Notes under the pieces: model-generated
The model's database searches: none
What the model was told of the DNA's origin: nothing
What the model saw: the letters and a program-made list of their open reading frames with translations, nothing else
From: Stutzerimonas zhaodongensis
Lineage (GTDB): Bacteria > Pseudomonadota > Gammaproteobacteria > Pseudomonadales > Pseudomonadaceae
DNA: 64,000 bases
Assembly (NCBI RefSeq): GCF_003696365.1
Contig: NZ_RFFM01000002.1
Span: 1-64,000, forward strand
Direction of reading: 5' to 3'
Made by a program: the position numbers and the translations under genes
Shown: piece by piece, positions 1 through 64,000 of the stretch
How positions within the stretch are numbered: position 1 is the stretch's first letter
How the letters are laid out: each line of letters starts with the position of its first letter

Positions 1-79
1 ACCACCTCTTTCAACCGCTTCCGATCAACCTGACCAGAGCCACCAACAAAGCTCAACCACCACCTTGTCAGCCCGGCGC

Positions 80-107
80 ATTCTACTCGAATTCGCCACC
101 CGTGCAA
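80..107 (-). promoter_or_regulatory. Leftward sigma-70 promoter, stable-RNA type (second of a tandem pair)
   Basis: On the minus strand, TTGCAC (102-107) and TAGAAT (80-85) are separated by 16 bp and followed by a GC-rich discriminator (GCGCCGGGC). It lies about 95 bp downstream of a second promoter of the same build and fires out of the left edge. Tandem promoters with GC-rich discriminators are typical of rRNA and tRNA operons in Pseudomonas. The transcribed gene is outside the window, so its identity is inferred. Confidence 0.5.
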
Positions 108-176
108 GCCTTAAATTTCGCTAACTTCTTGATTTACAAGAGATTTCGCTAAAGGCCTGCGCCGGAGAAGGTGCGC

Positions 177-204
177 ATTATAGGCACTGCAATTCTCACG
201 TCAA
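177..204 (-). promoter_or_regulatory. Leftward sigma-70 promoter, near-consensus (first of a tandem pair)
   Basis: On the minus strand, TTGACG (199-204) and a perfect TATAAT (177-182) are 16 bp apart, followed by GCGCACC. The bases upstream of the -35 box are AT-richer, as in an UP element. It points away from the deaminase gene at 359, so it serves something left of the window. No gene is visible in 1-358 apart from these two promoters. Confidence 0.6.
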
Positions 205-358
205 CGGTTGTTTCAAATTTAGCTTCTGCTGTCTGTTCAACATAAGCAATCTGCGCTGCAGCAATCGACCTTCTATAGTGAAGGGTCTAGTTTCTTCTAA
301 CGAAGCCCTACACGCTTTACACTTATATATCCCCCGCGAATCTGCCCAGATGGCCTTC

Positions 359-1690
359 ATGCCCCATACAGATACCGACCCGCTTGACCTATTACTGTTA
401 CCTACCTGGCTTGTTCCGGTGGAACCGGCCGGTGTTGTACTCACGAACTACGCGCTAGGCGTCAGGGATGGACGCATAGCGCTCATTGCTCCACGTGCGG
501 AGGCAGCTCAATACCCTGCCCGAGAAACTCGCGAGCTTAGCGGAATGCTATTGGCACCCGGATTGGTGAATGCTCACGGCCACGCAGCCATGACCTTGTT
601 CCGCGGGCTCGCAGACGACCTCCCCTTGATGACCTGGCTCCGCGATCATATATGGCCAGCCGAAAGCAAATGGGTGGACGAGGCCTTCATTTATGCGGGA
701 AGCGAGCTGGCCATTGCGGAGCAATTGCAGAGTGGCATCACCTGCTTTTCCGATATGTATTTCTTCCCCGAAGTCGTCACCCAGCTTGTTCACAAGCACG
801 GCGTAAGGGCGCAAATAACCATTCCGGTATTAGACTTCCCCATTCCAGGCGCGCGCGATGCCGACGAGTCGCTGCGCAAAGGCGTAGCGTTATTCGATGA
901 TCTCAAGCACCACCCGCGCCTGAATATCGCATTCGGCCCGCATGCCCCCTACTCAGTTGCCGACGACAAGCTGGACAGCATTCGGACCCTGGTGGCGGAA
1001 ATGGACATAGGCATTCATATGCATGTCCACGAAACGGCGCATGAAGTTGAGGAAGCCATAAGCAAACACGGTGAGCGCCCGCTCGCTCGCCTGGCTCGCC
1101 TGCAACTCCTCGGCCCACGCTTCCAGGCCGTACACATGACCCAGGTAAACGACGAGGACATCGCACTGCTCGTTGAGCACAATTGCAGTGTCATTCATTG
1201 CCCGGAATCCAACCTTAAGTTAGCGAGTGGTTTTTGCCCTGTCGAGCGCCTGTGGGAAGCAGGCGTGAATGTCGGCATTGGGACCGACGGCGCCGCGAGC
1301 AATAACGATCTGGATTTGCTAGGCGAAACGCGGACCGCAGCGTTGCTTGCCAAAGCGGTTGCGGGGTCTGCGACTGCGCTCAATGCCCATCGGGCGCTAC
1401 GCATGGCTACTCTCAATGGCGCACGCGCTCTAGGGCTGGAGGAACATACGGGCACACTGGAGGTAGGCAAGTTTGCCGACATGGTTGCATTCGACCTGTC
1501 ACGCTTGGCCCAGCAACCCGTTTATGACCCGGTCTCACAACTGATTTATTCCAGCACTAGAGACTGCGTACGTCATGTATGGGTAGGCGGAAAGCAGCTG
1601 CTAGATGATCGCAAACTCACCCGTATCGATGAGGAGCGCGTAATCGCTACGGCCAAAGAATGGGGCGAAAGGATAGGCTCCAGAAAATAA
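359..1690 (+). CDS. mtaD: TRZ/ATZ-family amidohydrolase, probable 5'-methylthioadenosine / S-adenosylhomocysteine deaminase
   Basis: Probable cytosolic metal-dependent deaminase of methylthioadenosine or S-adenosylhomocysteine, acting in purine and methionine salvage. The protein is 443 aa from the ATG at 359; ATG 350 and GTG 278 are in frame but extend past the usual family start. Visible amidohydrolase motifs are the metal-binding HGH after strand 1 ([13 protein letters not shown]), HMHVHE in the middle, and GTDGAASNN carrying the late catalytic Asp. In Pseudomonas this family commonly sits upstream of ubiG, as here (141 bp apart). Substrate choice within the TRZ/ATZ group cannot be read with certainty; the fold and deaminase class are secure. 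Confidence 0.82.
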
Positions 1691-1831
1691 ACACGTGCCG
1701 ATGACCACCCACACCGCGACAAACTGACCTACTCGCAGAGCCTCCATCAGGAGCTCTTCGTCTGACGGAAGCTGGCACCATTAGCGATTAGCGCTCAAGC
1801 TTCTCCCTCAAGCTTTCAAATGGAACACACC

Positions 1832-2530
1832 ATGAGCAATGTCGACCACGCTGAAATCGCCAAATTTGAAGCATTGGCCCACCGCTGGTGGGACCGCGAA
1901 AGCGAGTTCAAACCGCTGCATGAGATCAATCCTCTTCGGGTTAACTGGATCGACGAGCATGTGTCCTTGGCGGGTAAGAATGTTCTTGACGTGGGGTGCG
2001 GCGGCGGAATCCTCAGTGAAGCCATGGCCCAGCGCGGCGCCGCCGTAACAGGAATCGACATGGGCGAAGCCCCGCTGTCGGTTGCGAGGCTGCACCTGCT
2101 TGAGTCCGGCCTGGAAATCGACTATCGACAAATCACTGCCGAGGCATTGGCCGAAGAGCAACCCGAGCAATTCGACGTTGTCACGTGCCTTGAAATGCTT
2201 GAGCACGTGCCCGACCCCGCCTCCGTTATTCGCGCCTGCTACAAGATGGTGAAGCCCGGCGGCCAAGTGTTCTTCTCCACTATCAATCGCAACCCCAAGG
2301 CCTACGCATTCGCCATTATTGGCGCTGAATATGTGCTGCAGCTGTTACCGCGCGGTACCCATGACTATCGCAAATTCATTCGACCATCAGAGCTTGGTGC
2401 CTGGAGCCGTGACGTCGGCCTCGAGGTCAAGGATGTCATTGGCCTTACCTACAATCCGCTGACGAAGCACTACAAGCTTTCACCTGATGTGGATGTGAAC
2501 TACATGATCCAGACAGTACGGGAGGCCTGA
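1832..2530 (+). CDS. ubiG: Ubiquinone biosynthesis O-methyltransferase UbiG
   Basis: SAM-dependent O-methyltransferase carrying out both O-methylation steps of ubiquinone synthesis. The protein is 232 aa, the normal length. The start is taken at ATG 1832 ([13 protein letters not shown], the conserved N-terminus); an in-frame ATG at 1820 would add four residues. The SAM-binding glycine loop [13 protein letters not shown] lies near residue 55 and [10 protein letters not shown] follows as the post-II region. Its stop (TGA 2528-2530) shares one base with the ATG of the next gene, so the two are translationally coupled. Confidence 0.95.
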
Positions 2531-3201
2531 TGCGTCTGCGCGCAATATTGTTCGACATGGACGGCACGCTGCTCGATACCGCACCCGATTTCATAGCGGT
2601 TACTCAGGCCATGCGCACCTCTCGCGGCCTTGATCGCGTTCCTGACCAACATGTACGGGATGTCGTATCAGGTGGCGCGCGGGCAATGGTGCTGAGCGCC
2701 TTTGCAGTCGACCCGATGTCGGACGAGTTCGAAACCTTGCGACTGGAGTTCCTGGATCGATATCAAGAACACTGTGCCGTTGAAAGCTGTTTGTATGAGG
2801 GAATGGCGGAGCTGCTCGTCGAAATAGAGCAAGCAGGCCTTATATGGGGCGTAGTGACAAACAAGCCGTTGCGATTTGCAGAGCCGATCATGCAGCAGCT
2901 GGGTCTGGCATCCCGCTCTGCCGTGCTGGTCTGCCCTGACCATGTCAGCAAGAGCAAACCCGATCCGGAACCGATGACCCTGGCTTGCGAGCAGTTAGGA
3001 CTGGACCCGGCGACCGTACTGTTCGTAGGAGACGATTTACGCGATATCGAGTCCGGCCGGGCGGCAGGCAGCCGCACTGCTGCTGTGCGTTACGGCTATA
3101 TACACCCAGATGACAATCCAGACGCCTGGGGTGCGGATATCGTTGTAGAACACCCGCTCGAATTGCGGGCGTACCTCAATCAAGTCTCCACCAGCAACTG
3201 A
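2530..3201 (+). CDS. mupP: N-acetylmuramic acid 6-phosphate phosphatase MupP (HAD family)
   Basis: HAD-superfamily phosphatase, 223 aa. All four HAD motifs are visible: [11 protein letters not shown] at the N-terminus (nucleophile Asp), [16 protein letters not shown] (Lys), and [10 protein letters not shown]. Such proteins were long annotated as phosphoglycolate phosphatase (Gph). In Pseudomonas the copy directly after ubiG and before yciK is MupP, which dephosphorylates MurNAc-6-phosphate in the cell-wall recycling route to UDP-MurNAc and affects intrinsic fosfomycin resistance. The MupP assignment rests on this gene order; the HAD phosphatase call is certain. It overlaps ubiG by one base. 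Confidence 0.88.
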
Positions 3202-3263
3202 CATTCTCATCTTTTTTCCGACTTCACTGTGGGCTTTTCCCACGATCTGCAATGAGGCCTCAG

Positions 3264-4004
3264 ATGTTCCAGTATTCCTCCCGCCCTGACCTGCTCAAGG
3301 GTCGGATCATCCTGGTTACCGGCGCTGGCCGGGGAATCGGTGAAGCAGCAGCCAAAGCCTACGCGGCTCATGGGGCGACTGTCCTGCTGATGGGCAAAAG
3401 CGAAGAAAATCTCAATCGCGTCTATGACGAGATCGAAGCTGCTGGCTGGGCACAACCGGCAGTGATACCGCTGAACCTTGAGACCGCACTACCCCACCAG
3501 TACGACGAGCTTGCCGCGACCATTGAGCGAGAGTTCGGCCGTCTTGACGGATTGCTTCACAACGCCGGAATCATTGGACCGCGCACGCCTATCGAACAAC
3601 TGTCAGGTGACAACTTCATGCGTGTCATGCAGGTCAACGTCAATGCCGCGTTCATGCTGACCAGCACATTACTTCCTCTGCTCAAGCTGTCAGAGGATGC
3701 ATCTCTAATTTTCACGTCGAGCAGTGTCGGGCGCAAAGGCCGTGCTTATTGGGGTGGATATGCCGTATCCAAGTTTGCCACGGAAGGCTTGATGCAGGTG
3801 CTAGCCGACGAACTCGAGGACACCGGAACCGTCCGCTGCAACAGTATCAATCCGGGCGCAACCCGAACTGATATGAGAGCTAAGGCTTATCCTGGCGAGA
3901 ACCCAAACGTCAATCCGCTTCCATCGGACATCATGCCGCTCTATCTGTATCTAATGGGGCCAGACAGCATCGGCACAAACGGTAAAGCTCTGGACGCTCA
4001 GTAA
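3264..4004 (+). CDS. yciK: YciK-family short-chain dehydrogenase/reductase
   Basis: Cytosolic NAD(P)-dependent SDR oxidoreductase of unknown natural substrate, 246 aa from ATG 3264 (MFQYSSRPDLLKGR, the conserved YciK start; ATG 3252 would add four residues). The cofactor loop VTGAGRGIGEAAA, the NAG motif (HNAGIIG), a Ser in SSSVGRKGR and the catalytic YxxxK (YAVSK) are all present. It lies 62 bp after mupP on the same strand. A short GTGGG/CCCAC stem at 3229-3243 separates the two genes. Confidence 0.88.
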   Translation: MFQYSSRPDLLKGRIILVTGAGRGIGEAAAKAYAAHGATVLLMGKSEENLNRVYDEIEAAGWAQPAVIPLNLETALPHQYDELAATIEREFGRLDGLLHNAGIIGPRTPIEQLSGDNFMRVMQVNVNAAFMLTSTLLPLLKLSEDASLIFTSSSVGRKGRAYWGGYAVSKFATEGLMQVLADELEDTGTVRCNSINPGATRTDMRAKAYPGENPNVNPLPSDIMPLYLYLMGPDSIGTNGKALDAQ

Positions 4005-4015
4005 CGCAGACAGGC

Positions 4016-4037
4016 AAGCGCCTGTTTCCCGGCGCTT
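4016..4037 (+). terminator. Weak stem-loop after yciK
   Basis: AAGCGCC (4016-4022) and GGCGCTT (4031-4037) form a perfect 7-bp stem with an 8-nt loop, 12 bp after the yciK stop. There is no U-tract, so it may be only a weak terminator or a 3'-end stabilising structure. Confidence 0.35.
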
Positions 4038-4148
4038 CGCTTGGGGTGCCATGTCAATTTGGCATCATTTCGCCGTTTCGCTGGCAGCCGTTTGCCACGT
4101 CAGCTGTCAATACACCAGTAACCTGCTGTTTCTTAACGGTTTTTCAAA

Positions 4149-4165
4149 TTGGCATCAAATTCGCA
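4149..4165 (+). promoter_or_regulatory. Candidate sigma-54 (RpoN) promoter for the diguanylate cyclase gene
   Basis: TTGGCA at 4149-4154 and CGCA at 4162-4165 place the invariant GG and GC at the exact -24/-12 spacing of RpoN promoters. The match to TTGGCAC-N5-TTGCA is good except for two positions (T for C, C for T). The predicted transcript would start about 32 bp before the ATG at 4209. A near-duplicate at 4059 has the elements one base too close. Confidence 0.45.
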
Positions 4166-4208
4166 TTAGATCAACTACTAGCGCAAACTGCGTTCCGAGG
4201 TTGATCCC

Positions 4209-5144
4209 ATGCTGCCCAATAAACAGGACCATTCCACAGTAAACATCCGCGCCGCACATGTCCGTCGGCTGGAGTTTCACGGCAGCCGGACGGCAGCACC
4301 CAGTAGGCGGACACTTGCGGAAGTGTTGCTAAGCCTTCCATTGCGTCTGCAAACCAGCCTCGAAATTGACCGGATCCTGGGATTCTTCCTAGAAGAAGCT
4401 CAGCACCTGCTGCCGCTTAGTGGACTTACTTACCACCATTCCGAGACGGACTTTCATCTTCAGCTCGGACAGCCAGTCGAAAGCAACGACGTCAGCTATT
4501 CACTTTTCCATCAGGGCGAGAGCATCGGTGAACTCAGCCTATTGAGTAATGAAGCCATTCCCGAGTGGGCATTGGATCAGGCTGAGCAGCTGATAAGCTG
4601 TACGTTGTTCCCGCTACGCAACGCGCTGCTATACCGCAGGGCGATCCAGGCGTCGCTGAAGGACCCACTGACCGGCGCGGGTAATCGCATAGCGTTGGAG
4701 CAAGGACTGGTGCGGGAAACAGAACTGTCGCGGCGACACGACCAGTCCCTGTCAGTCGTGATGCTCGACATGGACCATTTCAAAGCCTTGAACGACACAT
4801 ATGGCCATCAGGCAGGCGATGCTGCGCTGAAAGCAGTGGCGCTGCTGCTCAAAGAACAGTTGCGCAATGTCGATATGGTGTTTCGCTTTGGCGGCGAAGA
4901 GTTCGTTCTCGTGCTATCCAACACTGGGGCCGAGGCGGCTTTAGTCGTAGCGGAACGTATAAGAGCTGCAGTACAAACGCTTTGCCTGCTTGTTGGCGAA
5001 AAACAGGTGCGTCTGTCGGCCAGCCTCGGGTGCGCCACCTTTATGCCAACCGAATCTCACGAGCAATTATTGAGACGCGCTGACGTTGCCTTGTACCAAG
5101 CCAAACGGGACGGCCGTAATCTCACGCGTATCGCCTCAGCATAG
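4209..5144 (+). CDS. GGDEF-domain diguanylate cyclase
   Basis: Makes the second messenger cyclic di-GMP from two GTP. The protein is 311 aa. The N-terminal ~150 residues have no recognised sensor motif and no clear membrane segment, so it is probably a cytosolic sensory region. The C-terminal GGDEF domain carries DPLTGAGNR, the metal-binding LDMDHFK, and an intact GGEEF active site at residues 228-232. RNVD, five residues upstream, matches the RxxD inhibitory I-site, so product inhibition is expected. It stands alone between yciK and the convergent rluB; a sigma-54-type promoter lies just upstream. The signal it senses is unknown. Confidence 0.85.
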   Translation: MLPNKQDHSTVNIRAAHVRRLEFHGSRTAAPSRRTLAEVLLSLPLRLQTSLEIDRILGFFLEEAQHLLPLSGLTYHHSETDFHLQLGQPVESNDVSYSLFHQGESIGELSLLSNEAIPEWALDQAEQLISCTLFPLRNALLYRRAIQASLKDPLTGAGNRIALEQGLVRETELSRRHDQSLSVVMLDMDHFKALNDTYGHQAGDAALKAVALLLKEQLRNVDMVFRFGGEEFVLVLSNTGAEAALVVAERIRAAVQTLCLLVGEKQVRLSASLGCATFMPTESHEQLLRRADVALYQAKRDGRNLTRIASA

Positions 5145-5220
5145 GAAGCCTGTCCGCGAAAGGTGCCAAAAAGGCGGGCCATTACGGCACCGCCTTACAC
5201 ATTTCGGCGCTAACGCAAGA

Positions 5221-6354
5221 TCAGGGACGCTTGCCGCGGTCGCCTCGGCCGAACCCAGGTCGCTGACCTTCTGACGCGGGCGGGCCGCCGCGCTTGGCAG
5301 GGGATGGCTTGCCACGGCCACGTCCTGCTGCGCCAGGACGCTCCGCAACAGGCGTACCACGACTCGGCTTGCTGCGCTCGTCTGCATCGCGAGGCTTACG
5401 GACCGGCTTATCGTCACGCGAACGACGGCCGGCGTCGCCGCCACTGGGTACATCCGCCTCGTGTGAAGAACGAAGGACTCGAGGCCGACGATCGCCACGT
5501 CCGATAGGCTTGGCTACCTTGCGTTGCATTCGATCGATCTTTTCCTTGGTCTTGGCCTTCATGCCCGGTAGCGCGACTGGCTTGAGGCCAACTTCCTCGC
5601 TGAGGATGTCAACTTCGCTCTGAGACATTTCGCGCCAGCGGCCCATGGGCAAATCGGATGTCATGAACACCGGACCGAATCGCACACGCTTCAATCGGCT
5701 GACGACAAGCCCTTGGGACTCCCACAGACGGCGGACTTCACGGTTGCGACCTTCCATTACGACGCAGTGATACCAGTGGTTAAAGCCCTCACCACCAGGC
5801 GCTTGCTGGATGTCAGTGAAGCGTGCCGGCCCGTCTTCAAGCATGACGCCGGTCTTCAGACGCTCGATCATCTCGTCATCGACCTCACCGCGTACCCGGA
5901 CCGCGTACTCACGGTCCATTTCATACGAGGGATGCATCAAACGATTCGCCAGTTCGCCATCGGTCGTGAACAACAGCAAGCCGGTCGTATTGATATCGAG
6001 ACGGCCGATGTTGATCCAGCGGCCCTCTTTCGGGCGCGGCAGGCGATCAAAAACAGTGGGGCGCCCTTCCGGGTCGTCGCGCGTACAGATCTCGCCATCG
6101 GGTTTGTTGTAGATCAGCACACGGCGGACTGTCTCAGAAGCTTCTTCGCGCTTGAGCAGGCGGCCGTCAACAGCGATGGCGTCATGCAGATCGACACGCT
6201 GGCCGAGCGTTGCGATGGTACCGTTGACCTTTACACGGCCAGCGGCGATCCAGTTTTCGACATCGCGGCGCGATGCAAGGCCGAGACGAGCAAGGACCTT
6301 CTGCAGCTTCTCGCCGTGAGCAATATGAGGGGTTGTATCTTCGTGTTCGGTCAT
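5221..6354 (-). CDS. rluB: 23S rRNA pseudouridine(2605) synthase RluB
   Basis: Isomerises U2605 of 23S rRNA to pseudouridine. The protein is 377 aa from ATG 6354, chosen because GGAGGTG lies just upstream; a longer in-frame reading starts at 6426. Order of domains: an S4 RNA-binding domain (about residues 15-75, SRRDVENWI...GRVKVNG), the RsuA/RluB catalytic domain with the active-site Asp in GRLDINTTGLLL, then a ~100-residue C-terminal tail very rich in Arg, Gly, Lys and Pro, apparently disordered. Sister enzyme RluE lacks such a tail. Convergent with the GGDEF gene; eda follows upstream on the same strand. Confidence 0.92.
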   Translation of the reverse strand: MTEHEDTTPHIAHGEKLQKVLARLGLASRRDVENWIAAGRVKVNGTIATLGQRVDLHDAIAVDGRLLKREEASETVRRVLIYNKPDGEICTRDDPEGRPTVFDRLPRPKEGRWINIGRLDINTTGLLLFTTDGELANRLMHPSYEMDREYAVRVRGEVDDEMIERLKTGVMLEDGPARFTDIQQAPGGEGFNHWYHCVVMEGRNREVRRLWESQGLVVSRLKRVRFGPVFMTSDLPMGRWREMSQSEVDILSEEVGLKPVALPGMKAKTKEKIDRMQRKVAKPIGRGDRRPRVLRSSHEADVPSGGDAGRRSRDDKPVRKPRDADERSKPSRGTPVAERPGAAGRGRGKPSPAKRGGPPASEGQRPGFGRGDRGKRP

Positions 6355-6487
6355 CTGGGCACCTCCCGGTGTGGCAGTTCCGATAGAAAGGCCGCGCACT
6401 ATACGCGGGCCGGCCTGCCAAAGCACTAGGGAGGTTAGCAGCCGAACCGCGTTACGTTCGAGCGCGGCCAGTCCTACCGTCGATTGA

Positions 6488-7138
6488 TCAAGCGTTATTC
6501 AGCGCAGCCAGAGCGTCAGCTGTAGCTTTCTGAATGCTGGCCCAGTCTCCATTCTTAAGCGCTGCGCCGTCGATCATCCAGGTTCCACCCACACACATGA
6601 CGTTCGGAAGCGAAAGGTACTGAGCGGCATTTGCCGCATTCACGCCTCCGGTGGGACAGAAGCGCACGTCAGCGAATGGCCCGCCCAGCGCTTTAATGGC
6701 GGCAACACCACCGCACACTTCGGCTGGGAACAGCTTGAAGCGACGATATCCCAGTGCATAGCCACGCATGATGTCGGACGCATTGCTGATCCCAGCCAGC
6801 AGCGGCACAGAGCAGTTCACTCCGGCTTGCAGCAGCTCGTCAGTAGCGCCGGGCGATACGATGAACTGCGCACCAGCTGCCTCGACCTCATCCATCATGC
6901 GCCTGTCCAGCACCGTTCCTGCCCCAACGCAAAGATCAGGGCGTTCCTGGCGAAGGCGCCGTATCGCCGTCAGGCCGTGAGCAGAGCGCAATGTGATTTC
7001 AAGAGCCTTGAGACCACCCGCCGCAAGCGCATCGGCCAATGGCAGGATCTGCTCCTCGCTGCCAATCGTGATTACCGGAAGGATGCGCGCTTCGGTACAG
7101 ATCTGTTCGATCTGAGCGTTTTTCTGTTCCATGTTCAT
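6488..7138 (-). CDS. eda: 2-dehydro-3-deoxyphosphogluconate (KDPG) aldolase
   Basis: Last step of the Entner-Doudoroff pathway: splits KDPG into pyruvate and glyceraldehyde-3-phosphate. The protein is 216 aa from ATG 7138, preferred over TTG 7144 and ATG 7132 because GAGGAT lies 8 nt upstream. The class I aldolase residues are visible: Glu48 in LEITLRS and the Schiff-base Lys135 in FKLFPAE, plus the phosphate-binding CPTGGV. It lies 19 bp downstream of pgl, as the last gene of a zwf-pgl-eda operon. Confidence 0.96.
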   Translation of the reverse strand: MNMEQKNAQIEQICTEARILPVITIGSEEQILPLADALAAGGLKALEITLRSAHGLTAIRRLRQERPDLCVGAGTVLDRRMMDEVEAAGAQFIVSPGATDELLQAGVNCSVPLLAGISNASDIMRGYALGYRRFKLFPAEVCGGVAAIKALGGPFADVRFCPTGGVNAANAAQYLSLPNVMCVGGTWMIDGAALKNGDWASIQKATADALAALNNA

Positions 7139-7157
7139 GGGCAAAGATCCTCGGCCC

Positions 7158-7871
7158 TCAGGGGCACCAATAGATTTCCAAAGGAGAATGCAGAAATGCG
7201 CGAATGGGCATTTGCATCGGTTCGAGGCTCAGGGCCTGTTGCAGTGTTTCGAGCTTTTCCGATCCCTGAATGGACAGTATTTGCGTGCGTGCCGAGACCA
7301 GGAGCGGATAGGTCATGGTGATGCGCTGTTGCGGCTTGGACGGCGCCAACATCGGCAGGCAGCGCTCTGTGCCGTCCGGATCCAATGCCTGCTCGAGCAT
7401 CGGACTGGCAGGAAACAGCGACGCGGTATGACCATCGCTGCCCATGCCTAGTACCAACACATCAATGGGCTGCCGAAGGCTGGAGAGCTTCTGACCAGCC
7501 TGGTGTGCGGCCTGATCGAGTGATTCGGCGGGCTGAGACAATCCAATCAGCTGCGCTTCGGCCGCTGCGTTCTGCAACAGATGCCGACGCAGCAGACCCT
7601 CATTACTGTCTGGATCGCTGACGTCTACCCAGCGCTCGTCGGCCAGGCTGACCTGGACGCGCGACCAGTCAAGTTCGCATGTGGACAGCGCCTCGAAGAA
7701 CGCAATGGGGCTTCGCCCACCGGATACCACCAAACTCGCCCCGCCCTGCTGGCTCACCGCATCATCAAGCGCGCGAGCGACACGCTCAGCCAGCGCCTGC
7801 GCCATATGCGCTGCGTCTTTGAAGCTTTGAGATCCGACTTCAGCCGGAAGCGGCAAATCAGAGATCGCCAT
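7158..7871 (-). CDS. pgl: 6-phosphogluconolactonase
   Basis: Hydrolyses 6-phosphoglucono-delta-lactone to 6-phosphogluconate, the second step from glucose-6-phosphate. The protein is 237 aa from ATG 7871 (MAISDLPLP), with GGGAGG upstream. DevB/Pgl family signatures are the N-terminal [13 protein letters not shown] and LADERWV, and [13 protein letters not shown] in the middle. The gene starts 14 bp inside the 3' end of zwf, indicating translational coupling, and reads on into eda. Confidence 0.95.
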
Positions 7872-9327
7872 ACCAAGACCTCCCGTCACGAGTGATAAGT
7901 GCGATGGATGCAACTGGACCCCAAGAACCTGCCGGATACGCTTTTGGCGCATCGCCCATGCGTGACCACCCATCGATCAGCTGATCACACCATTTCCAGG
8001 CGTACTCAATTTCATCCTTGCGGACGAAAAGATTCTGGTTGCCCTGCATTACCTCGAGCAGCAATCGCTCGTATGCATCCGGAATGCGGGAGCTCTTGTA
8101 GGTTTGGGAGAAGTTGAGTTGCAGAGGCCCGCTGCGTAAATGCATTCCCTTGTCGAGGCCCTGCTCTTTGGTCATTACCTGCAACGAAATGCCTTCGTCC
8201 GGCTGCAAGCGAATGATCAACCGATTACTGATCAGCGAGCGCTGTTCGGGGGCGAAAATATAGAAAGGCGGCTCTTTGAAATGAATGACAATCTGCGAAA
8301 CCTTTTCGCCCATGCGTTTGCCCGTGCGCAGGTAGAACGGCACGCCTGACCAGCGCCAGTTGCAGATGTCAGCACGCAGAGCAACAAAAGTTTCGGTGCT
8401 GCTCTCCGCATTGGAGTTCTCTTCTTCGAGATAGCCGGGCACCGCCTTGCCGCCGACCGAACCCGCGACATACTGGCCGCGCACTACTTGCTGGCCGATG
8501 CGCTCGGGCGTGATCGGAGCCAGCGCTTTGAGCACCTTCACCTTCTCATCACGGATGCTGTCGGCAGTGAGATCGCTCGGCGGGTCCATCGCGATCAGGC
8601 ACAGGAGCTGGAGCAGATGGTTCTGGATCATGTCGCGCAGCTGTCCGGCCTGATCGAAGTACCCCCAACGCCCCTCGATGCCAACTGTCTCCGCAACCGT
8701 GATTTCCACGTGGGAAATATGGTGCTGATTCCATTGCGTTTCGAACAGACTATTGGCAAAGCGCAGCGCAATCAGGTTCTGCACAGTTTCCTTACCGAGA
8801 TAGTGATCGATTCGGTAAATCCTCGTCTCCGGGAAGTACTGGGCAACCGCATCATTGACCACTCTGGACGATTCGAGGTCATGGCCGATTGGCTTCTCCA
8901 GCACTACGCGGGCCTGATCAGCCAACCCAGCCGCTGCGAGATTTTCACAAATAGCGCCGTACACCGAAGCAGGCGTAGCGAAATAGGCAATCAACGGCAA
9001 GTCCGGCGACACCACCTGAGCGAGGGCCGTGTAATCCTGGGCATTACGGAAATCCATTGTCAGATATTCCAGCCTTGCGCCGAACCGGGATAGGGTCTCC
9101 TCATCTAACTGCGCCGCTGGGACATACCGACGCAACGCCTGTTCGATCCGATCGAGGTGTACCGCTGAATCTCCGATATCGCGCGAGAGCGCCAAGATGC
9201 GGGTGTCACGATGGAGCAGCCCCGCTCGATCAAGCTGGTAAAGTGCTGGGAACAGCTTGCGTAGCGCCAGGTCGCCCAGCGCGCCGAACAAAGCAAAGGT
9301 AGTTGCGTCAACAGTAATAGCAGGCAT
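7858..9327 (-). CDS. zwf: Glucose-6-phosphate 1-dehydrogenase
   Basis: Oxidises glucose-6-phosphate to 6-phosphogluconolactone with NAD(P)+, feeding the Entner-Doudoroff pathway. The protein is 489 aa from ATG 9327 ([15 protein letters not shown]). The nucleotide-binding GALGDLA loop is near residue 12, and the catalytic RIDHYLGKE motif near residue 175. The ribosome-binding site before ATG 9327 is poor (the leader is A-rich), but no better start exists. First gene of zwf-pgl-eda, divergent from hexR across a HexR operator. Confidence 0.97.
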
Positions 9328-9388
9328 GTTTTTTATACTAACCAAATTAGGCTGCGTGACAGGTTGTTGCGCACATTTTAAGCACATA

Positions 9389-9409
9389 ATGTTGTTATTA
9401 AAACAACAT
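9389..9409. promoter_or_regulatory. HexR operator between zwf and hexR
   Basis: A perfect inverted repeat with 8-bp arms, ATGTTGTT (9389-9396) and AACAACAT (9402-9409), and a 5-bp centre. It contains TTGT-N7-ACAA (9392-9406), the published HexR consensus TTGT-N7/8-ACAA. Placed between the divergent zwf and hexR genes and overlapping a CATAAT (9385-9390) that could be the hexR -10 box, it should let HexR repress both genes until KDPG releases it. Confidence 0.85.
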
Positions 9410-9479
9410 ATCGTGATTTTTTCGCGTCATGAACAGCTGCCGAAAGCCGCTGCAAACGCGAGCCCTTGAAAGAAGAGAC

Positions 9480-10343
9480 ATGGATCGCATGAAAAATCTC
9501 TTGGAACAGATAAAAAATCGGCTAGACGAACTGAACAAGGCCGAACGGAAAGTTGCGGAAGTCATCTTGAGCGATGCGCAGCAAGCCACGCGTTACAGCA
9601 TCGCTGCACTGGCGCAGGCGGCAAAGGTCAGTGAGCCGACCGTCAATCGGTTTTGTCGGTCATTCGGCGCAGCGGGTTACCCTGCTTTCAAGATCCAGCT
9701 GGCACAGAGCCTGGCTAGTGGCGCGGCCTACGTCAGCCGCGCCGTGGAAGCTGACGACGGCCCGGAGGCTTACACGCGAAAGATCTTCGGCAGCACTATC
9801 GCTTCGCTCGACAGCGCCTGTCAGGCGATAGATCCGCAGGCAATCAGCCATGCCGTGGATCTGATGATCCAGGCGCGTCAGATTCACTTCTTTGGGCTGG
9901 GCGCATCATCCTCGGTGGCACTGGACGCACAACACAAGTTCTTCCGATTCAACTTGCCAGTAACTGCCCATAGCGACGTGCTGATGCAGCGAATGCTGGC
10001 ATCGGTTGCACATACCGGCGACTTGTTCGTAATCATTTCGTACACGGGGCGTACCCGCGAGCTGGTCGAGGCAGCGACGATGGCGCGCGACAATGGCGCC
10101 TCGGTACTGGGATTGACGGCAGCAGGCTCTCCCTTGGCGAAGGTCTGCACCCTGAGCCTGGATATCCCCCTGCCGGAGGACACCGATATCTACATGCCGA
10201 TGACGTCGCGCATCATCCAGCTGACGGTGCTCGATGCACTCGCGGCGGGCGTGACACTGCGCCGTGGGGTCGATTTTCAACCGCACCTGAGAAAGATCAA
10301 AGAGAGCCTGATGGCGACTCGCTATCCGGCCGAAGAAAACTGA
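9480..10343 (+). CDS. hexR: RpiR-family glucose-catabolism repressor HexR
   Basis: Transcriptional repressor of zwf-pgl-eda, edd-glk and gap in pseudomonads, released by KDPG. The protein is 287 aa from ATG 9480 ([15 protein letters not shown]), preceded by AAGAAGAG; an in-frame ATG at 9429 is upstream of the conserved start. The N-terminal RpiR winged HTH (about 1-77) has the recognition region [14 protein letters not shown]. The C-terminal SIS sugar-phosphate domain (about 115-255) shows [12 protein letters not shown] and [12 protein letters not shown]. Divergent from zwf; ends two bases before the convergent DUF1289 gene. Confidence 0.96.
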
Positions 10344-10344
10344 T

Positions 10345-10536
10345 TTACTTCTTTTTCTTCTTCGCCTTGCCAAGGCCTTTGAGCCGCTCGGCGGCCACTT
10401 CGTTGACCGCCTTGCGCTCTTTGTTCTTCATGCCTTTCCAGGCCTTCATCTCGTCCCGGCTGCGACCGCAACCGATACAGATGTCGTCCTTGAGCTTGCA
10501 GATACTGATGCACGGATTTTTAGCCTTGTCGCCCAA
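10345..10536 (-). CDS. DUF1289 small cysteine-containing protein
   Basis: A 63-aa basic protein of unknown function. The DUF1289 core is CISICKLKDDICIGCGRS: four cysteines that probably bind a metal or Fe-S cluster, followed by WKGMKNKERKAV and a poly-Lys tail. There is no ATG start. GGAGG sits 5 nt before TTG 10536, which I take as the start; GTG 10542 overlaps that ribosome-binding site. It is convergent with hexR, with one base between the stop codons. Pseudomonas genomes commonly carry such a gene next to hexR. Confidence 0.7.
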   Translation of the reverse strand: MGDKAKNPCISICKLKDDICIGCGRSRDEMKAWKGMKNKERKAVNEVAAERLKGLGKAKKKKK

Positions 10537-10623
10537 AACCACCTCCGGTAAAGCTGGGACCCTACCGCTAAGTAGAGGCCCACGCTGCCGGGAGGTTCTA
10601 AGCGATTTTGGCTATCGTTCCGA

Positions 10624-11847
10624 TCAGTCCCACCAGTACTCGACCTGAACACCGAAGTTGGAGCCGTGCTGGGCATTGCCAAACGCACCGGTTTCAGACA
10701 GTGCGCTACCGGCTGCCATCAAGTTGGCCGCTTGCTGCGCCGCATCGTTCCACTGGGCATAGGTGTAATACAGACGCACTTCAGGACGTGACCAGAAGTC
10801 CGGGCCGGCAGGCGACCAGGTTGGCGCAACGGTGAACTTGGTCAGCTTACGGGTTCCTTCCGGAGCATCGATCTGGTCGTGGCCAACTTCTGCCACCAGC
10901 TTGAATTGATCGGTGAGTGCATAAACCGGCCGGACGCCCACGGAGATCCAATCCTGATCGCCGCCATCCTGACGCTTGTCCTTCTGATAAACAGCTTGGA
11001 ACTGCCCACCGAAACGGGGCGTGACCTGCCAGTCGAAGAACTCGACCACGCGCCAGCTCTTATCGCTGCTACCAAGCGTGACGTCTCCGGTGTAGCCCAG
11101 CCCGGTGCCGGGACCTTCCCCATATTGAACCGCAAAGGTATTGCTGCCACCCAGGAAGCCAACCTGCTGATGCTGAGCCGTTACAGCCCAGCCGCTATTG
11201 GAGTCGCTCTGATCAGGATCATCGATGTAGCTGACCCCGAACTGCAGCTCGCCGTCAGGATTGGATTTGAAGCCCCCAACGTTGAAATCGTGACGGTTGA
11301 TGTACTCCTTCTGAAACACGCTGTCCTTACGGGAGAAGGCATAGCTATATTTCAGACCGCCGATTTCCATATCTTCGATACCGGCACCGGTGGCGCTCTG
11401 GTTCCAGTAATAGAAGTCGGAAATGTGAATATCGTTCCGCTTGTAGAATCGCCGTCCGGCCCACAACGAACCGCCGTTGAGCGCAGGCATCTTGCTCCAC
11501 TCAGCATAGGCCTGCACCACGCGGGCAAAGCCATGATCGCCAGTGAACCTGGGCGTGTGGTCGTACTCGTTGTATAGCGCAGCCATGCCCTCGATGCTGA
11601 ATACAGAACCGTCGTTCATCGTGACCAGGTCATGGCGCAAGCCCAGCTCCGCGTACTGCTCGCACTCGTTACCAAGGCGAAACTTTGAAGGTGCGCCAGG
11701 CAATTGGAAACAGGCCTGCGAATCACTGCCGCTCGATTCGCCGACGCCGCTGCGAACATATCCGTTGAAGTCCAGTGCATGGACCGCAACAGGCATGGCG
11801 AGGCTGGCCAGCGAAACCGCGAGGCCCAGGCGTGTGGTTTTTTTCAT
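10624..11847 (-). CDS. LamB/maltoporin-family carbohydrate porin
   Basis: Outer-membrane sugar porin, 407 aa. It has a typical signal peptide (about 23 residues, cut after AVHA), then a beta-barrel rich in alternating aromatic strands, ending in the aromatic pair of VQVEYWWD. The FYYWNQSATGAGIEDMEIG region matches the LamB pattern YYW...GAGLEN rather than the OprB family. In P. aeruginosa and P. putida the corresponding position, after the gts ATPase gene, holds OprB; here a LamB-type channel appears to take its place. Probable role: passage of glucose and possibly maltooligosaccharides. A Crc-type CA motif precedes its ribosome-binding site. Confidence 0.85.
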   Translation of the reverse strand: MKKTTRLGLAVSLASLAMPVAVHALDFNGYVRSGVGESSGSDSQACFQLPGAPSKFRLGNECEQYAELGLRHDLVTMNDGSVFSIEGMAALYNEYDHTPRFTGDHGFARVVQAYAEWSKMPALNGGSLWAGRRFYKRNDIHISDFYYWNQSATGAGIEDMEIGGLKYSYAFSRKDSVFQKEYINRHDFNVGGFKSNPDGELQFGVSYIDDPDQSDSNSGWAVTAQHQQVGFLGGSNTFAVQYGEGPGTGLGYTGDVTLGSSDKSWRVVEFFDWQVTPRFGGQFQAVYQKDKRQDGGDQDWISVGVRPVYALTDQFKLVAEVGHDQIDAPEGTRKLTKFTVAPTWSPAGPDFWSRPEVRLYYTYAQWNDAAQQAANLMAAGSALSETGAFGNAQHGSNFGVQVEYWWD

Positions 11848-11869
11848 ATCCGCTCCAATTAGCTTCTTA

Positions 11870-11877
11870 TTGTTGTT
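11870..11877 (-). promoter_or_regulatory. Crc/Hfq CA motif in the porin leader
   Basis: On the minus strand the porin mRNA reads AACAACAA, an exact fit to the AAnAAnAA Hfq/Crc motif, 22 nt before the start codon and just ahead of the GGAG ribosome-binding site. This placement is typical of Crc-repressed Pseudomonas transport genes. Confidence 0.6.
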
Positions 11878-11891
11878 ACTGCTGTTGGATC

Positions 11892-11940
11892 GAGCCGAAC
11901 ACGGCTCTCCTTACGATCCGCAAGCTCGCACAGGCGAGCT
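11892..11940. other. Two stem-loops between the gts ATPase gene and the porin gene
   Basis: GAGCCG/CGGCTC (11892-11897 and 11902-11907, 4-nt loop) and AGCTCGC/GCGAGCT (11923-11929 and 11934-11940, 4-nt loop). Both lie in the 222-bp gap between gtsD and the porin, on the transcribed minus strand upstream of the CA motif. Neither has a U-tract. They may protect the 3' end of the gts mRNA or attenuate read-through into the porin gene. Confidence 0.4.
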
Positions 11941-12069
11941 GCGTTTCGACTTTCTGGCATTTACGGTGTTCGCCCGTATCGCCGAAAAACCATGCACATC
12001 AATAACATTCGAATGAAACCTGTGCCGGTACGCAGATATACCGCGACCAAGCCTTTTTCCCACTCGAAC

Positions 12070-13227
12070 TCATCGGGCCATCAAACGGGTAACGGTGCCA
12101 TTTTGCCCGGTCGAGCCATTGTTTCTGACGACCCCCAGCCTCTCGCCTGTTTTGGCATCGAACAACAGCACCTTGTCCGGTTCGAATTGCAGATTCAGGC
12201 TGACACCCGGCGCAGGCGCCGAATCAGGCGCAAGCCGGACGCAGACCTTTGTCTGGTTCAGCTCGACGAAAACCATAGTGTCCGGGCCTGTAGGTTCCAC
12301 TACCTGCACTTCTGCGCGCAGAGCAGGCAGGCCTCCCTCGGTGCCCAGACTGATCTGCTCGGGGCGAATGCCTAGAATCACCTCGCGACCTTCAAGCGAT
12401 TCGCCTTCGGCAAGCTGCAGCGGCAGCTCGCAGCGATCCTGCCCACTGTCGAGCACCGCACGCCAGGTCGAACCTTGCTTGTTCAGCCTAAGGGGGATGA
12501 AGTTCATCGGAGGAGATCCGATGAAGCTCGCCACGAACAGATTCGCCGGGTTGTTGTAAATCTCTTTCGGCGTGCCGAATTGCTGGACGATACCGTCCTT
12601 CATGACCGCCACCTTATCGCCCAGCGTCATGGCTTCGATCTGGTCATGGGTGACGTAGACCGTGGTGGTTTTCAGACGCTGATGCATCAGCTTGATTTCA
12701 GTACGCATCTCGACGCGCAGCTTGGCGTCGAGGTTGGATAATGGCTCGTCGAACAGATAGATCTTCGGTCGCCGCGCAAGTGCCCGGCCCATGGCCACAC
12801 GCTGCTGCTGGCCGCCGGATAGCTGCGAGGGTTTACGACCCAGCAAGTGTTCGATCTGCAGCAACTTGGCGACGCGTGATACTTCTTCCTCGATCTTTGC
12901 CGCCGGGATCTTGCGCATCTTCAGGCCGAAGGCAATGTTCTCCTGCACGGTCATGGTTGGGTAAAGCGCGTACGACTGGAACACCATGGCGATGTCGCGA
13001 TCCTTCGGGCTGGCAGAGCTGATATCAGCCCCATCGACCCGAATCTCTCCTCCCGAAATGTCTTCGAGCCCTGCGATGCAGTTCATCAGCGTCGACTTGC
13101 CGCAGCCCGACGGGCCGACCAGGATCAGGAATTCACCATCCTCGATTTTAAGATCGATGTCTTTCAGCGTTTCATTGGCGCTGCCGGGATAACTCTTGCG
13201 GACGTTACAAAGTTCTAGTGCAGCCAT
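12070..13227 (-). CDS. gtsD: Glucose ABC transporter ATPase (MalK/UgpC type)
   Basis: ATP-binding subunit of the inner-membrane glucose importer, 385 aa. Walker A GPSGCGKST (about residue 38), Q-loop, signature LSGGQQQR, Walker B YLFDEP and the H-loop VTHDQ are intact. The C-terminal TOBE-like regulatory domain (about 240-385) is the MalK/UgpC type used by sugar importers. It lies 10 bp after gtsC. Other names for the orthologue are gltK and msmK. Confidence 0.92.
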   Translation of the reverse strand: MAALELCNVRKSYPGSANETLKDIDLKIEDGEFLILVGPSGCGKSTLMNCIAGLEDISGGEIRVDGADISSASPKDRDIAMVFQSYALYPTMTVQENIAFGLKMRKIPAAKIEEEVSRVAKLLQIEHLLGRKPSQLSGGQQQRVAMGRALARRPKIYLFDEPLSNLDAKLRVEMRTEIKLMHQRLKTTTVYVTHDQIEAMTLGDKVAVMKDGIVQQFGTPKEIYNNPANLFVASFIGSPPMNFIPLRLNKQGSTWRAVLDSGQDRCELPLQLAEGESLEGREVILGIRPEQISLGTEGGLPALRAEVQVVEPTGPDTMVFVELNQTKVCVRLAPDSAPAPGVSLNLQFEPDKVLLFDAKTGERLGVVRNNGSTGQNGTVTRLMAR

Positions 13228-13237
13228 GGTCGCTCTC

Positions 13238-14083
13238 CTAACCCTTGACCGCGCCGGCCGTAAGCCCGCGCAGGAAATACTTGCCGGCGAGGATGTACAC
13301 CACCAGCGTTGGCAGCCCGGCGATCATCGCCGCAGCCATATCGACGTTGTATTCCTTGGCGCCCGTGCTGGTGTTGACCAGGTTGTTCAGCGCCACAGTG
13401 ATCGGTTGCGTGTCACCGCTCGCAAACACCACACCGAACAGGAAGTCGTTCCAGATCTGGGTGAACTGCCAGATCAGGCAAACCATGATCGTGGGGATCG
13501 ACATCGGCAGCAGAATCCGCCCGAATATGGTGAAGAAGCCCGCCCCATCGAGGCGCGCCGCACGGATCAGCGCGTCGGGGACGCTCACGTAAAAATTTCG
13601 GAAGAACAGAGTGGTGAACGCCAAGCCGTAAACCAGATGCACCAGCACCAATCCGGGGGTCGTGTTGGCGAGTCCGAGCTGACCCAGGGTGAATGAGGCT
13701 GGAAGCAGGATCACCTGGAACGGCAGAAAGCAGCCGAACAACAACAGTCCGAAGAACAGCTGCGAGCCACGAAACCGCCACATGGCCAAGACATAGCCAT
13801 TGAGCGCGCCAAGCAGCGTCGAGATGATCACCGCCGGCACCGTGATCTTCACCGAGTTCCAGAAATAACCACCAACCGCGTCCCACGCCTTGATCCAGCC
13901 AATAGCGGTCATCACATCGGGCCACGACAGGAGATTGCCGGTACGGATGTCTTCCGGAGTCTTGAAGCTGGTCAACAGCATTACCACCAGCGGCACCAGA
14001 TACACGGCTACCGCAATCAGCAAAGTCGCGTAGATCGCCACCCGGCTAAATGTCAGGCGCTTGCGCCCTACCAGACTAGTCAT
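13238..14083 (-). CDS. gtsC: Glucose ABC transporter permease GtsC
   Basis: Inner-membrane permease of the MalG type, 281 aa, with six predicted helices (first one at about residues 15-37). The EAA loop that docks the ATPase is RAARLDGAGFFTIFGRI near residue 190. It overlaps the end of gtsB by 8 bp and lies 10 bp before gtsD, so the three transport genes are tightly coupled. Confidence 0.92.
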   Translation of the reverse strand: MTSLVGRKRLTFSRVAIYATLLIAVAVYLVPLVVMLLTSFKTPEDIRTGNLLSWPDVMTAIGWIKAWDAVGGYFWNSVKITVPAVIISTLLGALNGYVLAMWRFRGSQLFFGLLLFGCFLPFQVILLPASFTLGQLGLANTTPGLVLVHLVYGLAFTTLFFRNFYVSVPDALIRAARLDGAGFFTIFGRILLPMSIPTIMVCLIWQFTQIWNDFLFGVVFASGDTQPITVALNNLVNTSTGAKEYNVDMAAAMIAGLPTLVVYILAGKYFLRGLTAGAVKG

Positions 14084-15002
14084 GGCGCTTGTTCCTCAAT
14101 TCCGAATACAGGTAAGGCACGACGATTGCCATAACGGCCCCGAGCATCAGGATGGCGCTGGCAGCGCCGAGTCCCATTTGCCCACGAGTGAAGGTGTGGG
14201 CGTACATGAACATCGCGGGAAGATCCGAGGCGTAGCCGGGGCCACCTGCTGTCATTGCAGCTACCAGGTCGAACGCCTTGATGGCGATATGCGCAAGGAT
14301 CATCAATGCGCTGAAGAAAACCGGACGCAGGCTCGGCAGAACGATACGAAGATAGATACTCGGTAGGCTGGCGCCGTCGATCTGCGCCGCGCGCACGATG
14401 GACTGGTCGACGCCACGCAACCCGGCCAGAAACAACGCCATGACGAAACCCGACGCCTGCCAGACGGCAGCGATGACCAGGCAGTACACGACCCGATCCG
14501 GATCCACCAGCCAGTCAAAACGAAACCCTTCCCAGCCCCAGTCGCGCAGCATCTTGTCGATGCCCAGCCCGGGGTTGAGCAACCACTTCCATGCCGTACC
14601 GGTGACGATCATCGATAGCGCCATCGGATACAGGTAAACGGTGCGTATGAAGCCTTCACGGCGTATACGCTGATCCAGCAAAACGGCGAGCAGCACGCCG
14701 ATGGTAAGGCTGATGGTGATGAACAACCCGCCGAATACCAGCAGATTCTTGCTTGCCACCCACCAGCGATCATTGTTCCAGAGGCGCTCGTACTGCAGCA
14801 GGCCGACCCATTTATAGCTGGGCATGAAGCGTGAGTTGGTGAACGAAAGCAGGAACGTCCAGAAGATGTAACCGTAGAAACCGACCAGCACGATGAGCAT
14901 GCTCGGCGCCAGGACCAGCTTGGGTAGCCAGGACTGCAATGCATCGAGCGGCGAGGCCTTGGTCAGCCGGGACGGCTTGGTGATGACAGCGGTTGAGCTC
15001 AT
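14076..15002 (-). CDS. gtsB: Glucose ABC transporter permease GtsB
   Basis: MalF-type inner-membrane permease, 308 aa from ATG 15002, which has GGAG upstream; a longer in-frame reading starts at 15044. The first helix is at about residues 30-53. The EAA loop is RAAQIDGASLPSIYLRI in the C-terminal third. It is separated from gtsA by 158 bp holding a terminator and further stem-loops, so it is probably made at a lower level than the binding protein. Confidence 0.92.
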   Translation of the reverse strand: MSSTAVITKPSRLTKASPLDALQSWLPKLVLAPSMLIVLVGFYGYIFWTFLLSFTNSRFMPSYKWVGLLQYERLWNNDRWWVASKNLLVFGGLFITISLTIGVLLAVLLDQRIRREGFIRTVYLYPMALSMIVTGTAWKWLLNPGLGIDKMLRDWGWEGFRFDWLVDPDRVVYCLVIAAVWQASGFVMALFLAGLRGVDQSIVRAAQIDGASLPSIYLRIVLPSLRPVFFSALMILAHIAIKAFDLVAAMTAGGPGYASDLPAMFMYAHTFTRGQMGLGAASAILMLGAVMAIVVPYLYSELRNKRHD

Positions 15003-15073
15003 GGTTGGCTCCGGACGAATACAGATCGCATGACGCGGTTCCAATGCTGATTACGAGGCATGACCTTCCCATC

Positions 15074-15119
15074 GCGGCCGATCATCGATCGGCCGCCGGG
15101 TTACGATGCCGAAGGCATC
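15074..15119. other. Two further stem-loops in the gtsA-gtsB gap
   Basis: GCGGCCGAT/ATCGGCCGC (15074-15082 and 15088-15096) is a perfect 9-bp stem with a 5-nt loop. GATGCC/GGCATC (15105-15110 and 15114-15119) is a 6-bp stem with a GAA/TTC loop. They follow the gtsA terminator on the transcribed strand and probably tune mRNA decay or read-through into gtsB. Confidence 0.5.
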
Positions 15120-15129
15120 AGTCGTGTGT

Positions 15130-15154
15130 AAAAAAGGGCCGCGGAATGCGACCC
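15130..15154 (-). terminator. Rho-independent terminator after gtsA, inside the gts operon
   Basis: On the minus strand GGGTCGC, a 5-nt loop and GCGGCCC pair over 7 bp (one G-U) and are followed directly by TTTTTT. It lies 7 bp past the gtsA stop codon. It should end most transcripts after the binding-protein gene and let a fraction through to the permeases. Confidence 0.75.
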
Positions 15155-15160
15155 AAAGCC

Positions 15161-16411
15161 CTACTGAACCGCTTGAATCGCCGCAGCCAATTGCTGCGCC
15201 GCCTTCTTCGGATCGGCAGCAGGGTCGTTGAAGAAGTTGGTGACGACGTCAAAGACCGCGCCCTGGACGTAGCTGGATGCTGCCATCCCATGGGCCAGAC
15301 TCGGCACCAGACCCGGCCCTTGCGCTGCCGACTTGAAGTCCTTCATCGACTGCTGGGCGCAGACGTCGAATTCGCTCATGTCCTGATCCAGGCGTACCGG
15401 AATGGAGCCTTTGTTCTGGTTGAAGAATTGCTGGAATTCAGGCTCCAGAACAGTCCGTGCCAGGTCCTGCTGCGCTTGACGGTTATCGTCGTTGCTGAGT
15501 TTGAACATGGCTAGCGAGTCGATGTTGTAGGTAAAGCTACCTTCAGTTCCGGGGAACGGCAGGCACTTGTAATCTTCACCTGCGATCTTTTCTGCTGCGC
15601 TCCATTCGCTCTTGGCCCAGTCGCCCATGATCTGCATGCCGGCCTTGCCGTTCATCACCAGCGCGGTAGCACTATTCCAGTCACGGCCTGCAGCGTTGTT
15701 GTCGACATAGCCACGCAGCTTCTTCAGCGCGGTAAAAGCTTCGACCATCTTGTCGCCGGTCAGCACGTTGCGGTCGAGATCGACGAACGCCTTGCGGAAG
15801 TCTTCCGGGCCGAGCACCGCCAAGGCAAGGTCTTCGAAGACGGTACCGTCCTGCCAAGGCTGACCACCGTGGGCCAGCGGCATGAAGCCAGCCGCCTTGA
15901 GCTTTTCTGCCGCAGCAAAGAATTCGTCGAGGGTGGTAGGCGGCGTAGCGCCCGCCTTTTCGAATACTTCGGGATTGATCCACAGCCAGTTGACCCGGTG
16001 CACGTTGACCGGCACCGCCACGTAATCACCGTCATATTTCATGGCGGTGGAGACCTGCTTGGGCAGTAACTCGTCCCATTTGGCTTTCTCAGCCACATCA
16101 TTGAGATCGGTCAGCAGACCCAGCTCGCCCCATTCCTGGATATCGGGACCCTTGATCTGGGCAGCGGCAGGCGCGTTGCCGGAAACGGCACGGGTCTTCA
16201 ACACGGTCATGGCGGCTTCGCCACCGCCGCCGGCTACGGCGAAATCCTTCCAGGTATGGCCCTGCTCTTCCACGAGTCGCTGAAGGGTGTCTGCGGCGCG
16301 CTTCTCGCCGCCCGACGTCCACCAGTGCAGAACTTCAACCTCACCGGCGTGAGCAAAGGGTACGAGGGAGGCCAGGGAAACAGCAGTAACAAGACGATGT
16401 ATTGCGTTCAT
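15161..16411 (-). CDS. gtsA: Periplasmic glucose-binding protein GtsA
   Basis: Substrate-binding protein of the glucose ABC importer, 416 aa. A signal peptide of about 22 residues ends at PFAHA-GEVE, and the mature protein begins with the family pattern [13 protein letters not shown]. Trp-rich sugar-contact regions recur ([26 protein letters not shown]). AAGGA lies 9 nt before the ATG. The leader carries a Crc-type CA motif. It is first in the transporter operon, immediately downstream of the gtrS sensor gene. Confidence 0.94.
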
Positions 16412-16424
16412 TGGTTTTCCTTTC

Positions 16425-16432
16425 TTGTTGTT
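16425..16432 (-). promoter_or_regulatory. Crc/Hfq CA motif in the gtsA leader
   Basis: The gtsA mRNA reads AACAACAA, an exact AAnAAnAA match, directly ahead of the ribosome-binding site and about 13 nt before the ATG. Hfq with Crc bound here would block translation during growth on preferred organic acids. Confidence 0.65.
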
Positions 16433-16438
16433 ATCGAT

Positions 16439-16563
16439 GCAAGTCTTCGCTTGCGCTGCACCGATTCTAGGCGCGAGTTACATCGCGCCGGGTAACGAAG
16501 GGATATCGAATCGTCACCGCTCCGTTACAAAGTGAGGGGTCGTTATGACGGCACCACGTGGTG
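16439..16563. promoter_or_regulatory. gtsA upstream region with three dyads (possible GltR site)
   Basis: The 159-bp gap between gtrS and gtsA must hold the gts promoter. It contains GCAAG/CTTGC (16439-16454), GGCGCGA-N6-TCGCGCC (16470-16489, perfect 7-bp arms) and the 12-bp palindrome CACCACGTGGTG (16552-16563) just past the gtrS stop. One of the first two could be the GltR operator; I cannot tell which. Confidence 0.35.
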
Positions 16564-16570
16564 GTCGACT

Positions 16571-18031
16571 TCAATCATCGTGACGAGGAAGGCTGAGCGT
16601 CACGCGCAGACCTCCCTGTTCCAGATTCCGCAGGCTGACTTCACCGCCATGGGCATGGGCAATATTTCGCGCGATACCCAAGCCAAGGCCGTATCCAGGC
16701 TGCTTGGCCGCAAGCCTGAAGTTCGGCTCAAACACCTGCTGCAGCCACGCCTGCGGCACCCCGGGGCCCTCATCGTCGACGTGAAGAACAAAGGTGCTCT
16801 TGTTGTCCTCAATCAGCAGATGCGCGCGCTCGCCATATTTGAGTGCATTGTCGAGCAGATTGCCGATGCAGCGCTTGAGCGCCAAGGGTTTGCCTGCGTA
16901 GGGCGCTGTCGCCCTGCCCTCCACTGTCACTCGCCCATTGCCGCCCGGCGCCAGGTAGGGCTCGGTGACGCAATCGAGCAGGAGATTGAGGTCCAGCGGC
17001 TCGATGTTCTCGTGGATATCGGTGTCCTTGACGCATTGCAGAGCGCCCTTGACCAGTAATTCGAGCTCGTCGAGATCACGGCTGAACTTGCGCTGCAGGG
17101 CTTCATCATCCAGCAGCTCGACTCGCAACCGCAGCCGTGTGATCGGTGTGCGCAGGTCATGGGAAATGGCGCTGAACAGTTGGCTACGTTCGGTAAGGTA
17201 ACGACCGATGCGCTCACGCATGCTGTTGAAGGCTCGACTGACCTCAATTACCTCGCTACCGCCCCGCTCCGGCAATAACTCTACCTCGGTGCCAAGAGAC
17301 ATCTCTCGCGCGGCCTGAGCCAACTTCTTGAGCGGTCGGCTTTGCCAGTGCACGAGGATGCCAATGAACAACAGCAGAAAGCTGGTAGTGAGAAAGACGA
17401 ACCAGAGCTGCTGAGTCGGAATGCCGTCATCTTCCAGGCTCACGTACGGCGCAGGCATCAGGGATGCGAGATAGAGCCACTCTCCGGGCGCAATCTGGAT
17501 CTGAGTGACCAGCACGGGTGGATTCAGCGGCTCGAGACTCAACGCGTAATGCGCCCAGGACCGTGGCAATTCATCAAGCTTCACCCCGCCGTTGAAAATA
17601 CGCAGATCATCCGGGCTTACGAAGTTAACCGACATATCCACGTCATTCCCAAGGCGCTCGCGCAGCACTTCATCCACTTCGGCAAGCACAGCCTGCTTGC
17701 GCTCGGTGGGCGGGAGAATCTGCATGTCCAGCGGCTTGTCATTTAACGAGACGAAAAAGCGTGTGCCGCCCATGCTGCGCAACTGGTCGAGCACCAGTGG
17801 CCGATAGCCGAGCGGCAGAGAGCGAAAGTAGCTGACGCTGGCCGACATCGACTGCGCGACGCTGCGAGCGCTGGTCAGCAATCCTTCCATCTGACTCGCG
17901 CGCAACTGGGAAACCCAGATGAAGCTCGACAGCGCCTGCGCCATCAACACCACCAGGAGCGTCAACAGCAGCATCCGGCCGAGCAGAGAGCGCGGGACCG
18001 GCAACCATCGGCGCTTAGCCGAGCGCGTCAT
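16571..18031 (-). CDS. gtrS: Sensor histidine kinase GtrS
   Basis: Inner-membrane sensor kinase paired with GltR, 486 aa. In P. aeruginosa it responds to 2-ketogluconate and 6-phosphogluconate and controls glucose transport. The order is TM1 (about 18-41), periplasmic sensor (42-205), TM2 (about 208-228), HAMP, HisKA with phospho-acceptor His291 in AISHDLRTP, then HATPase_c with the N-box GNLLDNALKYG and DEGPGVP. The start overlaps the end of gltR by 17 bp, so the pair is coupled. Confidence 0.9.
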   Translation of the reverse strand: MTRSAKRRWLPVPRSLLGRMLLLTLLVVLMAQALSSFIWVSQLRASQMEGLLTSARSVAQSMSASVSYFRSLPLGYRPLVLDQLRSMGGTRFFVSLNDKPLDMQILPPTERKQAVLAEVDEVLRERLGNDVDMSVNFVSPDDLRIFNGGVKLDELPRSWAHYALSLEPLNPPVLVTQIQIAPGEWLYLASLMPAPYVSLEDDGIPTQQLWFVFLTTSFLLLFIGILVHWQSRPLKKLAQAAREMSLGTEVELLPERGGSEVIEVSRAFNSMRERIGRYLTERSQLFSAISHDLRTPITRLRLRVELLDDEALQRKFSRDLDELELLVKGALQCVKDTDIHENIEPLDLNLLLDCVTEPYLAPGGNGRVTVEGRATAPYAGKPLALKRCIGNLLDNALKYGERAHLLIEDNKSTFVLHVDDEGPGVPQAWLQQVFEPNFRLAAKQPGYGLGLGIARNIAHAHGGEVSLRNLEQGGLRVTLSLPRHDD

Positions 18032-18749
18032 GGTGCGGGGCCACCTGGGCTGCGAGCAGGTAACCGCTGCCTCGTACGGTGCGGATCAACCGAGGGCACT
18101 TGCCGGTATCCCGCAACCGCTGGCGAAGTCGGCTTACGGCCATGTCGACGATTCGTTCGAGCGGCATCACTTCCCGACCCCGCGTTGCGTTGGCAATGGT
18201 GTCGCGGTCTAGGATCTGTTGTGGATGATCGAGAAACAGCTTCAGCAGCGCGAAATCGGCACCTGATAACAGAACTTCCTCGCCGTCCTGATGAAACAGT
18301 CGATGGCTGATCATATCCAGCCGCCACTCATCGAACGCCAGCACGTCGCTTGCGCGCTCCTGGCCAAAGTTGACACGTCGAAGCAGTGCTTTGATCCGGG
18401 CAAGCAATTCTCGAGGGCTGAAGGGCTTGCCGAGGTAGTCGTCGGCACCAAGCTCGAGACCGATGACACGGTCGGTCTCATCTGAACTTGCGGTGAGCAT
18501 GATGATAGGCATCTGGGCCAGACGTTGATGACCGCGCACCCACCGGCAAAGGCTGAATCCATCTTCGTCGGGCAACATCACATCGAGGATGACCAGGTCA
18601 GCCGGATCGCGGGCCATGGCCTCCCGAAACTGGGCGCCGTCCGCCACCGTGCGGACCTGGAAGCCGGAGCGGCTGAGGTAGGCATCCAACAGTTCGCGAA
18701 TGTCCTGGTCATCGTCGACCAGCAAAATCGATCGTCCAGCCTGGTTCAC
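18015..18749 (-). CDS. gltR: OmpR-family response regulator GltR
   Basis: DNA-binding response regulator of the glucose transport genes, 244 aa. The receiver domain (about 8-122) has the acidic DDDQD, the phosphorylation Asp in VILDVMLPDEDGF and the conserved Lys in GKPFSPREL. The C-terminal OmpR winged helix (about 140-235) ends in IRTVRGSGYLL. The start codon is GTG (18749). It lies between glk and gtrS in a run edd-glk-gltR-gtrS, all on the minus strand. Confidence 0.9.
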   Translation of the reverse strand: MNQAGRSILLVDDDQDIRELLDAYLSRSGFQVRTVADGAQFREAMARDPADLVILDVMLPDEDGFSLCRWVRGHQRLAQMPIIMLTASSDETDRVIGLELGADDYLGKPFSPRELLARIKALLRRVNFGQERASDVLAFDEWRLDMISHRLFHQDGEEVLLSGADFALLKLFLDHPQQILDRDTIANATRGREVMPLERIVDMAVSRLRQRLRDTGKCPRLIRTVRGSGYLLAAQVAPHHDALG

Positions 18750-18788
18750 CTGGCATCCCTTCTCTTGTTATGTATGTGCGTCTGGCCG

Positions 18789-19760
18789 TCAGCGGCCGCC
18801 GAGTGAGCCCTCCAGCAACTGCTGCAAAGCAACCCCAGCGCCTTCCAGCCCCGGGTACTCGGCTGTCACCACCCACACGGGGACCCTGTCAAAGTACCGG
18901 CTCATGTTGCCTTTGTCGCGGAAGCTTTTACTGAAGCCACTGCGCGCGAAGAACTCAACGAAGCGCGGCACGATCCCACCAGCGATGTATACGCCACCCT
19001 GTGCACCGGTAGTCAGTACGTTATCGCCGGCGATACGACCCAGCCAGACACAGAATTGTTCCAGCACAGCCTCGGCGTATGCATCGCCAGTCAATGCCGC
19101 AGCGGTTACTTCGGCAGGAGAGGTGAATCGAGGCGCTTCGCCATCCAGTGCGCAACTGGTCCGATAAAGCTCAAGCAGACCACCACCGCTCAGGATCGCC
19201 TCAGCATTAACATGCCCGAGTTTCTCATGCAGACGTGCCCACAGCGCTGCTTCCCGGGTGGTGCCGATTGGCAGACAGACATGCCCGCCCTCGCCCGGCA
19301 TCGCCTGCCACATCCCGTCACCCACCGGCAGCAGTGTCGCAACACCGAGCCCGGTGCCTGGGCCAATCACGAGGCGCGCACGCCCGGCTGCCGATTGGCC
19401 TGGGCAGACCTCGATCAGCTCGCCTTCACGCAGGCGCGTCATACCCAGCGCCATCGCACTGAAGTCATTGATCAGCAACAGATCGCTGAGCCCCAGGTCC
19501 TGGCAAAACGAGGTTCGACTCAGGCGCCAGTGGTTGTTGGTAAAAGCAAAATCATCGCCCGATACCGGGCCTGCGCATGCCAGACAGACTGCCTGAAGTG
19601 CCTCAACGCTCTGCCCGACGCCTTGCAGATACGCGCGAATGGCGTCTTCGGGGCGCGGATACTCAACTGTCGGCAAGACCCTCACCGACTCGAGCTGACC
19701 ATCGCGCCAGAGTGCGAAACGTGCATTCGTACCGCCGATGTCTCCTACCAATGCCGTCAC
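18789..19760 (-). CDS. glk: Glucokinase
   Basis: Phosphorylates glucose entering through Gts to glucose-6-phosphate. The protein is 323 aa, starting at GTG 19760, which overlaps the edd stop codon in GTGA with GGAGG upstream; this coupled start gives the family N-terminus [18 protein letters not shown]. The ATP-binding [26 protein letters not shown] and GEGGHVCLP motifs of group B bacterial glucokinases are visible. In-frame codons upstream of 19760 lie inside edd and are not used. Confidence 0.95.
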
Positions 19761-21586
19761 TTGAGCGCCTCCAGCTCCTCGGTGAACACACTCGCGCCTT
19801 TCTCTGCCGGACTGAAGGCCGAACGTAGAAAGCCGAACAGTTCGCGGCCGCAACCGATCCCCAGATCACTTGGCGCCATGACTCGCTCGCGACTGTCAAA
19901 CTCAGCCTGGTCAACCAGAACCCGTAACTCACCTGTTTCACCATCAACACGGATGATGTCGCCGTCGCGCACGCGGCACAGCGGGCCGCCGTCCAGCGCT
20001 TCCGGGCTGACGTGAATCGCCGCCGGCACTTTGCCCGAGGCCCCTGACATGCGGCCATCAGTCACTAACGCGACCTTGTGGCCACGATCCTGAAGTACGC
20101 CAAGGAACGGCGTCAGCTTGTGCAGCTCCGGCATGCCATTGGCCTTCGGTCCCTGGAAACGCACCACTGCAACAAAGTCCCGCTCCAGTTCGGCGTTTTT
20201 GAACGCCTGGGCCAGTTCAGCCTGATCACTGAATACACGCGCTGGCGCTTCGACCACGCGGTGCTCTGGAGCCACAGCGGAAATTTTCGTCACGCCGCGA
20301 CCGAGATTGCCCTCCAGCACACGCAACCCTCCCTCTGGCGAGAAAGCGCGCTCGACCGGGCGCAGGATTGTCTCGTCCAAACTGCCTTGTGGTCCTTCTC
20401 TCCAGACCAGCTTGCCCTCCTCCAGAAATGGCTCCTGCGTGTACTGCTTGAGCCCCTTGCCCATTACGGTGAACACGTCTTCATGTAGCAACCCGGCATC
20501 TAGCAACGTCCGGACCATGAACGGCACACCGCCGCATGCGTGGAAGTGATTCACATCGGCCTGGCCGTTGGGATAGACCTTGGCCAAGGTAGGCGTGACG
20601 GCCGAGACGTCAGCCATGTCCTGCCATGTCAGCTGGATACCAGCCGCCTGTGCGAATGCCGGAATGTGCAAGGTGTGGTTCGTTGAGCCACCCGTAGCGT
20701 TCAGGGCCACCACCGAGTTGATGATCGATTTCTCGTCAACGATCTTGCACAGCGGCAGGTAGTTACCAGATTGCGGCGTCAGGCGCGTCACCTGCCGTGC
20801 GGCTTCGCGGGTCAATTCGTCACGTAGTGGCGTGTATGGGTTTACGAACGACGAGCCCGGCAAATGCAGACCCATGATTTCCATCACTACCTGGTTGGTG
20901 TTGGCCGTGCCGTAAAAGGTGCAGGTGCCGGGGCTATGATAAGAAAGCATCTCCGACTCCAGCAGCTCCTCGCGGCTGGCCTTGCCTTCAGCGTAGCGCT
21001 GCCGAACCTCGGCTTTCTGCTTGTTCGGAATGCCAGAAGGCATCGGCCCACCGGGTACGAATACCGCAGGCAGATGGCCGAAACGCAAGGCGCCGATCAT
21101 CAACCCAGGGATGATCTTGTCGCAGATGCCCAAGTACAGCGCCGCATCGAACATGTTGTGCGACAGCGCAATAGCGGTGGCCATGGCGATCACTTCGCGG
21201 CTGGCGAGGCTCATTTCCATCCCCGGGTCACCCTGGGTCACGCCGTCGCACATTGCCGGCACGCCACCGGCGAACTGCCCCACCGAACCAACCTCACGCA
21301 AGGCCTGCTTGATGATTTCCGGGAAATGCTCATAGGGCTGATGCGCGGACAACATGTCGTTGTAAGCCGAAACGATTGCCACGTTGGCCTCGTTCATCAG
21401 GCGAAGCTGCTGTTTGTCGCTGGTCGAAGCGCAACCGGCAACGCCATGTGCGAAGTTCGCGCACTGCAGCTTGCCGCGTTGCGGCCCGTCGCTCGCCGCA
21501 CCGGCCATCTGCGCCAAATAGCGTTCGCGCGTCGGGCGGCTGCGTTCGATCAAACGTTCGGTAACTTCTTGAATCCGCGGGTGCAT
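19757..21586 (-). CDS. edd: Phosphogluconate dehydratase
   Basis: Entner-Doudoroff dehydratase converting 6-phosphogluconate to KDPG; an IlvD/Edd-family Fe-S enzyme of 609 aa, the usual length. Cluster cysteines are seen in [21 protein letters not shown] and [18 protein letters not shown] lies 6 nt before ATG 21586. It leads a run of overlapping or closely spaced minus-strand genes, edd-glk-gltR-gtrS, and is divergent from gap across a region with HexR-type sites. Confidence 0.96.
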
Positions 21587-21609
21587 GCCGTCACTCCTGC
21601 TTTAATCTG

Positions 21610-21624
21610 TAGTTTTATCAACAA
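21610..21624 (-). promoter_or_regulatory. Degenerate HexR-like site upstream of edd
   Basis: The minus strand reads TTGT-TGATAAA-ACTA, one mismatch from TTGT-N7-ACAA. It lies 24-38 bp upstream of the edd start. It may be a weak HexR operator for edd, in addition to the full match nearer gap. Confidence 0.35.
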
Positions 21625-21669
21625 AACAACTTACATTCGGGCTTGATTTCTATTTTGACAGGAATAATC

Positions 21670-21684
21670 TTGTAATTCCCACAA
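21670..21684. promoter_or_regulatory. HexR operator upstream of gap
   Basis: TTGT-AATTCCC-ACAA is an exact match to the HexR consensus TTGT-N7-ACAA. It lies 23 bp before the gap start in the 121-bp edd/gap divergent region. gap-1 and edd are known HexR targets in P. putida. Confidence 0.75.
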
Positions 21685-21707
21685 CAAATTCCGCCCAGGA
21701 CCTTCTT

Positions 21708-22709
21708 ATGACTATTCGCATCGCCATCAACGGCTTCGGCCGTATCGGACGCAATGTCCTCCGCGCCCTGTACAGCCAGGATTACCGCGAGCACCTTCAA
21801 GTCGTGGCGATCAACGATCTTGGCAGCCCGGCGATGAACGCTCATCTCCTGCAGTTCGACAGCGTGCATGGCCATTTCGACGCAAAGGTCGAGGTCAGCG
21901 AGTCGGAAATGCGCGTTAATGGCGACACCATTGCCGTCACCGCAATCCGCAATCCAGCCGAGCTACCCTGGCGCCAGCACAAGGTCGACGTTGTATTCGA
22001 GTGTACCGGCCTCTTCACCTCCCGCGAAAAAGCCAGCGCACATCTGGATGCTGGCGCCGGCAAGGTAATCATTTCCGCACCGGCTTCGGGCGCCGATGCC
22101 ACCATCGTCTACGGCGTCAACCACGATATTCTTCGGCAGTCGCATCAGATCATTTCTAACGCTTCCTGTACGACGAACTGCCTTGCGCCTGTAGCCCAGG
22201 TGCTGTCGCGCGAATTCGGCATCGAACATGGCTTGATGACCACCATCCATGCCTACACCAACGATCAGAATCTGTCGGACGTCTACCACAGTGATCCTTA
22301 TCGTGCGCGCTCGGCGACCCAATCGATGATCCCAACCAAGACCGGAGCGGCAGAAGCCGTTGGATTGGTCCTTCCTGAGCTGGCCGGAAAATTGACCGGA
22401 ATGGCGGTTCGGGTACCCGTGATCAACGTGTCACTTGTCGATCTGACCCTGGAACTCAGCCGCGAGACGACCGCAGAGGAAGTGAATGCACTCATGCAGA
22501 ACGCCAGTGAGCGCTCGCCAATAATGGCCTGTAACTCGTTACCACTGGTGTCATGCGACTTCAACCACAATCCGATGTCCTCGATTTTCGACACCAACCA
22601 CACCAAGGTTAGCGGAAGACTGCTGAAGGTGATGGCCTGGTACGACAACGAGTGGGGGTTCTCCAACCGCATGCTCGACACTTGCCGCGCCCTGCACGAG
22701 GCTGCGTAA
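21708..22709 (+). CDS. gap: Type I glyceraldehyde-3-phosphate dehydrogenase
   Basis: Oxidises glyceraldehyde-3-phosphate from KDPG cleavage to 1,3-bisphosphoglycerate. The protein is 333 aa. The NAD loop [14 protein letters not shown] is at the N-terminus, the catalytic Cys154 in [12 protein letters not shown], and the substrate-binding TGAAEAVG and [12 protein letters not shown] regions are intact. AGGA precedes the ATG. This is the glucose-induced paralogue (gapA/gap-1) linked to edd, not the gluconeogenic GapB. mgsA follows 38 bp later on the same strand. Confidence 0.96.
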
Positions 22710-22747
22710 GCGGCCTGCGGCCCATTTCAGTCACTACAAGGAAGAAC

Positions 22748-23224
22748 ATGAACCGCATTGATTTCATCAGCGCGACACTGCCAGCACGCAAGCGCATCGC
22801 CCTGGTTGCTCACGATCACTGCAAAGGACGGTTACTGGAATGGGCCGAGCGACAGAAAACTCGACTGGAGCGACATGAATTGCTCGCCACCGGCACTACC
22901 GGATTGCTGCTGGGGCAGCGCCTGGGACTGCCGGTGGAGTGCATGATCAGTGGTCCTTTAGGTGGGGACCAGCAGATAGGGGCACGCATCGCCGAGCGCC
23001 GGATCGACATGCTGGTGTTCTTCTGGGATCCCTTCGAACCCCAGCCACATGATCCTGATGTAAAGGCACTGCTCCGTGTCGCCGCAGTGTGGAATATCCC
23101 CCTGGCCGCCAACGAAAGCAGCGCAGATTATCTGCTGTCCAGCCCTATGCTGGATCAGGCGCATTCGCTGAGCATTCCGGACTACGGTAATTACCTGGCA
23201 GCTCGCCGACCAGCTGATCAGTAG
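22748..23224 (+). CDS. mgsA: Methylglyoxal synthase
   Basis: Converts dihydroxyacetone phosphate to methylglyoxal and phosphate, a bypass that relieves triose-phosphate build-up when phosphate is limiting. The protein is 158 aa from ATG 22748 with AAGGAAG upstream; the open frame back to 22652 lies inside gap. Family signatures are VAHDHCKGRL, GTTG, GPLGGDQQIGA and FFWDPFEPQPHDPDVKAL, which hold the phosphate and catalytic Asp/His residues. Its position 38 bp after gap suggests co-transcription. Its 3' end overlaps the convergent scpB by 7 bp. Confidence 0.93.
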   Translation: MNRIDFISATLPARKRIALVAHDHCKGRLLEWAERQKTRLERHELLATGTTGLLLGQRLGLPVECMISGPLGGDQQIGARIAERRIDMLVFFWDPFEPQPHDPDVKALLRVAAVWNIPLAANESSADYLLSSPMLDQAHSLSIPDYGNYLAARRPADQ

Positions 23225-24018
23225 TCTCGGCTGCGTTCGCTGGGGAAGCCGCTCTCTTCTTCGCTCTTGGCTTCTTCGGTCTCCGCTTCATCGTTCTCAG
23301 CTTCGCTGCGCAGATCGTCGAAGTCGGTCTTCAGCCCGGTTTCCATGCTGTCCAACTCTGCCAGCAGACTGCGGAAACTGGTCTGCTCGCGCGGCGATTC
23401 CGGATCCTGCTGGAGATCGGCGCGGGCTTGCAGCGCTGCTGGAACAGGAGGGTCCTCGACATCGACTGGCAGCGGTTCGGGCTCCATCTCGCGCAGTACC
23501 GCCAAGGGCGGTAGCTCGTCGAGGTTCTTCAGGTTGAAGTGATCGAGAAACTGCTTGGTAGTCGCGAACATGGCCGGCCGCCCCGGAACGTCGCGGTGAC
23601 CGACCACCCGCACCCATTCGCGCTCTAGTAACGTCTTGACGATCTGACTGTTGACCGCCACGCCGCGTATATCCTCTATCTCCCCCCGGGTGATGGGCTG
23701 CCGGTAGGCGATCAGCACCAACGTCTCCAGCAATGCACGCGAGTAACGCTGCGGACGCTCTTCCCACAGCCGGCCGACCCAGGGCGAGAAACGCTCGCGA
23801 ACCTGCAGACGATAGCCACTGGCAACCTGTTTCAGCTCGAAAGCCCGCCCCTTGCACGACTTCTCGAGTATCTCAAGCGCTTTGCGCAGCAATGTCGGTG
23901 ATGGGCGCTCGGACTCCTCAAACAGCTCGGCCATTCGCTCGATCGACATCGGTTTACCAGAGGCCAGCATGAAAGCCTCCAGCAGAGACGCGAGATCTTT
24001 TGGCTCAGACAGGTTCAC
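23218..24018 (-). CDS. scpB: Chromosome segregation/condensation protein ScpB
   Basis: Kleisin-associated subunit of the SMC-ScpAB condensin complex, 266 aa. Two winged-helix domains occupy about residues 5-185, with the hallmark TLVLIAYRQPITRGEIEDIRG. The C-terminal ~80 residues are acidic and low in complexity (runs of Glu with Ala and Asp), and look disordered. The start overlaps scpA by 4 bp, so the two subunits are translated together. Confidence 0.93.
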   Translation of the reverse strand: MNLSEPKDLASLLEAFMLASGKPMSIERMAELFEESERPSPTLLRKALEILEKSCKGRAFELKQVASGYRLQVRERFSPWVGRLWEERPQRYSRALLETLVLIAYRQPITRGEIEDIRGVAVNSQIVKTLLEREWVRVVGHRDVPGRPAMFATTKQFLDHFNLKNLDELPPLAVLREMEPEPLPVDVEDPPVPAALQARADLQQDPESPREQTSFRSLLAELDSMETGLKTDFDDLRSEAENDEAETEEAKSEEESGFPSERSRDY

Positions 24019-24875
24019 AGGCTTGGCTCCATCAGCACGTCCGCCGACAGCGACGACTCCTCGGTTCGCGTCCGGACATGAATTGGCGCAAAGGGCTCGT
24101 TCTGTACCAGCTCAACCAACGACTCCTTGATCAATTCGAGCACCGCCATGAATGTCACCACGACGCCCAACCGGCCTTCTTCGAGCGTGAATAACGCCGC
24201 AAACGGCACGAAAGCTCCGCCCTTCAAGCGCTCGAGCACATCGCTCATGCGCTCGCGGGTCGACAGGGTTTCGCGGGTGACCTGATGACTCTCGAACATG
24301 TCAGCGCGACGCAGCACCTCAGCCATGGAAATGAGCAATTCCTCGAGGCTGACCTCGGGAAGCAGCTTTCGAGCCCGCGCCTCAGGTGCATCCAGGCGCG
24401 GCACATGCAGATCACGTCCGACCCGTGGTAGCTGGTCGAGGTCTTCCGAGGCGGCCTTGTAACGCTCGTACTCCTGTAGTCGACGGATCAGCTCGGCACG
24501 GGGATCGAGCTCATCTTCCTCGACCTCTGCCGAGCGCGGCAGCAGCATGCGCGATTTGATTTCGGCCAGCATTGCCGCCATCACCAGATACTCGGCCGCC
24601 AATTCCAGGCGTACGGCTTTCATCAGCTCGACATAGCCCATGTACTGGCGGGTGATTTCCGCAACGGGAATATCGAGAATATCGATGTTCTGCTTACGGA
24701 TCAGGTACAGCAAAAGGTCCAGCGGACCCTCGAAGGCTTCGAGGAATACTTCGAGCGCATCCGGCGGGATGTAGAGATCCTGCGGCAGTGTATTGAAGGC
24801 CTCCCCATAGACGAGCGCCAGCCGCAGCTGTTCGCCGGGCTGCTCGACCATGGGTACGACTGGGGGTTGCTGCAT
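24015..24875 (-). CDS. scpA: Segregation and condensation protein ScpA (kleisin)
   Basis: Kleisin that bridges the SMC heads, 286 aa from ATG 24875 with GGAG 5 nt upstream; the frame stays open to 24938. The N-terminal signature FEGPLDLLLYLIRKQNIDI and the LAAEYLVMAAMLAEIKSRMLLPR region are diagnostic, and the winged-helix C-terminus carries the FAALFTLEEGRLGVVVTF pattern. It lies 64 bp after trpS; order trpS-scpA-scpB on the minus strand is common in gammaproteobacteria. Confidence 0.94.
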   Translation of the reverse strand: MQQPPVVPMVEQPGEQLRLALVYGEAFNTLPQDLYIPPDALEVFLEAFEGPLDLLLYLIRKQNIDILDIPVAEITRQYMGYVELMKAVRLELAAEYLVMAAMLAEIKSRMLLPRSAEVEEDELDPRAELIRRLQEYERYKAASEDLDQLPRVGRDLHVPRLDAPEARARKLLPEVSLEELLISMAEVLRRADMFESHQVTRETLSTRERMSDVLERLKGGAFVPFAALFTLEEGRLGVVVTFMAVLELIKESLVELVQNEPFAPIHVRTRTEESSLSADVLMEPSL

Positions 24876-24939
24876 GATCTCTCCATGAAAGGGACTGTGC
24901 TGTAAGGGGCGGCAGCCAACATCGGCGATCCATAGCACC

Positions 24940-26145
24940 CTAGCGGTGGTTCAGGCCCATCGCCTGCCGCACGACTACCAGGGTTTCACGCGCTTCGTCG
25001 CGGGCATGCTCAGCGCCTTCAGCCAGAATGCTTCGCACCAAGTCCGGATTCTGCTCGTAGTCCTGAGCCCTTTCCTGCAGCGGCGCAAGCTCCGTCTTTA
25101 TCGCTTCGATCAGCGGCGCCTTGCACTCCAGGCAACCGATTCCTGCGCTACGACAGCCTTGCTCGGCCCATTGACAGACATCCTCGGCCGAATGCGCCTG
25201 ATGCATTTGCCAGACCGGGCAGCGCGTCGGCTCACCCGGGTCGTGACGATGCACCCGCGCTGGATCGGTCGGCATGCGTTTGATCTTTTCCTCGATTTCC
25301 GCAGGGGTATCACGCAGAAAGATCGAGTTGCTGGCAGATTTTGCCATCTTCCCACCGTCCAGGCCGGAGACCTTGGGCGTATCGCTGAGTAATGCCTGCG
25401 GCTCAGGCAACAGCAGCCGACCTCCCCCTTCCAGATAGCCGAACAACCGTTCCTGGTCGCCAATGGTAATGGTCTGCTGATCCTTGAGCAGTGCGCGGGC
25501 TGTATTCAAAGCGTCGAGATCGCCTTGTTCCTGGTAACTCTTGCGCAGACTTGAATAGAGTTTCGAACTTTTCTTTCCAAGCTTGCGAATAGCCGCTTCG
25601 GCTTTCAGCTCGAAATCTTCTTCGCTGCCATAAAGGTGATTGAAACGCCGGGCCACGTCACGCGCAAATTCGATATGCGGTAGCTGGTCCGCCCCCACCG
25701 GCACTACGCCGGCGCGGTAAGCCAGGATGTCGGCTGCCTGCAACAGCGGATAGCCAAGAAATCCGTAGGTGCCCAGGTCCTTGTGCTGCGCGTCGAGCTG
25801 CAGCTCCTTGTAGGACGGTACGCGCTCGAGCCACGACAAAGGGCAGATCATTGAAAGCAGCAAATGCAGTTCGGCGTGCTCTGGCACCTGGGATTGAATG
25901 AACAGATTTGCAGAGCTGGGGCTGATGCCTGCTGCCAGCCAGTCAACTGCCATGTCCTGCGCATTGCGGGCAATCTCGGCGCCCGAAGCATAATCGGTCG
26001 TCAATGCGTGCCAATCGACGATGCAGAAAAAGCACTGGTACTCGTGCTGCATCTTTACCCAGCTCTTCAATACGCCGTGGTAGTGACCAAGGTGAAGACG
26101 GCCGTTCGGCCGCATTCCGGAAACTACACGTCGCTGAGAATCCAT
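24940..26145 (-). CDS. trpS: Tryptophanyl-tRNA synthetase, long form with Fe-S-type cysteine motif
   Basis: Charges tRNA-Trp. The protein is 401 aa from ATG 26145; an in-frame TTG lies 9 bp upstream. The class I HIGH-type motif HLGH (18-21) and the KMSKS-type KMAKS (266-270) are present. It is about 65 residues longer than the compact bacterial TrpRS, with a charged insert around residues 175-245. Near the anticodon-binding region Cys309, Cys331, Cys338 and Cys341 form C-x21-C-x6-C-x2-C, almost identical to the [4Fe-4S] motif of Thermotoga TrpRS (C-x22-C-x6-C-x2-C). Function is certain; cluster binding is inferred. Confidence 0.95.
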   Translation of the reverse strand: MDSQRRVVSGMRPNGRLHLGHYHGVLKSWVKMQHEYQCFFCIVDWHALTTDYASGAEIARNAQDMAVDWLAAGISPSSANLFIQSQVPEHAELHLLLSMICPLSWLERVPSYKELQLDAQHKDLGTYGFLGYPLLQAADILAYRAGVVPVGADQLPHIEFARDVARRFNHLYGSEEDFELKAEAAIRKLGKKSSKLYSSLRKSYQEQGDLDALNTARALLKDQQTITIGDQERLFGYLEGGGRLLLPEPQALLSDTPKVSGLDGGKMAKSASNSIFLRDTPAEIEEKIKRMPTDPARVHRHDPGEPTRCPVWQMHQAHSAEDVCQWAEQGCRSAGIGCLECKAPLIEAIKTELAPLQERAQDYEQNPDLVRSILAEGAEHARDEARETLVVVRQAMGLNHR

Positions 26146-26193
26146 GGAGCTCAAAAGGGTTTCCTTCGTAGGTTATAAAAAGGCGAACAAGGA

Positions 26194-26817
26194 TCAGCCG
26201 CCAAAAGGTGCGGGGTCGCCGCAACCGACACGAACCACCTCAGGATCGCCATCCACCAGGCTGATTACCGTAGAGGCTTCTACGCCACCGTAACCGCCGT
26301 CGATGATCAGGTCCACCTGATGTTCCAGCGCGTCACGCATTTCATATGGATCGCTCATCGGCTCGGCTTGGCCGGGCAGAATCAGGCTGACGCTCATCAA
26401 TGGCTCACCGAGTTCGGCAAGCAGCGCTTGGGCGATGGGTTGCGCGGGCACCCGCAGGCCGATGGTACGTCGCTTGGGATGCAACAGCATCCTTGGGACT
26501 TCCCGAGTAGCGCTGAGAATGATGGTGTAGGGACCGGGCAGATGAGTCTTGAGCAACCGGAAAGCCGCAGTATCCACCTTGGCAAACAGGCCGAGCTGGG
26601 ACAGGTCGCGGCAGACCAGTGTGAAGTTGTGCTTGTCATCCAGCTGTCGCAACCGACGGATCCGCTCGATGCCTGTCTTGTTTCCCATCGAACAACCAAC
26701 GGCATATGACGAATCGGTGGGGTAAACGACCACGCCCCCGTTGCGAATGATCTCGACCGCTTGCTTGATCAGCCGCGCCTGAGGATTGTCGGGATGTATC
26801 TGAAAGAACTGACTCAT
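26194..26817 (-). CDS. yciO: YciO/Sua5/YrdC-family protein
   Basis: A 207-aa protein with the YrdC fold: VVVYPTDSSYAVGC near residue 28 and KRRTIGLRVPAQP in the middle, both contacting ATP or threonylcarbamoyl-AMP in the family. True t6A synthases (TsaC) are close relatives; the length and the YciO-trpS-RNase AM context point to YciO, whose cellular role is less clear. Start ATG 26817 follows GGGAG; an upstream in-frame codon at 26955 lies inside the next gene. It lies 48 bp before trpS and 13 bp after the PHP gene. Confidence 0.85.
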   Translation of the reverse strand: MSQFFQIHPDNPQARLIKQAVEIIRNGGVVVYPTDSSYAVGCSMGNKTGIERIRRLRQLDDKHNFTLVCRDLSQLGLFAKVDTAAFRLLKTHLPGPYTIILSATREVPRMLLHPKRRTIGLRVPAQPIAQALLAELGEPLMSVSLILPGQAEPMSDPYEMRDALEHQVDLIIDGGYGGVEASTVISLVDGDPEVVRVGCGDPAPFGG

Positions 26818-26830
26818 TGGAACTCCCTGC

Positions 26831-27697
26831 TCAGCCGGCAACAGCCGCGCCTGGTTCATGATCGAAATGTCTCCACAGTGGTTGCAGATCTTCGGGCAAG
26901 GTCCGGTACATTCCCAGCTCCGACCAATCGCCCGGCGCGTGAAAATCACTGCCAATGCTCGCCATCAAACCGAACTCGCGCGCCAGGATCGACAGACCAC
27001 CGACCTGCTCCAGCGGCTGCATGCCATTGACCACTTCCAGCGCATGCCCGCCGGCCTGAGCAAACTCGTTCACCAGCCGGCGCCGTTTGCTGCGAGTGAA
27101 GTCGTACTGCCAGGGGTGCGCAAGACTGATCCAGGCGCCAGCATCGCGCAATGTGGTTACTGTCTGCTCCAGCGTTGGCCAATGCTGCTTGACGTCCCCG
27201 AGCTTGCCCGACCCCAGCCATTTTCGAAACGCCTCGGCGCGATCACGTACGTGGCCGGCGCGCACCAGATAATCAGCGAAATGCGGGCGCGCCGGCGCGT
27301 TGCCGCTGTCTCCCAGCTCCTGTTGAATCGCCCGGGCACCTTCCAACGCGCCAGGCATGCCTTTGGTTTCCAACCGCTGAGCGATCATCTCGGCCCGTCG
27401 CCAACGACCATGGTGGAGCTCGCCAATGGCCCGCTGCAACGCCTCGGCATCAGGGCGGAAGGCATAACCGAGCACATGAATGGTGGCGCCACTCCAGACG
27501 CAGGACAGTTCAATCCCATTGACGAGGCGGATGCCTAGCGAATCCGCTGCGGCGCGGGCGTCATCCAGGCCTTCCACCGTGTCGTGATCGGTAAGAGCGA
27601 GCAACTCGATGCCTCGCGCATGAGCGCGCTCCACGAGCATCGCTGGGGCCAGCGCGCCGTCAGAGGCGGTGCTATGGCAATGCAGATCAACAATCAT
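26831..27697 (-). CDS. rnm: PHP-domain 5'-3' exoribonuclease RNase AM (YciV/TrpH family)
   Basis: PHP phosphoesterase, 288 aa. In E. coli this family (formerly TrpH/YciV) trims 5' ends of 5S, 16S and 23S rRNA and degrades pAp. The metal-binding motifs are complete: DLHCHSTASDG at the N-terminus, LTDHDTVEG, GIELSC, SLAHPWQYDF and GSDFHAPG. It begins a three-gene minus-strand group with yciO and trpS, the same neighbours as in other gammaproteobacteria, and diverges from yciB. Confidence 0.87.
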   Translation of the reverse strand: MIVDLHCHSTASDGALAPAMLVERAHARGIELLALTDHDTVEGLDDARAAADSLGIRLVNGIELSCVWSGATIHVLGYAFRPDAEALQRAIGELHHGRWRRAEMIAQRLETKGMPGALEGARAIQQELGDSGNAPARPHFADYLVRAGHVRDRAEAFRKWLGSGKLGDVKQHWPTLEQTVTTLRDAGAWISLAHPWQYDFTRSKRRRLVNEFAQAGGHALEVVNGMQPLEQVGGLSILAREFGLMASIGSDFHAPGDWSELGMYRTLPEDLQPLWRHFDHEPGAAVAG

Positions 27698-27875
27698 TCA
27701 GAACAGGTTCTCCAGGGGCTTGACGGCACACATCTTGTGACCGTCAGTGCCGACGCTCGTGCAATCGTCCAACTTGGCAAAGCTTGCGCGATGTCGTGGA
27801 AATGGCTGGCGGACAGCGTTTCGCCAAAAGCGCGGTTTGTTATTATGCCGGCCACTCCCGCCTCTGGCTTGCCTT

Positions 27876-28457
27876 GTGAAACAAATCATCGACTTCGTTC
27901 CGCTGCTGCTGTTCTTCATCGTCTACAAACTCGAGCCGCAGACGTTCGAGATCTGGGATATGAGTTTCAGCATTGGCGGGATCTTCAGCGCGACGGCCGT
28001 ACTCATCGCCAGCTCGGTGATCGTCTATACGGCATTCTTCATTCGTCAGCGCCGCCTCGAAAAGAGCCAGTGGCTTACCTTGGCCGCGTGCGTGCTGTTT
28101 GGCGGTTTGACGCTCGCGCTCCACAGCGAAACGATACTGAAATGGAAGGCGCCGGTACTCAACTGGTTATTCGCCTTGGCCTTCGCCGGCAGCCACTTCG
28201 TCGGTGACAGGCCACTTATCCAGCGCATGATGGGTCATGCGATCCAGCTGACTCCGGCGCAGTGGGCGCAGTTGAGCATCGCCTGGATACTGTTCTTTCT
28301 CGTCTGCGGCTTCGCCAACCTGTTTGTCGCGTTCGTCTATCCGGCTATCTGGGTAGACTTCAAGGTATTCGGCAGTCTTGGGCTGACCTTGCTGTTCATG
28401 GCAGGCCAAGCCGTGTATCTCGTGCGTCACATGCAACCCGAACCTGAACAATCATAG
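27876..28457 (+). CDS. yciB: Inner-membrane intracellular septation protein YciB
   Basis: Polytopic inner-membrane protein linked to cell division and envelope synthesis (IspZ/YciB family), 193 aa with about five hydrophobic helices. The start is taken at GTG 27876 ([18 protein letters not shown], the conserved N-terminus); upstream in-frame codons to 27747 encode no membrane sequence. There is no strong ribosome-binding site. It is followed 8 bp later by yciI; the yciB-yciI pair is conserved. Confidence 0.9.
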
Positions 28458-28465
28458 GAGTGACC

Positions 28466-28765
28466 ATGCTTTACGCCATCATTGCCACCGATGTCCCCGA
28501 TTCGCTGGAAAACCGCCTTGCGGCGCGCCCTGCTCATCTGGCCCGCCTGGATGACCTGAAGAATCAGGGCCGCATGGTTCTGGCCGGCCCGCATCCGGCA
28601 GTCGACAGTAACGACCCCGGCACCGCGGGCTTTACCGGCAGCCTGGTAGTCGCCGAGTTCGACTCCCTGCAAGCGGCCGAAGAATGGGCCGCTGCCGATC
28701 CGTACAAGGCTGCCGGCGTATACGGCAACGTAATAGTCAAACCCTTCAAACAGGTTTACCCCTGA
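28466..28765 (+). CDS. yciI: YciI-like protein
   Basis: Small cytosolic protein with a dimeric ferredoxin-like fold, 99 aa from ATG 28466 with AGGAG upstream. It has the conserved His of [15 protein letters not shown] and Asp of [10 protein letters not shown] that form the putative active site. The biochemical activity of stand-alone YciI proteins is not established. Probably co-transcribed with yciB. Confidence 0.85.
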
Positions 28766-28838
28766 GTCGAGCGACTTACACGCTCAGGTCAGTCTGGCCG
28801 TAGGGTTTCCCCGGCCCGTTGAGGAAAAAGGAGTTCCG

Positions 28839-29243
28839 ATGCGCCAAGGTCTGCTGTCCCTACCGCTGGTCCTTATGCTGGCCAGCCCACTGCTTCAAGC
28901 CGAGCAAGCCCCGGCCGCTCAGGGCCCGATTGTGGATACAACTGATCGACAGGCAGAGTTGGAAGATCGCCTGAGCGAAAATCTGCAACAGCGCCAGACT
29001 CTGAAAGAGAGCCCGGATGTGACAGCCAGCGCCGCAGGCCAAGCGCAACTAGCCAGACTTCGGCAGGAAAACCATCGGCTTCGTTTGCAGCTCGAGGAAT
29101 TGCAAGCCCGTCCGCAGGCGGAGCCACAACTGTTGAACGATCAGCAACAATGGTTTGCGGTCGGTGGCGGCGTTGGCGTACTGGGTTTTTTGCTGGGCGT
29201 ACTGACGACCCGCGGCCGACGTCGCCGGCAATGGCTGAACTGA
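28839..29243 (+). CDS. Small membrane-anchored coiled-coil protein (YgiM-like, without SH3 domain)
   Basis: A 134-aa protein of unknown function. It has an N-terminal signal peptide (about 1-21, cut near LLQA-EQ), a heptad-like coiled coil (about 35-98, LARLRQENHRLRLQLEELQ), one transmembrane helix (about 105-123) and a short RGRRRRQ cytoplasmic tail. This is the layout of YgiM/TIGR04211 proteins minus their SH3 domain. AAGGAG lies 5 nt before the ATG. It sits directly ahead of cpxR (17 bp), so it may belong to the envelope-stress operon. Confidence 0.6.
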   Translation: MRQGLLSLPLVLMLASPLLQAEQAPAAQGPIVDTTDRQAELEDRLSENLQQRQTLKESPDVTASAAGQAQLARLRQENHRLRLQLEELQARPQAEPQLLNDQQQWFAVGGGVGVLGFLLGVLTTRGRRRRQWLN

Positions 29244-29260
29244 ACCGACAAGAGTGACCC

Positions 29261-29938
29261 ATGAGCGAATTGCTGCTGATAGACGACGATCAGGAACTCT
29301 GCGAACTGCTGGTGAGCTGGCTGGCCCAGGAGGGATTCGTCGCCCATGCATGTCATGACGGACGAAGCGCACGTGCCGCCCTGGCAGAACATCAGCCATC
29401 AGCCGTCGTGCTAGACGTGATGCTTCCAGATGGCAGTGGCCTCGACCTACTGAAGCAACTGCGCAGCGAACACCCGGACCTTCCGGTGCTGATGCTATCC
29501 GGACGCGGCGAACCGCTCGATCGTATTCTCGGTCTGGAGCTTGGCGCCGACGACTATCTGGCCAAACCTTGCGATCCTCGCGAGTTGACTGCCCGCCTCA
29601 AGGCCGTGTTACGCCGTAGCCAACCGGCCAGCGCGCCGACCCAGCTGGAACTGGGCGACCTCTGTTACAGCCCCGCACGCGGCGTCGCGAGCATAGGTGG
29701 GCATGAAGTTACGCTGACTCTCTCCGAAGGGCGAATTCTCGAAGCATTGCTCAGCCAGCCTGGGGAGCCACTTGAGAAACAGGCGCTCGCTCAACTGTCG
29801 CTGGGCCGTAAGCTAACGCTGTATGACCGCAGCCTGGACATGCATGTCAGTAATCTACGGCGCAAACTCGGCCCCCATCCGGATGGCCGCCAGCGCATCG
29901 TCGCGCTACGCAGCCGCGGCTACCTTTACGCATCCTGA
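29261..29938 (+). CDS. cpxR: CpxR-like OmpR-family response regulator
   Basis: Envelope-stress response regulator, 225 aa. The receiver has DDDQE at the N-terminus, the phospho-Asp in VVLDVMLPDGSGLD and the Lys in AKPCDPREL; the OmpR winged helix ends in VALRSRGYLY. It is followed by a CpxR box, a Spy-like gene and the cognate kinase, the cpxR-spy-cpxA order seen in Pseudomonas. E. coli CpxR shares the gene set but not this exact order. Confidence 0.85.
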   Translation: MSELLLIDDDQELCELLVSWLAQEGFVAHACHDGRSARAALAEHQPSAVVLDVMLPDGSGLDLLKQLRSEHPDLPVLMLSGRGEPLDRILGLELGADDYLAKPCDPRELTARLKAVLRRSQPASAPTQLELGDLCYSPARGVASIGGHEVTLTLSEGRILEALLSQPGEPLEKQALAQLSLGRKLTLYDRSLDMHVSNLRRKLGPHPDGRQRIVALRSRGYLYAS

Positions 29939-29943
29939 CGGCC

Positions 29944-29959
29944 TTTACCCTGCCTTTAC
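29944..29959 (-). promoter_or_regulatory. CpxR box upstream of the Spy-like gene
   Basis: TTTAC-N6-TTTAC on the plus strand, GTAAA-N6-GTAAA on the minus strand, matches the CpxR tandem-repeat consensus. It begins 6 bp after the cpxR stop and 121 bp before the Spy-like ORF, so it could drive spy-cpxA or give feedback control. Confidence 0.65.
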
Positions 29960-30079
29960 CCTGCCCTGACGGCCGCTGACCTTGCGCGCCCTAGACTGAG
30001 CTCATCCGATCGAAGCCAGCTGAAGCCTGATCCACAGCGATGGCCAGAGATCGGTTTTCATACTCAGGAGATACCCACG

Positions 30080-30487
30080 ATGCGCAAGACACTCATCGCC
30101 GTACTGTTCGCTTCCGCTCTTCCAGCTTTCGCCATGGCAATGCCAGACGGCAGCGGCTACCGCCATCATGGCGGCAAGCACGCGCCCTTCGAGCAACTGG
30201 ACCTGACCAAAGAGCAGCGTGCCGAAATGCGCAAACTGATGGGCGAGCAGATGAAAAATCATCGCGACATCACCCAGCGCTACCTCGACAAGCTGCCCGA
30301 AGCCGAACGTAAGGCCATGCAGGATGAGCTCAAGAGCAGCAAGGAAAAGACTCACAAGCAGATGCGCGACCTTCTCAAGCCTGAGCAGCAGAAGAAGTTC
30401 GACGAAATGCACGAGAAGATGGAAGCCAAACGGGCCGATCGTGCCGAGTTCGAACAGTGGAAAGCCGAACGCGATCAGAAGAGCTGA
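30080..30487 (+). CDS. Spy/CpxP-family periplasmic chaperone
   Basis: Small periplasmic stress protein, 135 aa, with a signal peptide (about 1-20, cut after AMA). The mature part is all-helical and highly charged with the two LTxxQ-type motifs that define the family (LTKEQ near residue 48 and LKPEQ near residue 100). It could act as a chaperone like Spy or as a CpxP-type inhibitor of the kinase. It lies between cpxR and the kinase gene and carries a CpxR box upstream. Confidence 0.85.
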   Translation: MRKTLIAVLFASALPAFAMAMPDGSGYRHHGGKHAPFEQLDLTKEQRAEMRKLMGEQMKNHRDITQRYLDKLPEAERKAMQDELKSSKEKTHKQMRDLLKPEQQKKFDEMHEKMEAKRADRAEFEQWKAERDQKS

Positions 30488-30572
30488 TCGACGACTGAAC
30501 GACAACCCACCCGGCCCACGGCGCCAGCAACAGGCGCGCAGGTGCCGGGCTCTGCTTTGGAGTAGCTGACAG

Positions 30573-31922
30573 GTGCGATCACTGTTCTGGCGAATTCTTG
30601 CGACATTCTGGTCAGCAATCGCACTGGTGGCAGGCCTGGCGATGCTGCTCGGCCATGCGCTCAATCAGGACAGCTGGATTCTCAACCGCCACCCGGGTGT
30701 CAGCGGTCTGGCAGAGATGTGGACTAGGGTCTACGAGCGCCAGGGGCCGATCACAGCGCAGTTCCTGCTCGAACGGCACCGCAACCGATTTGGCGTCGAT
30801 GTGCAAGTGCTCGCGGAAAATGGACAACCCATCATTCGTGGCACCTTCCCCCCTCGCGCCGCAGCCTTCGAAGCGCGTCAGGCACACCGCGACGGACGCC
30901 TGCCCTGGCGCCGCCTGACCAGCGATTACACAAGTCCTGATAGTGGCAATACCTACCTGTTCATCTATCGGATCCCCAATCAGGAGTTGCAGGCGTGGCA
31001 CCGCGGCAGCCTGTTCTGGCCGCTCAGCGCCATCGCCATCGCCCTGGTCGTGCTGACAGGGTTCAGCCTCCTCCTCACCCTTTCCATCACTCGCCCGCTC
31101 GATCGCCTGCGCGGCGCTGTACATGATCTCGGGCAGACCACTTATCAGCAGAATTCACTGGCGCGGCTGGCCAAGCGACGCGATGAACTGGGCGTGCTGG
31201 CCAACGACTTCAACCGCATGGGCGCGCGGCTGCAAAGCCTGATCGGCAGTCAGCGGCAATTACTACGCGACGTCTCTCACGAGCTGCGCTCACCATTGGC
31301 ACGCCTGCGCATCGCGCTGGCGCTCGCCGAACGGGCGACCCCCGCTGAACGCGAAGTCATCTGGCCACGCCTGGCGAAAGAGTGTGATCGGCTGGAAGCG
31401 CTGATCAGTGAGATTCTGGAGTTAGCGAGGCTTGACGCCGAACCAGGGCCGCCCAGCCCTGTCGACCTGCGTTCGATGTTCATGCAACTTGAAGACAACG
31501 CACGCATCGTTTCGCCGAACCAGCGTATCGAAATTCAAATCGAGACCGAAACCCAGCTCCAAGGCTGGACGGACATGCTGGAACGCGCCTTGGACAACCT
31601 TTTACGTAACGCGCTGCGCTTCAACCCGGAAGGGCCTCCGATAGAATTGCGCGCCAGCAGCGATGAGCAACATCTGCTGCTTAGCATTCGCGACCATGGC
31701 CCCGGGGTGGACGAAGCGCACCTTGCGCAATTGAGTGAGCCATTCTTCCGTGCTCCCGGCCAGACCACAGCTGGACACGGACTGGGCCTGGCTATCGCGC
31801 GTCGGGCTGCCGAGCGACACGGCGGAGAATTATTGCTGGGAAATCATCCCGACGGCGGTTTCGTTGCCAGTTTAAGGCTGCCCTTGAAAACTCCGCCTCA
31901 GCCAGCACGGCTGCCAGAATGA
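30573..31922 (+). CDS. CpxA/CpxS-like sensor histidine kinase
   Basis: Inner-membrane sensor for envelope stress, 449 aa. It has TM1 (about 6-27), a periplasmic domain (28-146), TM2 (147-171), HAMP, HisKA with His236 in DVSHELRSPLARL, and HATPase_c with NLLRNALRF, DHGPGVD and GHGLGLAIARR. The start codon is GTG with GGAG upstream. Its stop is one base from the stop of the convergent nitroreductase gene. The P. aeruginosa equivalent is called cpxS or cpxA. Confidence 0.87.
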   Translation: MRSLFWRILATFWSAIALVAGLAMLLGHALNQDSWILNRHPGVSGLAEMWTRVYERQGPITAQFLLERHRNRFGVDVQVLAENGQPIIRGTFPPRAAAFEARQAHRDGRLPWRRLTSDYTSPDSGNTYLFIYRIPNQELQAWHRGSLFWPLSAIAIALVVLTGFSLLLTLSITRPLDRLRGAVHDLGQTTYQQNSLARLAKRRDELGVLANDFNRMGARLQSLIGSQRQLLRDVSHELRSPLARLRIALALAERATPAEREVIWPRLAKECDRLEALISEILELARLDAEPGPPSPVDLRSMFMQLEDNARIVSPNQRIEIQIETETQLQGWTDMLERALDNLLRNALRFNPEGPPIELRASSDEQHLLLSIRDHGPGVDEAHLAQLSEPFFRAPGQTTAGHGLGLAIARRAAERHGGELLLGNHPDGGFVASLRLPLKTPPQPARLPE

Positions 31923-31923
31923 A

Positions 31924-32490
31924 TCACTGCAGGCCGTCCCATGAGCCTACGAATTCGGCGGGATCAAGTTCTGGCGGTGTCCTCAGCTTCCCGTCTGGCG
32001 TGCCGAGGTAGATGAAGCCCAACATTAGCTCGTTTTCCTCCAGGCCCAGCGCTTTCGCCAGATATCGGTCGTACGAAAACTCACCCGTTCGCCACACGGC
32101 TCCGAGCCCCTGTGCGTGGGCAGCCAGCAGAAGACCGTGCGCCGCGCACCCGGCAGCCAGAACTTGCTCGTTGTCTGGCACTTTCGGATGCGGTACGACT
32201 CGCGCGATAACAACCACCAGCAACGGAGCACGCAACGGCATCTTGCGCGCTTTCTGCACCGCCTCCGGTGTTGCTTCCGGCTGACGAACCAACAGCGACT
32301 CAGCCATGACATCGCCCATCCGTTCGCGGGCTTCACCCTGAATTGTCAGGAACCGCCATGGCCGAAGCTGGCCGTGGTCGGGTGCTCGCAGCGCTGCGCG
32401 AAACATGATGTCCAACTGGGCGGTCGTTGGCGCCGGGTCCGAAAGTCGCGTAACGGATACACGGTTGAGCAACAGATCGAGAGCTTCCAT
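31924..32490 (-). CDS. Nitroreductase-family oxidoreductase (YdjA type)
   Basis: FMN-dependent NAD(P)H oxidoreductase of the small YdjA type, 188 aa from ATG 32490, which has GGAGG upstream; ATG 32520 is an alternative. The FMN-binding N-terminus RVSVTRLSDPAP, the RAPDHGQLRPWRF loop and the C-terminal GFIYLGTP are family features. The natural substrate is unknown. It is convergent with the cpxA-like gene with a single base between. Confidence 0.85.
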   Translation of the reverse strand: MEALDLLLNRVSVTRLSDPAPTTAQLDIMFRAALRAPDHGQLRPWRFLTIQGEARERMGDVMAESLLVRQPEATPEAVQKARKMPLRAPLLVVVIARVVPHPKVPDNEQVLAAGCAAHGLLLAAHAQGLGAVWRTGEFSYDRYLAKALGLEENELMLGFIYLGTPDGKLRTPPELDPAEFVGSWDGLQ

Positions 32491-32581
32491 CCAGCCACCT
32501 CCAAAAAACGAATCGGACATTCTAGAGCCGCAACCCGTTCGTTGGCAGTGCAGTTTCGCTGGCTTCGGTGGCGCCTCTTTC

Positions 32582-32953
32582 TCAAGCCACCCGATCAGGG
32601 GAAAGCTGCGGCTCCAGTGGCGGTGTCAGAGGAGGCAGGCCATGCGCTGCCCGAGCCGTGTCGCAATGGGCATTGTGCTGACCGTCGACCCATGACGCTT
32701 CGAATTCACGGCATGTGCTCGAGCGCTGCTCATACATGGTACAGCGCACGCCACACCCGACATCACCCATCAAACCGACGCAACGCGCGGGCTTTGATTC
32801 AGTGCCGAGCATCGCGACGTGGAACGGGCTCACCTGCACCGTCACGTTGTCAGGCACCACACCGCCGGACGAGGCGCATTCGCCCCAGAAGAAGGACACA
32901 CGAAAGTACGCGCAGCAGGCGCCGCACGTGAGGCAAGGATTTTCGATGGACAT
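32582..32953 (-). CDS. YkgJ-family cysteine-cluster protein
   Basis: A 123-aa protein with the Zn- or Fe-binding CxxCxxCC pattern at its N-terminus (NPCLTCGACCAYF), followed by WGEC, RCVGLMGDVGCGVRC and STCREF, seven or more conserved cysteines in all. Function is unknown. The start is taken at ATG 32953, the conserved position; ATG 32980 is in frame. It lies between the nitroreductase gene and trkH, as in P. aeruginosa. Confidence 0.82.
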   Translation of the reverse strand: MSIENPCLTCGACCAYFRVSFFWGECASSGGVVPDNVTVQVSPFHVAMLGTESKPARCVGLMGDVGCGVRCTMYEQRSSTCREFEASWVDGQHNAHCDTARAAHGLPPLTPPLEPQLSPDRVA

Positions 32954-33078
32954 GGTAGGCGGACACCCAGAAACCGGCAAAGGGCCGGCACCGAGCGGCT
33001 ATTCTAGTCATCGCCAAGAACTTGGGAAGAGGGCCGACGGGGGCTTTGCGAAAGATTTTCCAACAAGCCGATCGCCGG

Positions 33079-33106
33079 TTTACTGCCGCTCCCACAGGGG
33101 TAGAAT
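33079..33106 (+). promoter_or_regulatory. Sigma-70 promoter for trkH
   Basis: TTTACT (33079-33084) and TAGAAT (33101-33106) are 16 bp apart, 37 bp before the trkH start codon. Confidence 0.45.
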
Positions 33107-33142
33107 GGCGCCCTTCATTTTCAAGCCGAGCAGCAATAACAC

Positions 33143-34594
33143 ATGGCCTTGCCGACCCTGCGCATCATCGGTTTCATTCTCGGCATCTTCCTGATCACAC
33201 TCGCTGTCAGCATGATCATTCCGATGATCACGTTGCTGACGTTCGATCGCACTGATGACCTGCAGGCGTTCATCTGGGCGAGCCTGATCACTTTCAGTAG
33301 CGGCATAGCCTTGGTAGCACCCGGACGCCCAGAGCTAACTCAGTTGCGGCCTCGGGATATGTACTTCCTCACCACGGTCAGTTGGCTGATCGTGTGCTGC
33401 TTTGCTGCCCTGCCCATGATGCTGATTCATCACATCAGCTACACCAATGCATTCTTCGAAACGATGTCGGGAATCACAACCACGGGCTCGACGGTCTTGT
33501 CCGGCCTCGACTCGGCATCGCCAGGCCTGCTGATGTGGCGATCAATGCTGCAGTGGCTCGGCGGCATCGGCTTCATCGGCATGGCGGTAGCCATTTTGCC
33601 GCTGCTGCGCATCGGTGGTATGCGTCTGTTCCAGACTGAGTCGTCTGACTGGTCGCAAAAAGCGATGCCGCGCTCGCACGTGATGGCGAAGTCGATCCTG
33701 TTCGTCTATCTGGCACTGACGCTGATCTGTGGAGTGGCTTATTGGCTCAGTGGAATGACGCCATTCGAGGCTATCAACCACGCCATGACGACGATCGCCA
33801 CCGGCGGCTACTCAACCTCTGATAGCTCGATGGCAAAGTTTTCACCTGCCGCTCACTGGGTCGCGATCTGCTTCATGCTACTAGGAGGGTTGCCCTTCAT
33901 TTTGATGGTTTCGACCGTGCGCGGAAATCGCTACGCATTGGTTCATGATCAGCAGGTTCAAGGCTTCGTGGGCATGTTGCTGATCATTTGCTTTGCGTTC
34001 GCAATCTGGCTGACGATGCATTCCGACTATGCCTTTCTGGACGCATTACGGATTGTGTCGCTAAACGTCGTGTCAGTTGTAACGACAACGGGTTATGCAT
34101 TGGGCGACTACACACAGTGGGGTGAGTTTGCAGTTCTTGCCTTCTTCTACCTGACATTTATAGGCGGATGCTCAGGCTCAACTTCCGGGGGCTTGAAGGT
34201 TTTCCGTTTCCAGGTGGCTTATGCCTTGTTACGAGCCAACCTGGGGCAGCTCGTACATCCGCGAGCCGTCATCAAGCAGCGTTATAACAAGCACACGCTC
34301 GATGAGGAGATCGTACGATCCATCCTCACGTTCTCTTTCTTTTTCACAATAACTATCGGTGCGCTAGCGTTAGCGCTGGCACTGCTGGGACTAGACATGC
34401 TCACCGCTCTCACGGCGGCGGCAACGGCAGTCTGTAACGTGGGCCCAGGACTTGGGCCTATCATCGGGCCCGCCGGCAACTTCTCCACGCTGCCGGACGC
34501 GGCCAAGTGGCTGCTGTCGTTCGGCATGTTGCTAGGGCGTCTTGAGATCATCACCGTACTCGTGATGCTGACGCCCTCGTTCTGGCGTCACTGA
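33143..34594 (+). CDS. trkH: TrkH-family potassium uptake channel subunit
   Basis: Inner-membrane K+ transporter subunit that works with the NAD-gated TrkA, 483 aa with about ten helices. All four pore-loop filters are visible: TTTGSTV, TIATGGYST, TTTGYA and CNVGPGLG. TrkA is not in the window. The gene stands alone between ykgJ (divergent) and the deaminase (convergent, 5 bp away). Confidence 0.93.
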   Translation: MALPTLRIIGFILGIFLITLAVSMIIPMITLLTFDRTDDLQAFIWASLITFSSGIALVAPGRPELTQLRPRDMYFLTTVSWLIVCCFAALPMMLIHHISYTNAFFETMSGITTTGSTVLSGLDSASPGLLMWRSMLQWLGGIGFIGMAVAILPLLRIGGMRLFQTESSDWSQKAMPRSHVMAKSILFVYLALTLICGVAYWLSGMTPFEAINHAMTTIATGGYSTSDSSMAKFSPAAHWVAICFMLLGGLPFILMVSTVRGNRYALVHDQQVQGFVGMLLIICFAFAIWLTMHSDYAFLDALRIVSLNVVSVVTTTGYALGDYTQWGEFAVLAFFYLTFIGGCSGSTSGGLKVFRFQVAYALLRANLGQLVHPRAVIKQRYNKHTLDEEIVRSILTFSFFFTITIGALALALALLGLDMLTALTAAATAVCNVGPGLGPIIGPAGNFSTLPDAAKWLLSFGMLLGRLEIITVLVMLTPSFWRH

Positions 34595-34599
34595 CAGCT

Positions 34600-35040
34600 T
34601 CAGGTCTCGCCAATGTCCTCGTTCCACAGCTCGGGGCTGTTGGCGATGAAGCTGCGCATCATTTCGACGCAGCTCGCATCCTGCACAACCTGCACGTCGA
34701 CGCCCCGGCCACGCAGCAGCAGTTCCTCGCCCAGGAAAGTCTGATTCTCGCCGATGATCACCTTCGGAATGCCATAGAGCAGGATCGCTCCACTGCACAT
34801 GGCGCACGGCGAGAGCGTGGTATAGAGCACCGATTCGGCATAGACGCTGGCTGGCTGGCGACCCGCATTCTCTAACGCATCCATCTCGCCGTGCAGCACG
34901 GCACTGCCCTGCTGGACACGCCGGTTATGCCCGCGCCCGATGATCTGGCCCCGATGGACGATCACCGAACCAATAGGTATGCCGCCTTCAGCGAGCCCCT
35001 GCTTAGCTTCATCGATTGCCGCCTGCATGAATGGGTCCAT
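34600..35040 (-). CDS. Cytosine deaminase of the yeast Fcy1 type
   Basis: Zn-dependent deaminase, 146 aa. Zinc ligands and catalytic Glu are His50 and Glu52 (LHGEMDAL), Cys79 and Cys82 (SPCAMC). Beyond the shared deaminase core, the C-terminus LWNEDIGE closely resembles the end of yeast Fcy1, where Trp and Asp form the cytosine pocket, and LYGIPKVIIGEN matches too. This favours cytosine as substrate over guanine or tRNA adenosine (TadA). It is not related to the larger bacterial CodA. Confidence 0.78.
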   Translation of the reverse strand: MDPFMQAAIDEAKQGLAEGGIPIGSVIVHRGQIIGRGHNRRVQQGSAVLHGEMDALENAGRQPASVYAESVLYTTLSPCAMCSGAILLYGIPKVIIGENQTFLGEELLLRGRGVDVQVVQDASCVEMMRSFIANSPELWNEDIGET

Positions 35041-35088
35041 CGTTTCGCCCCCGTGTTCAAGCCTTCGTTAAAGTAAGCCTGAGTATGG

Positions 35089-36024
35089 TCAGGCTGCGCT
35101 GGTCTTGTCGCCACCTTTGAACAATCGGCCGCCCAGGGTTACAACCGCTAGAACCAGGCCTCCGACGAGTATGCCGAAGGCGGCATCTAATAGTGTCGGC
35201 AGCAACCCTGCCAGCACCGAGCCTATGTAGGGCAGCGCTACGGTGTTCTGCGCGCTGTCTTCGATGAAGTGGTGGATCGCCTTTATGCCATGAGTGAGGA
35301 TGCCGCCGCCTACCATGAACATCGCCGCGGTGCCGACGACCGACAAGGTTTTCATCAGCCAGGGCGCTACGGTAAGAATCCCTCGCCCGATTGCCTGCGC
35401 CGCCCCGCTGGCACGCTTGCTTAGCGCCAGCCCGGCATCGTCGAGTTTGACGATGCCTGCCACCAGGCCATAGACGCCAACCGTCATGATGATCGCAATG
35501 CCAGCAAGCACAGCGATCTGTTGCGTGAAAGGCGCCGCCGCTACTGTGCCCAGCGTTATCGCGATTATTTCGGCAGACAGAATGAAGTCGGTGCGCACCG
35601 CACCGCTGATCTTGTTCCGCTCGAAGGCCACCATATCCACAGTGGGATCAGCCAGGGCATCAAGCTGCTGGGCATGGTGATCGTCGTCCTTATGCAGGAA
35701 GCGATGAGCAAGCTTTTCGAAACCTTCGAAACAGAGAAAAGCACCACCGAGCATCAACAGCGGCGTGATCGCCCAGGGAATGAATGCGCTGATCAACAAA
35801 GCCGCTGGCACCAGGATCAGTTTGTTGCGCATCGACCCTTTCGCCACTGCCCACACCACTGGCAGCTCCCGGTCGGCCTTGACGCCAGTGACCTGCTGGG
35901 CGTTGAGCGCAAGATCGTCGCCGAGTACCCCGGCTGTTTTCTTTGCGGCGATTTTCGTCATCACCGAGACGTCATCAAGAACTGTCGCAATGTCATCAAT
36001 CAGAGCAAGCAGGCTACTGGCCAA
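35089..36024 (-). CDS. DUF808 (YedI-family) inner-membrane protein
   Basis: A 311-aa inner-membrane protein of unknown function with about six to eight hydrophobic segments. The N-terminal [20 protein letters not shown] and the [18 protein letters not shown] region are the DUF808 signature. It stands alone on the minus strand. Confidence 0.85.
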
Positions 36025-36181
36025 GTCGGGCGTCCTTCGTCGTAGAAGCTAATGAGCGTGGCGCGAGCGCCGCAACAATTGGTAATAAGGCTATTCTCAC
36101 CGGTCACAAGTTCCGGCGCTCCAGCGATAGCGTGAATCAACCCTCAATAGGCCGGCTTGACCCCGGCAGCGCGTAACCACC

Positions 36182-36210
36182 TGTCCGCGGTGTTCAGTGG
36201 ACACCCGCGG
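36182..36210. other. Mutually exclusive hairpins upstream of the DUF962 gene
   Basis: Two stems share the same bases: TGTCC/GGACA (36182-36186 and 36199-36203) and CCGCGGTGT/ACACCCGCGG (36185-36193 and 36201-36210, one bulged C). They lie 64 bp before the DUF962 gene. No other feature is visible in the 249-bp gap after the DUF808 gene. Confidence 0.3.
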
Positions 36211-36273
36211 AGCCATAGCCAGGAAGTGGCGAGCGAAACTAGACTGTGGTTTCAAAATAAGAGGAGGTGCAGC

Positions 36274-36591
36274 ATGAGCACTCGAACCGCTGAACGCTTT
36301 ACCCGGTTTGCAGATTTCTACCCCTTCTATCTGGCCGAACACAGCAATCCGACATGCCGCCGGCTGCACTTCATCGGCAGTCTGCTGGTGCTTTCGATCC
36401 TCGCCTACGCGTTGATCACTCAGCAGTGGCTATGGCTACTGGCAATTCCACTGGCCGGTTACGGTTTCGCATGGGTCGGGCACTTCATCTTCGAAAAGAA
36501 TCGCCCTGCGACCTTCCAGTACCCGCTTTACAGCTTTCTCGGCGATTGGGTGATGCTCAAGGACATGCTCACCGGAAAGATACGATTCTGA
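36274..36591 (+). CDS. DUF962 / Mpo1-like small membrane protein
   Basis: A 105-aa protein with two hydrophobic helices (about 35-52 and 55-72). The HSNPTCRRLHFIGS and GHFIFEKNRPATF motifs hold the conserved histidines of the Mpo1 family, whose yeast member is an iron-dependent dioxygenase of 2-hydroxy fatty acids. GAGGAGG lies 6 nt before ATG 36274. The bacterial role is unproven. Confidence 0.82.
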   Translation: MSTRTAERFTRFADFYPFYLAEHSNPTCRRLHFIGSLLVLSILAYALITQQWLWLLAIPLAGYGFAWVGHFIFEKNRPATFQYPLYSFLGDWVMLKDMLTGKIRF

Positions 36592-36765
36592 CGAATTCAA
36601 GCGCTACGGTGCTGTGGCCGATCCGCGGGCCGTCACGGATTGGACGGGTGGTTTGGCGCAATGGTGGCGACTTGGTTATCATCCGCGAGCCAGCGCCGGC
36701 TCACGCGCTGTCGCCTTCAACGGTGCATGTCAGCGCGCCGGAATTTCTCAGGGATAGCAACCACG

Positions 36766-38154
36766 ATGTCAACCGTGACCGGTGAACGGCGTAACGGCCT
36801 TGCAACTCGCCCGCTGCGTGAGTATTACGCTCGCGTTTTTGCCTATCTGATATGCGCCGCAACGCTTGCCGCCGGAGTCTACACCCAGCAATTTGCCCTC
36901 AACCTGCTGTGGATGGTTCCGTACGCCCTCCTCTACCCCCATTTCGCTTATCACCTGAGCTACCGATTCAAGCGCGAACACCCAGAGCGAACATCGCAGA
37001 CGCTCTTGTGTCTTGACGCGCTGAACGCTGGCGCCGGCATCGTGCTACTCGGGTGCACCCTCGTGCCGAGCATGATGTTTGTGCTGACGCTGACCTTCAG
37101 CGCGCTGGTCATCGGCAGTCTGCGAAACCTGTTGATGACGATGCTGATGGTCGCTATCGGCGTTGGCCTGACTAGCCTGCTGGTGCCTTTGCGCTTCGAC
37201 AACGACGCATCGTTTCTGGTGTCGGCCGTCAGCATTCTGCTCACTTCGCTCTATGTCTGCGTCACGGCTTACTACGTGCATCAACAGGGTGTACGGCTGG
37301 CCCAGGCGCGCAGTGAAGTGGAAGCGCAGCAGGCGAAAGCCGCAAAGCTGGCTCGCAACCTGGCCAAGTACCTTTCACCCCAGGTTTGGGAGTCGATTTT
37401 TTCCGGCAAGCGCACCGTCCGCCTGGAAACCCAGCGCAAGAAACTCACGGTGTTCTTCTCCGACATCAAGGGGTTTACCGAGTTATCTGAAGAGTTGGAA
37501 GCGGAAGCTCTCACCGATCTGCTCAACACCTATCTCAATGAAATGTCGAAGATCACGCTCAAATACGGCGGGACCATCGACAAGTTCGTTGGCGACTGCG
37601 TGATGGTGTTCTTTGGCGACCCGGCCAGCCAGGGAGCGAAAAAGGACGCCGTAGCGGCCGTCTCGATGGCAATCGCCATGCGCAAGCACATGAAGGTGCT
37701 CCGGCAGCAATGGCGTGCCCAGGGCATCACCAAACCGATGGAAATTCGCATGGGCATCAACACTGGTTACTGCACTGTCGGTAACTTCGGTGCTGACACG
37801 CGCATGGACTACACCATCATCGGTCGGGAGGTGAATCTGGCCAGCCGGCTGGAGAGCTCAGCCGAGGCAGGCGAAATCCTGATCTCCCACGAAACCTATT
37901 CGCTGGTCAAAGACGTCATCATGTGCCGCGACAAGGGGCAGATCACCGTCAAAGGTTTTACACGTCCAGTTCAGATCTACCAGGTCGTGGATTTCCGGCG
38001 CGATCTGGGTGCGACCAATAGCTTCGTTGAGCACGAGCTGCCTGGCTTTTCGATGTACCTGGATACCAACGGCGTGCAGAACTTCGACAAGGAGCGGGTC
38101 ATCCAGGCGCTCAATCAGGCGGCCGACAAACTGCGTGACAAGGTGATCATGTAG
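36766..38154 (+). CDS. cyaB: Class III adenylate cyclase CyaB (MASE2 domain)
   Basis: Membrane adenylate cyclase making cAMP, 462 aa from ATG 36766; ATG 36640 would add 42 non-conserved residues. The N-terminal MASE2 region (about 15-175) has about six helices. The catalytic domain (about 225-430) has the metal Asp233 in FSDIKGFTEL and Asp277 in VGDCVMVFFGDP, then MDYTIIGREVNLASRLE with the transition-state residues. In P. aeruginosa CyaB is the main source of cAMP for Vfr. A soluble C-terminal tail follows. Confidence 0.9.
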   Translation: MSTVTGERRNGLATRPLREYYARVFAYLICAATLAAGVYTQQFALNLLWMVPYALLYPHFAYHLSYRFKREHPERTSQTLLCLDALNAGAGIVLLGCTLVPSMMFVLTLTFSALVIGSLRNLLMTMLMVAIGVGLTSLLVPLRFDNDASFLVSAVSILLTSLYVCVTAYYVHQQGVRLAQARSEVEAQQAKAAKLARNLAKYLSPQVWESIFSGKRTVRLETQRKKLTVFFSDIKGFTELSEELEAEALTDLLNTYLNEMSKITLKYGGTIDKFVGDCVMVFFGDPASQGAKKDAVAAVSMAIAMRKHMKVLRQQWRAQGITKPMEIRMGINTGYCTVGNFGADTRMDYTIIGREVNLASRLESSAEAGEILISHETYSLVKDVIMCRDKGQITVKGFTRPVQIYQVVDFRRDLGATNSFVEHELPGFSMYLDTNGVQNFDKERVIQALNQAADKLRDKVIM

Positions 38155-38236
38155 TAACCGACATTGGCTGGATGAGATGCGACTGCATATTCGGCCAGCC
38201 CTGATGGCCACTCCATCACAAGCAGCCGAGGACACC

Positions 38237-39004
38237 ATGCCACCGATCCTGTCGCTGCGGCATTACAACCAAGACCAGATTATCCACAGCCATCAGCACA
38301 CTCAGCTGGTATTCGGGCTTCAAGGACAACTGGACTTCGAAATCGATGGCCGCGGCAGTCGCATCCATCAACAGCTGCTCGCAGTGGTGCCAAGCGCTGC
38401 TCAACACGCTTGCGACAGTGTGAACGGCAGCCTTTGTCTTGTGGTGGATTTGCCTGATCTCGATTGGATGCGCACTCGCCTCGGGCATCACGCCGACTCC
38501 GCACGGCGCATGCTTGATCAAGCTGCAGCGCTGCGCCTGAGTGCAACGCAAAACCAGTTGGTGACCTGGCTTTCAGCAAGCCCGATCAATGACCCCATCA
38601 TCGCCGAGCAAGGCGCTGTTTTATTGCTGGCAAGCTTGGCCTCAGGTTGCGAACCGATTGGTCGTAGGTCCCCGCTGCCTCTGGACGCGATACATGCTCA
38701 CATCGACCGCCATTTGGCACACCCATTAGAAGTTCGAGATCTGGCACGGCTGACGGGCCTTTCCGTGCAACGCTTTCATCATCGTTTCGTCAACGAAACG
38801 GGTAAGACGCCTCAGGAGTTCATTCGATTACGGCGCCTTCATGAAGGACGAGAGTTGATAGTAAGCACCCAGCTGCCGATCGGCGAGATAGCTACACGGG
38901 TCGGATACTCATCGCAGAGTGCCTTCACCGCGGCCCTGAGCCGTGAATACGGTTCGACGCCACGGGTGCTCAGACGCGAGCCACGCGACAAAACGCGGGG
39001 GTAG
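38237..39004 (+). CDS. AraC-family transcriptional regulator
   Basis: A 255-aa regulator. The start is taken at ATG 38237 because GAGG lies 5 nt upstream; in-frame ATGs at 38177 and 38204 are weaker. The N-terminal part has a cupin-like HSHQHTQLVFGLQG. The C-terminal ~100 residues have the two HTH motifs (LARLTGLSVQRFHHRFVNE and IATRVGYSSQSAFTAALSREYG). It lies upstream of the EamA transporter gene on the same strand (131 bp) and may control it; the ligand is unknown. Confidence 0.85.
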   Translation: MPPILSLRHYNQDQIIHSHQHTQLVFGLQGQLDFEIDGRGSRIHQQLLAVVPSAAQHACDSVNGSLCLVVDLPDLDWMRTRLGHHADSARRMLDQAAALRLSATQNQLVTWLSASPINDPIIAEQGAVLLLASLASGCEPIGRRSPLPLDAIHAHIDRHLAHPLEVRDLARLTGLSVQRFHHRFVNETGKTPQEFIRLRRLHEGRELIVSTQLPIGEIATRVGYSSQSAFTAALSREYGSTPRVLRREPRDKTRG

Positions 39005-39135
39005 CGCGACAGACTGCCCGCCGCGCGGTCCTTATCATGGATGCCCAAGTCTGCACGCTCCTTACACCGAGGCTCCATGTCCGTTATTTGCTCTGCTTCG
39101 TTCCGCCATCCCATACCGGGTTTGGTCCGGTGACC

Positions 39136-40044
39136 ATGACCCATCGCAACGCGCTGCTCGCCATTCACTTCGGCGCGCTGATGTTCGGGCTGGCCGGCAT
39201 CTTCGGTAAGCTCGCCGAGAGTTCGCCGCTCATCATCACCCTTGTCCGAGCCGGTTTTGCCGTGATCGCATTGCTGCTGGCCGCGAAATTTCTTCAGAGC
39301 AACGGAGCGTTACCTAACGGCCGACAACGAGCAGGCCTACTGCTTGGTGGATTATTATTGGGTGGCCACTGGCTGACCTTCTTCATGGCCGTGAAGATCG
39401 CCGGAGTGGGCATCGCCACGCTGGGTTTTGCCAGCTTTCCAGCCTTTACTCTGTTGCTTGAAGGGCTACTGTTCCGAGAGCGCACCCGGCCGGTGGAATT
39501 CGGCATGGTGGCGCTCGTCTGTGCGGGTTTGCTGCTGGTCACACCTCACTTCGATCTAGCCAACGAAAGCACCCTGGGCCTGCTTTACGGGATTCTTTCG
39601 GGACTGATGTTCGCCCTGCTGTCGCTGCTCAACCGGGCGGTGACGCGCGGCGTCGATCCAGTTCAGGCCGCCCTCTGGCAGAACGGCATCATTCTGGTGT
39701 GTCTGCTGCCCTTCACTTGGGCCTCGCTACCGGCTGTTCCGGCCATGGACTGGGTATGGCTCGGGTTACTGGGGGTGCTCTGTACCGGCCTGGCGCACAG
39801 CCTGTTCGTGGCCAGTCTGAAAGTCCTGAACGCACGTACGGCCTCGGTTATCTTCGCGCTGGAGCCGGTTTATGGAATCGCGTTCGCATGGTGGCTGTTC
39901 AATGAACAGCCCACACTACGAATGCTGATCGGCGGCGCCTTGATCATCCTCGCCTCGGTCATCACCAGTCGATTGAAGGCGCCAGCCGCGAAAAATGAGG
40001 CAACTCCGCTCGCAAGTCCTCAGCCTGCCTCAGAACGACAGTGA
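39136..40044 (+). CDS. EamA/DMT-family transporter
   Basis: Ten-helix inner-membrane metabolite exporter or permease, 302 aa from ATG 39136; GTG 39130 and an open frame to 39037 also exist. Two EamA repeats are visible (about 5-135 and 150-285), each ending in the Glu/Pro motif of the family (LLEGLLFRERTRPVE and FALEPVYGIAFAWWLFNEQP). The substrate cannot be read. Possibly controlled by the AraC regulator just upstream. Confidence 0.85.
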   Translation: MTHRNALLAIHFGALMFGLAGIFGKLAESSPLIITLVRAGFAVIALLLAAKFLQSNGALPNGRQRAGLLLGGLLLGGHWLTFFMAVKIAGVGIATLGFASFPAFTLLLEGLLFRERTRPVEFGMVALVCAGLLLVTPHFDLANESTLGLLYGILSGLMFALLSLLNRAVTRGVDPVQAALWQNGIILVCLLPFTWASLPAVPAMDWVWLGLLGVLCTGLAHSLFVASLKVLNARTASVIFALEPVYGIAFAWWLFNEQPTLRMLIGGALIILASVITSRLKAPAAKNEATPLASPQPASERQ

Positions 40045-40082
40045 CAGCGGCAGCCGCACAAAATACGGCCGCGCTATGGCGA

Positions 40083-41819
40083 TCAATGCGAATGGCGCGG
40101 CACCTCGGCGCCGCGGCAACCGACCAGGAAGTCGAAGTCGCACCCCTCATCGGCCTGCAGCACGTGATCGACGAACAGGCGCCGGTAGCCACCGTCCCAC
40201 AGCAAACCCTGCGGAGCCTGCCAGGAAGCCAGTCGTTCTTGCAGTTCAGCATCAGAGATATCCAGGTGCAGGCGACCAGCAAAACAATCCAGCTCGATGA
40301 AGTCGCCGTTGCGCACCACCGCCAGCGGGCCGCCAGCAGCGGCTTCGGGAGCGACGTGCAGCACCACGGTGCCGTAAGCCGTGCCACTCATGCGCGCATC
40401 GGAGATCCGCACCATGTCGGTAATCCCTTTGGCCAGCACCTTCGGCGGTAGCCCCATATTGCCGACTTCGGCCATGCCCGGATAACCCTTTGGCCCGCAG
40501 TTCTTCATGACCAACACGCAGGTTTCGTCGACATCCAGCTCCGGATCGGCGATGCGCGCCTTGTAGTCATCGAAATCTTCGAAGACCACCGCGCGCCCGC
40601 GGTGCTTCATCAGTTCAGGGGTCGCCGCCGACGGCTTCAGCACCGCACCGCTCGGCGCAAGATTACCCCGCAGCACACAGATGCCGCCGTCCTCGCGCAG
40701 TGGATTGTCGAGCGCACGAATCACTTCGTCCTCTCCGTAAATGGGGGCCTGTGCGCAGTTGTCCCACAGCGACTTACCGTTGACGGTGAGCGCATCGGGA
40801 TTGGGCAACAGCTGATTTTCACCCAGACGCCGGATGACTGCGGGTAATCCACCGGCGTAGTAGAACTCCTCCATCAGGAAGCGTCCGGAAGGTTGCAGAT
40901 CGACTATGGTCGGCATGCCCCGCCCGATGCGCGTCCAGTCATCCAGATCGAGTTCGACACCCATCCGCCCGGCGATAGCTTTGAGGTGGATCACTGCATT
41001 GGTCGATCCGCCGATAGCGGCATTGACCCGAATTGCATTCTCGAACGCCTGCTTGGTCAGCACCTTCGACAACCTCAAGTCCTCTTGCACCATATCGACG
41101 ATGCGCATGCCCGACAGATGCGCGAGCACGTAGCGGCGGGAATCCACCGCTGGTATCGCCGCGTTGTGCGGCAGTGAAGTTCCCAGCGCTTCGGCCATGC
41201 AGGCCATGGTTGACGCCGTGCCCATGGTGTTGCAGGTTCCGGCTGACCGCGACATGCCGGCCTCGGCAGACAGGAACTCATCAAGGCTGATCAGGCCCCC
41301 CTTATAAGCTTCGTGCATCTGCCAGACGATGGTACCGGCGCCGATGTCGCGGCCGTTGTGCTTGCCATTAAGCATCGGACCGCCGGTGACGACTATCGCG
41401 GGAACGTCGCAACTAGCCGCACCCATGAGCAGCGCCGGCGTGGTCTTGTCGCAGCCGGTGAGCAGTACCACGGCATCGATGGGGTTGCCGCGGATCGACT
41501 CCTCCACATCCATGCTGGCGAGATTACGCGTGAGCATGGCGGTGGGCCTGAGATTCGACTCACCGTTGGAGAACACCGGGAATTCGACGGGGAAACCACC
41601 TGCTTCCAGCACGCCTTTCTTCACGTGCTCGGCGATTTTGCGAAAGTGCGCATTGCAGGGCGTCAGCTCTGACCAGGTGTTGCAAATGCCGATGATCGGC
41701 TTGCCCTGAAACTCATGGTCGGGGATGCCCTGATTCTTCATCCAGCTGCGGTACATGAAACCATTCTTGTCGGTGGTACCGAACCATTGAGCGGACCGCA
41801 GGGGGCGTTTTTCAGTCAT
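40083..41819 (-). CDS. IlvD/Edd-family sugar-acid dehydratase, probable L-arabinonate/pentonate dehydratase
   Basis: Fe-S dehydratase converting an aldonate to its 2-keto-3-deoxy acid, 578 aa. Cluster cysteines are Cys55 (WSELTPCN), Cys123 (TGCDKTTPA) and Cys196 (SAGTCNTMG). The spacing of 68 and 73 residues is, from memory, that of Rhizobium L-arabinonate dehydratase. It is clearly distinct from Edd at 19757. Next to a TRAP importer, a KGSADH and an AraD1-type protein, a pentonate is the best guess (L-arabinonate or D-xylonate); hexonates cannot be excluded. Confidence 0.8.
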   Translation of the reverse strand: MTEKRPLRSAQWFGTTDKNGFMYRSWMKNQGIPDHEFQGKPIIGICNTWSELTPCNAHFRKIAEHVKKGVLEAGGFPVEFPVFSNGESNLRPTAMLTRNLASMDVEESIRGNPIDAVVLLTGCDKTTPALLMGAASCDVPAIVVTGGPMLNGKHNGRDIGAGTIVWQMHEAYKGGLISLDEFLSAEAGMSRSAGTCNTMGTASTMACMAEALGTSLPHNAAIPAVDSRRYVLAHLSGMRIVDMVQEDLRLSKVLTKQAFENAIRVNAAIGGSTNAVIHLKAIAGRMGVELDLDDWTRIGRGMPTIVDLQPSGRFLMEEFYYAGGLPAVIRRLGENQLLPNPDALTVNGKSLWDNCAQAPIYGEDEVIRALDNPLREDGGICVLRGNLAPSGAVLKPSAATPELMKHRGRAVVFEDFDDYKARIADPELDVDETCVLVMKNCGPKGYPGMAEVGNMGLPPKVLAKGITDMVRISDARMSGTAYGTVVLHVAPEAAAGGPLAVVRNGDFIELDCFAGRLHLDISDAELQERLASWQAPQGLLWDGGYRRLFVDHVLQADEGCDFDFLVGCRGAEVPRHSH

Positions 41820-41880
41820 TGCAATGCACCTGTTTTCGTCGATGGGCCACAGGGCCCGCCAGATTGAACGTTCGGGTTGG

Positions 41881-43182
41881 TTAGAGCAGCCAGGTCGAGA
41901 TTGCCGGGACGTACAGCAACAGGCCGAGCACAGCGATCTGAATGACGATGAAGGGGACCATCGAGCGATAGATATCGGTCAGGGTGATATCTGGGGGTGC
42001 CACGCTCTTGAGGTAGAAGGCTGCCGGCCCGAAGGGTGGCGAGATGTAGGAAACCTGCATGCTCACCGCGAAGAGAATGCCGAACCACACAGGGTCGTAG
42101 CCGAGCTGGACGACGATGGGAACGAAGATCGGCAGGCAGAGCATGGCGATTCCGATCCAGTCGAGGAACATGCCCAGCAGCAGGAAGATCAGCATCATCA
42201 CCAATATGATGACGAACGGCGCTACCTCGAGCCCAGTGATCGCCGACAACACGAATCGGTTGCCGCCCATGAGGTTATAGACACCCACCAGGCAGGCCGC
42301 ACCAATACCGATCCAGACGATCATCCCACAGGTTTCCAACGTCTGCGTCAGGCTTTCCTGTAGCAGCTTGAGGCTGAACTCCCCCCGTACCAGCACTGCC
42401 ATCAGGACGCCCAAGGCTCCCATGGCCGCCGCCTCGGTAACCGATGCGATACCACCATAGATGCTGCCAAGCACCAGCCCGGCAATGGCAATCGGAAAGA
42501 ACATGCCCTTGAAGGCTTCAACCAACGTGAGCCGCGGCTGATTGACGTCCTTCTCAAGATGCGCGCCGCCCATATGCGGGTAACGCATGCACATGATCAC
42601 TACATAGAGCATGTAACTGCCCATCAGCAGCGCTGCGGGCATGATCGCCGCCTTGAACAGGTCAGCAATGGAGACGCTGGCAATCAACCCGTAGATGATC
42701 AGCACGATCGACGGGGGCACCATGGTGCCCAGCGAACCGCCTGCGCAGACCACGCCGATGGCGATGCGCTTGTCGTAGCCAAGCCGCAGCATCTGCGGTA
42801 ACGCCAGCACACCCAGCAGCACGATTTCCCCACCGATAATCCCGGAGATTGCGGCCAGAAAGAATGCGACCACAATGGTCTGCACCGCGACGCCACCCGG
42901 CAGCCGCCCGGCAAAAAAGCGCATGGCATTGAAGAGGTCGCGCGCCAATCCGGATCGATCCAGCAGCCCCGCCATGAATACGAACATCGGGACGGCGACC
43001 AGCGAATACTCGGTGATGAAACCGAACATGCGGCTCGCCACTAGCGGCACGCCAACCGGGCCGAACCAGCCCAGGGTGAAACCTGCGGCGACCAGACCGG
43101 TGACAAAGGCCAACGGCAGGCCCAGAACCAGCAGCGCGAAGATGGCAAAAATCATCAGGTAGGTAGCGATCTCGATGCTCAT
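41881..43182 (-). CDS. dctM: TRAP transporter large permease DctM
   Basis: Large membrane subunit of a tripartite ATP-independent periplasmic importer, 433 aa with about 12 helices (first at about 4-34). GEIVLLGVLALPQMLRLGYDK and GSLGTMVPPSIVLIIYG are DctM signatures. It overlaps dctQ by 4 bp and is followed, 61 bp on, by the dehydratase. It uses a Na+ or proton gradient to bring in the substrate captured by DctP. Confidence 0.93.
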   Translation of the reverse strand: MSIEIATYLMIFAIFALLVLGLPLAFVTGLVAAGFTLGWFGPVGVPLVASRMFGFITEYSLVAVPMFVFMAGLLDRSGLARDLFNAMRFFAGRLPGGVAVQTIVVAFFLAAISGIIGGEIVLLGVLALPQMLRLGYDKRIAIGVVCAGGSLGTMVPPSIVLIIYGLIASVSIADLFKAAIMPAALLMGSYMLYVVIMCMRYPHMGGAHLEKDVNQPRLTLVEAFKGMFFPIAIAGLVLGSIYGGIASVTEAAAMGALGVLMAVLVRGEFSLKLLQESLTQTLETCGMIVWIGIGAACLVGVYNLMGGNRFVLSAITGLEVAPFVIILVMMLIFLLLGMFLDWIGIAMLCLPIFVPIVVQLGYDPVWFGILFAVSMQVSYISPPFGPAAFYLKSVAPPDITLTDIYRSMVPFIVIQIAVLGLLLYVPAISTWLL

Positions 43183-43751
43183 TTGGGCGCATCCAGATCA
43201 GAGCGCGCACGCCGGTGAGTGGCGATCCGCACCACTTGCTGCACCGCCATGAGCGCGATGGACACCAGAATCACGATCTTGGTGAAGGCCGGCAGCGGCT
43301 GATTCCATGAAGAACCGGAGGTTTCCAGGCGCCAACTGCCATCCGGCGCATGTGTCGCGTTATAGGCCAATACCCAGGCCGCATAGCCGATAGCCAGGCA
43401 GAACAGGACTCCCAACACCAGATTCAGCAGTTCCAGCCAGCTCCGCTTACGCGGCGAAAGCCGGTCAAGCAGGATGCGAATCTGGATATGCCGATTGGTG
43501 GCCAGCGCGTAGGGCCCGCCCAGCGCAAAGATACTGGCGACCAGAAACGTGGTGGTCTCGTGCGCCCAGTCGGTGGGCGCGCCGAAGCCATAGCGCATGA
43601 CAACTTCGAACACGCTGACCAGCATTGCCAGGAATACCAGCCAGGCAATCAGCTGACCACCGCGTCTGATACCGCGATCGAGAACGCCTTGCCCGGGCTC
43701 GGGGGCAAAGGCGTCGAGATGATCGTCAGACGAGGGTTGGGGTTTTTTCAC
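43179..43751 (-). CDS. dctQ: TRAP transporter small permease DctQ
   Basis: Small four-helix membrane subunit, 190 aa. The DctQ hallmark is VVMRYGFGAPTDWAHETTTFL at about residues 50-70 and RHIQIRILLDRLSPRKR follows. Extended N- and C-terminal cytosolic tails are hydrophilic. It lies 72 bp after dctP and overlaps dctM. Confidence 0.91.
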   Translation of the reverse strand: MKKPQPSSDDHLDAFAPEPGQGVLDRGIRRGGQLIAWLVFLAMLVSVFEVVMRYGFGAPTDWAHETTTFLVASIFALGGPYALATNRHIQIRILLDRLSPRKRSWLELLNLVLGVLFCLAIGYAAWVLAYNATHAPDGSWRLETSGSSWNQPLPAFTKIVILVSIALMAVQQVVRIATHRRARSDLDAPK

Positions 43752-43823
43752 AGCGAAACTCCTCGGACAGCCCGGCTATACCGGGTGTCGTTGGTCATCG
43801 AACAGACTGCCGCTGAACGCGGC

Positions 43824-44843
43824 TCAGAGCATGCCCTTGTCCTGCAGGTAGGCCTGGATGGAATCCACTGCCTCCTTGGCCTGGGGGCTGCGGTCACGCC
43901 AACGCGCCCACTCTTCGCGAGCGGACTGACGGAATTTCTTCAGCTCGTCCTCAGGGAGTGAGGTCAGCGTCACGTCGCCTTTCTGTTTCGCCAGCGCCAC
44001 CTGCTCCTCGTCTTTCTTCTGCAGGTCACTGACCAGCTGCTCGGTGAAGGCATCGACCGAGTCTTCGAGGATTTTCTGCTGCTCGGACGACAGGTCGTCC
44101 CAGAGCGTCTTGTTGACCGAGATATCTTTCATCGGCATCGAATGAAAGCCCGGATAAACCGCGAAGGGTGCGTACTTGTGATAACCCTGTTGGTAGTTGG
44201 TCGAGAACACCGTGTAATCGGCGGCGTCGATCACGCCCTTTTCCAGCCCGGTGTACACCTCGGAGGTAGGCAGATTCACCGGGGTGGCGCCGACAAGCTT
44301 GAAGATGTTGGAAACCATCCCCTCTGGCGCACGGACTTTCAGGCCCTTGAGATCATCGAGTGACTCGATATTGCGCTTGCTGATAAGGGCTTCCGCACCG
44401 ACCGCACCGGCGCGAATGAGGTGCACGTTGTAAGGCTCGACGAGCCGGTTGTAGCCCTCCTCGCCGCCGGCGTTGCGCATGTAGTCGAGGAATGGAGCCG
44501 GGCCGGTCCAGGCGCCGACCATATTGCCGTACACCGCGAACGCCGGGTTCTTGCCTGAAAAATAGCCAGGATCGGTGATGTGGCCCTGAATGATGCCCGC
44601 GCCAACGGCATCAAGCGTCTCGTTATTGCCTACGATGGTGCCGGTCGGTAGCACCTCAATGGTGATTTCACCATTGGTCTTCTCACCGACGCTTTTCGCC
44701 CATTGCTGAGCAATCTGATATTCGTCGTCCCCCGCGTTGACGTTGATCTGGAATTTCCATTCCTGCTTGGCGAAGGCACTGCCAGATGCGAGCACCAGAG
44801 TTGCGGCAAGGCCGAACCCGAAACGTTGGACGTTCGATTGCAT
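43824..44843 (-). CDS. dctP: TRAP transporter substrate-binding protein DctP
   Basis: Periplasmic solute receptor, 339 aa from ATG 44843 with GGAGAGG upstream. The signal peptide (about 1-24) is cut near SAFA-KQ. The conserved Arg of the carboxylate pocket lies in DDLKGLKVRAPEGMVSN, a family position that pairs with an acid substrate, consistent with a sugar acid. Its leader has a Crc-type CA motif. First gene of the dctP-Q-M-dehydratase operon, divergent from a LysR regulator. Confidence 0.92.
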   Translation of the reverse strand: MQSNVQRFGFGLAATLVLASGSAFAKQEWKFQINVNAGDDEYQIAQQWAKSVGEKTNGEITIEVLPTGTIVGNNETLDAVGAGIIQGHITDPGYFSGKNPAFAVYGNMVGAWTGPAPFLDYMRNAGGEEGYNRLVEPYNVHLIRAGAVGAEALISKRNIESLDDLKGLKVRAPEGMVSNIFKLVGATPVNLPTSEVYTGLEKGVIDAADYTVFSTNYQQGYHKYAPFAVYPGFHSMPMKDISVNKTLWDDLSSEQQKILEDSVDAFTEQLVSDLQKKDEEQVALAKQKGDVTLTSLPEDELKKFRQSAREEWARWRDRSPQAKEAVDSIQAYLQDKGML

Positions 44844-44857
44844 AGCTGCCTCTCCAA

Positions 44858-44865
44858 TTATTTTT
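44858..44865 (-). promoter_or_regulatory. Crc/Hfq CA motif in the dctP leader
   Basis: The dctP mRNA reads AAAAATAA, a match to AAnAAnAA, 14 nt before the ATG and just ahead of the GGAG ribosome-binding site. Short A-rich matches can arise by chance, so this is weaker than the gtsA and porin motifs. Confidence 0.4.
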
Positions 44866-44952
44866 ATAAGGCATTTGATCTCGAGCGAGGCGCAGGCCGT
44901 AAGCATGCGCCCCTCGTTTAACCAGAGCCTAAGGAGACAAGGCATTATCAAC

Positions 44953-44964
44953 AAATATATATTT
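44953..44964. promoter_or_regulatory. AT palindrome in the dctP/LysR divergent promoter region
   Basis: AAATATATATTT is a perfect 12-bp palindrome 33 bp before the LysR start and 110 bp before dctP. A/T-rich dyads in such divergent regions are typical LysR-regulator contact sites. Confidence 0.4.
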
Positions 44965-44996
44965 CGGTCTTACCCATACATGAATGGATATGCCAA

Positions 44997-45983
44997 ATGA
45001 AGCCGATCAACAGCAACTGGTTCGTCCGGGCAAGGCTCAAGAGCCGCCACATCCCGCTGCTGGCGGCCCTTGGCGACACCGGAAATCTCAATCGAGCCGC
45101 TGTTGGCCTGGGTATTTCCCAGCCCGCCATTTCGAAGCTGCTCAAAGAGTTGGAGGACGGGCTTGGCGTCGAGCTGTTCGAACGCCATGCACGTGGGGTG
45201 GTCCCGACGCTGTATGGCGAAGCGATGATCCGCCACGCCAGGCGTATGTTGAACACCCTCGACAGCGCCTACAGTGAAGTCGACGCTCTGCGACACGGGC
45301 AACAGGGGCATGTGCGCATCGGCACCATCCTGACGCCCTGCGCAGAGCTGCTGCCCGAGGTGATCCGCCTTGCCAAACAGCGTTTTCCAGCCCTGGAGAT
45401 AACCATCCGCACCGGGTCCAGTCGCGACCTGTTGGCGATTCTGGATGACGGGGAATTGGATTTCCTGGTGGCGCGGTTCTCCGCTGGCAGCCACCAGGAC
45501 AATCTGTACTTCGAGCCATTGGCCAAGGAGCCGCTACAGATCTGCGCACGTGCCGGGCTTATTGAAGGCCCCATGTCGCGCGCCGAGCTGAATGCTGCGG
45601 ATTGGGTGCTGCCACCGACTGGAAGCGTGTTGCGCCAGGAGTTCGATGCGCTATTCCAAAGGGTCGGCATGCGCCCGCCTAGAAAGGTCGTGAACGCGGA
45701 GAACCTGTTGATGGTGACTACACTGGTCGAGAAGGACGACATGCTCACCGTCCTGCCGCGCGACGTGCTGGCCCACTATGCGCGCTATGGCATGTTGGCG
45801 GAGATCGAGGTTGACGCGAGCATCGACGCCGATCTCAACCAGGGCCTGATGGCATACGGCATTATCACCAAAACCCCACACCAGCTCTCGCCAGCCGCCG
45901 TTGGCGTGCTTGATCTGCTTCGCACTACCGCAGCGGGAATGGGGTTGGGAACGAAAGAAAGCAGCTCACCCGTAGCCGAGTGA
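44997..45983 (+). CDS. LysR-family regulator divergent from the TRAP operon
   Basis: A 328-aa LysR regulator. The N-terminal HTH (about 14-75) reads GNLNRAAVGLGISQPAISKLLKELE; the rest is the periplasmic-binding-like sensor domain. The N-terminus resembles GbpR-type regulators of sugar uptake. Divergent from dctP, it probably senses the sugar acid or its 2-keto-3-deoxy product and activates the operon. It is convergent with the aldehyde dehydrogenase gene. Confidence 0.85.
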   Translation: MKPINSNWFVRARLKSRHIPLLAALGDTGNLNRAAVGLGISQPAISKLLKELEDGLGVELFERHARGVVPTLYGEAMIRHARRMLNTLDSAYSEVDALRHGQQGHVRIGTILTPCAELLPEVIRLAKQRFPALEITIRTGSSRDLLAILDDGELDFLVARFSAGSHQDNLYFEPLAKEPLQICARAGLIEGPMSRAELNAADWVLPPTGSVLRQEFDALFQRVGMRPPRKVVNAENLLMVTTLVEKDDMLTVLPRDVLAHYARYGMLAEIEVDASIDADLNQGLMAYGIITKTPHQLSPAAVGVLDLLRTTAAGMGLGTKESSSPVAE

Positions 45984-45995
45984 GCCGCTTTGCGC

Positions 45996-47576
45996 TCAGA
46001 GCGCTGCGTCTGAGGTTTCACCGTCCACAAGGCGCTTGATGCGCAGCGGATTGGCATTTTTCAGCGCATCCGGCAGCAACGCATCCGGGAAGTTCTGGTA
46101 GCACACGGGACGCAGGAACCGGTCGATCGCCAATGTACCGACCGAAGTACCCCGCGCATCCGACGTGGCAGGATAAGGCCCGCCATGCACCATGGCATCG
46201 CAGACTTCCACACCGGTCGGATAGCCGTTGAGCAGCAGTCGGCCGGCCTTTTGCTCCAACAGAGCCACCAGGTCGGCGGCTTCGGTCAGGTCACCTGGTT
46301 CGGCAATCAGCGTCGCGGTCAGTTGGCCATGCAGGCCCTGGAGCGCGCGCATCAACTCGGCCTTGTCAGCAACTTCGACCACGACGGTGGTCGGGCCGAA
46401 CACCTCCTCCTGCAGCAGCGGATCCCCTTCGATCAGCAGTCGCGCATCTGCCTTGAACAGCTGCGGTTGCGCCTGGTTGCCTTGCTGCGCCTTGCCGGCA
46501 AGATGGCTGATCCCGGTATGGCCCTTCAGATGTTCCAACCCGCTGCCGTAGCTGCTCAGCGTACCCGCGTTCAGCATGGTTTGTGCCGGCTGCTCGCTCA
46601 TGAAACCGACCAGTTTCTCCAGAAGCGCGTCGAACTCAGGGGAGCGCACACCGATAACCAGGCCTGGGTTGGTACAGAACTGACCACAGCCCATCACGAC
46701 TGAAGCGGTCAGCTCGTTGGCGATAGCATCGCCGCGATTCTTGAGCGCATCGGGCATCACCACCACAGGGTTGATGCTGGACATCTCGGCAAATACGGGG
46801 ATCGGTTGCGGGCGCGCCGCGGCCATGTCGCACAGGGCGCGGCCGCCGCGCAGCGAACCGGTGAAGCCCACCGCCTGGATGGCCGGATGCTTGACCAGCC
46901 ACTCACCAACTCCGCCCCCATAGATCATGTTGAACACGCCTTTGGGCATGTTGGTTTTTTCAGCTGCGCGGATCACCGCATCGGCGACGCATTCAGCCGT
47001 GACCATGTGCCCGCTATGGGCCTTGAATACCACCGGGCAGCCTGCAGCCAACGCCGATGCGGTGTCACCGCCCGCCGTGGAGAACGCCAACGGAAAGTTA
47101 CTTGCGCCGAACACTGCTACCGGGCCAAGGCCCATGCGGCACTGACGAAGGTCCGGTCGGGGCAGTGGCTTGCGCTCTGGCAGCGCACGATCAATCCGCG
47201 CGCCATAGAAGTCGCCCCGACGCAGCACTTTGGCGAACAGCCGCATCTGGCCGCTGGTACGGCCTCGTTCACCCTGAATGCGGGCGGCCGGCAATGCCGT
47301 TTCGCGGCATACCAGCGCGACGAAATCATCGCCAAGGGCATCCAGCTCGTCGGCAATGGCGTCGAGAAACTCGGCTCGCCTGCTCGCCGATAGTGAACGG
47401 TATTGAGGATAGGCGCTGGCCGCCGCTTGCGCGGCAGCATTCACTTCTTCTTCGGTGGCTTGATGGAATTCATAAGGCAAGGCCTCCCCGGTGCTGGCAT
47501 CGAGACTCTGCACGATGACTGTGCCTTTCGCACTACGAGCGCCGGCGATGTAGTTCTGACCGCTGATATCGGGCAT
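45996..47576 (-). CDS. Aldehyde dehydrogenase, probable 2,5-dioxovalerate (alpha-ketoglutaric semialdehyde) dehydrogenase
   Basis: NAD(P)-dependent aldehyde dehydrogenase, 526 aa from ATG 47576 with GAGGAG upstream. Catalytic Glu264 (VFAEMSSINPVV) and Cys301 (GCGQFCTNPG) are present, and VFGASNFPLAFSTAGGDT is typical of the long KGSADH family that oxidises alpha-ketoglutaric semialdehyde to 2-oxoglutarate. This is the last step of non-phosphorylative pentose and of glucarate/galactarate breakdown, matching the surrounding genes. It lies downstream of the AraD1-type gene on the same strand. Confidence 0.85.
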   Translation of the reverse strand: MPDISGQNYIAGARSAKGTVIVQSLDASTGEALPYEFHQATEEEVNAAAQAAASAYPQYRSLSASRRAEFLDAIADELDALGDDFVALVCRETALPAARIQGERGRTSGQMRLFAKVLRRGDFYGARIDRALPERKPLPRPDLRQCRMGLGPVAVFGASNFPLAFSTAGGDTASALAAGCPVVFKAHSGHMVTAECVADAVIRAAEKTNMPKGVFNMIYGGGVGEWLVKHPAIQAVGFTGSLRGGRALCDMAAARPQPIPVFAEMSSINPVVVMPDALKNRGDAIANELTASVVMGCGQFCTNPGLVIGVRSPEFDALLEKLVGFMSEQPAQTMLNAGTLSSYGSGLEHLKGHTGISHLAGKAQQGNQAQPQLFKADARLLIEGDPLLQEEVFGPTTVVVEVADKAELMRALQGLHGQLTATLIAEPGDLTEAADLVALLEQKAGRLLLNGYPTGVEVCDAMVHGGPYPATSDARGTSVGTLAIDRFLRPVCYQNFPDALLPDALKNANPLRIKRLVDGETSDAAL

Positions 47577-47649
47577 GGAATGTCTCCTCTGATTGCATGG
47601 ATTCATGAGGCTTCGCCCTGTCCGCTACGAGCGAAGAGCTTGAAACGAG

Positions 47650-47678
47650 CAACCCGGCGTACTGTGCACGCCGGGTTG
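47650..47678 (-). terminator. Stem-loop between the AraD1-type gene and the aldehyde dehydrogenase gene
   Basis: CAACCCGGCGT (47650-47660) and ACGCCGGGTTG (47668-47678) form a perfect 11-bp stem with a 7-nt loop, 31 bp after the AraD1-type stop. There is no U-tract beyond a short TTT. It may end or attenuate transcription before the aldehyde dehydrogenase gene. Confidence 0.55.
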
Positions 47679-47709
47679 TGTTGCGGCCTATCAACCGCCT
47701 GGAAGGACG

Positions 47710-48705
47710 TCAGAGTGGCGTTACGCCGCCCGGAGAAATACCCGGTTGGCAAACGCTGATGCCGTTGCGCAGCGGCGCGCCGAACTCGTCCAGACTGACC
47801 TCGAACTGATCACCCGGCTGGGCTTTGATCCCGTCGGCAAACGAGAGCGTTGCCGTGCCAAAGAAGTGCACGTGTACATCACCCGGACGCAGGAACTGCG
47901 CATACTTGAAGTGGTGGTACTCCAGATTCTCCAGGCTATGACACATGTTCTCCTCGCCGGATAGGAACTCTTTCTCCCAGAGCACTTCACCACCGCGACG
48001 AATACGACTGATACCCGCCAGATGGGCTGGCAATGACCCCACTCGCAATTCGGGACCGAATGAACAGTAGCGTAACTTCGAGTGCGCCAGGTACAGGTAG
48101 TTCTTGCGCTCGAGCACGTGGTCAGAAAACTCGTTACCCAGGGCAAAGCCCAGCCGGTAAGGCCGCCCATCCCCCCCAATCACGTAGAGGCCGGTCAGCT
48201 CGGGCTCCTCACCGTAGTCCTCTGCAAACTCCGGTGCCGGGAAGTCTCCGCCCGGGCGCACCACGATGCTGCCATCACCCTTGTAGAACCATTCGGGCTG
48301 CGCCCCAACGTTACCCGACTGTGGGCGGCCGCCCTGAATGCCCCAACGGAACATCTGCATGGAGTCGGTTAGCTTTGCGTCGTCCTGTTCGCCCTGTTGA
48401 TGCATCTTGTCTCGTGTCGCTGCGCTACCCAGATGGGTCAGACCGGTGCCACTGACGAGGCAATGAGCGGCGTCGCTATGATCGAGTGGCGGTAGCACAT
48501 GGCCTGCTTCGAGCAGGTCGCGGTATGGCGGGCCTGGTTGGCGTTCTGCCATCTGGATCTGCTCACCCAGGCTACGTTGCCCGCGGATTGCCTCCAGTGC
48601 CAGCTCGCGAGTGCTGCCAACCCCGGCAAGCACCTCGATGCGCTCACCGGCAACCACGCCCACCTGCCTGTGACCCTGCTCGTTTTCGAATTGAATCAAC
48701 CGCAT
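47710..48705 (-). CDS. AraD1-type FAH-superfamily protein, probable 2-keto-3-deoxypentonate dehydratase
   Basis: A 331-aa protein of the fumarylacetoacetate hydrolase superfamily from ATG 48705, with GAGGAAGG upstream. Conserved features are SGTGLTHLGSA near residue 90, WFYKGDGSIVV, acidic metal ligands in YGEEPELTGLYVIG, and LGNEFSDH. It is the family named AraD1 or GguC, found in sugar-acid loci. Between a dehydratase and a KGSADH it would supply the missing step, 2-keto-3-deoxypentonate to alpha-ketoglutaric semialdehyde, like XylX of the Weimberg pathway. This function is inferred from context. Confidence 0.72.
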   Translation of the reverse strand: MRLIQFENEQGHRQVGVVAGERIEVLAGVGSTRELALEAIRGQRSLGEQIQMAERQPGPPYRDLLEAGHVLPPLDHSDAAHCLVSGTGLTHLGSAATRDKMHQQGEQDDAKLTDSMQMFRWGIQGGRPQSGNVGAQPEWFYKGDGSIVVRPGGDFPAPEFAEDYGEEPELTGLYVIGGDGRPYRLGFALGNEFSDHVLERKNYLYLAHSKLRYCSFGPELRVGSLPAHLAGISRIRRGGEVLWEKEFLSGEENMCHSLENLEYHHFKYAQFLRPGDVHVHFFGTATLSFADGIKAQPGDQFEVSLDEFGAPLRNGISVCQPGISPGGVTPL

Positions 48706-48828
48706 GCGCACCTTCCTCTTGTTGTGTTGCCGCCCCACCTCATGGAGGTTTGTTGTGATCACTTTAAAAACCGCTCTCGCTGGTGCCTAATGACGGCTTC
48801 TGATTGAGTGATAACTTCCAGTCATCCC

Positions 48829-49761
48829 ATGATTGCCGCCCTGCCCTCCATCGTTTCCCGCCTCCGGCTCAAGCAGCTGCGGTTATTGATCGCCCTCGAC
48901 GAACAGGGGTCGCTGCATCGCGCCGCCGAGCAGGTGTTCATCAGCCAGCCCGGCGCGACCAAGTCGCTGCATGAGATCGAAAACACCTTTGGCGCAGAAC
49001 TGTTCACCCGCAACAGCCAGGGGTTGGTGCCAAACGACCTGGGCCGCTGCGTAATCCGCTACGCCCGCCTGATCCACAGCGATCTGGCGCACCTGCGAGA
49101 GGAAATGGTCGGGATACTGCAGGGCCAGGGAGGACGGCTCTCTGTGGGCACGATCATGGGCGCCGTTCCGATGCTGATGCGTGCCCTGGGCCGGCTACGG
49201 CGCAAGCAACCCGAGCTTTCAGTGGAGATCGTCGAAGACACCAGCGCGCGTTTGCTGGGACTGGTCGAGCAAGGCCGGCTGGATCTTGCGATCTGCCGTA
49301 CCAGCGTGAGCCAACGGCCGGACGCCTACGACGCCCTGACGTTGCATCCTGAGCAACTGACCATTGTGGCTCACCCGGACCACCCAGCTGGGCGCGCAGG
49401 CATGCTCTCCCTGGCCGACCTCAGCATTTACCGCTGGGTCGTCTATCCCGCCAACATGCCCATGCGGCTGCTGCTCGAACGTGAGTTCAGCCAGTGCGCT
49501 TTGGAATTCCCGCGCTACCCGGTTGAGACCGCTTCTACTTTTACGATGCTCAGCCTCCTTCAGGAAGACCCGGAGCTGGTCGCGGTGATGCCATTGGCGG
49601 TCGCGGAGTTCAGCGAAAAGTTCGGCATTATTCGCCGCCTGCCCCTGAAGCTGCAGTCACGTAGCGAACCTTATGGCGCCGTCGCCCGGCGTGGCAGCAG
49701 GCTGTCTGCTGCGGCTCTGTTGTTGCTCGAAGAATTGCAGACCGAGCAGCTCTCGGCCTGA
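48829..49761 (+). CDS. LysR-family regulator divergent from the AraD1-type gene
   Basis: A 310-aa LysR regulator; ATG 48829 is taken as start, though GTG 48808 is possible. The HTH reads GSLHRAAEQVFISQPGATKSLHEIE. The C-terminal sensor domain has typical LysR features (LSVGTIMGAVPMLM, LVEQGRLDLAIC). Only moderately similar to the LysR at 44997, so the two halves of the sugar-acid locus appear to have separate regulators. The divergent gap (48706-48828) holds the palindrome GTGATCAC at 48754-48761. Confidence 0.83.
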   Translation: MIAALPSIVSRLRLKQLRLLIALDEQGSLHRAAEQVFISQPGATKSLHEIENTFGAELFTRNSQGLVPNDLGRCVIRYARLIHSDLAHLREEMVGILQGQGGRLSVGTIMGAVPMLMRALGRLRRKQPELSVEIVEDTSARLLGLVEQGRLDLAICRTSVSQRPDAYDALTLHPEQLTIVAHPDHPAGRAGMLSLADLSIYRWVVYPANMPMRLLLEREFSQCALEFPRYPVETASTFTMLSLLQEDPELVAVMPLAVAEFSEKFGIIRRLPLKLQSRSEPYGAVARRGSRLSAAALLLLEELQTEQLSA

Positions 49762-49790
49762 CTGCTGCGCCAATGAGAGTTGCCGGCCGC

Positions 49791-50075
49791 TCAAGGCCGA
49801 TCGTTATGCCCCAGGCTACGCTGAGGATCGATCTGGTCGCGCACCCGTTGCTTCAACTCCTTGGCCTCGGGGAAACCGCCGTCCAGCTTGCGTTCCCAAA
49901 TCTGAACGCCATCGCAACTGATGTGGAAAGTGCCGCCAGTGGCCGGCACCAATGAAACCTTGCCCAGATCGTCGGCAAAGGTGGAGAGCAGCTCCTGAGC
50001 GAGCCAGGCGGCACGAAGCAGCCACTGGCACTGAGTGCAATAGGTGATGACGATTTCCGGCTTGGTATCTGCCAT
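49791..50075 (-). CDS. SelT/SelW/SelH-family selenoprotein-like protein (Rdx type)
   Basis: A 94-aa thioredoxin-like protein with a redox CxxC, Cys13-Cys16 (YCTQC), in place of the Cys-Sec of eukaryotic SelW. GGTFHISCDGVQIWERKLDGGFP is the conserved second half. The substrate is unknown. Divergent from the plpD gene; no selenocysteine codon is involved. Confidence 0.85.
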   Translation of the reverse strand: MADTKPEIVITYCTQCQWLLRAAWLAQELLSTFADDLGKVSLVPATGGTFHISCDGVQIWERKLDGGFPEAKELKQRVRDQIDPQRSLGHNDRP

Positions 50076-50106
50076 GGTAGAGCGCTCGGATCGGTGATCG
50101 GACGCC

Positions 50107-50112
50107 TATAAT
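50107..50112 (+). promoter_or_regulatory. Perfect -10 box upstream of plpD
   Basis: TATAAT lies 36 bp before the plpD ATG. No good -35 box is present at the right distance, so the promoter is only partly supported. Confidence 0.35.
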
Positions 50113-50148
50113 AGCCGCCATTTTCGCGTGCTTCCGTTCGGTACTGCC

Positions 50149-52326
50149 ATGCTGCGCATCCTCTGTTTCTTCTGCTTGCTACTGCCGCTTTCAAGCTTCG
50201 CCGACACCCGCCAGAGCACAGGTCTGGTGTTGTCGGGCGGCGCCGCACGCGGGCTGGCTCATATCGGTGTATTGAAAGCACTCGAGGAACAGGGTGTGCA
50301 GATCGATGCGATTGCCGGCACCAGCATGGGCGCGGTGATTGGGGGTCTTTATGCAGCAGGCTATAGCGTTCATGAGCTGGAAAAGCTGGCACTCGAACTG
50401 GATTGGCAACAAGTGCTCTCCGACGATCCACCGCGCCAGGACATCCCTTTCCGACGCAAGCAGGATGACCGGGATTTTCTGGTCAAGCGTAAACTGAGCT
50501 TTCGCGATGACGGCAGCCTCGGCCTACCGCTCGGTGTGATCCAGGGCCAGAATCTGGCGCTTCTGCTCGAGCGATTGCTGGTTCATGCCAGCGATACACG
50601 GGACTTCGATCGGCTTCCTATTCCGTTCCGTGCTGTGGCAACCGATATCGCCAATGACAAGAAGGTGATATTTCGAAACGGTCACCTCCCCCAGGCCATC
50701 CGGGCCAGTATGTCGATCCCAGCGGTTTTCGCTCCGGTAGAGATCGATGGAAGACTGCTGGTGGACGGCGGCATGGTCGACAACATTCCCATGGACGTCG
50801 CGCGGGACATGGGCGTGGATCGACTGATCGTCGTCGACATCGGCACGCCTTTGCAGCCCCGTGAGCAACTGCTGACCGTCGTTGACGTACTCAACCAGTC
50901 CATCACCATGATGACCCGGCGTAACTCGGAAGCGCAGCTGGCGACCTTGCGTCAGGAGGACATTCTGGTCCAACCGATGCTGGCCGCTTTCGGCTCCACG
51001 GACTTCGAGCGCGCCGAGCAGCTGATCGACGCCGGTTACCGTGCTGCCGATGCTCTGCAAAATCGACTCGCCGGCATGCGCCGGGAAAGTGGTGGCAATC
51101 TTGCACTGAGCCTTGCTCGCTCCGCCGAGCCGCGTACGCCACTGATCACTGCCGTTCGCATCGAGAACGACTCGAAAGTTGGAGACGCAGTGATCCGTCG
51201 CTACATCCGTCAGGAGGCCGGAAAACCGTTGGACCTGCAGGATCTGCAGAAAGACATGGGCACTTTGTACGGACTGGACTACTTCGACCAGGTCGAATAT
51301 CGCGTCGTGCACGGCGAGGCTGGGAACACGCTGGTGATCACAACCCGAGAGAAACGCTCAGGAACCGACTACCTGCGCCTGGGCATTAACCTCTCGGATG
51401 ATTTTCAGGGCGACAGTGCGTTCAACATTGGCGCGAGCTTCCGCAAGAACGGTATCAACGAATTGGGAGCCGAGTGGCTGACTCGCCTGCAACTTGGCGA
51501 CCGACAGGAACTTTTCAGCGAATTTTATCAACCACTAGATGCGGGCTCGCGCTGGTTCGTCGCGCCTAACCTGATCGCCGAAGCGCGAAATGTCGACGCG
51601 ATTCTGGATAACGACCCCATCGCCGAATATCGGCTGCAACGCTACGGCTACGGGCTGAACCTGGGACGGCAGATTTCCAACAATGGCGAAATACGCTTTG
51701 GAATAGGACAGAGCTGGGGCGAGGCAAACATTCGCGTCGGCGATCAACAAATGCCGGACTTCAGCTTCGAGGAAGGTTATTACCAGCTTCAATACGCTTT
51801 CGACACGCTCGACAACGTCGACTTCCCTCGCGAAGGAGAAGATATAGGTCTAGGGCTACGTCAGTACGATCCTGCGCTCGGTTCGGATGAGCGATACCGG
51901 CAGTGGGAGATCAACCTGGACAAGGCAGTCAGCCATGGCGTGAATACGTTCGTTCTGGGCGGTCGATACGGCCGCACCCTGGACGAGGCTGAAGTGATCA
52001 CATCGAGCTTTCAGCTCGGCGGTGCGCGGCAGCTATCGGGCTTTCGGCAAGACGCCCTGGCCGGTCAGAACATCAGCCTGGCACGAGTGATCTACTTCCG
52101 GCAGATGACACCGCGGTCATTTCTGCCTCTGGATTTCCCACTGTATCTAGGCGCCTCGCTTGAACGCGGGCGGGTGTACAACGACAACGAATTCGACAGC
52201 GGCTACATAAACGCCGGTAGCATCTTTGTCGGTTACGAAACACCCCTCGGCCCTCTGAACTTCAGTTACGGGCTGAACGATGAAGCCGAACGCGCGCTTT
52301 ACATGAACCTGGGACGCAGCTTCTAA
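50149..52326 (+). CDS. plpD: Patatin-like phospholipase with POTRA and beta-barrel (type Vd autotransporter, PlpD type)
   Basis: Secreted lipase fused to its own outer-membrane exporter, 725 aa. A signal peptide (about 1-18, cut after SFA) is followed by the patatin domain: oxyanion loop SGGAARG near residue 30, nucleophile Ser59 in GTSMG, and Asp206 in VDGGMVDN. A POTRA domain (about 325-400) and a BamA/TpsB-like barrel follow, ending in the C-terminal Phe of LGRSF. ATG 50149 is the start; ATG 50128 would spoil the signal peptide. Matches PlpD of P. aeruginosa, a phospholipase A1. Confidence 0.92.
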   Translation: MLRILCFFCLLLPLSSFADTRQSTGLVLSGGAARGLAHIGVLKALEEQGVQIDAIAGTSMGAVIGGLYAAGYSVHELEKLALELDWQQVLSDDPPRQDIPFRRKQDDRDFLVKRKLSFRDDGSLGLPLGVIQGQNLALLLERLLVHASDTRDFDRLPIPFRAVATDIANDKKVIFRNGHLPQAIRASMSIPAVFAPVEIDGRLLVDGGMVDNIPMDVARDMGVDRLIVVDIGTPLQPREQLLTVVDVLNQSITMMTRRNSEAQLATLRQEDILVQPMLAAFGSTDFERAEQLIDAGYRAADALQNRLAGMRRESGGNLALSLARSAEPRTPLITAVRIENDSKVGDAVIRRYIRQEAGKPLDLQDLQKDMGTLYGLDYFDQVEYRVVHGEAGNTLVITTREKRSGTDYLRLGINLSDDFQGDSAFNIGASFRKNGINELGAEWLTRLQLGDRQELFSEFYQPLDAGSRWFVAPNLIAEARNVDAILDNDPIAEYRLQRYGYGLNLGRQISNNGEIRFGIGQSWGEANIRVGDQQMPDFSFEEGYYQLQYAFDTLDNVDFPREGEDIGLGLRQYDPALGSDERYRQWEINLDKAVSHGVNTFVLGGRYGRTLDEAEVITSSFQLGGARQLSGFRQDALAGQNISLARVIYFRQMTPRSFLPLDFPLYLGASLERGRVYNDNEFDSGYINAGSIFVGYETPLGPLNFSYGLNDEAERALYMNLGRSF

Positions 52327-52350
52327 CTGCGTCCAGACCATGAACGGCCG

Positions 52351-54267
52351 TCAGGCGATCTGTGCGAGCAACTCGTTGACCTGTTGGCGCTGCGCTTCGT
52401 CGCCTTCTGTCGCCAGGGTTTCGAGAATGATGCACGCACTTTCCATGTTGCCTTGCTTTATGTAAGCAACGGCCTGGTTGAGCCGTATCAGATGCTCCGG
52501 GTTCGGCTCGAGCTGCCGTAGTTCCTCGGCCGTCGGTTTCACCTCGACAGTTTCTGAATTTCCCAGCAGCGACGGCAATTCGCCTAGCGTCAGGGCTTCG
52601 TCGAAGCCATCGATTAGTGGTTGCGCCGGATAAACCCGAGTGGCTTGCACCGATGGGTTTTGCTGATCAAATTCGAACGAAGGATCCAGAAAGTCCGCAT
52701 CCAGCGTTTCATTCAACACGAAGGTTATGTCCGGATCCAGAATCGGCTCAGCTTCTGCCGGCTCGGCGGCCGCAACTGCAGACGCCAAAGCCGGATGCAA
52801 CGCCAGCAGCTGATCGAGCTGCGCACGCGCACCGCCAACGTGCAAGAACCCGGCAGCTGCCGCGCTGTAGCTTTCAACATCGCCAGATTCGGCCAGAAGC
52901 CCGAGGTAGCGGAGGCGTATATCCAACTGATCAGGCGTGCGCTCGATGCCGCGCTGCAGTACATCGAGCGCCTCATCGCGACGGCCATAGGTGATGTAGA
53001 TGTCCGCTGCTTCAAGGACATCTGTCTCGCTGACAGAGGCCTGCGCGGGCTGACGCGGCATTTCCACTGCAGCTTGTGTGGCCGCGTTGGGCACACGCTG
53101 CGCCTGCACGGGTGCTACGAATTCCGGCTCGAGTGCCTTGGGTCTGTTCCGTCGACCAAGCCAGAGCGCCCCAAGTAAGAGGGTTGCCAGCACCGCACCG
53201 CTTGGCAACGCCCAGTCCTGCCACCTCAACGGCGGAGTTGACTCGACCGACATCATTGCGGGAGTCGGTTCTGCCACTGCTTGGGTCACGTTTTGCACCA
53301 CCGGCTGAGGTGCAGCGGACTGCGCACTTCTCTGCTCGACCAGTTGGGCAGTTACCGTCTCCATCTGAACCTGCATGTCCATCAGCATTTGCTTGAGCTG
53401 CTGATTTTCCTCGCGGCTGGCGGCGAGCTCTTCGAAGAGCTGGCGCCGCAGATTCGCGACTTGGTCGTCCACTGGCTCCGCGTCGCCTGCCATAGCAACA
53501 GTAGCCGGCCGTGATTCAAGGGGCTCGGCCAGCGGTTCACGCTCAGCGATCGCAGCCTTTGCCGGCTCAGCCGAATCCGGCAGGAGCAGGTTCGCACCGG
53601 CTTTGATACGCGCAGCATCACCGCCTGCGAACGCTTCTGGATTCAATGCTTTGATGTCTCGCATGAACTGCGCCTGGGTCCCCCGAGCGCCGCCCGCGTA
53701 AAGACTGGCAATTGTCCAAAGGCTCTCGCCATCCGCGACCCGGTGACGCTTGCCCTGCCCCGCTTGAGGAAGTTCGGCTGGAGGAACGAAACGCGACGGT
53801 TCGGTGCGCAAGGTAGAAGTGACGCTTTGTGGAACACTGGCAGCCACTTCACTCACCGCATCCGGCATGCCTGGCAGGGGATCGAGGAGCACCGTGTATT
53901 CCCGAAGCATCCGGCTCTTGGCCCGGGTGATCTCGACCAGGAAATTAAGGTATGGCTCACGCACCGGCTTGCTGGAAACCACTTGAATGCGGCTGCGCTG
54001 GCCATCGATCACAGGTGTGAAATTGAGGTCCTGAAGGAAATCCACGCGCTCTACACCCGAGCGCGTAAAATCAGCGCTGGAGGCCAGCACGACGCGGACG
54101 TCGTCCGCCGACAGATCGCCGACGTCCAGCAGATCGATATCAGCGCTCAGTGGTTGATTCAGCGCAGAATGGAGTGTGATATCACCCATTCCCAGCGCCG
54201 ATGCCACGCCCGAATAGACCAGCGAGCCGAAAGCTACGGTTAACAAGACTCGACGACCTAGTGCCAT
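52351..54267 (-). CDS. FimV-like polar landmark / LysM protein (short form)
   Basis: Inner-membrane protein of the FimV/HubP group, 638 aa from ATG 54267. It has a signal-like N-terminus (about 1-25), the FimV N-terminal domain (ALGMGDITLHSALNQPL...), a LysM peptidoglycan-binding motif (KRHRVADGESLWTIASLY, about residue 185), a coiled coil, one transmembrane helix (about 355-372), and a TPR-bearing acidic C-terminus with the FimV tail (LNQAVAYIKQGN). It is much shorter than pilus-assembly FimV of about 900 residues and stands by plpD, as does the second FimV-like gene of P. aeruginosa. It is convergent with plpD. The 275-bp gap upstream shows no further feature. Confidence 0.8.
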   Translation of the reverse strand: MALGRRVLLTVAFGSLVYSGVASALGMGDITLHSALNQPLSADIDLLDVGDLSADDVRVVLASSADFTRSGVERVDFLQDLNFTPVIDGQRSRIQVVSSKPVREPYLNFLVEITRAKSRMLREYTVLLDPLPGMPDAVSEVAASVPQSVTSTLRTEPSRFVPPAELPQAGQGKRHRVADGESLWTIASLYAGGARGTQAQFMRDIKALNPEAFAGGDAARIKAGANLLLPDSAEPAKAAIAEREPLAEPLESRPATVAMAGDAEPVDDQVANLRRQLFEELAASREENQQLKQMLMDMQVQMETVTAQLVEQRSAQSAAPQPVVQNVTQAVAEPTPAMMSVESTPPLRWQDWALPSGAVLATLLLGALWLGRRNRPKALEPEFVAPVQAQRVPNAATQAAVEMPRQPAQASVSETDVLEAADIYITYGRRDEALDVLQRGIERTPDQLDIRLRYLGLLAESGDVESYSAAAAGFLHVGGARAQLDQLLALHPALASAVAAAEPAEAEPILDPDITFVLNETLDADFLDPSFEFDQQNPSVQATRVYPAQPLIDGFDEALTLGELPSLLGNSETVEVKPTAEELRQLEPNPEHLIRLNQAVAYIKQGNMESACIILETLATEGDEAQRQQVNELLAQIA

Positions 54268-54542
54268 GGCATCTCCGCGAGCGGCCGGGCGTGTGTTCGC
54301 CGGGTCCACTGTTCGATTGTTGAACTGTGACGCGGTTATCGACTGAATCGGCAAAAGGTTGATGCAGTTCGTCGGCTAGCGCTTGAAGGCATTGTGCCAT
54401 CACGCAATGGCGCAGCCTAGCTGCAGAAGACAAACGGTGGCGGACCGGGGTAGCCAGAACAGACTAAGTGCTGTACCGAGCTGCTGGGGGCGTACGCCGG
54501 TGCGTAGTTATGCCCAGCTTGGCAAAGGCTCGCGGCGGTGCG

Positions 54543-54980
54543 TTAGCGCTTGGCTGTAACGAGATTGGCCAGGATCCGTTCATGCACCTGCTGGCACTTG
54601 CGCAGATCGGCTTCATCGATGCCATCGAACAGCTCCTGCCGGACTTGGGTAGAGATCGCTTCGATTCTCTGGATTAGCGGGCGGGCCGGGGCGCCAAGGG
54701 TGATCAGTTTAGCTCGCCGATCTCCGGGTGCCGGTTTGCGATGTACCAGCCCTTGCGCTTCTAGACTATCGAGCAACCTCGCCAGTGTAGGCCCCTCCAC
54801 TGCCACGCTCTGTGCAAGCTCGCGCTGGGTGGGGTCGTGATCGAATCGTGCGAGGTGCAGCAAAACCAACCAGCGGGCCTGTGAAAGGCCTAGATCGGCC
54901 AGCCGACGGTCCAGTTCAGCGCGCCAGCCACGCGAGAGTTGTGCGAGTTGCATCGCGAAGCGGTGTTGGTCGGGATACAT
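54543..54980 (-). CDS. MarR/SlyA-family transcriptional regulator
   Basis: A 145-aa winged-helix dimeric regulator. The DNA-binding core reads LGLSQARWLVLLHLARF, TQRELAQSVAVEGPTLARLLDSLEAQGLVHRKPAPGDRRAK, with the wing Asp-Arg-Arg typical of SlyA. A SlyA-type operator lies just upstream of its own start. Targets may include the adjacent fimV-like gene. The ligand is unknown. Confidence 0.87.
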   Translation of the reverse strand: MYPDQHRFAMQLAQLSRGWRAELDRRLADLGLSQARWLVLLHLARFDHDPTQRELAQSVAVEGPTLARLLDSLEAQGLVHRKPAPGDRRAKLITLGAPARPLIQRIEAISTQVRQELFDGIDEADLRKCQQVHERILANLVTAKR

Positions 54981-55001
54981 GGAGCAGTCTTTCCGGAAAT
55001 A

Positions 55002-55020
55002 CTAATTATTAGCGAGCTAA
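55002..55020. promoter_or_regulatory. SlyA-type operator upstream of the MarR gene
   Basis: TTAGCGAGCTAA at 55009-55020 is a perfect TTAGC/GCTAA inverted repeat and differs from the Salmonella SlyA consensus TTAGCAAGCTAA at one central base. It overlaps a second dyad, CTAAT-T-ATTAG (55002-55012). It lies 29-40 bp before the regulator start, well placed for autoregulation. Confidence 0.65.
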
Positions 55021-55142
55021 CCACAGCTCCCGGATACAGGCAAGACCACTATTGGCGGGGTGCGTAACCCTGTGTTGCAAAGCACCGCGCCAGAGCGCGT
55101 GCCGTCCAAGCGAAGCGACAGCAGGTCGCTCCCATTTGCGAA

Positions 55143-57266
55143 TCAAAGTTCGAATTCGGCCTGCAAGGACGCGCGAACACAGAACAGCACTGCCTCGGGC
55201 ACACGCCCGGCGAACTGCTCTGCGACTGCCGCAACCGGCGGTAGCTCGCCCTCCCCGTCAAGGAAGGCCTCCTGGATTTCACTCAGCAGGTCCTCCGGTA
55301 GATCCAGCGCCTGTTCCAGACTGAGCTGTTGCTGACCGATAGCTTCAGCGAGCATGGCGTAAACGTTCTTTTCACTGCAGTCCAGCTGCCGGGCGATCTG
55401 CGCTGGCGTCATCCCTGCACGGGCAAGCGTGATCAGCTCATGACGAATATCAGCGGGCGATCTGACTACTTTTGCATCGCCCTGCAGCACTTCCAGAAAC
55501 GCCTGGCCGTAGCGTTCCAGTTTGCGTGCCCCGACACCACTGATTCGCGCCATGTCGCCCAGAGTACCGGGTTGACTACGCAGCATCTCCAGCAAGGTCG
55601 CATCGGGGAAGATCACATAGGGTGGTACGCCATGCTCTTCGGCCAGCTTGCGGCGCAGGGTCCGCAGCGCCTCCCAGGTCTCGCGCTCCTCGCTGCGCAC
55701 CAGCTGGCTGGCTGCGCTGACGGCAGACTTGGGAGTCTTTGCCGTCAGTTCACGGCGCAGCTCCAGTGTCACTTCGCCGCGTAGCAAGGAACGACAGCTG
55801 TCGCTCAGACGCAGACCACCGAAGCCCTCAAGGTCCACATCGGCCAGCCCACGCGCAACAAGCTGACGATATAGCGAACGCCAGTCACCTTCGGACAACC
55901 CTTTGCCAACGCCGAATACAGAGAGGTGCTGATGTCCGAGGCTGCGAATCTTTTCGTTGTCGCGGCCCAGCAGGATGTCCACGAGATGCCCGACGCCGTA
56001 ACGCTGGCCGCTACGGTAGATGGCCGACAGCGCCTGTCGGGCCGGCTCGGTCGCATCCCAGGTCTGGACGCCGTCGACGCAGTTGTCGCAATGACCGCAT
56101 GGCTCAGGCATTTGCTCGTCGAAATAGGCGAGCAAAACCTGGCGGCGGCAACGGGTCTCCTCGCACAGAGAAAGCATGGCGTCGAGCTTGTGTTGCTCGA
56201 TGCGCTTGTGTCGGTCGTCGCCCTCTGAATTGTTGAGCATCTGCTTTAAAAAGATCACGTCTTGCAGCCCGTAGGCCATCCAGGCGTCTGCCGGCAGACC
56301 GTCCCGACCCGCGCGGCCGGTCTCCTGGTAATAGGCCTCAAGGGACTTGGGCAGATCCAGATGCGCAACGAAACGGACGTTAGGCTTGTCGATGCCCATG
56401 CCGAACGCAATGGTTGCCACCATGATCAGGCCTTCCTCATTAAGGAAGCGCTTCTGATGGAAGGCTCTGAGCTCGTTTGGCAGGCCTGCGTGATAAGGCA
56501 ACGCCGGGAAACCCTGCTCGGTGAGAAAGGCGGCAATGTCGTCGACCTTCTTGCGCGACATGCAATAGATGATGCCAGCATCGCCGCGACGCTCCGCCAG
56601 AAACGCCATCAACTGTTTGCGCGGCTGCTCTTTGGGCACGATGCGATAGAAGATGTTTGGCCGGTCGAAACTGGAGAGAAAGCGCTCGGCTTTCTCCAGA
56701 TGCAGTCGCTGGACGATTTCTTCCCGGGTACGTTTGTCGGCGGTTGCGGTCAGCGCAATCCGCGGCACGCTGGGGAAAAATTCTGCCAACTGACCCAGCT
56801 GCAAATACTCGGGGCGGAAGTCGTGCCCCCACTGGGATACGCAGTGCGCTTCGTCGATGGCGAAAAGTCCGATCTGCAGACGTTGCAGGAAGGCCAGCAT
56901 GCGCGGTTGAACCAGGCGCTCCGGCGCCAGGTAGAGCATCTTGATTTCGTTGCGGCGCAAGCGATCGGCGATGTCACGCTGCTGCTCGGGCGTCAGGGTC
57001 GAATTGAGCGCAGCAGCAGAAACGCCGAGCTCTTCCAGCGTGGCGACCTGATCGTCCATCAGCGCGATCAGCGGCGACACCACGACGGCCAGGCCATCGC
57101 GAAGCAGGGCCGGCACCTGATAGCAAAGCGATTTGCCGCCGCCCGTGGGCATCAGCACCAACGCATCCTCGCCATCTGCCACACGCTGGATGATCGCACC
57201 CTGGTCGCCACGAAACGCGTCGTAGCCGAATACATCTTTGAGAATGCGCTGTGCCTGATCGAGCAT
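55143..57266 (-). CDS. recQ: ATP-dependent DNA helicase RecQ
   Basis: 3'-5' helicase of recombination repair, 707 aa from ATG 57266. Walker A TGGGKS (Lys45), the DEAH box [19 protein letters not shown], Zn-binding cysteines (CEETRCRR...CGHCDNC) of the RQC region, and an HRDC domain ([25 protein letters not shown]) are all present. A C-terminal extension of about 105 residues, with an HTH-like [21 protein letters not shown], makes it about 100 residues longer than E. coli RecQ; similar long forms occur in Pseudomonas. Confidence 0.95.
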
Positions 57267-57509
57267 GCCGGTCTCCGAAACAAGACGCGCGAGTATACGC
57301 GACACGGCGGCGGGGTTCAGGCAGAACCCTTCGTCGATGCGATAACCGGGTCGGAAGCCGTGTCGCGGAACTCCGACGCCATTTGTTCATCTGTCGAAGG
57401 CGAATGGGCGAGAAATGTCCGTCGCCGCGTCAACCATCCGGCTGCGCGGTAGCCGGGGAACCATAGCTCGTCTAGAATCAGCGCTGTTTTCTCTCCAAGG
57501 TAGCCACCG

Positions 57510-58097
57510 ATGTCATTCGCCGAGCAACTCGCCCGCCTGCAAGTGTTTCTGGATGCAGATGATCTGCACGAAGAGGCGCTCGATTACATCGCCGCGCACG
57601 GCTACCTGACCGCCTTGTGCATCTGCTCCGAGCAGGTGCCGGAGCGGGAGTGGATAGATGCGCTTTTCGCCGAGCCGCCGAAATACGCGGACGATACCGA
57701 GAGGGAATCGATCGAGGCGACGCTCATTCAGCTCAAGGCACATATCTCTCGACAACTCGCCAGCGACGAAGACATGGAGCTGCCCTGCGACCTAGAGATG
57801 GGCGACGAGCCTGACGAGTCCGATCTGCGGGGTTGGTGCATCGGCTTCATGGAAGGGGTGTTCATGCGTGAATCAGTATGGTTCGAGGATTCCGAAGAGG
57901 AAGTCAGCGAGCTGCTGCTACCGATCATGGTCGGCTCTGGGCTCTTCGACGAGCAGCCCGAGTTCAGCGACATAGCCACTGACCCTGACCTGGTCGCGGA
58001 GATGGTTTCGCAGATTCCGGAGATCCTTACAGCTCTGTATCTGATCTGCCACGCTCCCGAAGAGAAGCCCGCACTTCTCAAACCACGCAAGCACTGA
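57510..58097 (+). CDS. YecA/UPF0149-family protein
   Basis: A 195-aa acidic protein of unknown function. The UPF0149 signature is WCIGFMEGVFMRESVWF, preceded by LHEEALDYIAAHGYLTAL. It lacks the SEC-C zinc motif found at the end of YecA and some relatives. Divergent from recQ across a 243-bp gap with no other clear feature apart from a lone TAGAAT at 57473-57478. Followed by the DUF454 gene on the same strand. Confidence 0.8.
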   Translation: MSFAEQLARLQVFLDADDLHEEALDYIAAHGYLTALCICSEQVPEREWIDALFAEPPKYADDTERESIEATLIQLKAHISRQLASDEDMELPCDLEMGDEPDESDLRGWCIGFMEGVFMRESVWFEDSEEEVSELLLPIMVGSGLFDEQPEFSDIATDPDLVAEMVSQIPEILTALYLICHAPEEKPALLKPRKH

Positions 58098-58149
58098 CGC
58101 CGGCCCCCTCTTGGCTCACCGCGATATTCCAACGTATCGCAACCCGGTA

Positions 58150-58512
58150 GTGCGCTACGCGCTACTGGGGATCGGTTGGCTAAGCGTTGCGCTCGGGGTT
58201 ATCGGAATATTCCTTCCTGTTCTGCCGACGACACCCTTTCTCCTCCTGGCCGCGGCATGCTTCGTACGCAGCTCTCGGCGCTTCTACAACTGGCTCGTCA
58301 TGCATCCGTGGCTGGGCCCGTGGTTCAAGGACTATCTGGAAGGCAACGGGATACCGCGCAAGGCCAAGATATACGCAATCGTCATGATGTGGCTTAGCAT
58401 CGGGTTTTCCTGCTGGCTCGTACCGCTGGCCTGGGCCCGGTTCGGCATGCTGCTAAGCGCGACGCTGGTAACCTTCTACATTCTCCGCTTGCGAACGCTG
58501 CCGACCCGCTGA
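58150..58512 (+). CDS. DUF454 (YbaN-family) inner-membrane protein
   Basis: A 120-aa protein with about three hydrophobic helices and the YbaN pattern LGVIGIFLPVLPTTPFLLLAA, then SRRFYNWLVMHPWLGPW. No ATG start exists: GTG 58150 gives the conserved N-terminus (VRYALLGIGWLS), while TTG 58111 would add 13 residues. Function is unknown. Convergent with the DTW-domain gene (8 bp between). Confidence 0.82.
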   Translation: MRYALLGIGWLSVALGVIGIFLPVLPTTPFLLLAAACFVRSSRRFYNWLVMHPWLGPWFKDYLEGNGIPRKAKIYAIVMMWLSIGFSCWLVPLAWARFGMLLSATLVTFYILRLRTLPTR

Positions 58513-58520
58513 CAACTCCT

Positions 58521-59117
58521 CTAGCCCTTTAAAGGCAAGTGATTGCGCTGAAATACGTCGCTGCCCATGGCCTCGATCTGCGCGTCGATCAAAGCCTCGA
58601 ATGGTTTGAGCAACGCTTCGAAACGGATGCCACCTTCAAGACTGTTAAGCGCCACCACGATTGCCTCTATCGTCGACAGCGCACCAGGCATCGGTGCTTT
58701 GCGCAGGCGATAACGAGAAACGAGCCCCTCAGGTAAAGCTACCCGTGGAAGACTGGCTAAGCGTGGGTTGAGATGCAGCACCTTGCGCGCCTTGCGCCAA
58801 GTGCCGTCCGGAACGATCAACCTACGCGGCTCGGGCCGCTCTACCAGCTCCTCAAGTGACAGCGCATCTTCGCCAGGAAACAACAGATAGCTCTCCACCC
58901 CGTCGTCCATAGGAAGGTCTTTATCGAATTGCTCACCGATTCGCAGCTCTGCGTTTAGCAGCCCTAGCACTGCAAGTCTCGCTGTATTCAATGCATGCCG
59001 GGACTCACTCGAGTGCTGCAGGATCAGCACGGAGGTTTTGCTGGGCAGCGACGGAATCAAAGGACACAGACAGTGGCGTTGGGGGCGCTGACAGCGGGCA
59101 CACTGCGGACGTGGCAT
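58521..59117 (-). CDS. DTW-domain tRNA-uridine aminocarboxypropyltransferase (TapT type)
   Basis: Transfers the 3-amino-3-carboxypropyl group of SAM to uridine 47 of tRNAs (acp3U). The protein is 198 aa from ATG 59117 with AGGAGG upstream; ATG 59150 is less likely. Four N-terminal cysteines (CARCQRPQRHCLC) suggest a Zn site. The DTW region here is PDGTWRKAR, with RYRLRKAP and the ST-x-EA motif (LSTIEAI) downstream, all family features. Also annotated YfiP. Confidence 0.83.
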   Translation of the reverse strand: MPRPQCARCQRPQRHCLCPLIPSLPSKTSVLILQHSSESRHALNTARLAVLGLLNAELRIGEQFDKDLPMDDGVESYLLFPGEDALSLEELVERPEPRRLIVPDGTWRKARKVLHLNPRLASLPRVALPEGLVSRYRLRKAPMPGALSTIEAIVVALNSLEGGIRFEALLKPFEALIDAQIEAMGSDVFQRNHLPLKG

Positions 59118-59212
59118 AACTTCCTCCTGATGGGGGACGAATTTTGCCATACGGGTACAAGCCAGGGAGGGTGAACTAAGCTAGTCGCGGTCACCACCCC
59201 AAGGAGATATAG

Positions 59213-59884
59213 ATGCTCACCCTGCACCATTTGGAAAATTCCCGTTCGCAACGCGTGCTGTGGCTGCTGGAAGAGCTGCAACTGCCTTATGAAATCAAGC
59301 GCTACGCTCGTGATCCGAACACGATGCTGGCACCGGTCGAGCTGAGAAAAGTGCATCCTCTGGGCAAATCACCAGTCATTACTGACGGCGAATTGACCTT
59401 AGCCGAGTCAGGCGCCATTCTTGAGTACTTGGTTGAACGCTACGGCGAAGGTCGCCTCGCTCCTGCTGCCAATACGGCGGACCAACTGCGCTATCGCTAT
59501 TGGATGCACTATGCCGAAGGCTCGGCCATGCCGCCTTTGTTGCTGAGGCTGGTATTCAATCGGATATCCAACGGCCCAATGCCGTTCTTCATCCGCCCCG
59601 TGGCCCGTGCAATTGCCAAAGGCGCCAACCAGGCATTCATAGGGCCTCAGCTAAAGCTGCACCTTGATTACATGGAAAGCGAACTGGACAAAAGACAGTG
59701 GTTCGCTGGAAAGGACTTCAGCGTTGCGGACATTCAGATGAGCTTCCCGCTTGAAGCAGCACAGTCACGCGGAGGGCTGGATGAGCGCTACCCGAACCTG
59801 ACAGCGTTCTTGCAGCGCATACGAGAAAGGCCCGCCTATCAGCGAGCCATCGAAAAAGGTGGGCCAGTGATGCCGGGACGTTGA
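59213..59884 (+). CDS. Glutathione S-transferase
   Basis: A 223-aa soluble GST. The N-terminal thioredoxin-like domain (about 1-80) has the catalytic-position Ser in ENSRSQRVLWLLEEL, the cis-Pro in KSPVI, and the Glu-Ser glutathione contact in AESGAILEYL. The C-terminal all-helical domain has FSVADIQMSFPLE, with the N-capping Asp. It resembles the Gtt1-like group. Substrate unknown. AAGGAG lies 8 nt before the ATG. Confidence 0.87.
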   Translation: MLTLHHLENSRSQRVLWLLEELQLPYEIKRYARDPNTMLAPVELRKVHPLGKSPVITDGELTLAESGAILEYLVERYGEGRLAPAANTADQLRYRYWMHYAEGSAMPPLLLRLVFNRISNGPMPFFIRPVARAIAKGANQAFIGPQLKLHLDYMESELDKRQWFAGKDFSVADIQMSFPLEAAQSRGGLDERYPNLTAFLQRIRERPAYQRAIEKGGPVMPGR

Positions 59885-59910
59885 ATACTCAGCGCCCGGC
59901 TCGCATTTGG

Positions 59911-60036
59911 TCAGCGACGCTGGGCCGCTGCCTTGTCACGTTGAGCACGCACCGGTATAGGTTGCAACCGAGGCGGTTCGACAAACCCAAGCGCCACTGC
60001 CAGATTCCAGCACACACTATTGAGCCATGCTTTCAT
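59911..60036 (-). CDS. Candidate small protein of 41 aa
   Basis: An ORF too short for ordinary gene finding, with a strong GGAGG ribosome-binding site 7 nt before the ATG. It has an amphipathic or hydrophobic first half (KAWLNSVCWNLAVALGFVE) and a basic, Pro- and Gln-containing second half ending AAAQRR. It overlaps the ORF at 60017-60154 by 20 bp, suggesting translational coupling. I have a vague memory of similar short Pseudomonas ORFs, but cannot name a family. Function unknown; could interact with the membrane. Confidence 0.5.
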   Translation of the reverse strand: MKAWLNSVCWNLAVALGFVEPPRLQPIPVRAQRDKAAAQRR

Positions 60037-60154
60037 GGTCTAACCCCTCCTGCTTGATACGGGTCTTGGTGGAGCCCGGGACTTCGAGATCAGCATAACC
60101 CAACATTCGCAGCGCCGCCTGTGGCAGGTGTTGCAGATTGTTCAGACACTTCAT
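60017..60154 (-). CDS. Candidate small protein of 45 aa
   Basis: Short ORF upstream of and overlapping the 41-aa ORF. The first half is hydrophobic-amphipathic (LNNLQHLPQAALRMLGYADLE), the second half hydrophilic. Its ribosome-binding site is weak (GGATGAACG), so it may be expressed mainly as a leader for the next ORF, whose ribosome-binding site lies within it. The 331-bp gap between the GST gene and aceK holds only these two candidates. Confidence 0.38.
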   Translation of the reverse strand: MKCLNNLQHLPQAALRMLGYADLEVPGSTKTRIKQEGLDHESMAQ

Positions 60155-60215
60155 CGTTCATCCGTCCCTTGATAATAACGACCCTTGCCGCCGCGAAGCG
60201 TTCGTGTCCCCCTCT

Positions 60216-61937
60216 CTATTGAATCGCTTCCTGCCTGCGACGATAGGGAAACACGTCGATAACCTTGCCGTCGCTGATTGCCTGCTGAAGCCCCTTCCAG
60301 TAATTGGCGTCGTACAGCTCTCCGTGAAGTTTGGCGAAAAGGCGGCGTTGTTTGAGGTCTGCAAACAGGAAGCGCGGAAATTCTTCGGGAAATACATCGT
60401 TCGGCCCGACTGAATACCAAGGCTCCGATGACATTTCGTCCTCTGGATAACGAGCTTCAGGGATGTAACGGAAATTCACCTCAGTGAGAAAGCAGATCTC
60501 GTCGTAATCGTAGAACACCACGCGCCCGTGCCGGGTTACGCCAAAATTCTTAAGCAGCATGTCGCCCGGAAAGATATTGGCCGCCGCCAGTTGCTTGATT
60601 GCAAGTCCATAATCTTCTAGTGCTTCCTCGACTTGCTGTTCGCTGGCGCTCTCCACATAAAGGTTCAGCGGGGTCATGCGTCGCTCGGTCCAGCAGTGAC
60701 GCACAAGCACGGTATCGCCCTGCACCTCCACTGTGGACGGCGCGACTTCCAGCAACTCAGCCAGGCACTCTGGATCGAACTTGGACGTGGGAAAGCGGAA
60801 ATCAGCAAATTCTTGGGTATCGGCCATCCGCCCTACCCGGTCAACGCTCTTCACCAACCGATATTTCTCGATCACCGTGGCGCGATTGACGTTCTTGGCG
60901 TGAGAGAAGCGATCCTTGATGATCTTGAACACGGTGTTGAAACCGGGCAGCGTGAACACACTCATCACCATGCCGCGAACGCCTGGTGCCATGACGAAGC
61001 GGTCGTCAGTGGTCGCCAGATGATTGATCAGTGAGCGGTAGAATTCAGACTTTCCGTGCTTGTAGAAACCAATCGAGGTGTACAGCTCAGCGACATGTTT
61101 GCCTGGCATTATCTGCCTGAGGAAGCCGATGAACTCCGCGGGAATGGATACCTCGACCATGAAATACGAGCGGGTGAACGAAAAAATGATCGAAACCTCC
61201 GCTTCATCTGTGATCAAGGCGTCGGCAACCAACCCCTCACCTTCGCGGTGCAGAAGTGGAATCACCAGCGGCCACTGTTCGTCTCGCGTGAAAATGCGCC
61301 CGACCAGATACGCGCCCTTGTTTCGATAGAGAACAGAGGTGAAAAGCTCGACGACCAGCTCCGGATCCTTGCATACCCAGTCGGGTAGCGACACCTGTAG
61401 CTGCGCCTCCAGCCGCTCCAGATCGCCGCTCAGGTCGCCGTACGGGACATCGAACGCGAAGTCACTGAGGATCTGCTCCAGCACGCCACGCAAATCTCCA
61501 CTGGGTTGGTAACGTCTCGTCTGCGCCATCCGCTGGGCACGGTTCGCGGGCCGGGTGGTATGGATAAACATGGTGTCATCGTTGATGCAGTCGTGACTGA
61601 AGAGCGTGCAGAAAATGGAGTTATACCAAGTCTCCGAAAGCTCATCATCGAAGCGCGGGTTGATCAGCCCGATGTACTCGCTCTTGACCCGCGGCCAGCG
61701 CTCAACATCGAGCAGCACCTGCGACTCCACAGCCGAGCGCAATGCCGAAGCGGTTTGGCTGACCTTTTCCTCGTACAGGCTGATCCGTGCAGCGGACGCC
61801 CGCTGGGCGTCCTGCCACAGGGCCTGCTCGAAGCGAGATCTGGCGCCTTCGGTTATTAGCCTGAAATGTTCGCGATAGTCATCGAAGCCCAGAAGAATCT
61901 GGCGGGCTATCTCGACGTCCGGCGAATGCTGCGCCAT
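60216..61937 (-). CDS. aceK: Isocitrate dehydrogenase kinase/phosphatase AceK
   Basis: Bifunctional enzyme that phosphorylates and dephosphorylates isocitrate dehydrogenase and so directs carbon between the TCA cycle and the glyoxylate shunt. Full length at 573 aa. The C-terminal kinase-like half shows the ATP-binding [13 protein letters not shown] loop, the catalytic-loop region [20 protein letters not shown] with the shared Asp, and CFLTEVNFR. No aceA or aceB lies nearby, unlike the enterobacterial aceBAK operon. Confidence 0.94.
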
Positions 61938-62090
61938 ATCATTGCTCTCGCTGCATGAAAGCCTCGAGCTTATCCAGACGTTTCCCCCAATGAAAGCTGA
62001 TCAGCCCAACGGAAAGTTTAAAAGCGTGAATCGTGTTGTCAGCCCTCGGCGCCTCGCCAACACTATCGCGTCAACTCATGGAGCCCCGTT

Positions 62091-63005
62091 ATGCGCCTTG
62101 TCGACTTGTTGCGTCTGCTCAGCCTCGCCGCGATCTGGGGCGCCAGCTTTCTCTTCATGCGAATCATCGCGCCGGAGCTCGGCACCTTTCCCACTGCCTT
62201 CTTTCGGGTGCTGTTCGCCTTTGTCGGGTTGCTCGCAATTCTGCTCTTGATGCGCAGTCGGTGGGATTTTCGCGGAAAGCTGAAGTTGTGTCTGATCCTG
62301 GGAATGATTAACTCGGGGGCACCTTTTGCCCTCTACGCGTTAGCCGCGCAATTCCTGCCGACCGGGTATTCGGCCATTTTCAATGCCACCACGCCAATGA
62401 TGGGCGTCATCATCGGTGCACTGTTCTTTGCCGAGTCGCTGACGGCGTCGAAAATGATCGGCGTGGTGTTCGGTCTCGGTGGTGTGGCCTTGCTGACGCG
62501 AACCGGGCCCGTCGCATTCGATGTAGACCTTTTGATTGGCGCAATCGCTTGCCTGGGCGCAACAGCCTGCTATGGATTCGGTGGATTTCTGACCAGACGG
62601 TGGATCAATCAACAGGGCGGCTTGAGTAGCGAATTGGTCGCCTTCGGCAGTCAGGCCGGAGCCGCACTGTGCCTACTGCCACTCTTTGCCCTATCGCTGA
62701 TTACTGCGCCACCCGTTTCCTGGGGTAACGGAAGCGTCTGGCTCAGCCTGCTGGCGCTTGGCATCGGCTGCACGGCTTTCGCCTACATCCTCTACTTTCG
62801 CTTGCTGTCGGACATCGGGCCGGTCCGGACGCTGGCGGTCACCTTCATCATTCCGCCGTTTGGCGTCCTATGGGGTGCTCTATTTCTGGGTGAGCCGCTG
62901 GACTGGGCCTATGTCTATGGAGGGGCACTCATTGGCGTGGCGCTGTGGCTTATCCTGAGGCAGGCGCCCGTAACGACGGTGGTGCCTGACGCGCAGCGCA
63001 GCTAG
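62091..63005 (+). CDS. EamA/DMT-family transporter (second copy)
   Basis: Ten-helix inner-membrane transporter, 304 aa, with two EamA repeats (about 8-138 and 152-290); AIWGASFLFMRIIAPELGTFPTAFFRVLFA is the family N-terminus and the second repeat includes FIIPPFGVLWGALFLGEPLDW. Not close to the transporter at 39136. Substrate unknown. Convergent with cysK. Confidence 0.86.
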   Translation: MRLVDLLRLLSLAAIWGASFLFMRIIAPELGTFPTAFFRVLFAFVGLLAILLLMRSRWDFRGKLKLCLILGMINSGAPFALYALAAQFLPTGYSAIFNATTPMMGVIIGALFFAESLTASKMIGVVFGLGGVALLTRTGPVAFDVDLLIGAIACLGATACYGFGGFLTRRWINQQGGLSSELVAFGSQAGAALCLLPLFALSLITAPPVSWGNGSVWLSLLALGIGCTAFAYILYFRLLSDIGPVRTLAVTFIIPPFGVLWGALFLGEPLDWAYVYGGALIGVALWLILRQAPVTTVVPDAQRS

Positions 63006-63086
63006 CGGCTGGTCTGCCGGTTGCTACTCATGACCAGCTGCCGGCCGAGGCGGCCGTGCGAAATGACGGCCACGGCCGAAGGACAC

Positions 63087-63115
63087 GCGCCGGGGTTGCC
63101 AAAGCACCCCGGCGC
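63087..63115 (-). terminator. Stem-loop downstream of cysK
   Basis: GCGCCGGGGT (63087-63096) and ACCCCGGCGC (63106-63115) form a perfect 10-bp stem with a 9-nt loop, 6 bp beyond the cysK stop. No U-tract follows on either strand, so it may act as a bidirectional barrier or mRNA-end structure for the convergent EamA and cysK genes. Confidence 0.5.
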
Positions 63116-63121
63116 AGCGGA

Positions 63122-64000
63122 TCACTGCTGTAGTTCCTGTTCGCCGAACATGTCGGAGAAGAGCATCGAAGACAGATAGCGCTCACCGGAGTCAGGCAGA
63201 ATCACCACAATGTTCTTGCCTTGCATTTCCGGCTTCTCCGCCAGTCGGACCGCCGCAGCCATTGCTGCACCACAGGAGATGCCGCAGAGGATTCCCTCCT
63301 CCCGCATCAGGCGCAGAGCCATTGCTTTTGACTCATCGTCATCCACACGCTCGACCTGATCGACAATGGACAAGTCCAAATTTTTCGGCACGAAGCCAGC
63401 ACCAATGCCCTGAATCTTGTGCGGGCTCGGTTTGACTTCATCCCCAGCCATCGTTTGCGTGATAACGGGAGAGCTGTGCGGCTCCACCGCAACGCTGAGA
63501 ATCTGCTTGCCTTTAGTGTTCTTGATGTAGCGTGACACGCCGGTAATGGTGCCGCCGGTGCCAACTCCTGCAACCAGCACATCAATGCTGCCTTCGGTGT
63601 CATTCCAGATTTCCGGACCGGTTGTTTTCTCGTGGATAGCCGGATTCGAAGGATTCTCGAACTGTTGCGGCATGAAGTACTTGTCCGGGTCCGTCGCGGC
63701 AATTTCTGCTGCCTTTTCAATTGCGCCCTTCATGCCTTTTGCCGGCTCGGTAAGTACCAGTTCCGCGCCAAGCGCCTTCAGCACCTTGCGGCGCTCAAGG
63801 CTCATTGAGGCCGGCATCGTCAACATCAGCTTGTAGCCGCGTGCCGCCGCGACGAATGCCAGGCCAATACCAGTGTTGCCGGAAGTGGGTTCGACCAGGG
63901 TCATGCCCGGCTTCAGGCGTCCGCTTTCCTCGGCATCCCAGATCATCGCCGCGCCGATGCGGCATTTGACCGAGTACGCCGGATTGCGACCTTCGATCTT
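63122..64000 (-). CDS. cysK: Cysteine synthase A (O-acetylserine sulfhydrylase), 5' end outside the window
   Basis: PLP enzyme that makes cysteine from O-acetylserine and sulfide. The last 292 residues are present; about 30 N-terminal residues and the start lie beyond 64000. The reading frame stays open to the edge, with the PLP-lysine motif [11 protein letters not shown] at about 63950-63985. The phosphate and substrate loops [21 protein letters not shown] and GISCGAA are intact. SVKCR and the overall pattern fit CysK rather than CysM. An internal Met at 63946 is not the true start. Confidence 0.94.

Follow-up and report, generated by a model that had tools for sequence, protein, structure and literature searches.

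A TRAP-linked sugar-acid locus of Stutzerimonas zhaodongensis as the probable acid half of a split oxidative L-arabinose pathway

Overview

In Stutzerimonas zhaodongensis, the region 40083-49761 of the window (the whole stretch of DNA analyzed, 64,000 nucleotides) probably encodes the acid half of a split oxidative pathway for L-arabinose and L-arabinonate (Weimberg type, "Route II"). The original prediction of a pentonate pathway to 2-oxoglutarate fed by a TRAP importer is supported by the gene families, by co-occurrence patterns among relatives, and by a relative in which both halves are fused in one locus. Likewise, its view that the aldonate may be external or made in the periplasm agrees with the genome's two candidate membrane-bound PQQ dehydrogenases, which belong to the glucose/quinate/shikimate family. 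Its suggestion that the missing dehydrogenase and lactonase mark an undescribed variant is not borne out: candidate genes for sugar import and oxidation are present in the genome (sites L120 and L129), and AraG co-occurs with AraD1. Because these sugar oxidation genes lie elsewhere in the same genome, we regard the locus as belonging to a known pathway whose genes are divided between sites, and not to a new one.

In the proposed route, DctPQM would import L-arabinonate, the IlvD-type enzyme would convert it to L-2-keto-3-deoxyarabinonate (L-KDP), AraD1, as a metal-dependent FAH-fold enzyme, would take a second water from L-KDP, yielding 2-oxoglutarate semialdehyde, and the aldehyde dehydrogenase would oxidize this product to 2-oxoglutarate. 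L-Arabinonate could be supplied in two ways: AraFGH may import L-arabinose for oxidation by the short-chain-type (SDR) dehydrogenase and SMP-30 lactonase of a second locus, or a PQQ dehydrogenase may oxidize the sugar in the periplasm, with the TRAP system taking up the acid.

Gene content of the locus

Eight open reading frames lie entirely within the region, and profile searches upheld the families first proposed for them. The reverse strand encodes an IlvD/Edd-type sugar-acid dehydratase (40083..41819), the TRAP large permease DctM (41881..43182), the TRAP small permease DctQ (43179..43751), the TRAP solute-binding protein DctP (43824..44843), an NADP-type aldehyde dehydrogenase (45996..47576; ORF to 47606), and the AraD1/GguC FAH-fold protein (47710..48705; ORF to 48762). 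On the forward strand, one LysR-type regulator (a; 44997..45983) diverges from the dctP operon and another (b; 48808..49761) diverges from araD1; both match Pfam LysR_substrate and HTH_1 and may regulate the locus. The likely starts of AraD1 and DctP are internal to the ORF starts, at ATG 48705 for AraD1, which is preceded by GAGGAAGG and whose Met is invariant in 44/44 alignment rows, and at ATG 44843 for DctP, where a signal-peptide-like opening is found. The aldehyde dehydrogenase perhaps starts at ATG 47576, with GAGGAG preceding the ATG. Searches of the window with Rfam (gathering threshold) and for tRNAs gave no match.

The dehydratase matched the Pfam ILVD_EDD N (366 bits) and C (205 bits) domains and scored over the PRK06131 subfamily cut-off (NF004784; 963 versus 539 bits) and under that of the L-arabinonate dehydratase equivalog (NF009559; 836 versus 882 bits). 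It is not a member of NF009559; judged by its sequence, it probably functions like an L-arabinonate dehydratase, and annotated L-arabinonate dehydratases in two related loci (L122 and L123) share 67 to 68% identity with it. For the next enzyme, the aldehyde dehydrogenase family holds (Pfam Aldedh, 161 bits; cut-off 23), whereas the name first given to it, KGSADH, comes from its gene context; the protein is far under the KGSADH equivalog cut-off (NF042993; 114 versus 770 bits) and is probably a 2-oxoglutarate semialdehyde dehydrogenase. Its best solved relatives (3v4c, 476 bits; 1eyy, 466 bits; next, 91) group it with the NADP aldehyde dehydrogenases of Vibrio harveyi and S. meliloti. Of the best 80 among at least 581 AraD1 loci (hereafter the named loci), 67 have such an aldehyde dehydrogenase near AraD1.

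The TRAP transporter is complete, with DctM (TIGR00786; 289 versus 268 bits), DctQ (Pfam DctQ; 86 versus 28 bits), and DctP each over a family cut-off. DctP misses TIGR00787 (91 versus 175) yet passes TRAP_S1 (114 versus 50) and Pfam DctP (169 bits). Its best solved relative is 4pe3 (315 bits), and a search for a ligand of this branch found none. At ≥50% identity, DctP occurs in only 2 and DctM in 1 of the named loci (best 80 of at least 581), so the TRAP system appears to be a local choice.

Family, active site, and fold of AraD1

AraD1 exceeded the curated AraD1/GguC cut-off over the whole protein (NF040903; 536 versus 340 bits) and matched neither Pfam FAA_hydrolase (PF01557) nor any other Pfam family at an E value of 0.001. 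The only significant match of its sequence profile was KdaD (2q18; E = 1.8e-8), and comparing the AraD1 and XylX-type profiles yielded a weak match (probability 23, E = 9e-4). Residues E138, E167, E169, E192, and K210 align with KdaD E114, E143, E145, D164, and K182 and are invariant in 17/17 members from Gammaproteobacteria, Alphaproteobacteria, and Bacteroidota. AraD1 thus carries the residues that mark FAH-type KDP dehydratases, namely, three acidic metal ligands and the Glu/Lys pair of KdaD, whose roles are described in the accessible portion of PMC9795676. By analogy with KdaD, Glu138 would take a proton, Lys210 would protonate the C4 hydroxyl, and three Glu residues would hold the metal.

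A structural model built from the window protein and 43 of the 80 named relatives had a pLDDT of 77.7 and was weak at residues 154-160 and 218-228, which lie near the catalytic Glu and Lys. Its alignment excludes five of 26 further rows (L035, L071, L076, L095, and L105) because a stop codon interrupts the frame ahead of the conserved start, and other relatives were omitted for size only; an earlier model (window protein plus 22 relatives; pLDDT 51.5) was not used. FAH-type proteins took ranks 1 to 49 among the 50 matches listed, the best being KdaD (2q1a; Z 23.5, 273 residues, 3.4 Å). The D-KDX dehydratase 9kkv scored Z 22.7, and FAH hydrolases came near these dehydratase scores (8gsr, Z 20.6; others up to 22.1). 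The profile match, the invariant residues, and the model support the earlier reading of AraD1 as a putative FAH-fold 2-keto-3-deoxypentonate dehydratase. A literature search under the names AraD1 and GguC, with most subscription journals outside its coverage, gave no paper on the family among the matches listed; all three occurrences of "AraD1" in PMC11760712 are the E. coli genotype araD139.

Candidate sugar half elsewhere in the genome

The absence of a sugar dehydrogenase, lactonase, and DHDPS-type AraD was confirmed by ORF and Pfam analysis within 40083-49761 and does not extend to the genome, which carries candidates on another contig. There (C1), an L-arabinose ABC transporter, AraF/AraG/AraH, is found with an SDR dehydrogenase, an SMP-30 lactonase (SGL), and an aldose epimerase. 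AraG (809 bits; cut-off, 689) and AraH (510; cut-off, 378) both score over their cut-offs, and AraF matches the L-arabinose-binding protein of E. coli with 401 bits. SDR and SGL adjoin AraFGH and are a putative L-arabinose dehydrogenase and lactonase, respectively; the closest solved relatives of the SDR are general ones (164 bits), and an SDR at ≥50% identity is near AraD1 in 1 of the named loci (best 80 of at least 581). This second locus also carries DgoK and an enolase-type dehydratase, and D-galactose may therefore be its first substrate. A pathway variant without sugar oxidation is judged unlikely in view of AraFGH, SDR, SGL, and the PQQ dehydrogenases.

Two DHDPS proteins are encoded elsewhere in the genome, one of which, by its score, is probably DapA. 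The neighbors of the weaker, in locus L117, include an enolase-type dehydratase and an epimerase-fold dehydrogenase. Because these neighbors, judged by eye, fit a glucarate/uronate locus, which we presume L117 to be, we read the protein as a probable KdgD, and a DHDPS-type AraD hidden elsewhere in the genome was rejected on the same grounds. The mark of the Azospirillum-type L-arabinose pathway, a DHDPS-type AraD beside the other genes, is absent from the locus. A PF01557 search of the genome returned two proteins, on contigs C22 and C21 and neither on the contig of the locus, and on this search a second XylX-type FAH enzyme was rejected.

Distribution and neighborhoods in relatives

Among 56 Stutzerimonas genomes, AraG occurs in 12 and AraD1 in 16: both are present in 12, AraD1 alone in 4, AraG alone in 0, and neither in 40 (Fisher P = 3.3e-9, kinship not corrected). 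The four AraD1 genomes without AraG over the cut-off are G231 (71% complete) and G251, G253, and G299 (99 to 100%). PQQ dehydrogenases are over the cut-off in 15/16 AraD1 genomes, the matches in G291 being split. In one Stutzerimonas genome, both halves are fused in a single locus (L145), with the order DctM-IlvD-epimerase / DgoD-AraH-AraG-AraF-SDR-SGL-GntR-KGSADH-AraD1 / LysRb.

Counts drawn from the named loci, as the best 80 among at least 581, speak for close relatives alone. AraF, AraG, or AraH is present at ≥50% identity in 16 of these 80, and all three are absent from the stretch in the other 64, 18 of the 80 stretches being <20,900 bases; neither IlvD nor KGSADH is near AraD1 in 5 of the same best 80. 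Gene maps were made by tblastn; longest-ORF calling found AraD1 in only 63/91 stretches because of long antisense ORFs. IlvD-MFS-AraD1-KGSADH loci were mapped in other Pseudomonas, and annotated operons read chvE-mmsA-mmsB-araD1-araD-Gfo/Idh-ALDH in Paracoccus and chvE-mmsA-mmsB-araD1-ALDH-araD in S. meliloti.

Alternative readings and implications

The locus might instead serve other or wider aldonates (D-xylonate, D-ribonate, D-arabinonate, D-galactonate, and D-fuconate), whether or not L-arabinonate is among them; we consider this unlikely. Such breadth would be in keeping with two FAH-type KDP dehydratases, C785_RS13680 and C785_RS13710, that accept both D- and L-KDP (accessible portion of PMC6336799), with the position of the IlvD protein outside the L-arabinonate equivalog, and with other partners of AraD1, including an adjoining L-rhamnonate dehydratase gene (L127) and a nearby altronate dehydratase-family gene (L126). 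However, AraD1 has a distinct XylX-type protein as its neighbor in 6 of the named loci (best 80 of at least 581) and also in L019, L023, L025, and L147, which would leave L-KDP to AraD1, and both the co-occurrence with AraG and the fused locus point to L-arabinose. The presence of AraD1 in 12/12 AraG genomes, the fused locus, and PQQ dehydrogenases over the cut-off in 15/16 AraD1 genomes argue against pure scavenging of environmental aldonates independent of the cell's sugar oxidation; the locus does have its own TRAP importer and regulators, and G253 (L017) and G299 (L147) combine AraD1 and TRAP without AraG over the cut-off, but we regard this reading as quite improbable. That AraD1 follows Route I or III, as an aldolase or a 2,4-diketo hydrolase yielding pyruvate and not 2-oxoglutarate semialdehyde, would accord with the hydrolases in the FAH fold and their closeness in score to the dehydratases. 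It appears highly improbable, as only KdaD is significant in the profile search, the metal ligands and Glu/Lys pair known from KdaD do not vary among the 17 members, and an aldehyde dehydrogenase is usually near AraD1 in the best 80 of at least 581 loci.

We thus favor the split L-arabinose/L-arabinonate pathway. A more extended proposal has, in our estimate, just about an even chance: one L-arabinose regulon with two doors (ABC for the sugar and TRAP for the acid), DctP of the 4pe3 branch representing a new L-pentonate specificity, and AraD1 serving as a general FAH-fold replacement of DHDPS-type AraD in Pseudomonas and rhizobia. If the two-door reading is true, the cell could recapture its own PQQ-made periplasmic acid or take acid leaked by neighbors. 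The widespread AraD1/GguC family, whose NCBI model name carries no activity, would gain a specific, testable role, and a ligand is suggested for a TRAP binding-protein branch without a known one. The locus also illustrates that a first step "missing" from a catabolic gene cluster may be encoded at another site of the genome. No new pathway is opened, and the locus is ordinary and mostly explained.

Comparison with known systems

In Pseudomonas putida M2, the cluster araD-permease-araX-araA, with the permease between araX and araD, encodes an IlvD-type dehydratase, a second dehydratase, and KGSADH that are raised on arabinose, and repressing the periplasmic glucose dehydrogenase gene gcd stops growth on arabinose (accessible portion of PMC10107873). 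The gene order is also that of the IlvD-MFS-AraD1-KGSADH loci mapped here in other Pseudomonas, which suggests that AraX may be an AraD1-family protein; its permease is MFS-like, whereas the Stutzerimonas locus has TRAP. The description of the AraD1 family as biochemically thin was therefore half right, as a like cluster is arabinose induced and FAH-type KDP dehydratases have been characterized. One of these, C785_RS13710 of Herbaspirillum huttiense, moderately prefers L-KDP and yields 2-oxoglutarate semialdehyde (PMC6336799, in its accessible portion). According to that portion, its catalytic Glu138 has the same number as the matching Glu of the window AraD1 (131-142 across 17 members); both belong to the FAH superfamily, and a common family is a lead from these descriptions.

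In Halomonas HL-48/HL-93, a computed reconstruction, as far as the accessible portion of PMC5507952 gives it, resembles our proposal in assigning the sugar to an ABC importer and L-arabinonate to a predicted TRAP system and in replacing AraD with a non-orthologous candidate. Its regulators are LysR AraR and GntR AraR2, unlike the two LysR proteins here. The aldopentose pathway of Acinetobacter baumannii leads from arabinose to 2-oxoglutarate (Alberti et al. 2023, as summarized in the accessible portion of PMC11617691). A GntR-IlvD-MFS-AraD1-KGSADH locus mapped in this species (L128) shares 86% (IlvD), 63% (AraD1), and 73% (KGSADH) identity with the window proteins and differs in having an MFS protein and a GntR regulator in place of TRAP and LysR. 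It may be one of the Alberti et al. clusters; pentonate clusters of A. baumannii reportedly have their own uptake system and regulator, with the first oxidation encoded outside the cluster.

At the level of the enzyme, the Sulfolobus KdaD structures (2q18, 2q19, 2q1a, 2q1c, 2q1d, and 3bqb) have their fold and five active-site positions in common with AraD1. KdaD differs in its identity of only ~18% to AraD1, in being named for D-KDP, and at position 164, which is Asp in the KdaD chain (Glu164 as printed in the accessible portion of the review) versus Glu in AraD1.

Gene content of the probable sugar-acid locus

All eight genes named in the original prediction were found within positions 40083 to 49761 (an IlvD/Edd dehydratase, TRAP genes DctM, DctQ, and DctP, two LysR regulators, an aldehyde dehydrogenase, and AraD1/GguC), and profile searches upheld their family assignments. 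AraD1 scored 536 bits against the NF040903 cutoff of 340, and a Pfam search of the protein gave no family match. At 836 bits, IlvD fell below the L-arabinonate dehydratase cutoff of 882 and is therefore not filed as that equivalog; annotated L-arabinonate dehydratases of a Paracoccus and a Sinorhizobium record are 67 to 68% identical to it. The aldehyde dehydrogenase, predicted to be a 2-oxoglutarate semialdehyde dehydrogenase (KGSADH), groups with the NADP enzymes of V. harveyi and S. meliloti and lies outside KGSADH model NF042993. The window also carries, at about 19757 to 21586, another IlvD/Edd protein (PF00920); its size and neighbors, judged by eye, make it a probable phosphogluconate dehydratase (Edd) belonging to a glucose cluster there.

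AraD1 as a predicted dehydratase

A profile search matched AraD1 to KdaD, the Sulfolobus FAH-fold 2-keto-3-deoxy-arabinonate dehydratase (2q18; E 1.8e-8, against 0.11 from the single sequence). PMC9795676 reports that KdaD binds its metal through residues 143, 145, and 164 and that Glu114 and Lys182 form its catalytic pair. These align, respectively, with E167, E169, E192, E138, and K210 of AraD1, which are invariant in 17/17 members. Because five random positions in the aligned stretch would all be invariant with a chance of 0.007, conservation alone is modest evidence, to which residue identity adds. The structure model (pLDDT, 77.7; weak at residues 154 to 160 and 218 to 228, near the catalytic Glu and Lys) best matched KdaD (Z 23.5, 273 residues, 3.4 Å), followed by YisK (Z 22.9) and the D-KDX dehydratase 9kkv (Z 22.7), the three being tied within 1 Z, with FAH hydrolases below them (Z 20 to 22). 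The modeled fold points to the FAH family, and the residues point to a predicted dehydratase.

Linkage to a sugar locus

The distribution of AraD1 is patchy: it was present in 16/56 Stutzerimonas genomes, in 0/21 genomes from other families of the order, and over the cutoff in 3/229 genomes sampled from the class, own genome included. The AraG sugar half and the AraD1 acid half belong together. In the same 56 genomes, AraG (over the cutoff) and AraD1 occurred together in 12, AraG alone in none, AraD1 alone in 4 (G231, G251, G253, and G299), and neither in 40 (Fisher P = 3.3e-9, kinship ignored), and in genome G303 (L145) both halves form a single locus. TRAP genes lay within the AraD1 stretch in 10 of the 16 AraD1 genomes (G000, G238, G246, G253, G255, G262, G291, G298, G299, and G303) and were absent from it in 5 (G240, G251, G261, G286, and G292), G231 being left out for its short contig; among these 15, with TRAP counted within the AraD1 stretch, 8 had TRAP and AraG, 2 TRAP only, 4 AraG only, and 1 (G251) neither.

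Two membrane-bound dehydrogenases of the PQQ type (glucose/quinate/shikimate family) score over the cutoff in the own genome, which also encodes three SGL lactonases, two DHDPS proteins, and four IlvD/Edd proteins, including the two in the window. Contig C1 carries one SGL in the row GntR-type regulator-SGL-SDR-AraF-AraG-AraH-DgoK-enolase-type dehydratase-aldose epimerase. Its AraG and AraH exceed the L-arabinose equivalog cutoffs, and AraF scores 401 bits against the E. coli L-arabinose-binding protein; D-galactose could also, or mainly, be the substrate of this locus. An L-arabinonate pathway split between two loci, with predicted activities, is the best explanation and one we consider probable; our confidence is slightly lowered because, for the sugar-oxidizing steps, the SDR and SGL on C1 are no more than candidates.

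Elsewhere in this genome, L136 (8209 to 11393, contig C27) holds an IlvD/Edd protein 47.7% identical to that of the window, then a 450-aa protein that by eye resembles a GntP-type permease, possibly another sugar-acid locus. L117 (contig C21, 110 to 130 kb), with a DHDPS protein, enolase-type dehydratase, epimerase-fold dehydrogenase, SGL, and, by eye, transporter-like and aldehyde-dehydrogenase-like ORFs, is read as a glucarate/uronate catabolism locus.

Other AraD1 neighborhoods

Among the best 80 of at least 581 relatives in a named-genome scan, KGSADH lay near AraD1 in 67 loci, IlvD in 53, both in 45, and neither in 5; AraF, AraG, or AraH was nearby in 16, SGL in 16, an SDR (≥50% identity) in 1, and an MFS permease (≥70% identity) in 48. 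The MFS loci mapped as L057 to L105 also carry a GntR regulator and IlvD, except L086 and L099 (the L059 stretch starts within IlvD). The Paracoccus and Sinorhizobium records have an ABC importer, chvE-mmsA-mmsB, upstream of araD1, and the former also a Gfo/Idh dehydrogenase. A XylX-type protein adjoins AraD1 in 6 of these best 80 and in L019, L023, L025, and L147; it scores 434 bits against 9kkt, titled as a 2-keto-3-deoxy-D-xylo- enzyme, which suits a division of labor between D- and L-2-keto-3-deoxypentonate (KDP).

Twelve stretches (L040, L042, L044 to L046, L048 to L052, L054, and L086) lack IlvD and have some or all of TctA, MFS, amidohydrolase-2, and PdxA-family genes near AraD1, which may there serve another acid pathway. 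AraD1 shares a locus with an altronate dehydratase-family gene in L126 (Runella) and adjoins L-rhamnonate dehydratase, PdxA, and SMP-30 genes in L127 (Sphingomonas); from these neighbors, family members may act on several different 2-keto-3-deoxy acids. In L128 (Acinetobacter baumannii; GntR-IlvD-MFS-AraD1-KGSADH), an MFS protein (6686 to 7990) recorded as the fluoroquinolone efflux pump AbaQ takes the position that the presumed sugar-acid importer has in Pseudomonas, its end lying 10 bases short of the AraD1 match. Judged by this context, the protein may natively import an aldonate.

Comparison with known pathways

An aldopentose-pathway study in A. baumannii is reportedly a further precedent for such a locus. 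That study is cited in PMC11617691. In Pseudomonas putida M2 (PMC10107873), araD, araX, and araA form a cluster with a permease placed between the first two; the three proteins are raised on arabinose, and gcd repression stops growth on arabinose. Two other papers report a TRAP importer predicted for L-arabinonate in Halomonas (PMC5507952) and two characterized FAH-type KDP dehydratases, one preferring L-KDP (PMC6336799). A pathway variant not fully described seems unlikely. Set against these precedents, the locus is of a known kind, and its TRAP importer and split layout are details.
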